Both the position numbers and the translations under genes were made by a program. The notes beneath the pieces are model-generated. The model saw only the letters and a list, made by a program, of their open reading frames with translations, was not told where the DNA came from and did no database searches. 38,293 nucleotides of DNA, taken from the IMG/VR virus record IMGVR_UViG_3300045131_001751, positions 1 through 38,293 of that record, one strand, 5' to 3'. Numbering within the stretch: position 1 is the first letter of the stretch; each line of letters starts with the position of its first letter. The DNA comes from a virus. Positions 1 through 38,293 of the stretch are shown piece after piece.

Positions 1-127
1 CCGGATGTTCGTGGACAATGGCAAAACCTCGATACAAACCAGCTTGTCAAACCTTGAGCCGATTCTTGAGGACTTGCAGAATTTGAAGTCTATGCGGTTT
101 CAGTTGAAGTTACAGTGGGGGATGTTG
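1..127. repeat. Left copy of the 127-bp terminal direct repeat
   Basis: These 127 bases are identical to the last 127 bases of the window. The length equals a common maximum k-mer of short-read assemblers, so the repeat most likely marks a circular or circularly permuted assembly, not a physical terminal repeat. An open reading frame runs through the junction without interruption, which supports true circularity. The unit genome is 38,166 bp. Confidence 0.95.
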
Positions 128-214
128 CTTGGCTTTGCAACGGCTGTGGTGGGTATGATTGTTTGGGCTGTGCAGTCTGGCATAGCTCGGGTTGCTACTC
201 ATATCGGCGGTTAA
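2..214 (+). CDS. Candidate holin-like membrane protein, 3' part (gene crosses the contig junction)
   Basis: This is the downstream part of a 112-residue protein whose start codon lies at 38,042; the two parts join in the same frame through the terminal repeat. The N-terminal 80 residues are hydrophilic and look helical or coiled-coil. A single hydrophobic segment (about residues 84-104, containing LGFATAVVGMIVWAV) lies near the C-terminus, followed by a short tail. This layout resembles XhlA-type haemolysin/holin accessory proteins. It lies directly upstream of other small membrane genes and a spanin pair, which supports a lysis role. A tail-associated membrane protein is an alternative. No family-defining residues are visible, so the function rests on topology and position. 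Confidence 0.6.
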   Translation, partial: RMFVDNGKTSIQTSLSNLEPILEDLQNLKSMRFQLKLQWGMLLGFATAVVGMIVWAVQSGIARVATHIGG

Positions 215-218
215 TGAT

Positions 219-264
219 TTCCCGCAATTCAGCGGGGAACTATCAGTCTGATAAAGATTGATAG
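219..264. other. Two small hairpins between holin-like genes
   Basis: CCCGC (221-225) pairs with GCGGG (232-236), and CTATCA (240-245) pairs with TGATAG (259-264). Neither is followed by a T-tract, so they are not convincing terminators. They may shape or stabilise the mRNA between two lysis-region genes. Confidence 0.3.
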
Positions 265-288
265 GTGGTTGATAGAAGGAGGATGGTT

Positions 289-498
289 ATGTTGAAAGTT
301 GTTGGTGCATTGATTCCCGCGCTGTTGCGCTTGCTGACCCCCGAACTGGTCAAGACCGCAGTTAATGCGTTCATCGAAGTTATTGAAGATGCTTCTCGCA
401 ATTCGACGAACACTGTTGACGACGCATTGGTTCTGCCTTTGTGTAAGACCATCAGAACCGCTCTGGATGTTCCGGACGTGGACGGGGATAACGGCTAA
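289..498 (+). CDS. Small hydrophobic/amphipathic lysis-region protein of unknown function
   Basis: This 69-residue protein starts at ATG 289, which sits 6 nt after a strong AAGGAGG (276-282); the upstream GTG at 265 and ATG at 283 are poorly placed. The first half is hydrophobic (LKVVGALIPALLRLL) and the second half is acidic, ending DVPDVDGDNG. It lacks a clean 20-residue transmembrane segment, so it may be an amphipathic membrane-active peptide or a small tail/lysis accessory. Its stop codon overlaps the start of the next gene (TAATG), and it sits between a holin-like gene and the spanin pair. No family is recognised. Confidence 0.7.
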   Translation: MLKVVGALIPALLRLLTPELVKTAVNAFIEVIEDASRNSTNTVDDALVLPLCKTIRTALDVPDVDGDNG

Positions 499-710
499 TG
501 GAAGCTATCTTGCCAGCATGGGTGGTTCCGGTCGGGGTTATTCTTAGCCTCGTCGTTCCATCCGTGCTGACATGGTATGCAAAGCAGAGGAAGGTCATAA
601 AAGATGAATTGCTCAAAGTCAATACGGCTCCTGCCAGTCCTGACGACATTGCTGACATTGATCGCATTCAGCGGCTGCAAGACGAGCGGAACGTTCCTCC
701 CGCCAAGTGA
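498..710 (+). CDS. Candidate inner-membrane spanin (Rz-like)
   Basis: This 70-residue protein has one N-terminal transmembrane segment (about residues 7-27, VVPVGVILSLVVPSVL) followed by a charged, helix-prone tail. That is the topology of an i-spanin, which spans the inner membrane and reaches into the periplasm. The decisive clue is the gene architecture: a lipoprotein gene starts inside this one in the +1 frame (604) and runs past its end, as in Rz/Rz1 pairs. At 70 residues it is short for an i-spanin, so the periplasmic part could span the periplasm only with help from the lipoprotein. A simple small membrane protein is the alternative. Confidence 0.6.
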   Translation: MEAILPAWVVPVGVILSLVVPSVLTWYAKQRKVIKDELLKVNTAPASPDDIADIDRIQRLQDERNVPPAK

Positions 711-855
711 TGGCGTGGTGACAATCGTTAAGAGCGGGGTGGTCTATTTCCCTGCCAAATCGGTGATGTTTCCGGATGGTAAGGGCGGGCAAACCATGAA
801 TGAGTTCGGGTTTTATGCGGATAGTCGCTGGCGGTTGGCTCCGCCAAAGAAATAG
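604..855 (+). CDS. Candidate outer-membrane spanin lipoprotein (Rz1-like), overlapping the i-spanin
   Basis: This 83-residue protein has a lipoprotein signal peptide: a basic N-terminus, a hydrophobic core (LLPVLTTLLTLIAF) and the lipobox FSGC with Cys25 as the lipidated residue. Phe at position -3 is less usual than Leu. The mature part is about 59 residues and ends RLAPPKK. The gene begins within the preceding gene in another frame and extends 145 nt beyond it, the classical overlapping spanin arrangement. Together the pair would fuse inner and outer membranes in the last step of lysis, which implies a host with an outer membrane. It is the last gene before two terminators. Confidence 0.65.
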   Translation: MNCSKSIRLLPVLTTLLTLIAFSGCKTSGTFLPPSDGVVTIVKSGVVYFPAKSVMFPDGKGGQTMNEFGFYADSRWRLAPPKK

Positions 856-860
856 ATAAC

Positions 861-873
861 TGCAACCACTTTT
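861..873. repeat. 13-bp direct repeat, copy 1
   Basis: TGCAACCACTTTT occurs here, just after the spanin stop codon, and again at 1062-1074, just before the integrase. The pair brackets the non-coding region between the lysis and integrase genes. It could be an integrase arm site or part of the attachment site; this is inference. Confidence 0.5.
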
Positions 874-876
874 AAT

Positions 877-901
877 AACACCCTTTAAAATATGGTGTTT
901 T
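877..901 (+). terminator. Rho-independent terminator after the lysis genes
   Basis: AACACC (877-882) pairs with GGTGTT (894-899), with an 11-nt AT-rich loop and a T-run at 898-901. It lies about 20 nt after the o-spanin stop and would end the late transcript. Confidence 0.55.
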
Positions 902-946
902 CTAGGTTCCCCCCACCTCCATGCTTTTAAAAGCTGATGGATAGCA

Positions 947-997
947 AAAACCCCTGTTTTTATTGATTAAAACCAATAGAGACAGGGGTTTTGTTTT
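947..997. terminator. Strong bidirectional terminator at the end of the late operon
   Basis: AAAACCCCTGT (947-957) is perfectly complementary to ACAGGGGTTTT (982-992), an 11-bp stem with a T-rich end. The loop contains a further TATTG/CAATA pairing (961-965 with 974-978). The A-run on one side and T-run on the other allow termination in both directions. It insulates the integrase from late transcription. Confidence 0.8.
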
Positions 998-1086
998 GTC
1001 CGTCGCGTTTGCTATTGTCTCCTATGATACGTATATGATAGGTCTATTAGCATGTAAAAAGTGCAACCACTTTTCAACCGGAGGGG
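998..1086 (+). promoter_or_regulatory. Integrase upstream control region with repeats
   Basis: This stretch has no gene. It contains two TATGATA copies (1023-1029 and 1034-1040), and ATACGTATAT (1027-1036) matches 9 of 10 bases of the late promoter-like motif seen at 19,172 and 35,650. AAAAGTG/CACTTTT form a perfect inverted repeat at 1057-1074. A GGAGGGG ribosome-binding site at 1080-1086 precedes the integrase ATG. A promoter, an operator and the phage attachment site are all plausible here; the sequence alone does not separate them. Confidence 0.4.
1062..1074. repeat. 13-bp direct repeat, copy 2
   Basis: This is the second TGCAACCACTTTT. Unlike copy 1, it lies within a perfect inverted repeat (AAAAGTG, four-base spacer, CACTTTT). 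It lies 16 bp upstream of the integrase start codon. Confidence 0.5.
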
Positions 1087-1089
1087 CGT

Positions 1090-2190
1090 ATGCGGGGAGT
1101 GTGTGTTTATGACCGGGCAGACCGGAAGAAGAGTCCTTACGGGGCAAGGTGGAGTTCGGAGGGTAAATACCGGTTCCAGTTTTTCAGCAAAAAGGCGGAT
1201 CGGGATGCGTTTATCACCGATTTTGAGAAGAGGGTTGGGCTGCATGGCCGGGCTATTTTGTCGATGTCTGCCGGGGATGCGATGATTTGGGCGGAGTGTG
1301 TGAAGCTGGCAGGGTCGGCCCCGGCGGTTCTTAAGGCGGTTCAGCAGGCGACGGATCGGAGCAGGTTGAGGCGGGTTGATTTGTCGGCGGCGCGTCTGGA
1401 GTATGAAGAGGATCTGTTCAATAAAGGGTGTGATGAGGATTACCGGCGGCATGTGAAGAAGGCGCTGGGCCGGTTTCCGATGTCGGGGGCGGCTTTTGAT
1501 GTGGGGCAGGCTGAGGCCAGGACCTGGGCGGCCGGTTTGAGTTTCGCACCCCGGACGGTGCGCGGGCATATCAAGATTCTGACGGCGTTCTGGAATTGGA
1601 TGGTTGCTCGCGGGTATGCGGCTGATAATGTTTTCCGGTCTGTGCCGGTTCCGGTGGTTTCAGAAAGCGAGCCGGGGTTTTTGACGGTGGATGAGATGGG
1701 CCGGCTGATGAAGGCGGCGCGGGAGCACTTTCCGGATGCAGTGGCGTATTTTGCGCTGGGGGCGTTTGCCGGGTTGCGGTCGAGCGCGATCTGCCGGATG
1801 GATTGGGAGGAGCATATCCGCTTTGAGCAGCGCGGGATCCTGATTACCGGGGCGAATGCAAAGAACAAGCGCCGGCAGTTTGTGGACGGCCATGAGCCGA
1901 ATCTGTGGGCGTGGCTGGAGTGGGCGCGGGAGCATGCTCCGGCGGGGTTTGATTTAGAGCCTAGACTGTGGGAGCGGCGGCGGGAGCAGGTGGCGGAGAA
2001 GGCGGAGGTGGTGATGCCGCATAATGCACTCCGGCATTCGTTCTGCACCTACCACTGTGCGCTTTATGGTGATGCGGGCAAGACGGCAACCCTGTTGACG
2101 CACCGGGGTAACGTGGCGATCCTGTACCAGCACTATAAGGGGAACGCGGGCAGGCCGGAGGCGGAGAGGTACTTTGGGATCAGGCCGTGA
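1090..2190 (+). CDS. int: Tyrosine recombinase/integrase
   Basis: This 366-residue site-specific recombinase would integrate and excise the phage. An N-terminal arm-binding part (about 1-95) and a SAM-like core-binding domain (about 97-180) precede the catalytic domain (about 195-355). Visible catalytic residues are Arg230 (AGLR), a Lys near 258-260, Arg315 (NALRHSF), His338 (LLTHRG) and Tyr349 (YQHYKG). The His that usually stands three residues before the second Arg is Asn312, although His311 is adjacent; I recall NALRHSF-type motifs from PVC-group integrases. A GGAGGGG ribosome-binding site precedes the ATG. All key residues are present, so the enzyme is probably active and the phage temperate. 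Confidence 0.95.
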   Translation: MRGVCVYDRADRKKSPYGARWSSEGKYRFQFFSKKADRDAFITDFEKRVGLHGRAILSMSAGDAMIWAECVKLAGSAPAVLKAVQQATDRSRLRRVDLSAARLEYEEDLFNKGCDEDYRRHVKKALGRFPMSGAAFDVGQAEARTWAAGLSFAPRTVRGHIKILTAFWNWMVARGYAADNVFRSVPVPVVSESEPGFLTVDEMGRLMKAAREHFPDAVAYFALGAFAGLRSSAICRMDWEEHIRFEQRGILITGANAKNKRRQFVDGHEPNLWAWLEWAREHAPAGFDLEPRLWERRREQVAEKAEVVMPHNALRHSFCTYHCALYGDAGKTATLLTHRGNVAILYQHYKGNAGRPEAERYFGIRP

Positions 2191-2191
2191 G

Positions 2192-2233
2192 AGCAGGGGT
2201 TAGGGGGCGGGTGGCTGACGGATCGGGCGGATT
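2192..2233. repeat. Degenerate heptad and 9-mer micro-repeats after the integrase
   Basis: AGCAGGG, GTTAGGG and GGCGGGT follow one another directly after the integrase stop codon, and a GGATCGGGCGGAT segment (2220-2232) matches the 9-mer family at 6,842 and 9,750. These are members of the short tandem repeats scattered through the early region. Confidence 0.5.
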
Positions 2234-2238
2234 GCTGT

Positions 2239-2553
2239 TTAAAAGTTCTCTCCTATCCAAACGACAAACATGATTATTAATGCCAAAGGAAGCAGAAGCA
2301 CTATAGCTTTAATGGCTGTCAGCCAAGACATCATAAAAGAGCAAACTAAACGCTGTTCAATAGAGGTCGTCTGTCTGCAATCTTTATTTAAAAAAAATAT
2401 AACAGCCATCGTGGAAAACAGAGGAATTAGCATTACAAAACCATTAGAGGGAGCGATGTCGCCAGCTATTACGCTGGCTGTAATGAATGTCCCAATTTCA
2501 AGCAGGTTTGTGCCTGACGATACGTTATCTTTGAATAGTTTTTTAAATTCCAT
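2239..2553 (-). CDS. Small membrane protein, only leftward gene, probable lysogeny-expressed moron
   Basis: This 104-residue protein has two clear hydrophobic segments (GFVMLIPLFSTMAVIFFL and AIVLLLPLALIIMFVVWIG) and a weaker one near residues 22-34. A GGAAC sequence about 9 nt upstream of the ATG is a weak ribosome-binding site. The region is much richer in A and T than its surroundings, and this is the only gene on the minus strand, both typical of a prophage-expressed accessory gene. Superinfection exclusion is a reasonable guess from the topology, but no family is recognised. A plus-strand ORF over the same bases (2,270-2,578) lacks these protein-like features. Confidence 0.6.
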   Translation of the reverse strand: MEFKKLFKDNVSSGTNLLEIGTFITASVIAGDIAPSNGFVMLIPLFSTMAVIFFLNKDCRQTTSIEQRLVCSFMMSWLTAIKAIVLLLPLALIIMFVVWIGENF

Positions 2554-2683
2554 TAGAATTGTTCCAGATTGTTTTTAGCCAATTCATGCGGGCAATCCTA
2601 CAGGCGTAAAAAAATAATTCAAAATAAATGTTGTGTTAAGCTATAGGAGGTGTTAACACCTAGAACCATGAAGCGAGGCATAT
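2554..2683. promoter_or_regulatory. Divergent control region between the leftward membrane gene and the RHH genes
   Basis: This is an AT-rich spacer holding the start of the rightward early operon and the upstream part of the leftward gene. TTCAAA (2618-2623) and TATAGG (2642-2647), 18 bp apart, are a possible rightward promoter that abuts the 14-bp palindrome at 2648. Such overlap would allow repression by the RHH proteins. The promoter boxes are weak and are assigned by eye. Confidence 0.4.
2648..2661. promoter_or_regulatory. Operator 1: perfect 14-bp palindrome upstream of the RHH genes
   Basis: AGGTGTTAACACCT is a perfect palindrome. The same core recurs at 2960 and 3034 with one changed base. 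It lies 22 bp upstream of the first RHH gene, where an autoregulatory Arc/CopG-type repressor would bind. Confidence 0.75.
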
Positions 2684-2875
2684 ATGGCAAACCAGAGAAA
2701 AAAGGGGAAATCACAGGTTAGTGCTTGGGTTACCGAGGATGTGGCCGGCCGGGTTAAAAAGATTGCAGAAACAGAGGATCGCCCGGTGAGTGATGTGGTT
2801 AATGATATTTTGAGGGAATGGATAGCTAAAGAAGAAGAGAGTATAAAATATGGCAAATCTAAGCGCAGTCATTGA
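2684..2875 (+). CDS. Ribbon-helix-helix (CopG/Arc-like) DNA-binding protein 1
   Basis: This 63-residue protein has the RHH pattern: a short beta strand (SQVSAWV, residues 10-16), helix A (EDVAGRVKKIAETED) and helix B (SDVVNDILREWIAK). RHH proteins act as dimers that insert the paired strand into the DNA major groove and usually repress their own operon. A palindrome of the right size lies just upstream. GCGAGG (2673-2678) is the ribosome-binding site. Its 3' end overlaps the next RHH gene by 26 nt in another frame, so the two are co-translated and might form homo- or heterodimers. It is a candidate lysogeny or early-operon repressor. Confidence 0.8.
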   Translation: MANQRKKGKSQVSAWVTEDVAGRVKKIAETEDRPVSDVVNDILREWIAKEEESIKYGKSKRSH

Positions 2876-3020
2876 TGATGATCTAAAACAAAAACTGGAA
2901 GTCATTGCTGGGCGTGAACATCGTTCTATCAGCAATGTTGTTTCAATTATTTTGTCTAAAGGTGTTACCACCTACGAAGAAAATTCACGCAAGAAACGCC
3001 AGCTGGCGACTGCTGGTTAA
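2850..3020 (+). CDS. Ribbon-helix-helix DNA-binding protein 2 (56 residues)
   Basis: This short gene starts at ATG 2850 inside the end of the first RHH gene and ends at TAA 3018-3020. It encodes a second RHH fold: strand NLSAVID, helix A (DLKQKLEVIAGREHR) and helix B (SISNVVSIILSKG), with a basic tail (SRKKRQLATAG). Its strand differs from that of protein 1, so DNA specificity may differ. A copy of the operator core (2960-2973) lies inside this coding sequence and another lies just after it, so binding could affect elongation or the downstream operon. No obvious ribosome-binding site is seen, in keeping with translational coupling to the upstream gene. Confidence 0.8.
   Translation: MANLSAVIDDDLKQKLEVIAGREHRSISNVVSIILSKGVTTYEENSRKKRQLATAG
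2960..2973. promoter_or_regulatory. Operator 2: near-palindrome inside the second RHH gene
   Basis: AGGTGTTACCACCT differs from operator 1 by one base. Its 12-bp core is identical, in reverse complement, to the core of operator 3. It lies within codons of the second RHH gene, so it constrains both the protein and the site. Confidence 0.65.
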
Positions 3021-3033
3021 TTTTTTTATGTAA

Positions 3034-3047
3034 GGGTGGTAACACCC
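3034..3047. promoter_or_regulatory. Operator 3: near-palindrome upstream of the early operon
   Basis: GGGTGGTAACACCC carries, on the opposite strand, the same GGTGTTACCACC core as operator 2. It lies between the second RHH gene and the gene at 3,063, in the leader of the early operon. Confidence 0.7.
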
Positions 3048-3062
3048 AACCAAGGAGACGAA

Positions 3063-3224
3063 ATGAGCACGTTTGACCGGATGGAGATTATTGCGGAGAT
3101 CGAGGCGGCGGCGCAGTCGCTGGGGATGCAGAAGCTGACGGTGCTGAATAAGCTCACCAACCTGGTGGATGCCGATCTGCTGAAGCTGTGGAGCGCGTTG
3201 AAGTCGATTGGTGAAGTGGCGTAG
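3063..3224 (+). CDS. Small helical early protein of unknown function (53 residues)
   Basis: The start is ATG 3063, preceded by a strong AAGGAGA (3052-3058); a longer frame from GTG 3036 begins in the operator and is unlikely. The protein is predicted to be all-helical and contains QKLTVLNKLTNLVDADLLK. It has no recognised family. Its leader AACCAAGGAGACGAA (3048-3062) is repeated exactly upstream of the gene at 3,724. As the first gene after operator 3 it is likely under RHH control. Confidence 0.65.
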   Translation: MSTFDRMEIIAEIEAAAQSLGMQKLTVLNKLTNLVDADLLKLWSALKSIGEVA

Positions 3225-3239
3225 GCACAAAGGCACAGA
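3224..3239. repeat. 16-bp micro-repeat, copy 1
   Basis: GGCACAAAGGCACAGA fills the gap between two small genes and recurs exactly at 4,007-4,022 inside another gene. It belongs to the cluster of short tandem repeats in the early region. Confidence 0.7.
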
Positions 3240-3422
3240 ATGAACTTTGAAAAACAGATTCTTACTACGGCTGAGGCGGCGCAGTGGCTGGGGATACCGG
3301 CGCCGGAGCTGAAGCGGTTGATGCAGGCCGGGCATATCCGCCGTCTGCGCGGTTACCACAAGCCGTTCAAGTTTTCCGTGGTGGAGCTTCGCCGGTATCT
3401 GAGCGAAGGGGTGGTGGCGTAG
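3240..3422 (+). CDS. Excisionase-like helix-turn-helix protein
   Basis: This 60-residue protein fits the MerR/excisionase-type winged HTH: LTTAEAAQWLGIPAPELKRL forms the HTH, followed by the wing IRRLRGYHKPFKFSVVELRRYL, where the FS-ELRRYL ending is typical. Excisionases bend attachment-site DNA and steer the integrase toward excision; the same fold also serves as a small repressor. It lies in the lysogeny block close to the integrase and RHH genes, consistent with either role. No clear ribosome-binding site precedes the ATG, because the upstream gap is a micro-repeat. Confidence 0.7.
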   Translation: MNFEKQILTTAEAAQWLGIPAPELKRLMQAGHIRRLRGYHKPFKFSVVELRRYLSEGVVA

Positions 3423-3480
3423 GGGGAGCGGGGGCGTGGGGGCGTGGGGGAGTGTGTGGGTGTGTGGGTGAGTGCGGGAG
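3423..3480. repeat. Octad micro-repeat array
   Basis: GCGTGGGG is repeated twice and followed by GAGTGTGT, GGGTGTGT and GGGTGAGT. The units are 8 bp long and G/T-only on this strand. The array fills the gap between two genes, and related octads occur at 3,690, 6,488 and 8,520. Confidence 0.7.
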
Positions 3481-3487
3481 GTGAACG

Positions 3488-3694
3488 ATGGACCGAAGAC
3501 GCGGTTACTGGGACGGGACGGAGGTTGTTGAGCAGGGATCAGGGAGCAGGAGTCAGGTGACAGGCCGGCGGGCGGTTCCGACGATTGAGCCTCTGGAAGA
3601 GACGGGTGAGTTTAGATCGTGGTACCGGGGGAAGTTCGGGCGCGATCCGGTGACGCAGAGTCCGGTTTTTGATGGGGAGTATGTGGGTTCGTGA
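3488..3694 (+). CDS. Small early protein with an in-frame heptad repeat
   Basis: This 68-residue protein has a good ribosome-binding site (GGGAGGTG) before ATG 3488. It is of unknown function, hydrophilic, and rich in Arg and Gly. Residues about 15-26 (EQGSGSRSQVTG) are encoded by five consecutive heptads of the NNCAGGN type (3531-3565), so this part is insertion-derived and not part of a conserved fold. The flanking parts (MDRRRGYWDGTEVV and the FRSWYRGKFGRDP region) may be the ancestral protein. Confidence 0.55.
   Translation: MDRRRGYWDGTEVVEQGSGSRSQVTGRRAVPTIEPLEETGEFRSWYRGKFGRDPVTQSPVFDGEYVGS
3531..3565. repeat. Heptad micro-repeat array inside a gene
   Basis: The five units are AGCAGGG, ATCAGGG, AGCAGGA, GTCAGGT and GACAGGC, each fitting NNCAGGN. 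They lie fully inside a coding region and keep it open. Confidence 0.8.
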
Positions 3695-3723
3695 GTGTGT
3701 GAGTAATAACCAAGGAGACGAAA

Positions 3724-4170
3724 ATGTGCAAGGTGACGATTCATGAGTTGAAGAAGGCGAAGAAGCCGGTTACGGGCGATAAAGAGGGGCGTCAGTGGAC
3801 GCTGTACATCATGGAGTGTGTGGTGTCGGTCGATGAGAACACCAAGACCGATGTGCGGACGGTGAAGACGTTCGAGCAGGAAATCTTCCAGCAGATCAAT
3901 GCCATGCAGGCCGGTCAGAAGCTGACGTTTGAGGCCGATAAGAAGCCGGACGGTGCGGTTTTTGAGTACACGATTAAAAAGCCCAAAGCTGAATTTAACC
4001 ACAGAGGGCACAAAGGCACAGAGGGGCAGACAAACCGGCAGTGCGTTCTGAAGGTGGCGGTTGAGCTGGAGCGGGCACGGTCTGCGGTGACTGGCGATGT
4101 GCCGACAGCCAAGGACATTATTGCAACTGCAGAAGAGCTGCTGGTGTGGCTGGAAGGGGGTGCTAAATGA
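3724..4170 (+). CDS. Putative OB-like single-stranded-DNA-binding or recombination accessory protein with a duplicated C-terminal module
   Basis: This 148-residue protein has an N-terminal part (1-84) with alternating beta strands (KVTIHELKKAKKPV, RQWTLYIMECVV, KLTFEAD, VFEYTI) that looks like an OB fold. A micro-repeat (3999-4026) encodes the joint NHRGHKGTEG. A C-terminal helical module (about 101-148) begins TNRQ and ends WLEGGAK; a second copy of this module forms the next gene. Similar tails occur in phage proteins near single-strand-binding and annealing functions. The 15-bp leader AACCAAGGAGACGAA gives a strong ribosome-binding site. The DNA-binding role is inferred from fold-like patterns only. 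Confidence 0.55.
   Translation: MCKVTIHELKKAKKPVTGDKEGRQWTLYIMECVVSVDENTKTDVRTVKTFEQEIFQQINAMQAGQKLTFEADKKPDGAVFEYTIKKPKAEFNHRGHKGTEGQTNRQCVLKVAVELERARSAVTGDVPTAKDIIATAEELLVWLEGGAK
4001..4026. repeat. CACAGAGG/CACAAAGG micro-repeat at a domain joint
   Basis: ACAGAGGGCACAAAGGCACA is followed by GAGGGG. The 16-bp core (4007-4022) is identical to 3,224-3,239. It sits exactly between the OB-like part and the TNRQ module of the gene at 3,724. Confidence 0.7.
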
Positions 4171-4403
4171 CAGCGGTCAGTAATCAGGGGGCAGGGGTCA
4201 AGGGGCAGGCATTCGGCGAGACAAACCGGCAGACGGCGCTGAACGCGGCGGTTTCTTGCCTGCATTTCGAACCGCTTAATCCAAAAGGTCATAATGTTCC
4301 AGCAGATCCGGAGCTTTTTACTGATTTGTCAAACAGCGTTGCAGATCAAACGCTGATTTTGGCCGGCAGATTTTTGACGTTTCTGGAAGGCGGTGCCAAA
4401 TGA
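4167..4403 (+). CDS. Stand-alone copy of the TNRQ...FLEGGAK module
   Basis: This 78-residue protein starts by a 4-bp ATGA overlap with the preceding gene. Its N-terminus is encoded by five NNCAGGN-type heptads (4176-4210). The rest (TNRQTALNAAV ... AGRFLTFLEGGAK) is a paralogue of the C-terminus of the preceding gene, with the 14-bp stretch AGACAAACCGGCAG conserved at DNA level. It is probably a helical oligomerisation or protein-interaction module; its function is unknown. The two genes look like the product of a local duplication with repeats at the breakpoints. Confidence 0.6.
   Translation: MTAVSNQGAGVKGQAFGETNRQTALNAAVSCLHFEPLNPKGHNVPADPELFTDLSNSVADQTLILAGRFLTFLEGGAK
4176..4210. repeat. 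Heptad micro-repeat array at the start of a gene
   Basis: The units are GTCAGTA, ATCAGGG, GGCAGGG, GTCAAGG and GGCAGGC, the same NNCAGGN family and the same five-unit length as the array at 3,531. Confidence 0.75.
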
Positions 4404-4873
4404 ATATTCTGAGGCTTAAAGCGGATGGATCCACTGAGCAGCGGATTCTGGATTATCTGAATCAGAATGCTTCTGATGTGCTGGCTGAGAAGATCAACGC
4501 GGGCACAAAGACGCTGGCCGGGGCGGTGAAGTATGCAACAGAGCAGGCGCGTAAGCTGGCCAAGAGCGACGGCTGTGTCTGTGTGGATGACGCGACGGTG
4601 TTCGGGTGGATTATCCACTTCTTCGAAGAGGATGAAATTGCCGAACAGCCGAAGAAGGAAAAGGCCGCAGTCAAACTGCCTGGCGGGGTGAAGGAGAAGG
4701 CCGGGGGGCAGGGGACAGAGGACAGAGGACAGAGGACAGAAGGCAGAGGGCGGAAGACTGATAAGACAGCCAAACCGGCAGAGCCTGCCAAACCTGCTGA
4801 ACCAGCAAAACCGAAAGGCCCGATTATTCTGGAGCTGTTTTCAATGGACCAGATTCAGGCGGTGAAGAAATGA
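4400..4873 (+). CDS. PcfK-like protein
   Basis: The N-terminal part of this 157-residue protein matches the PcfK pattern known from conjugative plasmid pCF10 and many phages: a helical start (RILDYLNQNASDVLAEKIN), a YATEQARKLAKSDGC segment and the signature VDDATVFGWIIHFFEEDEI. A long charged linker follows, part of it encoded by GACAGAG heptads (4707-4748), then PAEPAKPAEPAKP and a short hydrophobic tail (ILELFSMDQIQAV). It overlaps the previous and next genes by 4 bp. Its partner PcfJ follows directly, as in other elements. The molecular role of the pair is not established; a DNA-processing function is often presumed. Confidence 0.75.
   Translation: MNILRLKADGSTEQRILDYLNQNASDVLAEKINAGTKTLAGAVKYATEQARKLAKSDGCVCVDDATVFGWIIHFFEEDEIAEQPKKEKAAVKLPGGVKEKAGGQGTEDRGQRTEGRGRKTDKTAKPAEPAKPAEPAKPKGPIILELFSMDQIQAVKK
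4707..4748. repeat. GACAGAG heptad array inside the pcfK-like gene
   Basis: GGCAGGG is followed by three perfect GACAGAG units, one GACAGAA and GGCAGAG. It is in frame and encodes a Gly/Arg/Glu-rich part of the interdomain linker. Same NNCAG phase as the arrays at 3,531 and 4,176. Confidence 0.8.
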
Positions 4874-6210
4874 GCCACACACTGGTCGAAGTTTTTAAAG
4901 GGCAAGCCCGCTTTGACTATACTCCGATTTCTCCGGCGGCTGTGCGGAGGATTTTGGCTTTTGACCGCGAGAGAGGCTTCGGGCCCGGCGGTACAGAGCC
5001 GAACCGCAACCGGTTTTATCATTGGCTGGTTCAAAACGGTTCCGACGTGCAGATCCGGACGGTGGCGGTGAAGGCGAAGCGGAAAAATAAAGAGCCGCTG
5101 GTCAAGGAAGTGGCGAGGGCCAGTGTGGATGATCCGTGGATTCATGTGCATGACCTCGGATTCTACACGATCGGCGGATATTTCGTGGACTGGTCGCCAG
5201 AGGGGTTCGGATATAATCGAGGATTTAACTATGGACGCCGCTGGGAAACATCCGCCTATGCGCTGCGCTGCATGTGGAAAATCAATGCGACGGTGGTGAA
5301 TCCGGAGCTGCTCAAGCGGACGCGGCGCTTCCGGTGGTCGGCGTGGGACCCGGAGCGGGGGCACCTGCTGGATTATCTAAAAATCTACAAGGAGCATCCG
5401 GAGATCGAGCTGCTTTCTAAAAGCGGGCTTGGCCGGTTCTGCACGAAGATTGCAATTGTCCGTAAGCTGAAAGCAGACAGGAATTTCCGGCAGTTCTTCA
5501 TGAAGCATGTGGACGTTATCCGGGACAGATGGTCAATCAATGCGCCGGTGATTTTGAAGGCATACAGCAAGGGGCTTTCCTTTGGTGATGCCTGCAAGGA
5601 GATTGAAACTCGCCAGATGTTTCGTGGGTGTGATCTTCCGCGCAGCATTTGCCCGGTAAAGGCGTATCGATATATCTGTAAGCACAAGCTTTCTGTCTGT
5701 GTATATACCGATTATCTGCACAACAGCCAGAAGCTGGGGTTTGATCTGGTGGACACGAAGGTTTCGTTTCCGCGGCAATTTAAAGCACGCCAGCAGGCGG
5801 TACAGGATCGGGTGGATGCAATCCGGCGGGCAGAGAATGCTGAGAAGATCGCGGAGATGAACCGGCAGCTTGAGGCGATTGCCGACAAATGGAGCTGGGT
5901 TGAGCGCAAGAGCGGGGATTATCGAGTAGTGGTTCCTCGCACAGAAGAGGCGTTCATTGTCGAAGGCAAGGCGCTGGTCAATTGTCTTGGAGATTACGCG
6001 GCAAAAGTGGCGCGCGGTGAGTGCGTTGTGGTCTTTGTGAGTCAGTCGCGTCGGCCCAATAAGGCGTATGTGGCGGCGTCTTACGATCCGAAGACCGGCG
6101 TGGTTTCTCAGTGCTACGGCAAAAACAACAGCACCCCACCAAAAGAGGTGCGGAAGTTTGTCGAGAGGGTTTTTTCCAAGGCAAAAGTTCAACTCAAGGT
6201 GGCGGCATGA
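4870..6210 (+). CDS. PcfJ-like protein
   Basis: This 446-residue protein carries the PcfJ signature in its C-terminal third: KALVNCLGDYAAKVARGE, then VVFV...PNKAYVAASYDP and VSQCYGKNN. The middle (about 150-330) is helical and contains a coiled-coil-like DRVDAIRRAENAEKIAEMNR stretch. The N-terminal part is unassigned. It is translationally coupled to the PcfK-like gene by an ATGA overlap, and likewise to the next small gene. PcfJ/PcfK pairs are shared by conjugative plasmids and phages; their biochemical activity is not known. The length is typical for the family. Confidence 0.8.
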   Translation: MSHTLVEVFKGQARFDYTPISPAAVRRILAFDRERGFGPGGTEPNRNRFYHWLVQNGSDVQIRTVAVKAKRKNKEPLVKEVARASVDDPWIHVHDLGFYTIGGYFVDWSPEGFGYNRGFNYGRRWETSAYALRCMWKINATVVNPELLKRTRRFRWSAWDPERGHLLDYLKIYKEHPEIELLSKSGLGRFCTKIAIVRKLKADRNFRQFFMKHVDVIRDRWSINAPVILKAYSKGLSFGDACKEIETRQMFRGCDLPRSICPVKAYRYICKHKLSVCVYTDYLHNSQKLGFDLVDTKVSFPRQFKARQQAVQDRVDAIRRAENAEKIAEMNRQLEAIADKWSWVERKSGDYRVVVPRTEEAFIVEGKALVNCLGDYAAKVARGECVVVFVSQSRRPNKAYVAASYDPKTGVVSQCYGKNNSTPPKEVRKFVERVFSKAKVQLKVAA

Positions 6211-6479
6211 AGGATATCGGTAAAACCAGCGAACTGATAACAGCCATCGTGCCGATTCCGCGGAAGTCGATGCACTGGCAGCGGACAAAGCAGTCGGCGC
6301 TGATCCGGAAGAAAGCCTACGCCGATCTGGAAGCCTGTGAGGTTGGGCAGCATGTGCTGTTTTTCAATACCGACCGGGCGCGGGCAACTGGATACACGCT
6401 GTCCAGTCGATTCAAGAATCGCTGTTACACGATCTGCAAGATTGATGACACGACGTTCGGGGCGTGGAGGATTAGGTAG
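6207..6479 (+). CDS. Small basic early protein of unknown function (90 residues)
   Basis: The start is ATG 6207, overlapping the PcfJ stop codon by 4 bp; a longer frame from 6111 runs antiparallel to good coding sense and is rejected. The sequence alternates basic and beta-prone segments (HVLFFNTDRARATGYTLSSR, CYTICKIDDTTFGAWRIR). It contains no recognised motif. The C-terminal half could be a small DNA- or RNA-binding beta fold. Tight coupling to the PcfK/J genes suggests related use. Confidence 0.6.
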   Translation: MKDIGKTSELITAIVPIPRKSMHWQRTKQSALIRKKAYADLEACEVGQHVLFFNTDRARATGYTLSSRFKNRCYTICKIDDTTFGAWRIR

Positions 6480-6485
6480 GCAGGG

Positions 6486-6527
6486 GGAGTGTGTGGGTGT
6501 GTGAGTGTGTGGGTATGGGAGTGAAAA
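6486..6527. repeat. Octad micro-repeat array with a 27-bp segment repeated exactly at 8,520
   Basis: The units GTGTGGGT, GTGTGAGT, GTGTGGGT and ATGGGAGT run in 8-bp steps. Positions 6501-6527 are identical to 8520-8546. It fills the gap between two genes here, whereas the other copy lies inside a gene. Confidence 0.8.
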
Positions 6528-6541
6528 ACCGAGGGGACGAT

Positions 6542-6976
6542 ATGAAAGAGATAACGCTTCAGGATGGGATTCATTTTGTGGATTTGCGGCGGTTCCGTTC
6601 GTTTCGGACTGGTAATTGCCAGCTGATGATTGAGCGGACAGGATTTTTGATTTTTGCACGGCGCGGGAAGGCTGGATCTGTTCCGGGCTTCGTCTCCTTG
6701 GTGGCGGACCGGCTCCGCGCCGTGCGCTCTTTTAAGGCCAGGCTGGCTAATGTGCCGGTGAGTGCCGCGGCGGTGCGTCGGGATCGGGAAAGGGCAGGAT
6801 TCATCCTGCCCGTACGCTCCGGCGCGCTGTCGCCTTTTTTTGGGCGGATCGGACGGATCGGGCGGATGGTTTGGACCAGTGAGATTACGGTGGCGAGGTG
6901 GGAGATGCTGGCTGTTCTGGCGCTCGGGTGTGCGGCCATGTGGATTGTAATGGGGATGGTGGCGGGGACGTTTTAA
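6542..6976 (+). CDS. Putative small membrane protein whose middle is made of repeats
   Basis: This 144-residue ORF starts at ATG 6542 after GAGGGG. The C-terminus is a clear transmembrane segment (EMLAVLALGCAAMWIVMGMV). The middle (about residues 38-108) coincides with three separate repeat structures: an 11-bp inverted repeat pair (6656-6666/6715-6725), a 9-bp-arm palindrome (6792-6811) and a 9-mer tandem array (6842-6868, translated FGRIGRIGRM). So the reading frame is open, but much of the protein is repeat-derived. The N-terminal part (ITLQDGIHFVDLRRFRSFR) has no known family. It could be a decaying gene kept open by chance. Confidence 0.45.
   Translation: MKEITLQDGIHFVDLRRFRSFRTGNCQLMIERTGFLIFARRGKAGSVPGFVSLVADRLRAVRSFKARLANVPVSAAAVRRDRERAGFILPVRSGALSPFFGRIGRIGRMVWTSEITVARWEMLAVLALGCAAMWIVMGMVAGTF
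6656..6725. repeat. Mini-element with 11-bp perfect inverted ends
   Basis: GCACGGCGCGG (6656-6666) is the reverse complement of CCGCGCCGTGC (6715-6725), with 48 bp between. It lies inside the membrane gene at 6,542. It may be a small palindromic repeat family of the host. Confidence 0.55.
6792..6811. repeat. REP-like palindrome
   Basis: GGGCAGGAT (6792-6800) and ATCCTGCCC (6803-6811) form a perfect palindrome with a 2-base centre, inside a coding region. It has no T-run, so it is not a terminator. Confidence 0.65.
6842..6868. repeat. 9-mer micro-repeat (CGGATCGGA family)
   Basis: CGGATCGGA, CGGATCGGG and CGGATGG follow one another. Related units occur at 2,220 and 9,750. In this gene it encodes FGRIGRIGRM. 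Confidence 0.7.
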
Positions 6977-6989
6977 ACCGGAGTTTTTC

Positions 6990-7367
6990 ATGCACGTTAA
7001 TTCTCTGCTGGCTTATTACGACGGGATGAAGGCGTTCTCGAAGAGAGAAATGCTGATTCTTGGTTGGTTGCTGATGAATCCGGGTGCGTGGACGGATCGG
7101 CAGGTTAAGCATGGGTTGGAGATGGGGGACATGAATGCGGTGCGTCCGAGGATTACGGAGCTGGTCGGGCGCGGCGCACTGGTTGAAGCCGGTGATGTGG
7201 TTTGTCCGGTGTCTGGAAAGCATGTTCGGAGGGTGCGGATTGGTGAGGGGTTTTTGAATAAGAGCATCGTGGCGGCGCCGGTGCAGCCCGTACAGGCCGG
7301 CGGGGAGCTGGTCGGTCGGTGTGAGCGGTGGAAGGTTCCTGCTCGCGGGCAGTGCAGTTTGTTTTGA
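6990..7367 (+). CDS. Winged-helix DNA-binding protein
   Basis: The central part of this 125-residue protein fits a winged HTH: FSKREMLILGWLLMNPGAWTD, then RQVKHGLEMGDMNAVRPRIT as the recognition region and LVGRGALVEAG...RRVRIGEGF as the wing. Similar small wHTH proteins are common in phage early regions, where they act as regulators. The C-terminal 40 residues are low in predicted structure. It lies in a run of small early genes with no intergenic control sites, so its target is not evident. Confidence 0.6.
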   Translation: MHVNSLLAYYDGMKAFSKREMLILGWLLMNPGAWTDRQVKHGLEMGDMNAVRPRITELVGRGALVEAGDVVCPVSGKHVRRVRIGEGFLNKSIVAAPVQPVQAGGELVGRCERWKVPARGQCSLF

Positions 7368-7384
7368 TCAACGAAAGAGGGATT

Positions 7385-7501
7385 ATGGAAAAAAGTTTAT
7401 GCGAAAAATGCGACATGGCCTATCGCTGCGACCGGAAGAAAAAAAACGAGCAGCCTGTTAAGCAGTGCAGTTTTTTTGGACGGAAGGATGTGACGAAATG
7501 A
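7385..7501 (+). CDS. 38-residue Cys-rich protein
   Basis: The start is ATG 7385 after GAAAGAGGG; the stop TGA is at 7499-7501. Four of the Cys residues (CEKC at 6 and 9, then 15 and 28) could bind zinc. It is very basic in the middle (DRKKKNEQ). The next gene starts at ATG 7498 within its stop codon region (4-bp overlap), which supports both. Its role is unknown; small Cys-rich phage proteins often bind nucleic acid or host enzymes. Confidence 0.6.
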   Translation: MEKSLCEKCDMAYRCDRKKKNEQPVKQCSFFGRKDVTK

Positions 7502-7719
7502 TCTGGAAGTTTTGGCGGAGAGGGAAGTTTGTTGATTCTGAGCAGTTGCGGCGGGTGGTGAATCTGATTCCGGAATATGTGGATGCTCTGATTGATGAGC
7601 GGATGGGTCGGCGGGCCCAGGCGGAGGGGTTGGACGGCCGTGAATTGCACGGTCCGGCGGAGCGGAAGCTGAAGAAGATCGAGGGGCGGCTGGCTGAGCT
7701 GATCGGGGGTGGGCGGTGA
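7498..7719 (+). CDS. Small early protein of unknown function (73 residues)
   Basis: The likely start is ATG 7498, coupled by a 4-bp overlap to the Cys-rich gene; a frame opening at 7465 would overlap that gene more. The protein is helical and charged (WKFWRRGKF near the start, then PEYVDALIDERMG and ERKLKKIEGRLAELI at the end). The next gene begins with GTG within its stop (GTGA). No family is recognised. Confidence 0.6.
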   Translation: MIWKFWRRGKFVDSEQLRRVVNLIPEYVDALIDERMGRRAQAEGLDGRELHGPAERKLKKIEGRLAELIGGGR

Positions 7720-8252
7720 GCTGGATCCAAACCTATACGGGCAAAAAAATTGATGTGCGTCAGCCGCGGCCGGAGGATGTTTGCTGGATGGATATTGCGC
7801 ATTCGCTGTCTCAGCAGTGCCGATTTAACGGACACACAAAGCATTTTTACAGCGTGGCGCAGCATTGCTGGATTATGAGTCTTAATGTTCCACAGGAGTT
7901 TGCTCTTTACGCTCTGCTTCATGATGCGGCGGAAGCCTATATCGGGGATATGCCGGCGCCGGTGAAACAGTTGTTTCCGGAGTTTTCTGTGATGGAGGAC
8001 ATGTTGTTGTCGTGCATCTATAAAGCGGCGGGCATTCCTGAGCCGTCTGCGGAGGCGCTGGCCGTCGTGAAGGAATACGATCTGCGGATGCTGATGACGG
8101 AGCGCCAGCAGTTGCTGGGTGAACCGCCGGAGCCATGGGCGTTGGACGTGATGGGGGTTAATCCTATCGGTATTAATATTCGTGCATGGTCGATCCGTGA
8201 CGCATCTGACGCCTACCTAGCGCGTCTGGCTGAGCTGGGGGTGCTGATATGA
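7716..8252 (+). CDS. HD-domain phosphohydrolase (5'-nucleotidase YfbR-like)
   Basis: This 178-residue protein has the HD-superfamily metal ligands in order: His43 or His50 (HFYSVAQH), His69-Asp70 (LLHDAAEAYIGD) and Asp122 (KEYDLRML). The AAEAYIGDMPAPVK stretch is typical of the HD nucleotidase proteins carried by phages, which dephosphorylate deoxynucleoside monophosphates. A role in nucleotide-pool control during replication is likely; hydrolysis of a nucleotide signal is an alternative. The start is GTG 7716, overlapping the previous stop codon. The ASCH gene follows with an ATGA overlap. Confidence 0.8.
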   Translation: MSWIQTYTGKKIDVRQPRPEDVCWMDIAHSLSQQCRFNGHTKHFYSVAQHCWIMSLNVPQEFALYALLHDAAEAYIGDMPAPVKQLFPEFSVMEDMLLSCIYKAAGIPEPSAEALAVVKEYDLRMLMTERQQLLGEPPEPWALDVMGVNPIGINIRAWSIRDASDAYLARLAELGVLI

Positions 8253-8659
8253 AATGCCTTTCTGTTCGGCAGCCGTGGGCGTGGGCGATTCTCCATGCGG
8301 GCAAGGATGTTGAAAACCGGACGTGGGCTCCGGGCAAGGCGCTGAAGTCGGGGGATCGGTTGGCGATTCATGCTTCCAAGTCGTTTGACGTGGACGGTCT
8401 GCGCTGGATTGTCACGAACCATGAAGCGCTGGGGCTGAAGCTGGCGGATATCCCGATCGATCCGAAGGCGTACCCGGTTGGGTGCGTGGTGGGGGCGGTG
8501 ACGTATGGGGGGCATGTAAGTGAGTGTGTGGGTATGGGAGTGAAAAGCCCGTGGTTTTTCGGGCCGGTTGGGTGGTTGGTGAGCAATCCGGTGGCGCTGG
8601 CGGAGCCGGTGCCGATGAAGGGGCGGCTGGGGTTGTTTGAGGTTGAGTTGCCGCTGTAG
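8249..8659 (+). CDS. ASCH-domain protein
   Basis: The first 80 residues of this 136-residue protein are typical of ASCH domains (a PUA-like RNA-binding fold): the start KCLSVRQPWAWAILHAGKDVEN, with the G-K-x-x-E-N loop, then DRLAIHASK and VGCVVGAV. The end (SPWFFGPVGWLVSNPVAL ... GRLGLFEVEL) completes the fold. Between them the octad micro-repeat (8520-8546) encodes SECVGMGVK, in the place of a variable loop. ASCH proteins bind RNA or act as small hydrolases; the precise activity here is unknown. Confidence 0.8.
   Translation: MKCLSVRQPWAWAILHAGKDVENRTWAPGKALKSGDRLAIHASKSFDVDGLRWIVTNHEALGLKLADIPIDPKAYPVGCVVGAVTYGGHVSECVGMGVKSPWFFGPVGWLVSNPVALAEPVPMKGRLGLFEVELPL
8520..8546. repeat. 27-bp octad repeat inside the ASCH gene
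   Basis: It is identical over 27 bp to 6501-6527 and is read in frame as SECVGMGVK between two conserved blocks of the ASCH fold. Exact identity between a gap copy and a coding copy suggests recent spread. Confidence 0.85.
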
Positions 8660-8685
8660 CGGCAGAGAACTGAAAAGGAGACGCA

Positions 8686-8853
8686 GTGAACGAAGTTCCG
8701 GAGCTGGTGAAGGTGAAGCAGGTGAATGAGTTCTGCACCGGGTGCTTTTTTAAGTGGGCGAAGTACCAGAACTTCACCTGCTCTGGCCTTCAGCGGGCAC
8801 AGTGCGTTGCAGAGAAAATTATTTTTAAGGCTAAGAAACCAGGGCGGGCATAA
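8686..8853 (+). CDS. 55-residue Cys-rich putative zinc-binding protein
   Basis: The start is GTG 8686 after AAAAGGAG (8674-8681); the stop is TAA 8851-8853. Four Cys residues (17, 20, 32 and 40; CTGC ... C ... C) suggest one zinc site. The C-terminus is basic (FKAKKPGRA). It occupies what would otherwise be a 220-bp gap and has a good ribosome-binding site. Function unknown. Confidence 0.65.
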   Translation: MNEVPELVKVKQVNEFCTGCFFKWAKYQNFTCSGLQRAQCVAEKIIFKAKKPGRA

Positions 8854-8880
8854 GCCGCGTCCGTACAAAAGGAGAATGCA

Positions 8881-9741
8881 ATGAGCAAGAAATATTGGGT
8901 TGCAGCGGATAAGGTTCAGGCGGCGTGTCGGGCGACGATGGAGCAGTTTCATCCGGAGTTGGCGGCTTTGCATGTGAACGTGTTGTGCGTGTTTGCTAAG
9001 GCGGAAGATAAAAAGGGGTTTCCTTTGCCGGCGGTTAAGCTGCGCGGACGCTCCTGTTACGCGACGATCAGGGCCGTTTCGGACGAGGATCGGGCAGCCG
9101 GGATGCCGGATGCGATAATGACGATTGATGAGGTTTTGTGGAAAACGCTTTCCACCGAGCGTCAGGTGGCGCTGCTGGATCATGAGCTGACGCATATCGA
9201 ATTGGCCGGTGGAGAGTCTTCTGCCGGGGTGAGTCTTGCGATGCGGAAGCATGATTGGGAGCTGGCGGGCTTTTTCGATGTGGTGAAGCGGCACGGGAAG
9301 GACGCGATCGAGCTGGTTGATTTGATTAAGTTTGGCCGGTCGGAGCCGGGTCAGCTGGCGTTTCGGTTTATCGAGGATGGTGAGCCGTCGATTGCCGAGC
9401 GGGCGGCGGAGTCGTTCGTTGGGTCGATTGAGCCGGGCGGGTCGGTTGAGATTTCGACCGGCGGAAAGACGATGCTGAAGATTGAGAAGGGCAAGGACGG
9501 GAGGGTGAAGAGTTTCAGTCCGGCAGAGGGGCAGAGTGATGAGGCGCTGATTAGCCAGGCGCTGGAGGTTCTGCGGGAAACGAAGCGGGCGAGCACGTCC
9601 ATCCTGCAACGGCGGTTGAAGATTGGATACAACCGCGCGGCGGGTCTGATGGATTTGCTGGAAGAGCGCGGGATTGTCGGCCCAGCGACGGTAGTCGGTG
9701 CGCGGGAGATTCTTAAAATGCCGGCGGTGTCGGCGGCTTGA
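8881..9741 (+). CDS. Phage metallopeptidase fused to an FtsK-gamma-like winged helix
   Basis: The N-terminal domain (about 1-150) of this 286-residue protein is of the putative phage metallopeptidase type, with the zinc motif His101-Glu102-Leu-Thr-His105 (LLDHELTHIE) and a likely third ligand at His124-Asp125. A spacer follows (about 160-220). The C-terminal domain (about 222-283) closely follows the FtsK gamma domain: STSILQRRLKIGYNRAAGLM, then DLLEERGIVGP. In FtsK this winged helix reads KOPS sequences and contacts XerD. The fusion suggests a protease brought to DNA, for example to cleave a repressor. AAAAGGAG precedes the ATG. The enzyme motifs are intact. Confidence 0.8.
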   Translation: MSKKYWVAADKVQAACRATMEQFHPELAALHVNVLCVFAKAEDKKGFPLPAVKLRGRSCYATIRAVSDEDRAAGMPDAIMTIDEVLWKTLSTERQVALLDHELTHIELAGGESSAGVSLAMRKHDWELAGFFDVVKRHGKDAIELVDLIKFGRSEPGQLAFRFIEDGEPSIAERAAESFVGSIEPGGSVEISTGGKTMLKIEKGKDGRVKSFSPAEGQSDEALISQALEVLRETKRASTSILQRRLKIGYNRAAGLMDLLEERGIVGPATVVGAREILKMPAVSAA

Positions 9742-9747
9742 GGGGTT

Positions 9748-9765
9748 GGGGGATCGGACGGATGG
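9748..9765. repeat. 9-mer micro-repeat upstream of a small gene
   Basis: GGGGGATCGGACGGATGGGG belongs to the CGGATCGGA family seen at 2,220 and 6,842. It lies between the metallopeptidase stop codon and the next start codon and supplies the G-rich stretch there. Confidence 0.55.
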
Positions 9766-9770
9766 GGCGC

Positions 9771-9956
9771 ATGGACAATGACAGGCCGATTATTTTTGAA
9801 GGTAAGCCGGGGCTTTGCTGGCACTGCGGGCACGGAGAAGTGTCGAGTGTCGAGGGGCAAGTGGCTGGAAAAGGGTGCAATCAGTGGCTGGTGACGCGGC
9901 CGGTGTCGGTGAGTAATTGCCGGGCGTTTTTGAATGTAGACGGGCTTTCCTTATAG
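9771..9956 (+). CDS. Small Cys-containing early protein (61 residues)
   Basis: The likely start is ATG 9771; a TTG at 9738 would add 11 residues encoded by the micro-repeat. CWHCGHG (residues 16-22) plus two later Cys residues could form a zinc site. The stretch EVSSVEGQVAGKG is encoded by TGTCGAG heptads (9841-9854), another micro-repeat inside a coding region. The last residues (SVSNCRAFLNVDG) resemble the ends of other small phage zinc proteins. Function unknown. Confidence 0.5.
   Translation: MDNDRPIIFEGKPGLCWHCGHGEVSSVEGQVAGKGCNQWLVTRPVSVSNCRAFLNVDGLSL
9841..9861. repeat. TGTCGAG heptad repeat in a coding region
   Basis: TGTCGAG is repeated twice and followed by GGGCAAG. It keeps the frame of the small gene at 9,771 open. 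Confidence 0.5.
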
Positions 9957-9968
9957 AAGGGTGTTTTT

Positions 9969-11198
9969 ATGAGTCGGAATCGTAAGTGGTGGCATAAGGC
10001 GAATCATGACCGGGTGCTGAGGGATCAGTTTGTCTGGAATCTGCCGGATGAGGCGCTGGGTCTGCTGACGCGGATCCAGTGTATGACCGGCAGTACGGAG
10101 CGCGGGCATGAAACCGGGGTGCTGTGTTCTGAGGCGGGGGATAAGATGTCAGCCGATGAGCTGGCGTTTTTGCTTTCACGCGGGGATGCGGAGCAGGAAG
10201 CGCGGATTATGCACCGGCTTAGTGTTCTGGCTCGGGCAAAGCAGATATGCCCGCGTGCGTTGGAGCGCGGGCAGATTAAGCTGTTGCATTGGCAGGAGGA
10301 TCAGGAGATGCCCGCGTCGCAGGATGGTGAGCGTAAGCGTAGCGAGGCGGATGAGAGGATGGCTGAGGAGGTGCAGGCCTTCCGTCCCGACCTTGTGCGG
10401 TTCTTCGCAAAGTTGGGAAACAGGGCGGTTACGGATGGGGAGTTGCTTTCCTTTATAAAGGCGGTCACGGGGAAATATTCAAAAACCCAAAATAAGTTTT
10501 TGGAATTTTTGTGGTCTGAGGGGGTGCTTGCCCGCGACGCGGATGGACTCAACAGGCTCGCTTCGCTCGCCCCTCCCGCCCCCGCTGGTGTTGGATTTTC
10601 TGGAGGTGGAGCTGCCTCTCCAACCTTGGTTGGAACTGGAGAGGAAAATTTCCCGAATGGGAAATTTCCCGTAGAGATAGATCCAGATCCAGAAACAGAT
10701 ATAGATTTGGGAATGAGAATACATTCCCAGCTGGATTCAGCTGGAGATGGAGGGGGGGCGGGAGGGGCGAGCGAAGCCGGGGATACCGGCTCCCGGGAGC
10801 GTCCGGCTTTTTGCCGGACACCCTCAGCGGCCTCCGGCAGTCCGCCGGATGCCTCCGGTGATAAACCATGCCAGTTTGTTTTGCAGGAGCCCGGCGATGC
10901 GTGGCGGTGTTCCGATCCGCTGGCGGCGTCGATTGATTTTTTAAGCCAGTGTCCGGGATGGCAGGATAAGCGTTACGGCAACAACCCGTCCAGTTCGGTA
11001 GTGCTTCGCAGCAAGTGGCGGGAGTTGCGGGAGAATCCACACGTCGGGCCCGAAGAGGCGGAGCGTATCTGGCGGGCGTGTCTGGACGGAGCGATTACCG
11101 ACAAGCTCGACCGGCAGGGGTGGAAGACCTGGGTGGCGATTTTTATGAAGCGCGTGCGGGTGCAGGTTGAGGTTTTGAAGCCTATGGGGGTGGCGTAA
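9969..11198 (+). CDS. Replication initiator-like protein with an inserted repeat-built linker
   Basis: The N-terminal domain (about 1-120) of this 409-residue protein resembles phage replisome organisers of the O/DnaD-like type: KWWHKANHDRVLRDQFVWNL, then DEALGLLTRIQCM and IMHRLSVLARAKQI. A second helical part follows to about residue 190. Residues about 197-300 are low-complexity and encoded by palindromes and repeats, including a segment flanked by 24-bp inverted repeats. The C-terminal domain (about 305-409; IDFLSQCPGWQDKRYGNNP ... WKTWVAIFMKRV) probably binds the host helicase or loader. As in lambda O, the phage origin may lie inside the gene. There is no phage polymerase, so the host replisome must be used. 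Confidence 0.65.
   Translation: MSRNRKWWHKANHDRVLRDQFVWNLPDEALGLLTRIQCMTGSTERGHETGVLCSEAGDKMSADELAFLLSRGDAEQEARIMHRLSVLARAKQICPRALERGQIKLLHWQEDQEMPASQDGERKRSEADERMAEEVQAFRPDLVRFFAKLGNRAVTDGELLSFIKAVTGKYSKTQNKFLEFLWSEGVLARDADGLNRLASLAPPAPAGVGFSGGGAASPTLVGTGEENFPNGKFPVEIDPDPETDIDLGMRIHSQLDSAGDGGGAGGASEAGDTGSRERPAFCRTPSAASGSPPDASGDKPCQFVLQEPGDAWRCSDPLAASIDFLSQCPGWQDKRYGNNPSSSVVLRSKWRELRENPHVGPEEAERIWRACLDGAITDKLDRQGWKTWVAIFMKRVRVQVEVLKPMGVA
10560..10777. repeat. 218-bp element with 24-bp perfect inverted ends; candidate MITE-like insert or replication origin
   Basis: The 24 bases at 10560-10583 (starting GCTTCGCTCGCCCCTCCC) are the exact reverse complement of 10754-10777. Between them lie two 12-bp near-identical palindromes 16 bp apart (10643-10654 and GGGAAATTTCCC at 10659-10670), the inverted pair GGGAATG/CATTCCC (10709-10715/10722-10728) and CCAACC/GGTTGG (10620-10633). 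The frame remains open throughout. It could be a mobile palindromic repeat, the origin, or both. No target duplication was seen. Confidence 0.7.
10801..10819. repeat. Hairpin with a T5 loop inside the initiator gene
   Basis: GTCCGGC (10801-10807) pairs with GCCGGAC (10813-10819) across a TTTTT loop. Further CCGGC/GCCGG and CCTCCGG motifs follow to about 10,858. It extends the repeat-built linker of the initiator gene. Confidence 0.6.
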
Positions 11199-11506
11199 TG
11201 GTTTGCAAAATTGAGTTGAAGGCGGAGTTGGAGAAGTCGCTGGCGGACGGTGCGATGACGGAGCGGTTTGCGGTGCTGGCGGAGGAGTGTGTGCGGGGAT
11301 GGTATTCAAAGCAGTCCTGTAGTGGCTGGTCGCATGCGGTTGATGAGGTGCTGGGTGAGTTCCGTTTGAAGCTGTGCCGCAACTGGGTAAAGCTGGATCC
11401 TCAGCGTAATCCGTTTGCGGCGCTGGTGCAGATGGGACGGCGCTGCGGGATGGATTGGCAGCGGAAGCAGAACAGCCGGAAGCGCCGCGAGGAGTTTGCA
11501 CGATGA
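11198..11506 (+). CDS. Putative sigma-factor-like protein (region 2-like)
   Basis: The second half of this 102-residue protein follows the sigma-70 region 2 pattern: AVDEVLGEFRLKLCRNWVKL, then DPQRNPFAALVQMGRRCGMDWQRKQ and a basic end. The D-P-x-x-N-P-F-A stretch followed by a helix and a basic segment resembles T4 gp55, the late sigma factor. No region 4 is visible, so promoter recognition would rely on a -10-like element alone. A repeated TATATA-containing motif (19,169 and 35,647) would be a suitable target. It overlaps the previous gene by TAATG and the methyltransferase by ATGA. A plain HTH protein is the main alternative. Confidence 0.5.
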   Translation: MVCKIELKAELEKSLADGAMTERFAVLAEECVRGWYSKQSCSGWSHAVDEVLGEFRLKLCRNWVKLDPQRNPFAALVQMGRRCGMDWQRKQNSRKRREEFAR

Positions 11507-12234
11507 TGAAGCCGTATTACCAGGATGAGGCGGTGACGATTTTCCATGCGGACAGTTACGCGGTTGAGTTGCCGCGCTGTGATTTGCTGTTGATTGATCC
11601 GCCGTATGAAATTTCGACGCGCGGGAGCGGGATTGCGAAACAGCGCGATTATCTGGCGCAGGTCGAAGCCAATGGGATTCACAACGGGTTTGATGAGACG
11701 ATTCTGGAGCGGTTTGCAAACTGGATGTGCTTTTGTTCGCTGGATCAGCTTTCGCTTCTGCTGGTGATGGCGGAGGAACGCAAGGCGCAGGGCGGACGGC
11801 GGATGGTGCTGAACTGGCTGAAGCCTGATCCCGCTCCGCTGTGCAACGGGAATTATTTGCCGGATACGGAGTATTTGGTTCACGCCTTTCAGCCGAAGCG
11901 GCTATTTGGGGCGATGGATGATAAGCATCGCTATTTTCTGCGCCCGGCGATGCGGCAGTGGAATAAGTTCGGGCATCCCACCACAAAGCCGCTGGATTTG
12001 ATGCAGTGGCTGATTCGTCTTGGATCGCAGGATGGCGAGATGGTTCTGGATTGTTTTTGCGGGACGGGCACCACACTGGTGGCGGCCAAGTCGATGGGGA
12101 GGCTGGCTGTCGGGTTTGAGCATAACGAAAAGTGGTGCGAGGTGGCGGCGAAACGCTGTGCGGCGCTTCGCGGACGGAATGAGCAGTTTGGGTTTGATTT
12201 TTCAACGGACAAAACAGAAAGGGTATTGGAATGA
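11503..12234 (+). CDS. DNA N6-adenine/N4-cytosine methyltransferase
   Basis: This 243-residue protein carries the catalytic motif IV DPPY (residues 32-35) and the AdoMet-binding motif I DCFCGTGTT (about 183-191). Motif IV precedes motif I, the beta-class order. HPTTKPLDLMQWLIR just before motif I is typical of the N4/N6 class. The start is ATG 11503 in a 4-bp overlap; a longer frame from 11,455 would overlap the previous gene by 52 nt. There is no restriction partner nearby, so it is an orphan methyltransferase that could protect phage DNA from host restriction or mark it. The recognition site is unknown. Confidence 0.9.
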   Translation: MMKPYYQDEAVTIFHADSYAVELPRCDLLLIDPPYEISTRGSGIAKQRDYLAQVEANGIHNGFDETILERFANWMCFCSLDQLSLLLVMAEERKAQGGRRMVLNWLKPDPAPLCNGNYLPDTEYLVHAFQPKRLFGAMDDKHRYFLRPAMRQWNKFGHPTTKPLDLMQWLIRLGSQDGEMVLDCFCGTGTTLVAAKSMGRLAVGFEHNEKWCEVAAKRCAALRGRNEQFGFDFSTDKTERVLE

Positions 12235-12461
12235 GCAAGGACAACGGGAAGCGGAAGATGTTCCGGCGTGAGCGCCGGGTGAAGAAGGCGAATGATTTGG
12301 CGCTGAATGTGTTTTTGAGGATGCAGATGCAGCCTCTGAGGGAGCGGTTGAAGCTGGCGCGGTTTCTGGTGTTTCAAAGCGATCTGCGCTATTTCGCGCG
12401 GAAGCAGGGAAAGAGCGTCCGGCAGGTGCTGGAGAAAATAGAACAGGAAGAGAAAGGGTAG
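12231..12461 (+). CDS. Small basic helical protein of unknown function (76 residues)
   Basis: It starts at ATG 12231 inside the methyltransferase stop (ATGA). The sequence is strongly basic at the N-terminus (GKRKMFRRERRVKKAN) and helical after that (PLRERLKLARFLVFQSDLRYF). The end, KQGKSVRQVLEKIEQEEKG, looks like a helix-turn-helix-sized segment. It may bind nucleic acid, but no family is recognised. Confidence 0.6.
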   Translation: MSKDNGKRKMFRRERRVKKANDLALNVFLRMQMQPLRERLKLARFLVFQSDLRYFARKQGKSVRQVLEKIEQEEKG

Positions 12462-12464
12462 GTT

Positions 12465-12731
12465 ATGGGTATCAAATTGTATGGCAAGACGGTGATGGTT
12501 GAGCCGGTTCCAAAGGAGCAGGCGATTAAGTTGATTATTCCGGATGCGGCGAAGGAAAGCGCTCCGTGTGACATTATTGTCCGGGCTGTCGGTCCGGAGG
12601 TCAAGGCGGTGAAGGTTGGGGATTGTGTTGTGTGTCGGGCCAGCGAGGGTAAGCCGCTGAAGTTTGACAACGGCGACGGGGTGAAGCTGTATAGCTTTTT
12701 CGAGGAGAAGGACATTCTCGGAAAGTTCTAA
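12465..12731 (+). CDS. GroES-like co-chaperonin (Cpn10)
   Basis: This 88-residue protein follows the GroES pattern: IKLYGKTVMVEPVPKE at the start, a short mobile-loop region (IKLIIPDAAKE, with the I-I-P-D motif), VRAVGPEVKAVKVGDCVV, then KFDNGDGVKLYSFFEEKDILG at the end. Family members are about 95 residues long. GroES caps the GroEL chamber; phages such as T4 (gp31) bring their own to fold the capsid protein. It lies directly before the packaging and head genes, consistent with this. The start follows AGAAAGGGTAGGTT. Confidence 0.85.
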   Translation: MGIKLYGKTVMVEPVPKEQAIKLIIPDAAKESAPCDIIVRAVGPEVKAVKVGDCVVCRASEGKPLKFDNGDGVKLYSFFEEKDILGKF

Positions 12732-12752
12732 TTATTACCCCGCTACGCGCAT

Positions 12753-12778
12753 GCGTGCGCGGAATTGTGTGCGCACGC
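12753..12778. terminator. GC-rich hairpin at the early/late boundary
   Basis: GCGTGCGC (12753-12760) pairs with GCGCACGC (12771-12778) over a 10-base loop, followed by an alternating GCGCGCG run (to about 12,785) and TCCTTAT. There is no proper T-run, so termination is uncertain. The alternating purine-pyrimidine tract could adopt Z-DNA. It is the largest gap (93 bp) between the early and late genes and may also hold the late promoter. Confidence 0.45.
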
Positions 12779-12824
12779 GCGCGCGTCCTTATACCGCAAC
12801 TGACAAACCGGACTACTCAGACCG

Positions 12825-13376
12825 ATGAAAAAGCAGAAAAAACAGACGGAAAAACCTCCGGTTAAAAAGGTTTCCAAGGCTCGGAAAAAGCCGGTGAAGG
12901 TTGGCCGTCCGGATGGGTTTTCGTGGCCGGTTGCTGAGCTGGTTTTAGATGCGATCGCCGGCGGGGAAAGTCTGACGCATGCCTGTGAAAAGGACGGGCT
13001 TCCGACTCGTAAAACGGTTTCTGGTTGGGTGCGTAAGGGTGCGCTGGGTATTGATCCGGATTTGCGTCAGTTTGCGGAGGGGTTTGTGCTGGCGTGCCGG
13101 GTGCGGGTGGCTCTGCTGGAGGATGATTTTGTAGAGCTGATTCGCAAGATTCGGACAACTCCAGCGCTTGAGTTTCGTGAGATGGAGGCGGTGCGCTTCA
13201 AACTCGAGATGGACGGGCTCAAGTGGTACCTGGGTAAGTTCCGGATTGGTGAGCAGCTGGCCGGGGTGGAAGAAGCTCTTGACCGGTTAAAAATGGCAAC
13301 CGGAGAAGACGAAGAGGGTTCTGGTGATGGTCGGTTTATGATGGTGGTTAGACGTGCGGAGGTTGCGGATGCGTGA
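12825..13376 (+). CDS. Terminase small subunit (Sf6-type)
   Basis: A very basic tail (1-28, rich in Lys) of this 183-residue protein precedes an HTH-containing domain: GRPDGFSWPVAELVLDAIAG, then GESLTHACEKDGLPTRKTVSG. The central helical part (FAEGFVLACRVRVALLEDDF ... VRFKLEMDGLKWYLGKFR) is typical of Sf6-like small terminases, which form rings that recognise the packaging site and recruit the large subunit. It starts the late operon, 93 bp after the GroES gene, and its end overlaps the start of the large subunit. Confidence 0.75.
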   Translation: MKKQKKQTEKPPVKKVSKARKKPVKVGRPDGFSWPVAELVLDAIAGGESLTHACEKDGLPTRKTVSGWVRKGALGIDPDLRQFAEGFVLACRVRVALLEDDFVELIRKIRTTPALEFREMEAVRFKLEMDGLKWYLGKFRIGEQLAGVEEALDRLKMATGEDEEGSGDGRFMMVVRRAEVADA

Positions 13377-14748
13377 AATATCGGCAACCCTGAACTATCA
13401 GCGGCTGGTGGATAGCACGTTTCCTGTCTATTCGGGCTGGTTGAATAAGTCGGTTGCGGAGCGTCGTGCCGGATGGAATATTCCAGGGGCTGATTACAGG
13501 GCAACACGCAAGCGGTATGCGGTGCTTGAGGGTTCGTCCGGATCCTCAAAAACGATTTCCATCTTGCAGTATCTGATTTCGTATCAGTTGCTACAGCGCA
13601 AGGTGAAGGTGGACTGTTTCCGTCACGATCAGGCGACGTGTAACGATTCGGTTATTGAGGATTTCCGGTTTGTGATGGGGCCGGATCAGTTCGGGCTGTG
13701 GGATGATAAGTGCTGGAATGAGCAGCGCAAGGAGTACCGGTTTAAAAACGGGGCCATGCTGCGTTTTCGCGGGTGTCAGAAGCCGGGCAAGCTGCACGGT
13801 CCGCGCCGTGATATTGCGTGGCTGAACGAGGTGACGGAAATATCCTACGAAGCGTTCCGGCAGATTAATGCGCGAACCAACGATTTTATTATCATGGACT
13901 TCAATCCCAGCATTTCGGTGCACTGGGTATTTGAGCGGGTATTGAAGCAGGGCGGGGATCGGGTGGATTACTTCCATTCGACGTTCCGGGACAATCCTTT
14001 CATCAGTCCGGAGGCGCGGGCAGATATCATGAGCTGGCGGCCAACGCCTGAAAACATACTGGCCGGCACGGCGGATAAGTGGAGCTGGGAGGTTTACGGG
14101 CTTGGGAAGCGGGCGCGGCGCGAAGGGGCCATCTTCGACAATTGGCTGGTGCTGGAGGATGAACAGTGGCCGAAGGAACTTTACGCGGCGCAGCGTGACG
14201 GTCATTTCGTGGACTTTGGTTTCTCTCAGGATCCTACGGCCGTGGGCCGGGCTTTCCTGCTGAATGATCGGCTGTATGTGCGCGAAGTGGTGTATGAGAC
14301 GGGGCTGATCACCACGGTGAATCAGAGCAATCCGGATAAGCCGTCGCTGGAACTGCGGTTGAGGGAAGCTATCGAGTGCGGGCTGTTTCTTCCGGGTCTG
14401 CTGATGATCGGTGATGCGGCGGCGGCTGAGCAGCTGGCCGACTTGGAAACCAGCGGATTCCGCGTTGAGGCGTGCGAAAAGGGGGCTGGAAGCATCCAGT
14501 ACGGGATCAGTCTGCTGAAGCAATTCACGATCTACGTCCACCGCGACAGCAACAATTTTCAGGCTGAGTTTGAGAACTACGCATGGAAGAAGCAGCCGGA
14601 CGGTAAGTTTTCCGATGAGCCGGAGGATAAGTTCAACCATCTGATTGACGGGTTGAGGTATTGGGCGAGGCGGAACGTGAAGCCGAGGGCTTTGAATGCA
14701 GGGCGGCGGGTGAGCAGTCGGGTGGTTAAAAAATTGAGGAGATACTAA
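13369..14748 (+). CDS. Terminase large subunit
   Basis: This is the packaging ATPase/nuclease. The start is ATG 13369, 6 nt after GGAGG; a GTG at 13,354 in the same frame is less likely. In the 459-residue protein the Walker A motif is GSSGSSKT (55-62), Walker B is DIAWLNE (148-154), and the RNase H-like nuclease has Asp282 (VDFGFSQDPT), Asp349 (MIGDAA) and Asp427 (FNHLIDGLRYW). The pattern resembles PBSX-type (Terminase_3) large subunits. All catalytic residues are present. It packages DNA into the procapsid through the portal encoded downstream. Confidence 0.95.
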   Translation: MREISATLNYQRLVDSTFPVYSGWLNKSVAERRAGWNIPGADYRATRKRYAVLEGSSGSSKTISILQYLISYQLLQRKVKVDCFRHDQATCNDSVIEDFRFVMGPDQFGLWDDKCWNEQRKEYRFKNGAMLRFRGCQKPGKLHGPRRDIAWLNEVTEISYEAFRQINARTNDFIIMDFNPSISVHWVFERVLKQGGDRVDYFHSTFRDNPFISPEARADIMSWRPTPENILAGTADKWSWEVYGLGKRARREGAIFDNWLVLEDEQWPKELYAAQRDGHFVDFGFSQDPTAVGRAFLLNDRLYVREVVYETGLITTVNQSNPDKPSLELRLREAIECGLFLPGLLMIGDAAAAEQLADLETSGFRVEACEKGAGSIQYGISLLKQFTIYVHRDSNNFQAEFENYAWKKQPDGKFSDEPEDKFNHLIDGLRYWARRNVKPRALNAGRRVSSRVVKKLRRY

Positions 14749-15161
14749 TGCAGATAATTTATTGCGATTGGCTAAAGGTGCAGATTGCCGTGTTTAGAAA
14801 TCGCGCTGAATGCATCCGGATTCTTGCAGAAACTGAAGATTTTATAGAGCCAAACACAAATGGGATGGCCGGATATTCGTCGGCAAAGACCGGCTTGCCG
14901 ATGTTTTTTATTTATTTGCATAAGCCCGGGAAATCAGATCCGACAATGAGCGGGCTGATTGTGCATGAGGTGTCGCATCTGGTTGATATTTTGCTGAATA
15001 AAAAAGGCATCGAAACGGCATCGGTAAATACTGAAGTTCGCGGGCACATGAATGAGTGGCTTTTCAATGAAGTGAGCTGGCTTGTTAGGTCTGGAAGTGA
15101 AAGAAAACGGCGAAAAATGAAAGAAACAGGCGGATTATGCAAAAACAGGGGGAAAAAATGA
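14748..15161 (+). CDS. Small HExxH protein next to the terminase
   Basis: This 137-residue protein contains His73-Glu-Val-Ser-His77 within GLIVHEVSHLVDILL, followed by NTEVRGHMNEWLFNEV, where the Glu could be the third zinc ligand. Small HExxH proteins of this shape are common beside phage terminase and portal genes; their substrate is unknown. It begins in a TAATG overlap with the terminase. It lacks any peptidoglycan-hydrolase signature, so it is not called an endolysin. The C-terminus is strongly basic. Confidence 0.65.
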   Translation: MQIIYCDWLKVQIAVFRNRAECIRILAETEDFIEPNTNGMAGYSSAKTGLPMFFIYLHKPGKSDPTMSGLIVHEVSHLVDILLNKKGIETASVNTEVRGHMNEWLFNEVSWLVRSGSERKRRKMKETGGLCKNRGKK

Positions 15162-15733
15162 AATCTGAATCAGTATTTATTCACCTGCAACCGACGGCGA
15201 ACGAGTTGCGCCAGGCGTTTATGGAGCAGGTTGAGGCCGGTACGATCAAGCATCTGCCTGAATGGTTGCGGACGCTTCCGGGCTGGATGCGCTATTTAAA
15301 CCCGAAGCCGAAAGCTCCGCGCGCGATCGCGTTTTGTCCGGTGGTGATTGAGGTGGAGGGGAGATATCCGGCGGTGATTTACCTGACGAACTGGCGCGAA
15401 TGCGGGAAAAGCGTGCAGGTACATTTTGCGGCACATGCTCAGTACCGTCCAAAGACCGTGTTTTCTGCGGCCAAGCTGGCTTTGGACATGATTTTGAACA
15501 GCAAGGAAGTGGCTCTGCTGGAGGTTTGCTGTGAGGGAAACAATCAGGTTGCCGAGAAAATGGCACGGTCGATGGGGTTTTCTGAGGTGGCTCGGGTTGG
15601 TGGGTGCGTATATAGCCTGAAAACAAACAAAGGGACTATTTATGGCCAAGCCAAAAGCACAAAAAGCAGAAACCCCTCAAAAGGCGGCTGCTCCTGTCAC
15701 TCCGGAGAATGCCGAAGTTCAGGCTGCCGGTGA
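15158..15733 (+). CDS. GNAT-like virion or assembly protein
   Basis: The likely start is ATG 15158 after a G-rich site; an in-frame ATG at 15,137 adds 7 residues. The 191-residue protein has a beta-alpha pattern (YPAVIYLTNWRECGKSVQVH, KTVFSAAKLALDMIL, VALLEVCCEGNNQVAEKMAR) that fits the acetyltransferase-like proteins found near head genes of T7-like phages. The final approx. 30 residues overlap the next gene by 92 nt in another frame and look less protein-like. The enzyme function is unproven; several T7-like virion proteins of this fold may be structural. Confidence 0.6.
   Translation: MKSESVFIHLQPTANELRQAFMEQVEAGTIKHLPEWLRTLPGWMRYLNPKPKAPRAIAFCPVVIEVEGRYPAVIYLTNWRECGKSVQVHFAAHAQYRPKTVFSAAKLALDMILNSKEVALLEVCCEGNNQVAEKMARSMGFSEVARVGGCVYSLKTNKGTIYGQAKSTKSRNPSKGGCSCHSGECRSSGCR
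15605..15615 (+). promoter_or_regulatory. Possible weak copy of the late promoter motif
   Basis: TGCGTATATAG shares 11 bases with the repeated motif at 19,169 and 35,647. It lies 26 bp upstream of the gene at 15,642, a spacing similar to that at the fibre operon. It is inside coding sequence, so chance is possible. Confidence 0.35.
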
Positions 15734-15845
15734 GGCAGAACGGCGCAGACTTCAGCAGCAAAAAGGGCGGCAAACGACCTATCAGGTCAATCCGGCCGCG
15801 GGCGGGCAGTTTGCAAACATGCTGAAAAAACGGACGGGCGACTAA
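15642..15845 (+). CDS. Small Ala/Gln-rich protein before the portal
   Basis: This 67-residue protein is rich in Ala, Lys and Gln (AKPKAQKAETPQKAAAPVTP), with a coiled-coil-like EAERRRLQQQKGRQ and a TYQVNPAAGGQFANML ending. Small proteins of this type often stand just before the portal gene of podophages; their function is not known. It overlaps the previous gene by 92 nt in another frame. Confidence 0.6.
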   Translation: MAKPKAQKAETPQKAAAPVTPENAEVQAAGEAERRRLQQQKGRQTTYQVNPAAGGQFANMLKKRTGD

Positions 15846-15883
15846 AAAAAAGGCTTTAGACCTTAGGCTTTAGGCCGGTCTGA
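15846..15883. repeat. CTTTAG-type heptad repeat before the portal gene
   Basis: GCTTTAG, ACCTTAG and GCTTTAG follow in 7-bp steps (15853-15873). It is the only micro-repeat array seen in the late region. No standard ribosome-binding site is left before the portal start. Confidence 0.6.
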
Positions 15884-17548
15884 ATGAAAAATATGGCAAA
15901 AACTATTGCAGAGAAGATTCTCCGGACGCGCGATACGCTGAAAGGCCAGCGGGCAACGTACAAAAACGTGTGTGATGAAGCGTGCCGGCTGTTTAATCCG
16001 GAACTGGAGGATCTGCTGGAAGCTCCGGCTGGTTCTGAGATTCTTCAGCCGATTATTTCAACGGGCATTCTGGCGCAGGAGCGGATGGTTTCAGGTCTGT
16101 TTTCCAACACCATGAGCATGGGCCGCGGGAACATCATCGATCAGGACCAGAAGAAGATGAAACAGTCCGAGATGGCGCGGTTTTATACGGCGCTCAGCAA
16201 GGCAACGCACCGGCGGATTCAGCAAAGCCCGTTTCCTGAAGCATACAACGAGATGCTGTCCGGCTTTGGTGTGCGTGGTGAAGGGGTGTTTTATGTCGAT
16301 TTTAACGAGAAAACCGCTCAGCACGAGTTTCTGGTGTATCCCAGCACAAAGGTTTTTCCGGTTCGCAATGCGCGCGCGGAGTTGATTGAGGTTTACCGCG
16401 AATATGAACTGACGGCCGTTGAGGCGGTTGATGAGTTCGGGCTGGAGGAAGTTCCGCCGGTGATCCAGACGGCCTACAAAAACGAAAAGCACGAAGAGAA
16501 ATTCAAGTTTGTGCATGTTTTACGTCGGCGCAAAGAGCGCAACGGCAAGCGGCTGGACAGCAAAAACATGCCGTATGAAAGCATCCACGTTGAAGAGTCT
16601 ACCCGGACAAAGGTTAAAGAGTCCGGAACGAAGCGGATGCGGTATCTGGTGCCGCGCTTTTATGTGCGCGACGGGGAGCCGTTCGGGCGATCTCCGGCCA
16701 TGAAGGCTCTGCCTGTGGCTCGGACGCTGATGAAGGTTGTCTCGGATCACATGGACGGGGTTGAGCTGGGGATTGCTCCGCCAATTTTCCTGCCGGATCG
16801 GGACGCGGTAGAGTCTGCGGTACTGGAAGCGTTCGGGGTGAACTACTGCGACACCAGCAAGGGGCAGATTTTCACGTACACCGGAAACGGCAATCTGCAA
16901 CTGAGTGCGGATTTCATCACCTGGCTTACGGATGAGTTGAATAAACTGCATTACGTGGATCTGTTCACGATGCTGGAGCAGATTAAAAACAGCGCCAAGA
17001 CGGCGTTTGAGATTTCCCAGCTGATCGCGGAACGGATACAGGCAATCAGTCCGGTAATCAACCGGCTTGGGAATGGGTTCTTTTCGCCGCTGTACGAGCT
17101 GGTTGCGGAAGACATTCTTGAATATGACCTGCTCGGTGAAGAGGTTCCGGCGGCTCTGGCCGGCAGTGAGTTCTCCGTGCAGTACACCAGTCGGCTCGAT
17201 GTGCAGCTGGCTGATCTGGAGATTTCCAGTCTGGCGCAGGCGGTTATGCAGGCGGCTGAGCTGATCGCGGCCATCAAACAGAATCCCTGGCTGGATGCGG
17301 TTGTTAAGACCTACGAAACGATCAAAAAGATTTTCGCGGCCAAAAACGTGGATGTGGAGCTGTTGTTTACTGAGCAGCAGTTCAAAGAAAACATCAAAAA
17401 ATATATGGACGCGCAGGCGGCAACCCAGCAGCAGGAGCAGCTCGGCGGCATGGTGCGTCCGATTGATGCGCAGCGGGCACCGGAAGAGGGCAGTCCGCTT
17501 GAAGCCGGGGTGGCGGCAATGGAAAGCGCCCAAGGGGTGGCGATCTAA
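15884..17548 (+). CDS. Portal (head-tail connector) protein, T7-like
   Basis: This 554-residue protein has the Head-tail_con features of podovirus portals: KIAEKI...LKGQRATYKNVCDEA at the start, TGILAQERMVSGLFSNTMSMG, PFPEAYNEMLSGFGVRGEGV, the ...YELTAVEAVDEFG segment, FGRSPAMKALPVARTLMKVV and the C-terminal SPVINRLGNGFF...DILEYDL part. It forms the dodecameric ring through which DNA is packaged and ejected. An in-frame ATG at 15,893 is an alternative start. The gene order terminase, portal, scaffold, capsid, tail proteins matches T7-like phages. Confidence 0.9.
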   Translation: MKNMAKTIAEKILRTRDTLKGQRATYKNVCDEACRLFNPELEDLLEAPAGSEILQPIISTGILAQERMVSGLFSNTMSMGRGNIIDQDQKKMKQSEMARFYTALSKATHRRIQQSPFPEAYNEMLSGFGVRGEGVFYVDFNEKTAQHEFLVYPSTKVFPVRNARAELIEVYREYELTAVEAVDEFGLEEVPPVIQTAYKNEKHEEKFKFVHVLRRRKERNGKRLDSKNMPYESIHVEESTRTKVKESGTKRMRYLVPRFYVRDGEPFGRSPAMKALPVARTLMKVVSDHMDGVELGIAPPIFLPDRDAVESAVLEAFGVNYCDTSKGQIFTYTGNGNLQLSADFITWLTDELNKLHYVDLFTMLEQIKNSAKTAFEISQLIAERIQAISPVINRLGNGFFSPLYELVAEDILEYDLLGEEVPAALAGSEFSVQYTSRLDVQLADLEISSLAQAVMQAAELIAAIKQNPWLDAVVKTYETIKKIFAAKNVDVELLFTEQQFKENIKKYMDAQAATQQQEQLGGMVRPIDAQRAPEEGSPLEAGVAAMESAQGVAI

Positions 17549-17811
17549 TGGTTAAACCAAGCAAAACGCGGCGGGCAGTGGCCGATGGGGAGCAGCGCAA
17601 GCGGGCGGCTCGGTTCAGAAAGGTATTCGGAACGGCGGATGGAAAGCAGGTGCTTGAGGATCTGATTGCCAAGTCCGGGATGAACGGGCCGCTTTTTGCG
17701 ACGGATCAGCGGGTGCAGGATGCAAATGTGGCCCGGAATGATTTCATGGTGTGGGTTATCGAACAAATCAACTGGAAGCCTGTAGAGGGCAAGGAGGATG
17801 CAAGTGAGTAA
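17548..17811 (+). CDS. Small portal-associated protein (Bbp19-like)
   Basis: This 87-residue protein with a central RFRKVFGTADGKQVLEDLIAKSG resembles the small Bbp19-type proteins found between portal and scaffold genes of podophages. The function is unknown, perhaps head completion. It starts within the portal stop codon (TAATG). Its end carries the ribosome-binding site of the next gene. Confidence 0.6.
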   Translation: MVKPSKTRRAVADGEQRKRAARFRKVFGTADGKQVLEDLIAKSGMNGPLFATDQRVQDANVARNDFMVWVIEQINWKPVEGKEDASE

Positions 17812-18199
17812 AGTTACAAGTGCGCTGCTGCTGGGCGGCAAAGTGAACGTGAAAAAGGTTACGCTCAAAGAGCTGGCTGATTTCATTGCGGCTGAAAAGC
17901 TGGATGTGGTGATTGGCAAAGACAAGGCTGAAGCGTTAAACGCCATTTGCGACGCGCTGGAAGCTCGCGGTGACGTGGCCCCTGAAGCGGATGAAGGTCC
18001 TGAAGTTCCTGATACGGATGAGCCTGTTGGTGAACTTGGTGAACCGGCCGTTAGCGGATCGAACTATCTCAAGCGTCGTGCCGGCAAGATTAAGGCCGGA
18101 CGCAACGAACTCGGTCAGATTCCATCTGACTTGAAAGAGCAGGCCAGCAAAAGCTCTTACATTGCCCGTCGTTTCAAAAAAATGAATCCGAAAGGCTAA
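17804..18199 (+). CDS. Head-region protein of unknown function
   Basis: AAGGAGG (17791-17797) stands 6 nt before GTG 17804 and directly against ATG 17798, so GTG is the preferred start, giving 131 residues. The N-terminal part resembles a small helical fold (KVTLKELADFIAAEKLDVVIGKDKAEALNAI, a HeH/Rho-N-like pattern). An acidic Pro/Glu linker (EADEGPEVPDTDEP) follows, then a basic tail (ARRFKKMNPKG). It could be a capsid-assembly accessory or DNA-end protein. The next gene, the scaffold, starts 4 nt after its stop. Confidence 0.55.
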   Translation: MSKVTSALLLGGKVNVKKVTLKELADFIAAEKLDVVIGKDKAEALNAICDALEARGDVAPEADEGPEVPDTDEPVGELGEPAVSGSNYLKRRAGKIKAGRNELGQIPSDLKEQASKSSYIARRFKKMNPKG

Positions 18200-18202
18200 G
18201 GC

Positions 18203-19156
18203 ATGCTGAAATTCATTCTTTGGATGTTTTTCCCGTTGCTTCCGATGGTCCGGTATATTGGCGAAGACGGAGCAGGCGGCGGTGGATCCGGCGGCGGTGA
18301 CGGCGGCGGTGACGGCGGAGGATCTGGTGACGGTGGATCGCGCAGCATGGAAATTCCTCCCGATGGTGGAAGGACAAAGACTCCGGCCGGCGGCGGTGAT
18401 AAGCCGTGGTTTGAGTCTGCCGGGGTTGATCCGGCCATCCTGACCGATAAGGACAAGGAATATAAAACCCTTGGCGACTATGTGAAGGGTGCGCAAAGCG
18501 CCCGGCAACTGGCCGCGTCGAAGGGGATTCCTCTGCCTGCCAAAGATGCCACACCGGAGCAGAAGGCGGCGTTTCAGGCCGAGGTGATGAAACACTTTCC
18601 CGATCTGCCGGTGGCGCCGGAAAGTGCCGACAAATACGAAATCCCGATGTTCAAGGATTCCGGACTGCCGGAAACTCGGCAAAAGGCAATTACCGGAGCG
18701 TTTCATAAGGCTGGTTTGAGCAACAAGCATGCGCAGGCTGTGATGGATATCTATGCGGATCAGGTGGCGCAGGACATGGAGGATGCTCAGGCGCAGATTG
18801 CAACCCAGCGAACAGCCACGGATGCCGAGTTAAAAACCGAATGGGGGGCCGTGTTTGCGGATCGCCAGGCGGGGATTGACCGGATTGGCGAAAAATATCC
18901 TGAACTGTTTGCGGTGATGAAGTCGGTCGGGATCGATGCGCGCAAGGACTTCCGCGTCATGATGGACGAAGTGGCTCGCAGTATCAGCGAAGACCATCCG
19001 GGAGGAAGCGGCAAGGAGTCGGCGGACGGTATTGAAACGCAGATCACCGAGCTGCGGACAAAGATCAAGGGAACCGAAAACTCGCTTGAACGGCAGAAAC
19101 TGATCAAACAGGAATCGGAATTGTATAAAAAACGCGATGCGCTGCGGAAAAAATAA
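18203..19156 (+). CDS. Scaffolding protein with a hydrophobic N-terminus
   Basis: This 317-residue protein holds the order expected for a podovirus scaffold: YVKGAQSARQLAASKGIPLP, TPEQKAAFQAEVMKHF, APESADKYEIP, then long helices ending in a basic KKRDALRKK. Scaffolds guide capsid assembly and leave. Unusual is the start: a hydrophobic LKFILWMFFPLLPMVRY segment followed by a Gly-rich low-complexity stretch (about 24-45). This could anchor the assembling procapsid to a membrane or be a chance extension; no better internal start codon with a ribosome-binding site is visible. Confidence 0.75.
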   Translation: MLKFILWMFFPLLPMVRYIGEDGAGGGGSGGGDGGGDGGGSGDGGSRSMEIPPDGGRTKTPAGGGDKPWFESAGVDPAILTDKDKEYKTLGDYVKGAQSARQLAASKGIPLPAKDATPEQKAAFQAEVMKHFPDLPVAPESADKYEIPMFKDSGLPETRQKAITGAFHKAGLSNKHAQAVMDIYADQVAQDMEDAQAQIATQRTATDAELKTEWGAVFADRQAGIDRIGEKYPELFAVMKSVGIDARKDFRVMMDEVARSISEDHPGGSGKESADGIETQITELRTKIKGTENSLERQKLIKQESELYKKRDALRKK

Positions 19157-19168
19157 ATCCGGGTAAAA

Positions 19169-19185
19169 CTGGATGCGTATATAGG
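19169..19185 (+). promoter_or_regulatory. Late promoter-like element 1 (upstream of capsid gene)
   Basis: CTGGATGCGTATATAGG occurs exactly twice, here and at 35,647. Both copies lie just after a stop codon and before a new operon. It has a TATATA core suited to a -10 element and no -35 box, as in T4 late promoters. This is inference; no transcript data exist. Confidence 0.6.
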
Positions 19186-19210
19186 GGCGAGGGAATACCT
19201 CGCCCTTTTT
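19185..19210 (+). terminator. Terminator hairpin directly after the promoter-like element
   Basis: GGGCGAGG (19185-19192) pairs with CCTCGCCC (19198-19205), followed by TTTTT. It may end the scaffold transcript, or form an attenuator at the very start of the capsid transcript. Confidence 0.75.
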
Positions 19211-19355
19211 CTTTGGGCTGAGCCCCTCCATCCGCGTGGATCGCGGCGGGTGGCGGCGCAACCGCAAGCAAGCCCCCTCCTTCGGAGGAACACGGTGAGC
19301 GAATGGTGAGAAATCACGGTTTGTTAACTGAAATGTAAAAACGAAGGAGAAGAAG
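19211..19355. other. Untranslated leader of the capsid gene
   Basis: No gene is seen in these 145 bp. CCTCC/GGAGG forms a small hairpin (about 19277-19289). GAAGGAGAAGAAG gives a strong ribosome-binding site for the capsid ATG. The leader is unusually long for this genome, so capsid output may be tuned here. Confidence 0.4.
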
Positions 19356-20411
19356 ATGAAAATTATGTTTATTGGAAATCCAGTCTTGGCCTTGCTGAGC
19401 TGGTTGCTTGCTCCGGCGGTGCGCTTCGCGTCGCAGGATACTCATATGTTCGAGCAGTTTACGGCCAACGTAAAAGACCTGCTCGGTGAACATCCGGCCC
19501 ACTCTATTCTGGCGCACATGTGCGAAGAAGAAGCGGGATCCGGCAAAGGCGTGTGGATCAACGGAATCAGTGCTGCGGACAGCGACGATGCAGTCAGCAA
19601 AGCATTGACGGCCAAAGACACGGTGAAGGAATACCAGCAGCTGGCCGCTGAAAGTCAGACCTGGGACAACTTCAAAAAGACCATTACTCCGTTTAACGAT
19701 GTAATGAAGATGGTCAGCTGGTCCGCTCCGAGTCTGGTTGAATGGGGTCACTCGTTCGACGAAGACGAAGAATGGCAGCATCTGGCCGATCCGAAGGGTT
19801 CCACGGTTAACGTCGGTATCCGTAAAATCTTCAAAGAACGCGATGAGCTGTTCCTTGCCGGTGCTACGGCCGCAACCGTCAGCCGCAAATCCAGCGACAA
19901 TGAAACCCTGCACTCGGTTTCTCTGCCGGCGACCCAAACTCTGGATGACATGACCTATGCAGACATCGATGTCGACAGTCTGCCAAGCATGATCTGCGAG
20001 AAGTTTGACAATGTCTGGTATGCCAAGGGCAGCCCGATCTATTGCGCTATCTCCGCAACAATGGCGCGGCATTTCCGCAAGAACAGCCGCAACCAGATTC
20101 ATAACACGGACTTTGTGCGCAGTTATGAGCACTTCATGCAGGGAACGATCCCGGACATCGACGGTGTAACCTTCATTGTCCTGCCTAAATCCATGATGGC
20201 CTCCATCACCGGCGAAGGCGCGGAAGACTCCTATGTGGCATGGGTTCCCCAGGCTATCAAACGGGTTATGTACAGCGGGTTCAAGACCTCGACCTCTACT
20301 CAGGGGTTGCTGCGTGATACGCAGTTGGTTTACATGCGCGAAAAAGAAGACTTCAAGCGCATCGACGACCTCGGTGTAGTCGTTGGCGATATCATCGCCG
20401 CGGCGCAATAA
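19356..20411 (+). CDS. Major capsid protein
   Basis: The position of this 351-residue protein (after the scaffold, strong AAGGAGA ribosome-binding site, own promoter-like element and terminator) and its fold-like content (TPFNDVMKMVSWSAPSLVEW, YAKGSPIYCAISATMARHFR, DGVTFIVLPKSMMAS, KRVMYSGFKTSTSTQGLLRD) identify it as the coat subunit. The first 26 residues (KIMFIGNPVLALLSWLLAPAVRF) look like a signal peptide or membrane anchor, which is odd for a coat protein. An internal ATG at 19,446 (MFEQFTANVKDLL) would remove it but lacks a ribosome-binding site; cleavage at assembly is another possibility. Confidence 0.8.
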   Translation: MKIMFIGNPVLALLSWLLAPAVRFASQDTHMFEQFTANVKDLLGEHPAHSILAHMCEEEAGSGKGVWINGISAADSDDAVSKALTAKDTVKEYQQLAAESQTWDNFKKTITPFNDVMKMVSWSAPSLVEWGHSFDEDEEWQHLADPKGSTVNVGIRKIFKERDELFLAGATAATVSRKSSDNETLHSVSLPATQTLDDMTYADIDVDSLPSMICEKFDNVWYAKGSPIYCAISATMARHFRKNSRNQIHNTDFVRSYEHFMQGTIPDIDGVTFIVLPKSMMASITGEGAEDSYVAWVPQAIKRVMYSGFKTSTSTQGLLRDTQLVYMREKEDFKRIDDLGVVVGDIIAAAQ

Positions 20412-20416
20412 CGGAC

Positions 20417-20440
20417 GGCCCCGGTCGCAAGGCCGGGGCT
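20417..20440 (+). terminator. Hairpin after the capsid gene
   Basis: GCCCCGG (20418-20424) pairs with CCGGGGC (20433-20439) over an 8-base loop. Only a short T-poor tail follows (CTTCC), so it may stabilise the 3' end of the capsid mRNA more than terminate it. Confidence 0.5.
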
Positions 20441-20474
20441 TCCATAGTTTGAAAATTAATTGAAGGGGTTGAAA

Positions 20475-20897
20475 ATGAAAAAAATGACAATTATGGCGGT
20501 GATGGCGGTCTTGGCGCTGGGTGTGCAGGCTGAGAAGTATGTGACGGTGGGCGTTGCTCCCGGAACGAACAACGTGGCAACCATTACGCAAAGTTTCGCG
20601 GCGGTAGCCATTCCGGTGGCGATCTACACGGAACTGACCGGAACGACCACGAACGCGGTGACGATTGGTTTTACGCCGTCGGTTGCAACGAATGCGGCTG
20701 ACTATGGCAAAACCTACCGGATCGGCTCGTTTTCGACGGTTGGCGGTGCGGAAGCTACGGTGGTGATGAACGATCCTCTGAATACCAATTCGGCTGGCAC
20801 GGTTATCATGAATCGCGGCGATGCTATGCCTCTTACCGGCGCCGGCGGCACAGCCAGCACGAACGTGTTTTATCGGGTTGTATTCAAGCTGCCCTGA
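20475..20897 (+). CDS. Secreted-type small protein after the capsid gene
   Basis: This 140-residue protein has a classical Sec signal peptide: MKKM, a hydrophobic core (TIMAVMAVLALG) and cleavage at VQA-EK. The mature part is Thr/Ala/Asn-rich and beta-prone (TTNAVTIGFTPSVAT, GSFSTVGGAEATVVMN), like capsid decoration or fibre proteins. AAGGGG precedes ATG 20475; a TTG at 20,460 would add 5 residues. It stands alone between two hairpins, where head decoration genes are often found, but the signal peptide would send it to the periplasm. The function is unknown. Confidence 0.65.
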   Translation: MKKMTIMAVMAVLALGVQAEKYVTVGVAPGTNNVATITQSFAAVAIPVAIYTELTGTTTNAVTIGFTPSVATNAADYGKTYRIGSFSTVGGAEATVVMNDPLNTNSAGTVIMNRGDAMPLTGAGGTASTNVFYRVVFKLP

Positions 20898-20920
20898 GCG
20901 CTTCGCAACGTGATGAAACC

Positions 20921-20951
20921 AAGGCGGAGCGGGTTATCCGTTCCGCCTTTT
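20921..20951 (+). terminator. Rho-independent terminator
   Basis: AAGGCGGA (20921-20928) pairs with TCCGCCTT (20942-20949), with an inner CGG/CCG pairing (20930-20932 with 20938-20940), followed by TTTTT (20947-20951). It ends the capsid/secreted-protein transcript. Confidence 0.8.
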
Positions 20952-20970
20952 TACTAAAAAGAGGTGGATT

Positions 20971-22359
20971 ATGCCGGTACATGCAAATTTCGTGGATACG
21001 CTGGAGCAGGTTGGTGATCTGGCGCTGGGAAAAGTCGGAGAGAAAAAGCGTCTGACAAACATTGAAACGGATACCGGCAACCATGCAGAGGTAATACGGC
21101 TGTTTATTCACCAGGTGATCCGCGAAGTGCAGAGTGAGTTTCGCTGGTCTGAGCTGACCAAATCGGTCGAGCTGGAAAGCCCGATCGCTGAGAATGATGA
21201 TACGTATCAGTACACGCTGCCGAGTGACTTTCTGCGTCCGGCCAGCAATCGTGATCAGGATTATATAATTGAAAACGGCTATCTGTTCACCTCGGTAGCT
21301 GAAAACTTCCCGTTCCGGTACATTCGCTATTCTGAAAATCCAGCGGAATGGAGCGGTCTGATGGTGAAATGTGTGTTTTTCAGGCTGGCGCTGGAAATCT
21401 GCATGCCACTGACGGAAAACGCGCAGAAATACAACAGCCTGCTTGAAGAGTACGAAAAGGTTGTTTTTCCCCGGGCTAAGATGGTGGGGAGTTTTGACAC
21501 GGAAAATCCGCGTCCACGCATTGCGCGGGGCCGGTACAGCCGGACACGCGGCGGGGTGGGCGGCGCGATCGCCGGCGCATTCAACCGGGTGATCGGTATT
21601 ATTGCTCCCGGGCATAATCATGATACGGACTACATGCCGCTGGTTGCCACAAACAAGATTTCAACTCCTTTTTTGCAGGACGGCTCTGTTACGGCGGATA
21701 AGTTGTCTGTGGATGCCAAGGCGCTGGCTACCGATGCCGACGCTATAGTGTTGCAGGACGCAAAGGACTACGCGGACTTGGCGGAAACAGCGGCGATTGC
21801 GGCAGCGGCGGCGGATGCATCGGCTAAAGACGGGGCATTGGCGCTGGGTTTATATCCGAACATTGTACAAGGGATGCTGACTGCGCCATATACAGTTACG
21901 GGCGGAGCAATTCCCAACTGGCAGAATGTTACCGGGTTGGTTGCAGAAATAAACCGTCGATCTAATTCATCCTATTTTCGCATTCGTGCGGTTGTTTATG
22001 GAACTACGCTAACGGCAGCAACCCAGCCGATGCTGATCAAAATAACACAAAACGGGAATGATATTGGAGGTCTTGTTTCTGGGAATGGAAACCGGATTGC
22101 CTGTCATGGTTCGATATCCGGCCCAACGGATGCCAACGAAATGGAGTGTTGCGTTATTGACTTTCTTCATGATCCCGGCACGACGCCGATGCCGCCAATC
22201 ACGTTTCGAGTGCAGGCGTGCGTACAGCACGCGACTAATGCCGGAACAATCAATGCGACACGCACAGATACTGACAGCACGGCGTTTTCTCGCACAATGA
22301 GCACACTGATCGTTGAAGAGATTTTCTGTGATCGTACAACAGGCGATCCATTGGAATAA
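20971..22359 (+). CDS. Tail tubular protein A (gp11-like) fused to a fibre-like C-terminus
   Basis: The N-terminal 190 residues of this 462-residue protein match T7 gp11-type adaptors: LEQVGDLALGKVGEKKRLTN, then AEVIRLFIHQVIREVQSEFRW, DTYQYTLPSDFLRP and LALEICMPLTENAQKYNSLLEEYEK. T7 gp11 is about 196 residues long. The remaining 270 residues begin with GHNHDTDYMPL, typical of phage tail fibres, then an Ala-rich coiled coil (ADAIVLQDAKDYADLAETAAIAA split over 240-275) and a beta-rich end. So the adaptor seems to carry its own fibre or side spike, possibly receptor-binding. It starts after AGAGGTGG. Confidence 0.8.
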   Translation: MPVHANFVDTLEQVGDLALGKVGEKKRLTNIETDTGNHAEVIRLFIHQVIREVQSEFRWSELTKSVELESPIAENDDTYQYTLPSDFLRPASNRDQDYIIENGYLFTSVAENFPFRYIRYSENPAEWSGLMVKCVFFRLALEICMPLTENAQKYNSLLEEYEKVVFPRAKMVGSFDTENPRPRIARGRYSRTRGGVGGAIAGAFNRVIGIIAPGHNHDTDYMPLVATNKISTPFLQDGSVTADKLSVDAKALATDADAIVLQDAKDYADLAETAAIAAAAADASAKDGALALGLYPNIVQGMLTAPYTVTGGAIPNWQNVTGLVAEINRRSNSSYFRIRAVVYGTTLTAATQPMLIKITQNGNDIGGLVSGNGNRIACHGSISGPTDANEMECCVIDFLHDPGTTPMPPITFRVQACVQHATNAGTINATRTDTDSTAFSRTMSTLIVEEIFCDRTTGDPLE

Positions 22360-22360
22360 T

Positions 22361-24952
22361 ATGAGAGTATTTCGACAAAATCTAAGCGGTGGGGTGCTGG
22401 GTGTTGATCTGCATTACCGTTCCGACATGGAGCATTACCACAAGGGCAATCTGGTGCAGGATAATTTTCTTCCGACACCATACGGCGGGATGATCCGCCG
22501 GCCGCCGAGCGAAAAGGTGCTGGAGCATGGGCCGGTGACGGTTGAAGGGGTGGTTTATAATCCATCGGTGATCCGGTATTTTGGATTTGTGTATGATCGG
22601 GTTGCTCAGTATGTCGTGGCACTGATCAGCTACGCGGCCGCTGGGAATGACCCTTGGAGCAGGTTTGAGATATTTGATTTGGCCGGAACGCTGAAGGATA
22701 CGGTGGATTGCGATTACGCGGCGCTGAACATCAATGAGCTGGTGGATAAGCAGCTCAATGATGTTATGTATCTATCGCACAACGGATATCCGACACAAAA
22801 GTTGGTGCGCACGGCGGATACGGAGTGGACGCTGGAAGACGCTAAGCTGGAAGGCGGGCCGTGGCTTCCGTGGAATGAGGATGAAACTACGGTGTCGGTG
22901 GAGAAGGCGGCTTATGCAGCCGGAACGACGTATCAGGCTGGCGACGTTGTGCATTCTGGCAATTTGGATAAGGCTCTTACCGGAGCAAGCTATGTGTTTT
23001 GGTATTCTCAATATCACGATTTGGTTACGTGGAATTTTTATTTACTGAGGCTTAGCATTGCAACGGGGCACGGAATTGTTGTTGGCGATACGATATTGGT
23101 GAGCGGGTTCAGCGGGGAGTGCTACCCCATTAATGGCGTTTATAAGGTTGTGCGCGCAGGAACGCTCTATGTTGAAATCAATATCGGCACCAGAAGTCCT
23201 GACAATCTTTTTGTGTGGCCGCATCGCGCTGAAAACTATTATGCGCTTCCGGGCTCGTACTCTGACGAAAAGCTTGGAAAAAACGGCGGGGATCGGTTTT
23301 TTGTATCATTAACCTATGAAAACACTGGCAATGCTCTGCCGGTGGCTCCCGCTACAGAAACAACACGCTGGCGCGTTACTGCTGCGCCAGGGGATCTCAC
23401 GTTAAAATCGTCTGATGATTTGTTTAGCGCGGATAATGTTGGGCAGAAGATTTTCGCAGCGGTCAATATTGCGCAAACCTACGATGGAACCTTTACGGCA
23501 ACCGGCAGTGCGTCTGCGCCGGTGGCTTACTCTAATGGATCCGTTAAGCTGCTCACTCAGGGCGGAGTATGGGGTGGAATTTGTGCTCTTCAGAAGAGTC
23601 TGGATGGCGGGGTGGTGTGGGAAACGATTGGCGTTGTAAACGGAGCGAGCGGCAACAATAACGGCGAGATTACCCGCGACATTGAAGAGCCGCTGGCTTT
23701 GTTGAGGGTTTACATGCAGACGTATACGGCGGTTACGGGCGCGACGGGTTGCATGTGGCAGCTTGATTTTCCGTCTGGAACTCCATTTATCGGAACGATT
23801 ACGGCGTATACCGATGCGCGAACGGTGACGGTTACACCTGAAACGTCGTTGACGGCTCTTTTCCAGACCAAAAACTGGAAGCTCGGCGCGTTCAGCGAAA
23901 CCAACGGCTATCCGGGTGTGGTGGCGATCCATGACGAACGGCTGATGCTGGGCGGGTCGAAGCTGCAGCCGTTTATGGTGTGGGGCTCTGCGGTCAACAA
24001 CTGGGAGTGGTTTGCTGACGGGGTGCTGGAGACTTCTCCGCTGGCTATTCAGGCCAACGCGGACCGTGCGACGCGGCTCTGCTGGCTGGCGAGCAAAGGG
24101 GAGCTGCTATTCGGTACGGACTTCAATGAGTATTCCGCCGGATCGCGCGACTCGGACAAGATCATCAGCGGGGTGAACCCTCCCAAAATTGCGGTGCAAA
24201 ACTCGTACAGTTCGGCACCTATTCAGGCGCTGCTGATTGGTGAAGACATTATTTTTGTGCAGAGCGACAAAAAGACACTGCGGAGCATGTCGTTCAGTGA
24301 TGCAAAATGGGGTTATGCGGGGATGAATATGACCGTCTCCTGCCCGGATATCGCCGGGAGCGGCTTCCGGTGGTTAAGCGTACAAAAGAATCCGTTTCCG
24401 GTGATTTGGGCGGGCACGGAAGATGACACGCTGATTTCGTTCACCTACGACAAGGAAATGAACATTACCGGCTGGGCAAACCATCCGCTGGCCGGTGCAA
24501 CAGTGGTTTCCGGGTGCGTCATTCCGACGGCTGGAATTGATACGGTGTTTATCTGCACGAACCGCGACGGCGTGTTTCAGATGGAAAAGCTGGATTATGC
24601 CAATCAGGTGTTTACGGATGATCAGGACGGAACAGATACAGCCATGACCAGTTTGGTGCGGCCTACCAGTTTGGTGCAGGCCCCGAACGTATTGGAAGAG
24701 GCCAAGTACCGGATCACCAAGATATTTCTTTACCTGAAAGCCTCACAGGGCGGCGAGGTGAGCGTGGACGGCGGGGAGACATGGGAAGTCATTGAGTATC
24801 CGGATGCCGAACTGTTTACGGGCAAGGTGGAAATCTCGGTGAACTCCGGCAACACCGAAGAGGCTCCGCTGATGATCCGCACAACCGGGACGCAACCGTT
24901 TAATTTACTGTCTATCGGCGCGGACATTGACCGGCAAAGCACAAAGGAATGA
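22361..24952 (+). CDS. Tail tubular protein B (gp12-like nozzle)
   Basis: This 863-residue protein starts at ATG 22361, 1 bp after the previous stop codon. It contains the blocks expected for T7 gp12: QNLSGGVLGVDLHYRSDMEHY (split over its start), LPTPYGGMIRRPPSEKVLEH, a central beta-rich part, then LAIQANADRATRLCWLASKGEL and LLIGEDIIFVQSDKKTLRSM. T7 gp12 has 794 residues; this one is slightly longer, with an AT-richer stretch (about 22,910-23,340) that could be an inserted domain. Six copies form the tail nozzle in T7. Confidence 0.85.
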   Translation: MRVFRQNLSGGVLGVDLHYRSDMEHYHKGNLVQDNFLPTPYGGMIRRPPSEKVLEHGPVTVEGVVYNPSVIRYFGFVYDRVAQYVVALISYAAAGNDPWSRFEIFDLAGTLKDTVDCDYAALNINELVDKQLNDVMYLSHNGYPTQKLVRTADTEWTLEDAKLEGGPWLPWNEDETTVSVEKAAYAAGTTYQAGDVVHSGNLDKALTGASYVFWYSQYHDLVTWNFYLLRLSIATGHGIVVGDTILVSGFSGECYPINGVYKVVRAGTLYVEINIGTRSPDNLFVWPHRAENYYALPGSYSDEKLGKNGGDRFFVSLTYENTGNALPVAPATETTRWRVTAAPGDLTLKSSDDLFSADNVGQKIFAAVNIAQTYDGTFTATGSASAPVAYSNGSVKLLTQGGVWGGICALQKSLDGGVVWETIGVVNGASGNNNGEITRDIEEPLALLRVYMQTYTAVTGATGCMWQLDFPSGTPFIGTITAYTDARTVTVTPETSLTALFQTKNWKLGAFSETNGYPGVVAIHDERLMLGGSKLQPFMVWGSAVNNWEWFADGVLETSPLAIQANADRATRLCWLASKGELLFGTDFNEYSAGSRDSDKIISGVNPPKIAVQNSYSSAPIQALLIGEDIIFVQSDKKTLRSMSFSDAKWGYAGMNMTVSCPDIAGSGFRWLSVQKNPFPVIWAGTEDDTLISFTYDKEMNITGWANHPLAGATVVSGCVIPTAGIDTVFICTNRDGVFQMEKLDYANQVFTDDQDGTDTAMTSLVRPTSLVQAPNVLEEAKYRITKIFLYLKASQGGEVSVDGGETWEVIEYPDAELFTGKVEISVNSGNTEEAPLMIRTTGTQPFNLLSIGADIDRQSTKE

Positions 24953-24956
24953 GTTT

Positions 24957-25577
24957 ATGGATCCGATAACCGCAACACTGTTAATTATTGGAATTGTGGG
25001 GACGCTGGCCGGCACAACCATGTCGTATCAGGCGAAAAAGGCGGCTGGGCAGCAGGCGCAGTATAACGCGGACCATGCGGCCAAGGTTGAGGAGATGCAG
25101 GCCGAAGAGGAAAAGCTCCGGCGCTCGGCCCAGGAGCGGCAGGAGCGTAAGCAGGCACGTATGCGGCGTGCATCCATCGAGGCAGATTTTGCGAAAAGCG
25201 GGCTTTTGATGACCGGAACTCCGGTTTATCTGCTGGAAGAGCAGGCCAAGGCCGATGAAATGAACATTCTGGAAGGCAACCGGATTTCGTCGGTTGGCTT
25301 TATGCGATCGATGGAGCGTGCGCGGCTGATTCGCCAGCAGGGTAAATTTGACAAGTCGGCGGCGGACTACGGAGCAACGACCACGCTGATCAGTGGTGCG
25401 GGCAGTCTGGCTCTGACGGGTGCTTCGTTTAGTGCGGCCGGCGGATTTGGGCCGAAGACGCCACCTCCACCCGGCGCGGGCGGAACGATGGTTTCCGGCG
25501 GTGGCCAAGGAGCCGGATATAATAACGGCATGAATGGGCGCGTTACACCGGGCAGCAATAATTTGTTTAACGCATAG
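24957..25577 (+). CDS. Internal virion protein B-like (T7 gp14-like)
   Basis: This 206-residue protein has an N-terminal hydrophobic segment (ATLLIIGIVGTLAGTTM), a long charged helix (EMQAEEEKLRRSAQERQERK), then RASIEADFAKSGLLMTGTPV and a Gly-rich tail. This matches gp14-like proteins of T7-type phages, which are ejected first and form a pore in the host outer membrane. The usual start at 24,957 follows AAAGGA. The next gene begins 11 bp later. Confidence 0.7.
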   Translation: MDPITATLLIIGIVGTLAGTTMSYQAKKAAGQQAQYNADHAAKVEEMQAEEEKLRRSAQERQERKQARMRRASIEADFAKSGLLMTGTPVYLLEEQAKADEMNILEGNRISSVGFMRSMERARLIRQQGKFDKSAADYGATTTLISGAGSLALTGASFSAAGGFGPKTPPPPGAGGTMVSGGGQGAGYNNGMNGRVTPGSNNLFNA

Positions 25578-25588
25578 GAAGGGTTTAT

Positions 25589-27226
25589 ATGGGCCGCATA
25601 CCGATGGATTTGGGAGTGAACTACCAGCGCAATCCGGAGCCCCCGGCCGTGCCGCGCGGTTTTGGTATGGAGCGATTTAATAAGGTTGCCGAGCGCGGGC
25701 AGGTGATTGCCGGTCTGGGGGCGAAAGTGGCGGACATTGCCACCGATTACGCAGCTAAAAACAAGCAGGCGGATCTGCGGGCGGATGCTCTGGCGGCGCA
25801 GTCGCAGTTTAAGATTATTCAAACTGAAGCTCAGTTGAAGGCATCTGAGACCGATGATCCGAATGAAATCCGGCAGATTTGGGCGGACGCACACGGACAA
25901 TACAGCAGCTGGGTGGTCGGGAAGTCGGAAAAGGGTGTTCCAAATATCCGCTGGAGCGATCAGCAGAAGGAGATGGTGACGGCTTCAGATGCCCTGCAGG
26001 GAGAGTTTCGCACGACGGCCGAGCTGAGGATTGCCGAGGTTGGCAAGCGCAACAGCAACGCCAAGGCTTTACAGGCGCAGCGGGATGCGGAGGTTGCCGG
26101 TGATCGGGAAACCATCACTCAGGCGGTGCAGGTGCGGATTGAGAACGGCACGCTCACGCGCGAAGAGGGAGAGGTTGAGCGGCGGGCATCCTTCCTGAAG
26201 TCGGATTTGACTCTGGCGAAAAACAATATCTTGAACATCGAGGGAATGGAACCGGCCAAAGCGTTGGAAGCGGCAACCGCATTTGAAACGGCGCTGAATG
26301 CGAAAGAAGAGGACGGCAGTTGGGCGGCGTTTGAGCACATTCCGGATGCGGAGCGGAAGATACTCATTAAGCAGGCTAAGGATTCGGCGGTGGCTTCGGC
26401 TAATCGCATGGAAGCCGAGGATAATTTACAAGTAACGATTAGCGATTTTGCTTATAGGGATGCGGTGAAGAAAAAAAACGGGGCGCTGTCACCGGCTGAA
26501 ATGATGGGTCTGAATCTTCGGCCTGAAACTCTGAAAAAGGTTCGTGATCTGGAAAAAGAGCAGGCAAAAGATAATGCCGCAACTCAGGAATATGCGTTGG
26601 AAATGAATCGCCTGGTCCGCGCCTATGATGCCAAGGCGGATTCTTCGTCTGATGAGCAAATCAAATTACAGGCTAAAATCATGGCGATGCCTGACGGGGC
26701 TAATAAAACCATGCTGATCAATCAAATTGAGCTAAAAGCGGCAGGTGCAGGAAACCGTCTGATGAAGGTCGAGCCGGATGATGTAAAAGATCTTCAGGCT
26801 TCGATCACGGATCAGCTGCTTGATCTGGTTGAGCGGGCAAATTTCGACGGGAAAAACGAATATTCTGGCGGACGCTATAGCAAAACCACCACAGAGACCG
26901 GTCAAAAGGTAGGGGTATTCCACGGTGATTTGTCGATTGCGGCCGGGGCAGTGCAGAGCATGGTGGATAGCTATGTTGCCAAAAACAAGCCGTCCGCCGA
27001 TCAGCTGCTGGATTGGTACAACACGAATCCATCTATTAAAGCACTGCGCGATGATATGAAGCTGAAGGATTTTATTGGCCGTTTGCCGTCCATGCTGGGA
27101 TCGATGACGGCCGCGTCGTCCGGACAGTCAAAGAAACCGCTGAAAGATTCGCTGAGCGGGCAGTTTTCAGGCGGGAATGTTACGGATCAGCAGGATGCTC
27201 TAATGAAATTTCTAGGAGAAAAATAA
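25589..27226 (+). CDS. Internal virion protein (T7 gp15-like position)
   Basis: This 545-residue protein is mostly helical and rich in Ala, Lys and Glu, with segments such as VAERGQVIAGLGAKVADIAT and ELRIAEVGKRNSNAKALQAQ. Its size is somewhat below that of T7 gp15 (747). It lies between the gp14-like and the giant protein, as gp15 does, and would form part of the DNA-ejection channel across the periplasm. No catalytic motif is visible. It ends at 27,226, the first base of the next start codon. Confidence 0.6.
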   Translation: MGRIPMDLGVNYQRNPEPPAVPRGFGMERFNKVAERGQVIAGLGAKVADIATDYAAKNKQADLRADALAAQSQFKIIQTEAQLKASETDDPNEIRQIWADAHGQYSSWVVGKSEKGVPNIRWSDQQKEMVTASDALQGEFRTTAELRIAEVGKRNSNAKALQAQRDAEVAGDRETITQAVQVRIENGTLTREEGEVERRASFLKSDLTLAKNNILNIEGMEPAKALEAATAFETALNAKEEDGSWAAFEHIPDAERKILIKQAKDSAVASANRMEAEDNLQVTISDFAYRDAVKKKNGALSPAEMMGLNLRPETLKKVRDLEKEQAKDNAATQEYALEMNRLVRAYDAKADSSSDEQIKLQAKIMAMPDGANKTMLINQIELKAAGAGNRLMKVEPDDVKDLQASITDQLLDLVERANFDGKNEYSGGRYSKTTTETGQKVGVFHGDLSIAAGAVQSMVDSYVAKNKPSADQLLDWYNTNPSIKALRDDMKLKDFIGRLPSMLGSMTAASSGQSKKPLKDSLSGQFSGGNVTDQQDALMKFLGEK

Positions 27227-30200
27227 TGGCACTCGGACAATTTTCTGATGAACAGTTGGATTTGCTTTCTGAACGGGTTCCGATGGGGGCGGTTGAGCGT
27301 CCAGAGGTTGACCGGATGCTGCGGGAGCGGACGCAACGGCGGGTATTGACCGGACTGTATGAGCATGAGCGGACGGTGGGCGTGGCGGATGCGGACAAGC
27401 CTCTATTTATCAAAGCATTTGGTGCTGGGCTTGGGCTCGATTTGCGGGATCGTACATCGGAAGAGGCGGTTGAGTTTTTATCCGGAAGTCCGGATGTGAA
27501 TGAGAGTTTTGAGCGGGTGCGTTCCAGCTTGAAAAAGCTACACGGAGAAGAGGGTATTGATCCGTTTCTTGGCCTGAGTGGCGACGAGCAGGCTAAACGG
27601 GTGAGGAACATCAAGGAATTTGAGCAACTGCAAACCGGAGTGAAGGCGGCAGTCGGCGTACAGCCCGGGTCTATGGTTCCGTCCATGCCACCAATTAAGC
27701 CTGTTACGGATGCAGAGGTGGCTGCCGGAGTGACAAAGCAGAAAGAGGATGCGTTCTGGAGTTCTCCCAAGCTGGTACGGGATGCGCTGTGGCCTAAAAT
27801 GGTTCCCGAAGCTCAGCAGGCGGCGGTGAAGTCGATTTTCTACAAGAATCCAGCGCGGGCAATGGATGCGATCGATCCTCTTCTTGAAGGTCTGCCACCT
27901 GAACAGATCAGGATGTTTTCGGCAGTGGCGCTGGCGGCGCGTCCGGAGCTGAAGAAAAGTTTTGATGAGCGTTTTGGACTGACGTTTGAAAAGGTTTTCC
28001 AGCGCCGGAAAGAGAACGCCAAGTATTTTGTGCGCTCGATCGGCGCGGAGCGTCCCGGCAATCCTCTGGGCTTTTACAATGCGGCGCAGGATGTCTTCGG
28101 AGAAAACGGGTTTGAAACCTATCTGGAGAATCCGGACGCGGAGGGCGGTAAAAAGTTTGAACAGCTTCGTAAGAGGGCAGAGCAGGATTTTAATACGGTG
28201 GCGATGCCCGGCATGAGCGGAATGGAATACCGTCAGCTTCCGCAGAAAGTTCCGCTGAGTGATGAGGATCTGGTGGGCTTTTACAAAGCCGGTAAACAGC
28301 AGGTCGATTGGGAAAAACGCTATCGCGCTGTCAGTAATGCGGTCGTGGAGAAATACAAGCCTCTGCCGTCTTTTCAGGAATACATGCTGGGCGGGCATGA
28401 GGTAGTTGTGGACATGGTTTCACTGGCGGCGGCAACGTATGCCGGAAATATCGTCGCTCCGGGTTCTGGTACGGCCTTTGCGCTGGGTGCAACGTGGATG
28501 GATCACCAGGCGGAGATGGAGCGCACGCTGATTTATGACCACGGCATGAAGCCGGTGGACGCCAAGTTGTGGACGGGCCTTGCGGCCGTTCCGTATGCTG
28601 CCGTTGAATATGCCGAGTTAAAGGGGTTCTCAGATTTTAGTTTCCGGGGGTTGGAAACGGCCAACCGGAGTTTAAACCGCAGCATCCCGAATCTGTTCAT
28701 GACCTATTTTCCGCAATATCTGAAGCGGGCCGGTGTGGGTACGGTCAAGGAAACCGGTGAAGAGGTTCTACAGGGCGCTGTAGATTTTGCGCTGATGGAG
28801 ACCGTCCGCAATCTATACGAGACTGAAGGGCTGACGTTTGACGGGAATGCAAAGGCATTCTGGGATGAAGCTGTCGGGGCCGTCAAATACATGTGGATGG
28901 CCGGTTTGGTTGGCGGGCAGGTAACGGGCGCGATGCAGGGCACGGCGGATGTTCTACGTGGAGGCGGGGTAAAAGGGTTTTTTGCACCTGAATTTAAAAT
29001 GGCCGTGCGCGACCGTACTTTGCCGCTGGAAGAGTTTGAGGCTGAGGTTGGGTTGAGACGCGCCCGGACGGATGCAACGCGCCTACGGGCTGAAAGCGGC
29101 TTTAAGGATGGCGTTCCTGAAAACGTGCTGGAGCTGGTCCGCGTGACGCGCGGGGATGATGTAAACACGGAAGTTGACATTGAAAGCGAGATTTCGAAGC
29201 TGGGCTATGAAAATCCGGCCGCTGTGGTGGAAATGGCCCATGCGGAGCTGGACGTGCGCGATAAGACGCGGGAAGTCATTCAGTCGAAGATTAACACGCT
29301 GGACCGGATGATGGATGCGGAGCGCGGGCAGGATGAATTTGTAGTGCCGAAGAACGGGCCGAAGTTCGGTATGGTGGAGTTGGCACTGAACGGCTGGGCA
29401 TCCGGGCTGGATGTTGCGCTTGACGTAGTGGCAACTCCGGAAGAGTTTTCGCAGAAGTACGGGGTTGGTGAGGGGGTGGCCGTCAAGGCGGCCAACATGC
29501 GCAAGACGGGCGGCGGATGGCAGGTTGTGCTGGTAGACTCAATGCTAAAAAGCAACGCGGATGCCTATGCGCAGTTCCGGCATGAGGTGCTGGGGCATGT
29601 CGGCTTTGATCTGTCGAAGAATGGGCCGGAAGTTGTCGGGCGGATTGCCGGGCTGGTCGGGCTGGACTATATCAAATCGCGGCTTCCGCAATATGCGAAG
29701 CTGCACGAAGCGGGCAAACTGACGGATGCCGGGCTAGTGCAAGAGTTTCTGGCAGTGCTGGCTGGCGATCTGCGCCGGGCGTCGGCTTCGGATGCCGATA
29801 AAGGGATGCTGGAAAAGCTAAAAGAAGGCTTTGTGCGGTCGCTCGGTGTTGAAAGTGCAGGATCCATGACGGCGCGTGAAGTGGTTGATCTGGCGCGGCA
29901 GGTGATGGGCGAAGCATTCAAGGCCGGATCGATGCAGAAGAATGACGGTTCAGGTTCTCAGCGGGCTTATGACGAACAGCAGAAAAACGCGGGCAAAGAC
30001 CTGAAAAAGCGCAAGGCCGCTGCCGAAAAACAGATTCAGCAGATGGCGGACGAAAATCCGGTTATCAAGATGGTGTTGGAAAACGGCGGGGTGCAGATGC
30101 CGGCTGGCAAGGAAAAGAGCTGGCCGGAAGAGTATCAGGCAATACCTAAGCGGTTTCGTGGCGTAAAGGGCGCGGGATTGTCTCTTGACCAGCTGGCGGA

Positions 30201-33200
30201 TCAGGCGGCGGCTCTCAAGGGAACCACGGCGGATTATTCCACGTCGGAATTTCGGGCGGAGTTGGAGGCTTTTGAAGCGAAGGCGGAGCGGGTTCTTGAA
30301 GCGGCGCAGAGTGGCAAAGGCACACAGGATCAAAGCGACGAAGAATCCCGGCTGATTGCGGATCTGGAGTCCGGGAAGATCACCGAGGATGAATATAATG
30401 CGGCTATGGCGGAGTTGACGGGTGCGCGGTTTTCGGTGGAGCAGCTTGGGTTTGATCTGGGGGGTGCGGCGGATCAGGCGCAAACGGGCGGACTGTTTGA
30501 TGGCGTGAAGTCGCCCGGTCGGCAAACTTCTTTATTTAATCAGTCGAAAGCGGCGGAGTCTGCTCTAGGTGCGGAGTTGTTTTCTGATGAACAGAGGACG
30601 GCGCCGCTGGCGAAGAAAAAGATTCAGGATTTCGGCGAGGTGATTCATGGCGCGCGCAAGCACTACGCGGAAGAGTATCTGTCGCGCGCTAAACAGGGCG
30701 AGCTGCTGGATGTGGCGGCTGAGCCGATGTCGAAGAGCTGGCCGGAGCCGGATTATCAGAAGCTGCTAGACGGCGGGACGGATGCCGGGGTGGTGGCCTT
30801 TATCCATGCCTCCAGGGATGAGGTGCCGAACAAGCCGCGTTCGGGCTGGAAGCTGCGGAAGTATGTGCAGGTGGTGGATCAGTTGCGCGGGCTGTCAAAT
30901 CAGCTTCTGCGTGGTGAGATATCGTCCGAAAACATCCGGGCGCTATTAAGCCGTCCGGAATTTTCACAAATCAGCCTGAATGTGGGCGGTCGGGCGGAGC
31001 TGTACGCCAAAGTTGGGCACGCAAAGAGTCTGAAGGGCGTTTATGTGACGCAGGGTACATACACCATGTTTAATGGTGTGCCGTATTCCCCGGCGAAAGT
31101 CATCTGGTCTGTAGAAAAACGGGAAAGCAATTCTCAGAGTGGGAACTGGCCGCGGATGATGGCAACCGGTGAAAGCCGGCAAGAGGCTGTGGAAAAGTTT
31201 GCGGCGGCCTATGCTGGTTTTAATGATGCCCAGAAAAAAGGAAAAGAGGTTGAGTTCAACCTGTACCGTAAGCGCGGGCAGGAAGGCGTAATTGTCGGTA
31301 AAAAAATCGGACGCAATTATGTGGATCTGATGGTTTTGCCGGATGTGAAGGCGGCGCGCGACTATCTGAAAAACAACAGGGCTGAGCTGGAGCGTAAGCT
31401 GGAGGATTATAAGAAGATCCCGGAAGAGCGCCGCGCTGAAAACTCTCCACGCGTTGGAGATGACTACCGGAAGGGTAGCGACGTTACGCCGGAGCAGTTC
31501 CAAAACACATTTGGTTTTCGCGGGGTGCAGTTCGGAAACTATGTTGAGGATGATCGTCGGCAGGCTGATTTGAATAATGCGTATGACGCGCTGATGGATT
31601 TGGCCTTGCTACTGGATATTCCTCCGGCGGCTGTTTCACTGAATGGAGAGTTGGGATTGGCATTCGGTGCGCGTGGGCATGGAGGTAAAGAGGCTCCCAG
31701 CGCACACTATGAGCCGGTGCAGGTTGTGATCAACCTGACTAAACGCGCAGGGCCCGGCTCGCTGGCGCATGAGTGGTGGCACGCACTGGACAACTATTTT
31801 TCTCGGACGGGCGGGAAGCCTGCCGGATATATGACAGGGGTTATTCCAGGTACCGCAGGGGTTCGTCAGGAAATGGTGCAGGCGTTTGGAAACATTCAGG
31901 AGGCTATCCGCAAAAGCGGTCTGCCGGAACGCTCTAAACTGCTGGATGCTCGCCGGTCAACTCCGTACTGGAGTGAGATGATCGAGATGTCGGCCCGAAC
32001 ATTCGAGGCGTTTGTGAAATCCCGGATGGATCAAACGAACATCGAAAACGACTATCTGGTTAATTTTAAGGACATGGTGGATTACATTGTGCAGAGCTTT
32101 GCAGCTAAAGAAATGTATCCCTATCTGCTGGATGAAGAAAAAGATGCGGTTAATTCCGCGTTTAATGCGCTTTTTGAAACGGTGCAAAGTCGTGAAACTG
32201 AAAAAGGCACGGCGCTGTTTTCCATCGAGCAGATGGAAGACGGCCGGCGGGCGGTGGTGCTGGAGATGGCGCGGCTGATTATGGCGGATCAGGAACGCGG
32301 CGCGACGAAGAGCACGGTAACAAAAGCCAAGGTGCAGGAAACGCTGATTAGCGTCGGGGTGCGGGCGGACAAGGCCATGGCGCAGGAGGATCTGGAACGC
32401 GCTAAGGAGATTGTTGGTCTGGTGCGGGCACAGCGCAGCATGGGAGGAGATTTGAACCGGCTGATGGCGCAGGCTGAAATCAATACGCATTACGGCCGTC
32501 AGCTGGAAGAGGCCCATAAGATGGGTGAGCGCGGCGGGCGCATCTGGCAACAGGCGCAGGATGAGGTGGATCAGCGGCGCAGCGAGCGGATTAAGTATGC
32601 CAGGCAGATTGCGGTCGGTCTGACGTCCGGCGAGCTGGATGACAAAAACCATATCGATCTGGAAAACCTCTGGAAGAAACTGATCATTGAAGAGCGGGTG
32701 CGCAAGCCGCGCCAGGCGAAGGAAACGGATAAGGAATACGGAGAGCGTCCCAAGGGCACTCCGTTGCCGGATGATTTGAAGCTGGATATTACCAACGACG
32801 AATACGCGCTGGAGATCCGGGACTGGCTGCATGAAGTGCGCCGGGCGGTGTATCGTCAGCTGATGTTCAATAAAGCTCCGGTGCCGATGGAGTTTCAAAA
32901 AGCGTGGAAAGATCCGATTGTGAAGGCGGCCTACATGCAGACGGTGGAAAACCTGTTGCGCGAAAAGGTGCAGGATCTGACCTATGGAGAGAAGCGCGAC
33001 AAGCTGGTGAAACGCATTGAAGATCTGGGAACCCGCAAGCAGCTGGACAAATACGAAAATGCCGTGGCTGGCATTATGGATGAGATGTTTAACACGGCGG
33101 TTGATCAGAACCGGCAGGAATGGATTTCTCAGGCGTGGACGGAGTTGGAAAAGGTTGGCGGAGCGCTTAAAAGCCGGCAGAGCAAGTATGCCCGGCAGCT

Positions 33201-35640
33201 GTCCGGACGTGCTGAACTGATGTTCCGTGAAATCAAGGGCGTGATGGCGCTGGACGAAGAGGCGCTGGCGAATGAAATCAATACGGAGCTTGCCAAGCTG
33301 GACGATGAAACGAATCTGGATGCACAGCAGGCGATCCGCGACCGGCTGAGCGTGTTGGATCGTTTCGGCGGTCTGCAATATAAGAAGCTCGGTGACATTG
33401 CCGATGCGGTGACATGGTTGCATGACACGATGGCCGAAGAGCTTGAAAAACAGCAGGAAGTCGTTGAGCGTCGCAAGGTGGCTGCCAAGTCGTGGAAGGC
33501 AACCATTATTGATTCCCTGCCGAAGAAGCGGATTGCTCCGGACGGCGTGGCTGGCGGTGTGCGCAATATGTTCACGCGGGCGATGCCGGTGAAACTGCGT
33601 CTGCGGGATCTGGTGCGCTATGGTGTTCCGGCTGCCGTGGAAAAGGCGCGCGCCCAGGTTGAAGAATATTCTTCTCAGCTGGCTGATGCCAATACCCGCA
33701 AGGAGCTGGAGGACAATCAGCATTTGCTCTGGATAAAGAACACGCTGATGGCACTGTATAAAACTGAGGATGCCGGCGCTGTCTGGCATGATCTGGTTCA
33801 TGAGCGCGATGAGTATGCGCAGTATTCGGATGACAATCTGCCGATGAGCAAAACCCAGCTGATGCAGCTGGTGGCAACATTTTCACAGGCTGACTTTGCC
33901 AAGCGGGCGCAGATGGTTCTGAAATATGAATCCACTATTTCCGCGCTGGCGCAGGAAATGGGAATCAGTCTGGCCGATCTGAAGGGCACTCCAGCGGTTG
34001 CTTATGCTGGTATGGATATCACCAAAGAGCTGGCGCGGCGCGAAAAGATTGATCCTTTTCAGGTATCGCAGCTGATGTATGCGGCGGTTGAAGAAGGATC
34101 ACGGCTCGGACGGCAGTATAACACGGCGCTTAAAATCATTGATGACGGGGTGCTGAGTGATGCTGATTTTGAGCTGATCAATAAGCTCCGCCGGTGGTAT
34201 GCCATGTCCCGCGGGGCGCTGAGTGCCGCGCTGGAGAACATTACCGGCTTACCGATTCCGGCCAACATGGATCCAAACTATGTTCCGGTCAAAAAACAGT
34301 ACGAAAAAGGCGGGATCAACGGAGGCGGGCAGAGAATGCCGGTAACTCCGGCCGGACTTTCGCGCCGCGTGGAAAACTATCGTTCGTTTGATGAGTCGGC
34401 GGATATCTTGAGTCTCTGGCATAGCCGGATGCAGGAAAACAGCCAGTTCAAGCATTTTGGCAGTCTCTATCAGGATTTGGGCGTGCTGTTCAACGATCCG
34501 GACGTACTGCACAAAGCACGCGTGGCTCATGGAGAGAAGTTTGTTAAGGGGCTGACTGATCATCTGACGGATATCATGAGCGGGAAACCGGCAACGGTGA
34601 AAAGCGATTCGCTGGGTGCGACACTGGTAAACCTGAAAGCCTTCACGGCGCTGGGATTCAACCTGTCGCTATTTCCGCGCCAGTGGATCGGCGGGCTGCC
34701 GTCCTTCGGTTATTTTGTCACCGCCAAGGAAATTGCCGGGTATGTCGCGGATCTGACCAGCGCAGAGGGCCGCGCTGCATTTACGATGATCCTGAACAGC
34801 GATTGGGCGAAGTCGCGCCGGCAGACGGGGAACACGCAGATTCTGAACGAAAGCATGGCAAAAATCGACCGCTTCAAGATTCTGCGAAAATACAAAGAAT
34901 ACGCCATGATGCCGTCCATGTGGGGGGATAGCTTCTCCATTGCAACATTCGGCCAAGGTTTTTATAGGGCTCAGCGTGTGGAAGCGGCTCGGCGCGGCAT
35001 TGAAACCGAAGAGCAGATTCATGAATTTGCCATGAATCGGCTGTGGGAAATTTCCAATTTGTCCCAGCAGTCCGGGGCTGTCATGAACCGCTCGGAATGG
35101 CAGCGCAGCGGAAGCTGGGCGGATCGGGCGTTTGGGATGTTTACGAGCGGACCGCAGCAGCAGATGAGTTTTCAGATTGATGCTTATCGAGAATGGAAAT
35201 CAATCCAGGGTGATCCGGAACGCAAGGCGGCGGCGTTGAAGCAGTTCGCAAAAGTCGGTTTCATAAACCATGTGCTGGTTCCGCTGGGATACAACGGAAT
35301 CAAGATCATGGTCAATGCGCTGTTGCGGGCAGGGTTTGATGAGGATGACGCCAAAGAAATGCTGATTTCAATGATTATGGGGCCTTTCGGCGGGCTTTAC
35401 ATTGGTGGAACCGTGTTGCAGACCATGGCAGAAACCCTGATTGACGGGGAGCAGTTCTTTAAGTCTGACTTTACGCCAGTGTCTGGGGTTCTGCAGGACG
35501 CTGAATTGATGGCGGTGGCGGCTCGTGCGATTGTGACGCTGGAATTTTCGGAGCTGCCAAGAATCTTTGATGATGCGCTGAAAAACAACTTTGCTCCGTA
35601 CCGTGACGGGAAGAAAATCAAAGAGGGCTGGTTCGAATAA
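27226..35640 (+). CDS. Giant polyvalent internal virion protein (2,804 residues)
   Basis: It covers 22% of the genome and takes the place of T7 gp16 (1,318 residues). Recognisable parts: a hydrophobic stretch (about 394-425); a zinc-like HEVLGH (786-791); an LPD5-like part (about 1,133-1,215; IQDFGEVIHGARKHYAEEY ... WPEPDYQKLLDGG); an LPD1-like part (about 1,429-1,520; FGFRGVQFGNYV, SLNGELGLAFGARG, AHEWWHALDNYF) with His1515-Glu-x-x-His1519; long helices; and hydrophobic segments near 2,675 and 2,712. LPD domains and metallopeptidases are the hallmark of polyvalent proteins injected with phage DNA. No transglycosylase motif was found. It probably protects or manages incoming DNA. Confidence 0.8.
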   Translation: MALGQFSDEQLDLLSERVPMGAVERPEVDRMLRERTQRRVLTGLYEHERTVGVADADKPLFIKAFGAGLGLDLRDRTSEEAVEFLSGSPDVNESFERVRSSLKKLHGEEGIDPFLGLSGDEQAKRVRNIKEFEQLQTGVKAAVGVQPGSMVPSMPPIKPVTDAEVAAGVTKQKEDAFWSSPKLVRDALWPKMVPEAQQAAVKSIFYKNPARAMDAIDPLLEGLPPEQIRMFSAVALAARPELKKSFDERFGLTFEKVFQRRKENAKYFVRSIGAERPGNPLGFYNAAQDVFGENGFETYLENPDAEGGKKFEQLRKRAEQDFNTVAMPGMSGMEYRQLPQKVPLSDEDLVGFYKAGKQQVDWEKRYRAVSNAVVEKYKPLPSFQEYMLGGHEVVVDMVSLAAATYAGNIVAPGSGTAFALGATWMDHQAEMERTLIYDHGMKPVDAKLWTGLAAVPYAAVEYAELKGFSDFSFRGLETANRSLNRSIPNLFMTYFPQYLKRAGVGTVKETGEEVLQGAVDFALMETVRNLYETEGLTFDGNAKAFWDEAVGAVKYMWMAGLVGGQVTGAMQGTADVLRGGGVKGFFAPEFKMAVRDRTLPLEEFEAEVGLRRARTDATRLRAESGFKDGVPENVLELVRVTRGDDVNTEVDIESEISKLGYENPAAVVEMAHAELDVRDKTREVIQSKINTLDRMMDAERGQDEFVVPKNGPKFGMVELALNGWASGLDVALDVVATPEEFSQKYGVGEGVAVKAANMRKTGGGWQVVLVDSMLKSNADAYAQFRHEVLGHVGFDLSKNGPEVVGRIAGLVGLDYIKSRLPQYAKLHEAGKLTDAGLVQEFLAVLAGDLRRASASDADKGMLEKLKEGFVRSLGVESAGSMTAREVVDLARQVMGEAFKAGSMQKNDGSGSQRAYDEQQKNAGKDLKKRKAAAEKQIQQMADENPVIKMVLENGGVQMPAGKEKSWPEEYQAIPKRFRGVKGAGLSLDQLADQAAALKGTTADYSTSEFRAELEAFEAKAERVLEAAQSGKGTQDQSDEESRLIADLESGKITEDEYNAAMAELTGARFSVEQLGFDLGGAADQAQTGGLFDGVKSPGRQTSLFNQSKAAESALGAELFSDEQRTAPLAKKKIQDFGEVIHGARKHYAEEYLSRAKQGELLDVAAEPMSKSWPEPDYQKLLDGGTDAGVVAFIHASRDEVPNKPRSGWKLRKYVQVVDQLRGLSNQLLRGEISSENIRALLSRPEFSQISLNVGGRAELYAKVGHAKSLKGVYVTQGTYTMFNGVPYSPAKVIWSVEKRESNSQSGNWPRMMATGESRQEAVEKFAAAYAGFNDAQKKGKEVEFNLYRKRGQEGVIVGKKIGRNYVDLMVLPDVKAARDYLKNNRAELERKLEDYKKIPEERRAENSPRVGDDYRKGSDVTPEQFQNTFGFRGVQFGNYVEDDRRQADLNNAYDALMDLALLLDIPPAAVSLNGELGLAFGARGHGGKEAPSAHYEPVQVVINLTKRAGPGSLAHEWWHALDNYFSRTGGKPAGYMTGVIPGTAGVRQEMVQAFGNIQEAIRKSGLPERSKLLDARRSTPYWSEMIEMSARTFEAFVKSRMDQTNIENDYLVNFKDMVDYIVQSFAAKEMYPYLLDEEKDAVNSAFNALFETVQSRETEKGTALFSIEQMEDGRRAVVLEMARLIMADQERGATKSTVTKAKVQETLISVGVRADKAMAQEDLERAKEIVGLVRAQRSMGGDLNRLMAQAEINTHYGRQLEEAHKMGERGGRIWQQAQDEVDQRRSERIKYARQIAVGLTSGELDDKNHIDLENLWKKLIIEERVRKPRQAKETDKEYGERPKGTPLPDDLKLDITNDEYALEIRDWLHEVRRAVYRQLMFNKAPVPMEFQKAWKDPIVKAAYMQTVENLLREKVQDLTYGEKRDKLVKRIEDLGTRKQLDKYENAVAGIMDEMFNTAVDQNRQEWISQAWTELEKVGGALKSRQSKYARQLSGRAELMFREIKGVMALDEEALANEINTELAKLDDETNLDAQQAIRDRLSVLDRFGGLQYKKLGDIADAVTWLHDTMAEELEKQQEVVERRKVAAKSWKATIIDSLPKKRIAPDGVAGGVRNMFTRAMPVKLRLRDLVRYGVPAAVEKARAQVEEYSSQLADANTRKELEDNQHLLWIKNTLMALYKTEDAGAVWHDLVHERDEYAQYSDDNLPMSKTQLMQLVATFSQADFAKRAQMVLKYESTISALAQEMGISLADLKGTPAVAYAGMDITKELARREKIDPFQVSQLMYAAVEEGSRLGRQYNTALKIIDDGVLSDADFELINKLRRWYAMSRGALSAALENITGLPIPANMDPNYVPVKKQYEKGGINGGGQRMPVTPAGLSRRVENYRSFDESADILSLWHSRMQENSQFKHFGSLYQDLGVLFNDPDVLHKARVAHGEKFVKGLTDHLTDIMSGKPATVKSDSLGATLVNLKAFTALGFNLSLFPRQWIGGLPSFGYFVTAKEIAGYVADLTSAEGRAAFTMILNSDWAKSRRQTGNTQILNESMAKIDRFKILRKYKEYAMMPSMWGDSFSIATFGQGFYRAQRVEAARRGIETEEQIHEFAMNRLWEISNLSQQSGAVMNRSEWQRSGSWADRAFGMFTSGPQQQMSFQIDAYREWKSIQGDPERKAAALKQFAKVGFINHVLVPLGYNGIKIMVNALLRAGFDEDDAKEMLISMIMGPFGGLYIGGTVLQTMAETLIDGEQFFKSDFTPVSGVLQDAELMAVAARAIVTLEFSELPRIFDDALKNNFAPYRDGKKIKEGWFE

Positions 35641-35646
35641 CCCCCT

Positions 35647-35663
35647 CTGGATGCGTATATAGG
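35647..35663 (+). promoter_or_regulatory. Late promoter-like element 2 (upstream of fibre operon)
   Basis: This is the second exact copy of CTGGATGCGTATATAGG. It lies 6 bp after the stop codon of the giant gene and 30 bp before the next ATG. CGGAA/TTCCG (35664-35668/35686-35690) may pair around the AAGGAG ribosome-binding site of the next gene. Confidence 0.6.
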
Positions 35664-35693
35664 CGGAAGAGTACCAACCAAGGAGTTCCGTCT

Positions 35694-36170
35694 ATGAAAA
35701 AGATTATCGCTGTCCTGTTTGTATTGGCCGCTTGCATGGTTTCCAGAGCCGAGCAGTGGACCATGACCATCACCAGTTCAACGCGCTGCATCCCGGCGCA
35801 GAGCATCGCCACCAACCTGATCACCACCTGGACCAACGGCATTGCCGTGTCGGCCGGCGGTTACTACAAAAACTCATCCGGATTGACGTATATGGCCGTG
35901 ACTGCGGGCACCGGTACCAACGCACCGACTCACCGGATCGGCAAGGCATCCACCACCGACGGCATAAGCTGGCTGTTTTGCAGTCCAACCCTTGGACAGA
36001 AGGGCGTTGTGGCCTGTGTGATGGCCGGCAACGAGGTGCATTACAACCGCAACGCGGCCGCAACCACGAATATGCCTTGGACGGTGAAGAACATCTTTGA
36101 TCCGGCGCGGGGTGACTGGCGCTTTATTCCGGCATCTGGAACATCAACGGTGTCGTTTTTGGAACTGTAA
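35694..36170 (+). CDS. Secreted-type protein, first of the fibre operon
   Basis: This 158-residue protein has a clear signal peptide: MKKIIAVLFVLAACMVSRA, cleaved before EQ. The mature part is Thr/Asn/Ser-rich and beta-prone, with four Cys (two near the signal end and in the WLFCSPTLGQKGVVACVM region). ACCAAGGAGTTCC gives the ribosome-binding site. It follows the giant virion protein, where podophages usually encode fibres or spikes. No family is recognised. Secretion to the periplasm or outer surface is expected if the signal is used. Confidence 0.65.
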   Translation: MKKIIAVLFVLAACMVSRAEQWTMTITSSTRCIPAQSIATNLITTWTNGIAVSAGGYYKNSSGLTYMAVTAGTGTNAPTHRIGKASTTDGISWLFCSPTLGQKGVVACVMAGNEVHYNRNAAATTNMPWTVKNIFDPARGDWRFIPASGTSTVSFLEL

Positions 36171-36185
36171 TTGGAGGGGTTGATT

Positions 36186-36800
36186 ATGAAAAAGATGCTT
36201 TTTGCGTCGGTGATGGTTTGTCTGCTTGAGTTTGCGTGTACTTGTCGCGGCGAGTCCGGGGTTGAGTCAAAGGTTATTCATGCCGGAAACATTCCAGTAT
36301 CCATTCGTCCGGGACTGCTTGGCGACTCCGGGGTGGCGGCTGGTGATCTGGCTACTGTGAACGACCTCGCCACCAAGCTCTCCATCTCCAATATCACCCC
36401 AACCGTCACCTCTGGCATCGACACGGTGCCGAGTAACTTCGCTGTCCAACAGGCGATCAGCAATGCCACTCCAAGCGTAAGCCTACAGAACGTCCTAAAC
36501 ACCGGAAAGACTGCGACCAATGCCAACATGGTAATCGGCTCAACCAACCAGACACTCGGCAAAGTGGCTATCGTTGGCGAGGCTGGAGCGTACACAAACA
36601 CTCCGCTACTTTACCTTGAACGAACGGCTACGGCTACTGGCAACCTGATTTCTGGCGTTGTGACGGGGCGTGTAGTTGGAGGCATTGGATTGAGCGGTCA
36701 GCTTTTAACAACTGGCTCTAACGGCGGAACTAACTACCTTGCCACTCTATCGTGGGACGCAACAAACAAGGTGTACGTAATAACGGAGACAGCACAATGA
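36186..36800 (+). CDS. Fibre-like protein with a signal peptide
   Basis: The start of this 204-residue protein is ATG 36186 after GGAGGGG; an earlier TTG at 36,171 is less likely. Residues 1-22 (KKMLFASVMVCLLEFACTCRG) form a signal peptide, possibly with a lipobox-like Cys. The mature part has tail-fibre character: VNDLATKLSISN, then SNFAVQQAISNATPSV and a Gly/Thr-rich end. The A-T-V-N-D-L-A-T-K-L stretch resembles trimeric fibre necks. It is coupled to the next gene by ATGA. The combination of a fibre-like body and a Sec signal is unusual. Confidence 0.6.
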   Translation: MKKMLFASVMVCLLEFACTCRGESGVESKVIHAGNIPVSIRPGLLGDSGVAAGDLATVNDLATKLSISNITPTVTSGIDTVPSNFAVQQAISNATPSVSLQNVLNTGKTATNANMVIGSTNQTLGKVAIVGEAGAYTNTPLLYLERTATATGNLISGVVTGRVVGGIGLSGQLLTTGSNGGTNYLATLSWDATNKVYVITETAQ

Positions 36801-37564
36801 TGAAGCGGATTAGCCTGCTGATTTTACTGGCTGGCTTGTCATACGGGCAGGTCACCAACGTGATTGCTACGAAGTCAGTTGATCCGTTTTGGGTTGTGCC
36901 GTCTGCAACCATGCCGCTTAATCTGTGGACAAACAGCGTCCTATGGATAACCGCAGAGAGTCCGGTACTGAACGCCGGAACCACAAACGCAAACTGGGTT
37001 TGCTACGCTCGATTTTGTGGGGGAAACGCTTCTAACAGAGTGATTGCGAACCAACCCGTTCGAATCACTACCAATGGCGCACCCTATCTGCAATTTAACG
37101 GGGCAACTTCAACACTTCAACTTCCGTTAAGCAATAACTTTACGAACAGCTTTACACTTTCTGTAAAATTCTCTGCGACTAATTACACTGGTACAAAAAT
37201 CCTGCTAAACAAATGGAACGGGGTTGAAAGTCAGTATATTCTTTATTCGTCGGCAAATAGAGCGGGTGTCGGAATCTGCGGGACTAATGCAACGCAGTAC
37301 TTACTAACACTTAGCGATTTTACTTTAACGAATGGTAGCATTTACACCCTTACCGCAACGTATGACGGAACGACGCTTTTGGCGTATTTAAACGGTGTGC
37401 AATCGACAAATCGCGTTGCGTATTCTGGAAAATTAAACGCACCGACAACCATTCCAAATGTGGGTTTTACAGCTGGGTCGCCATATTTCGACGGACGCGT
37501 TTACTCTGTCTATACTTCATCGAACGCGGTGAGTTCAAACCTCGTAGCGGAGCTATTTAAATGA
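36797..37564 (+). CDS. LamG/concanavalin-like lectin protein with a signal peptide
   Basis: This 255-residue protein starts at ATG 36797 in a 4-bp overlap. Residues 1-18 (MMKRISLLILLAGLSYGQ) form a signal peptide. The body follows the LamG-3/laminin-G-like jelly roll: LQFNGATSTLQLPL, NSFTLSVKFSATNYTGTKIL, IYTLTATYDGTTLLAYLNG and PYFDGRVYSVYTSSNAVSSN. Such domains bind sugars, so this is a likely receptor- or surface-binding module. It ends in ATGA overlap with the next gene. It is either a fibre tip or a surface protein made by the lysogen. Confidence 0.7.
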   Translation: MMKRISLLILLAGLSYGQVTNVIATKSVDPFWVVPSATMPLNLWTNSVLWITAESPVLNAGTTNANWVCYARFCGGNASNRVIANQPVRITTNGAPYLQFNGATSTLQLPLSNNFTNSFTLSVKFSATNYTGTKILLNKWNGVESQYILYSSANRAGVGICGTNATQYLLTLSDFTLTNGSIYTLTATYDGTTLLAYLNGVQSTNRVAYSGKLNAPTTIPNVGFTAGSPYFDGRVYSVYTSSNAVSSNLVAELFK

Positions 37565-37887
37565 GCGCAGTAGCAATTATATCTGTTCTAGGCGTGCAAA
37601 CACAGCCAGTACGCGACTCCATTATCGGAGGACATTACGTTAAGGGTGATTCGGTGGTATATGTCGTTGGGTGGTGGAGTTGTCCTGACCTATCCAAAGT
37701 ACCGGACTCCGACACCGTGCAGAATGTAACCGCTGGTTCTTTTACGAAAGAGCAAGCCATTGAAACCCTAACGTCAGGCAAGGCTTTGGTGATTCACGGA
37801 CTTTCAGATTTCCAGACGGCATTGGCTATCTTCGGGCTAGTTCGGTGCGACAAAGACGGAAACGAATTTACGGAAGGCGAACTGTGA
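37561..37887 (+). CDS. Fibre-operon protein of unknown function
   Basis: This 108-residue protein is coupled by ATGA to the lectin gene. It is beta-prone at the start (VAIISVLGVQTQPVRDSI, VVYVVGWWSCPDL) and helical in the middle (TKEQAIETLTSGKALVIHG). It has no signal peptide and no recognised family. Position suggests a fibre assembly factor or the first lysis-linked gene. No peptidoglycan hydrolase motif is visible. Confidence 0.55.
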   Translation: MSAVAIISVLGVQTQPVRDSIIGGHYVKGDSVVYVVGWWSCPDLSKVPDSDTVQNVTAGSFTKEQAIETLTSGKALVIHGLSDFQTALAIFGLVRCDKDGNEFTEGEL

Positions 37888-38003
37888 CCAAAGACCCCGA
37901 CACATTCGCCTGCAACTGCTTCGTAATGGGGCGAGCGGTTCTGGCGACCTTAGCAATCGTCGCGCTGATTTTGATTTACAGGGTATTAACCACGGCTCCG
38001 TAA
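37884..38003 (+). CDS. 39-residue single-span membrane protein, candidate pinholin/holin
   Basis: This short gene starts at GTG 37884 in a 4-bp overlap (GTGA) with the previous stop and ends at TAA 38001-38003. It has a polar N-terminus with two Cys (DPDTFACNCFVMG) and one hydrophobic segment (VLATLAIVALILIYRVL). Small single-span proteins next to lysis genes often act as holins or antiholins. It would be easy to miss because of its size. Confidence 0.6.
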   Translation: MTKDPDTFACNCFVMGRAVLATLAIVALILIYRVLTTAP

Positions 38004-38041
38004 GAGCCAGCCGAAAGGCCAATCATAGAAAGAAACAAACC

Positions 38042-38293
38042 ATGACTGAAATCTGCAAAGCCGAAGCTCTCCAAGCGAAATGTATCCTAGCCATTCAGGT
38101 TGCCGTAAAGGATGCGGTTAGTGAATCTATTCTTCCGGTGCAGGAAAAGACCGAAAAGATTTACAGCCGGATGTTCGTGGACAATGGCAAAACCTCGATA
38201 CAAACCAGCTTGTCAAACCTTGAGCCGATTCTTGAGGACTTGCAGAATTTGAAGTCTATGCGGTTTCAGTTGAAGTTACAGTGGGGGATGTTG
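38042..38293 (+). CDS. Candidate holin-like membrane protein, 5' part (continues at 2-214)
   Basis: The start is ATG 38042; the first 43 codons (MTEICKAEALQAKC ... EKTEKIYSR) lie before the terminal repeat and the frame continues through it to the stop at 214, giving 112 residues. The N-terminal helix is amphipathic and precedes the coiled-coil part and the C-terminal membrane segment. The ribosome-binding site is weak (AGAAAG). See the 3' part for the function argument. Confidence 0.6.
   Translation, partial: MTEICKAEALQAKCILAIQVAVKDAVSESILPVQEKTEKIYSRMFVDNGKTSIQTSLSNLEPILEDLQNLKSMRFQLKLQWGML
38167..38293. repeat. Right copy of the 127-bp terminal direct repeat
   Basis: Identical to bases 1-127. 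One copy should be removed when the genome is circularised. Confidence 0.95.

Follow-up and report, generated by a model that had tools for sequence, protein, structure and literature searches.

The window analysed here is the whole of the IMG/VR record IMGVR_UViG_3300045131_001751, 38,293 bases, with a direct repeat of 127 bases at both ends, as in a closed genome. The locus of interest encodes a protein in which an OB-like domain is joined by a linker to a helical-hairpin module, then a second copy of the module as a gene of its own, then PcfK- and PcfJ-like proteins, with short tandem arrays (micro-repeats) in and beyond these genes:

3724..4170, + strand: gene for an OB-like (SSB-like) domain, linker and helical-hairpin module (copy 1); homologues in 8 further records, an AlphaFold2 model and weak Foldseek SSB matches
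3988..4029, + strand: linker of copy 1 with the CACAGAGGGCACAAAGGCACAGAGG micro-repeat (about 3999-4026; scan call at 4003-4032)
4030..4167, + strand: module copy 1 (TNRQ...LEGGAK), with 89% amino acid identity to G007 (upstream domain, 50%)
4150..4170, + strand: 3' boundary CTGGAAGGGGGTGCTAAATGA of copy 1, comprising the module end, a ribosome-binding-like stretch and an ATGA stop/start overlap
4167..4403, + strand: stand-alone module copy 2 gene, which groups with G004 and is interpreted as an OB-module gene of G004 type that was beheaded
4175..4209, + strand: GGTCAGT-AATCAGG-GGGCAGG-GGTCAAG-GGGCAGG, a heptamer-like stretch ahead of copy 2 and in part ancestral linker (call at 4177-4211, lenient threshold only)
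4221..4400, + strand: module copy 2, a profile hit, modelled with two helices
4383..4403, + strand: copy-2 3' boundary CTGGAAGGCGGTGCCAAATGA, which overlaps the start of PcfK
4400..4873, + strand: PcfK-like protein (Pfam PF14058, E=2.6e-11)
4698..4756, + strand: CAGAGGA heptamer array in the PcfK linker, an in-frame insertion relative to G002 and G007
4870..6210, + strand: PcfJ-like protein (Pfam PF14284, E=4e-26), its C-terminal part near-identical to G004 by sliding identity
6482..6524, + strand: GTGTGTGGG-type micro-repeat; window/G001 similarity restarts 8-10 nt beyond its end, at 6532
9748..9776, + strand: GGATCGGACGGATGGGGC micro-repeat, one copy in the window; copies flank ~720 extra bp in G001

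The PcfK profile scored 44.2 bits (Pfam gathering score 27) and the PcfJ profile 92 bits (gathering score 25), and both proteins occur in Listeria and Streptococcus phages too. In those phages, homologues of the PcfK-like protein (4400-4873) carry the annotation of AcrIIA9-family Cas9 inhibitor. Elsewhere in the window, the gene at 8881-9741 encodes a putative phage metallopeptidase domain with a C-terminal FtsK-gamma-like DNA-binding domain. Three + strand copies of the motif TGG[AG]TGCGTATATAG (15601-15615, 19170-19184 and 35648-35662) are present vs 0.03 expected; the sites lie near gene starts of the structural region and are candidates for a late promoter or regulatory site.

Searches of viral contigs recovered the OB-module gene from G001, G002, G003, G004 (with its near-twin G005), G007, G008 and G009, i.e., from seven records, or eight with the near-identical pair G004/G005; from G006 they recovered PcfK/PcfJ alone. 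G001 is the closest relative, at about 92-99% identity in shared blocks. The order SSB-like domain, linker, module is the same in all homologues found. A profile of the OB-module protein found no relative in 85,000 species (cellular) genomes, and two queries against known phages and one against plasmids produced nothing convincing; neither a back-translated module pattern run against viral contigs nor single-query searches with copy 2 and with PcfJ gave matches. In the AlphaFold2 model of the 3724-4170 protein, built from eight sequences (mean pLDDT 78, pTM 0.50), a beta domain is predicted at residues 1-84 and helices at 104-123 and 129-145. Linker residues 89-100 have pLDDT<50, a prediction of disorder, and are the residues encoded by the CACAGAGG repeat. 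The best Foldseek matches are mostly single-stranded-DNA-binding proteins (best E 3.7e-3, with high probability and low TM), and the protein did not match a recognised SSB/OB family profile, Pfam giving no hit and PHROGs weak ones with E at least 0.02. The weak Foldseek matches are suggestive only of an SSB-like, OB-fold beta domain, for which ssDNA binding would be the presumed function.

The sequence-only reading had seen the TNRQ…LEGGAK module as both the C-terminus of the gene at 3724 and the body of the gene at 4167, and the homology was confirmed. Copy 1 comprises residues 103-148 of a 148-aa protein and copy 2 residues 19-78 of a 78-aa protein; their alignment has z = 7.4, and 0 of 1000 shuffles scored as high. 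Both were also found in the window, with E = 6.6e-29 and 6.9e-23, by a module profile whose underlying alignment already contained them. Two strong matches to this profile occur in the window only among 10 records, and a second match in G003 is marginal (E = 0.011; L025; G003 40509-40610, - strand). Two helices, at residues 20-33 and 58-73, are predicted for copy 2 in a low-confidence model (mean pLDDT 64.5). The copies share only 41% protein identity, so the pair is not a fresh duplication.

An older local tandem duplication would have produced copy 2 from copy 1 in the same lineage, with subsequent loss of the OB domain and divergence. The copies are indeed adjacent, their AGACAAACCGGCAG start is identical, and their 21-base 3' boundary, CTGGAAGGnGGTGCnAAATGA, is near-identical, as it also is in G001, G002 and G007, with differing genes downstream. 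But in the module trees, which draw on about 46 aligned residues, copy 2 grouped with G004 (UFBoot 89), and its placement as sister of copy 1 was rejected (AU p=0.005), as was that as sister of copy 1 plus G001 (0.007); a placement within the (copy 1, G001, G007) clade was not rejected (AU p=0.10). Further, the copy-2 linker resembles those of G004 and G007 and not that of copy 1, and G001, whose module is 98% identical to copy 1, lacks a second copy. We consider tandem duplication very unlikely. As an origin for copy 2 it is rejected by the tree, in which the copies are not mutual closest relatives.

Several features of the right side of the locus point to G004. The whole-protein score of copy 2 was 80.5 vs G004 and 37 vs copy 1, and G004 is the closest relative at the DNA level for the N-terminal half of PcfK (up to 4693) and for the end of PcfJ; N-terminal PcfJ showed no clear preference for G004 over G007. 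The G004 module is only 50% identical to copy 2, and the exact donor was not found among the relatives searched. On the left side, similarity between the window and G001 ends exactly at the 3' boundary CTGGAAGGGGGTGCTAAATGA of copy 1, which puts the mosaic edge at its stop codon (4170), only a few nt from the repeat that precedes copy 2. G001 shares this ATGA end and continues from there into a different cassette. We think it likely that the region is a mosaic join of a G001-like left arm and a G004-like right arm, whose joints are not defined by the micro-repeats.

The join could instead be a chimera of two co-occurring phages made in metagenome assembly, as it is known from a single record and an assembler could be misled by the 3' boundary that the copies share. 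On the other side, the reading frames are intact at the junction, with a clean ATGA overlap, and the 127-bp end repeat is like that of a closed genome, and we regard a chimera as highly improbable. If the mosaic join is taken as real, the left arm, up to the copy-1 stop codon, would be G001-like and would supply the SSB-like OB domain and a two-helix module joined by a disordered linker, and the right arm, with copy 2, the N-terminal part of PcfK and C-terminal PcfJ, would be G004-like. A single crossover may have fallen in the linker of an OB-module gene of G004 type, dropping the OB domain of that gene and leaving linker plus module as a short gene. Since the ATGA start of copy 2 overlaps the copy-1 stop, copy 2 is probably translated by coupling.

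Domain exchange is also evident within the gene at 3724. Between the window and G007 the module is 89% identical in protein and the OB domain 50%, and similarity climbs at the first module codon. Tested on the OB data, the module tree is rejected (AU p = 0.0002 for DNA, 0.001 for protein); tested on the module data, the OB tree is disfavoured (AU p = 0.055 and 0.03). Neighbouring segments have conflicting relatives and sharp similarity edges in the domain trees and the blastn map, as in a mosaic (recombinant) phage locus, and these results support domain swapping across the linker.

Micro-repeats were sought by self-match at lags of 6-10 with a random-sequence control; several thresholds were tried, and a lenient and a strict one are given. 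The lag scan was adopted because lenient Tandem Repeats Finder settings (at score 38, 38 calls vs 14.2 expected) and a shared-14-mer definition were too noisy. At the lenient threshold the window gave 31 calls vs 6.8 expected, including 4003-4032, 4177-4211 and 4696-4761. At the next threshold it gave 15 vs 1.0 expected, and of the three arrays only that of PcfK (4698-4756) was kept. The sequence-only reading had placed micro-repeats of two families immediately before the module copies, and another between the domains of the PcfK-like protein. All three were found, a CACAGAGG-type array ahead of copy 1 and a GGTCAGG-type array ahead of copy 2, both as lenient-threshold calls only, and a third in the PcfK linker that passes the next threshold. 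The two arrays beside the module copies are probably real and individually modest. Part of the copy-2 array coincides with ancestral linker: it reads SNQGAGVKGQAFGETNRQ, which can be aligned to KKQGSGFRAQASGETNRQ in G004 and KAQGSFKGQALGPTNRQ in G007, and in neither relative was an array called directly ahead of the module. An exact search for the micro-repeats in 85,000 species genomes gave zero matches and hence no link to a host; the repeat-related literature searched yielded no description of the CACAGAGG family. Repeats like CACAGAGG occur in environmental bacteria. A separate heptamer array (AGATCAGAGGCCGGAGATCAGAGGTCAGA) lies at 4860-4905 of L012, within an apparent HD-domain gene; G001 has a comparable gene in which another repeat-like stretch occupies roughly the same position.

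The micro-repeats had been proposed to act as recombination seams that shuffle domains. Short homology between repeat copies in co-infecting or resident phages would then direct crossovers that shuffle domains and cassettes. The relatives speak against this at the joints themselves. The copy-1 linker repeat is identical in the window and G001, and the fusion is present without the CACAGAGG repeat in G002, G003, G004, G007, G008 and G009, six of the seven relatives; the G008 linker has a different, GGCAAGA-type heptamer, and in G003 a GTGTCGG array lies inside the module. Similarly, the PcfK N-terminal domain is conserved and the C-terminal end similar, without the CAGAGGA array, in G002, G004, G006, G007 and G009. 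A KGPI..ELFS-like PcfK C-terminal end is found in most relatives, the G004 PcfK linker has a different low-complexity stretch, and among the compared relatives the CAGAGGA array in this linker is confined to the window. Because the same fusion and PcfK domains occur in relatives without the arrays, the fused joint and the PcfK linker are older than the repeats. The order of events that would undo the proposal, a module joint older than repeats that are absent or elsewhere in relatives, is thus largely what was found for the fused joint and PcfK. Seven relatives have the same fusion, and two strong module matches are seen only in the window. As for breakpoints within repeats, the 4170 edge lies close to the start of the copy-2 repeat, but G007, the partner in the module swap, lacks the window's CACAGAGG repeat in its linker, so that the repeat was not at the breakpoint on both parents.

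Some support for seams comes from other sites. In G001 (L021), ~720 bp are flanked by direct GGACGGATTGGACG-type copies at 12044-12078 and 12788-12817, where the window has a single copy (9748-9776), and the lag scan calls the two G001 copies; at this site, 9753-9776, the repeat is carried on both sides, by the window and by G001. At 17151-17179 of G001 (L021) there is a GTCAGGGGTCA array exactly where the window has a gene for 137 aa, 14748-15161, that G001 lacks. In G001 this array apparently encodes the N-terminal end of the gene that follows. The comparison of the window with G001 gave 22 block edges, which are non-independent and include end-of-record edges. In G001, 5/22 had a strict repeat within 30 nt vs 0.57 expected from circular shifts (7/5000 as high), but in the window this was so for only 1/22 vs 0.80 expected. 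With the lenient threshold the counts were 5 vs 1.45 expected (110/5000) for G001 and 2 vs 1.68 for the window. In the early region, 1/16 mosaic edges in the window and 5/16 in G001 were near strict repeats, vs 9.5% and 13.6%, respectively, of gene boundaries; the pooled excess of edges over gene boundaries is small, and at P about 0.15, an estimate rather than a tool computation, is not convincing. The 5/22 edges of G001 leave room for participation of the repeats. On balance, domain exchange itself stood, as the conflicting trees attest, and the repeats as its seam were not supported, given the joints without repeats. We consider the proposal that repeats are seams unlikely, and also quite unlikely the broader idea that dispersed arrays common to the phage family, in frame where they lie in linkers, are portable short homology for gain, loss and swapping of genes and C-terminal modules.

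Under the mosaic-join reading, the micro-repeats would be short dispersed sequences that persist in linkers, loops and gene ends, probably because the proteins tolerate them there, and that were gained independently in different phages. They look mostly like harmless filler tolerated in flexible linkers and not a proven cause of splicing. In sum, the locus may be explained by ordinary phage mosaicism plus linker-tolerated repeats, with repeat-guided shuffling possible. What looks like a domain duplication can be the trace of a crossover between two phage lineages, with a beheaded, possibly translated gene left behind, and short repeats at domain joints need not cause the joints. If exchange in this family of phages is indeed guided by repeats, it would become possible to predict breakpoints.

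Shuffling of phage protein domains is established, with core replication proteins among the mosaic classes given in PMC10684548, as is relaxed-homology (homeologous) recombination (PMC2327257). The present locus is similar to the tailed-phage mosaicism of both papers, with domains and cassettes exchanged between diverged phages. Unlike those examples, a crossover in a linker here seems to have left a stand-alone C-terminal module gene; the agent recombinase was not identified. The arrays resemble the G-rich heptameric repeats of Xanthomonas and Nostoc in being dispersed, short and G-rich with variable unit number; the latter are mostly intergenic and under-represented in coding regions (PMC4692102), whereas several arrays here are in frame within small phage genes, and the sequence families differ. 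The predicted beta domain of the OB-module protein weakly matches SSB structures and, in BFVD, similarly long phage proteins, which hints at a likeness to bacterial and phage SSB proteins, but it differs in having no Pfam match and weak PHROGs matches, and in ending with a helical hairpin rather than the usual acidic SSB tail. Finally, the PcfK- and PcfJ-like genes are like the pair of conjugative elements and phages in their adjacency and Pfam matches, and unlike known pairs in carrying a heptamer array in the PcfK linker.
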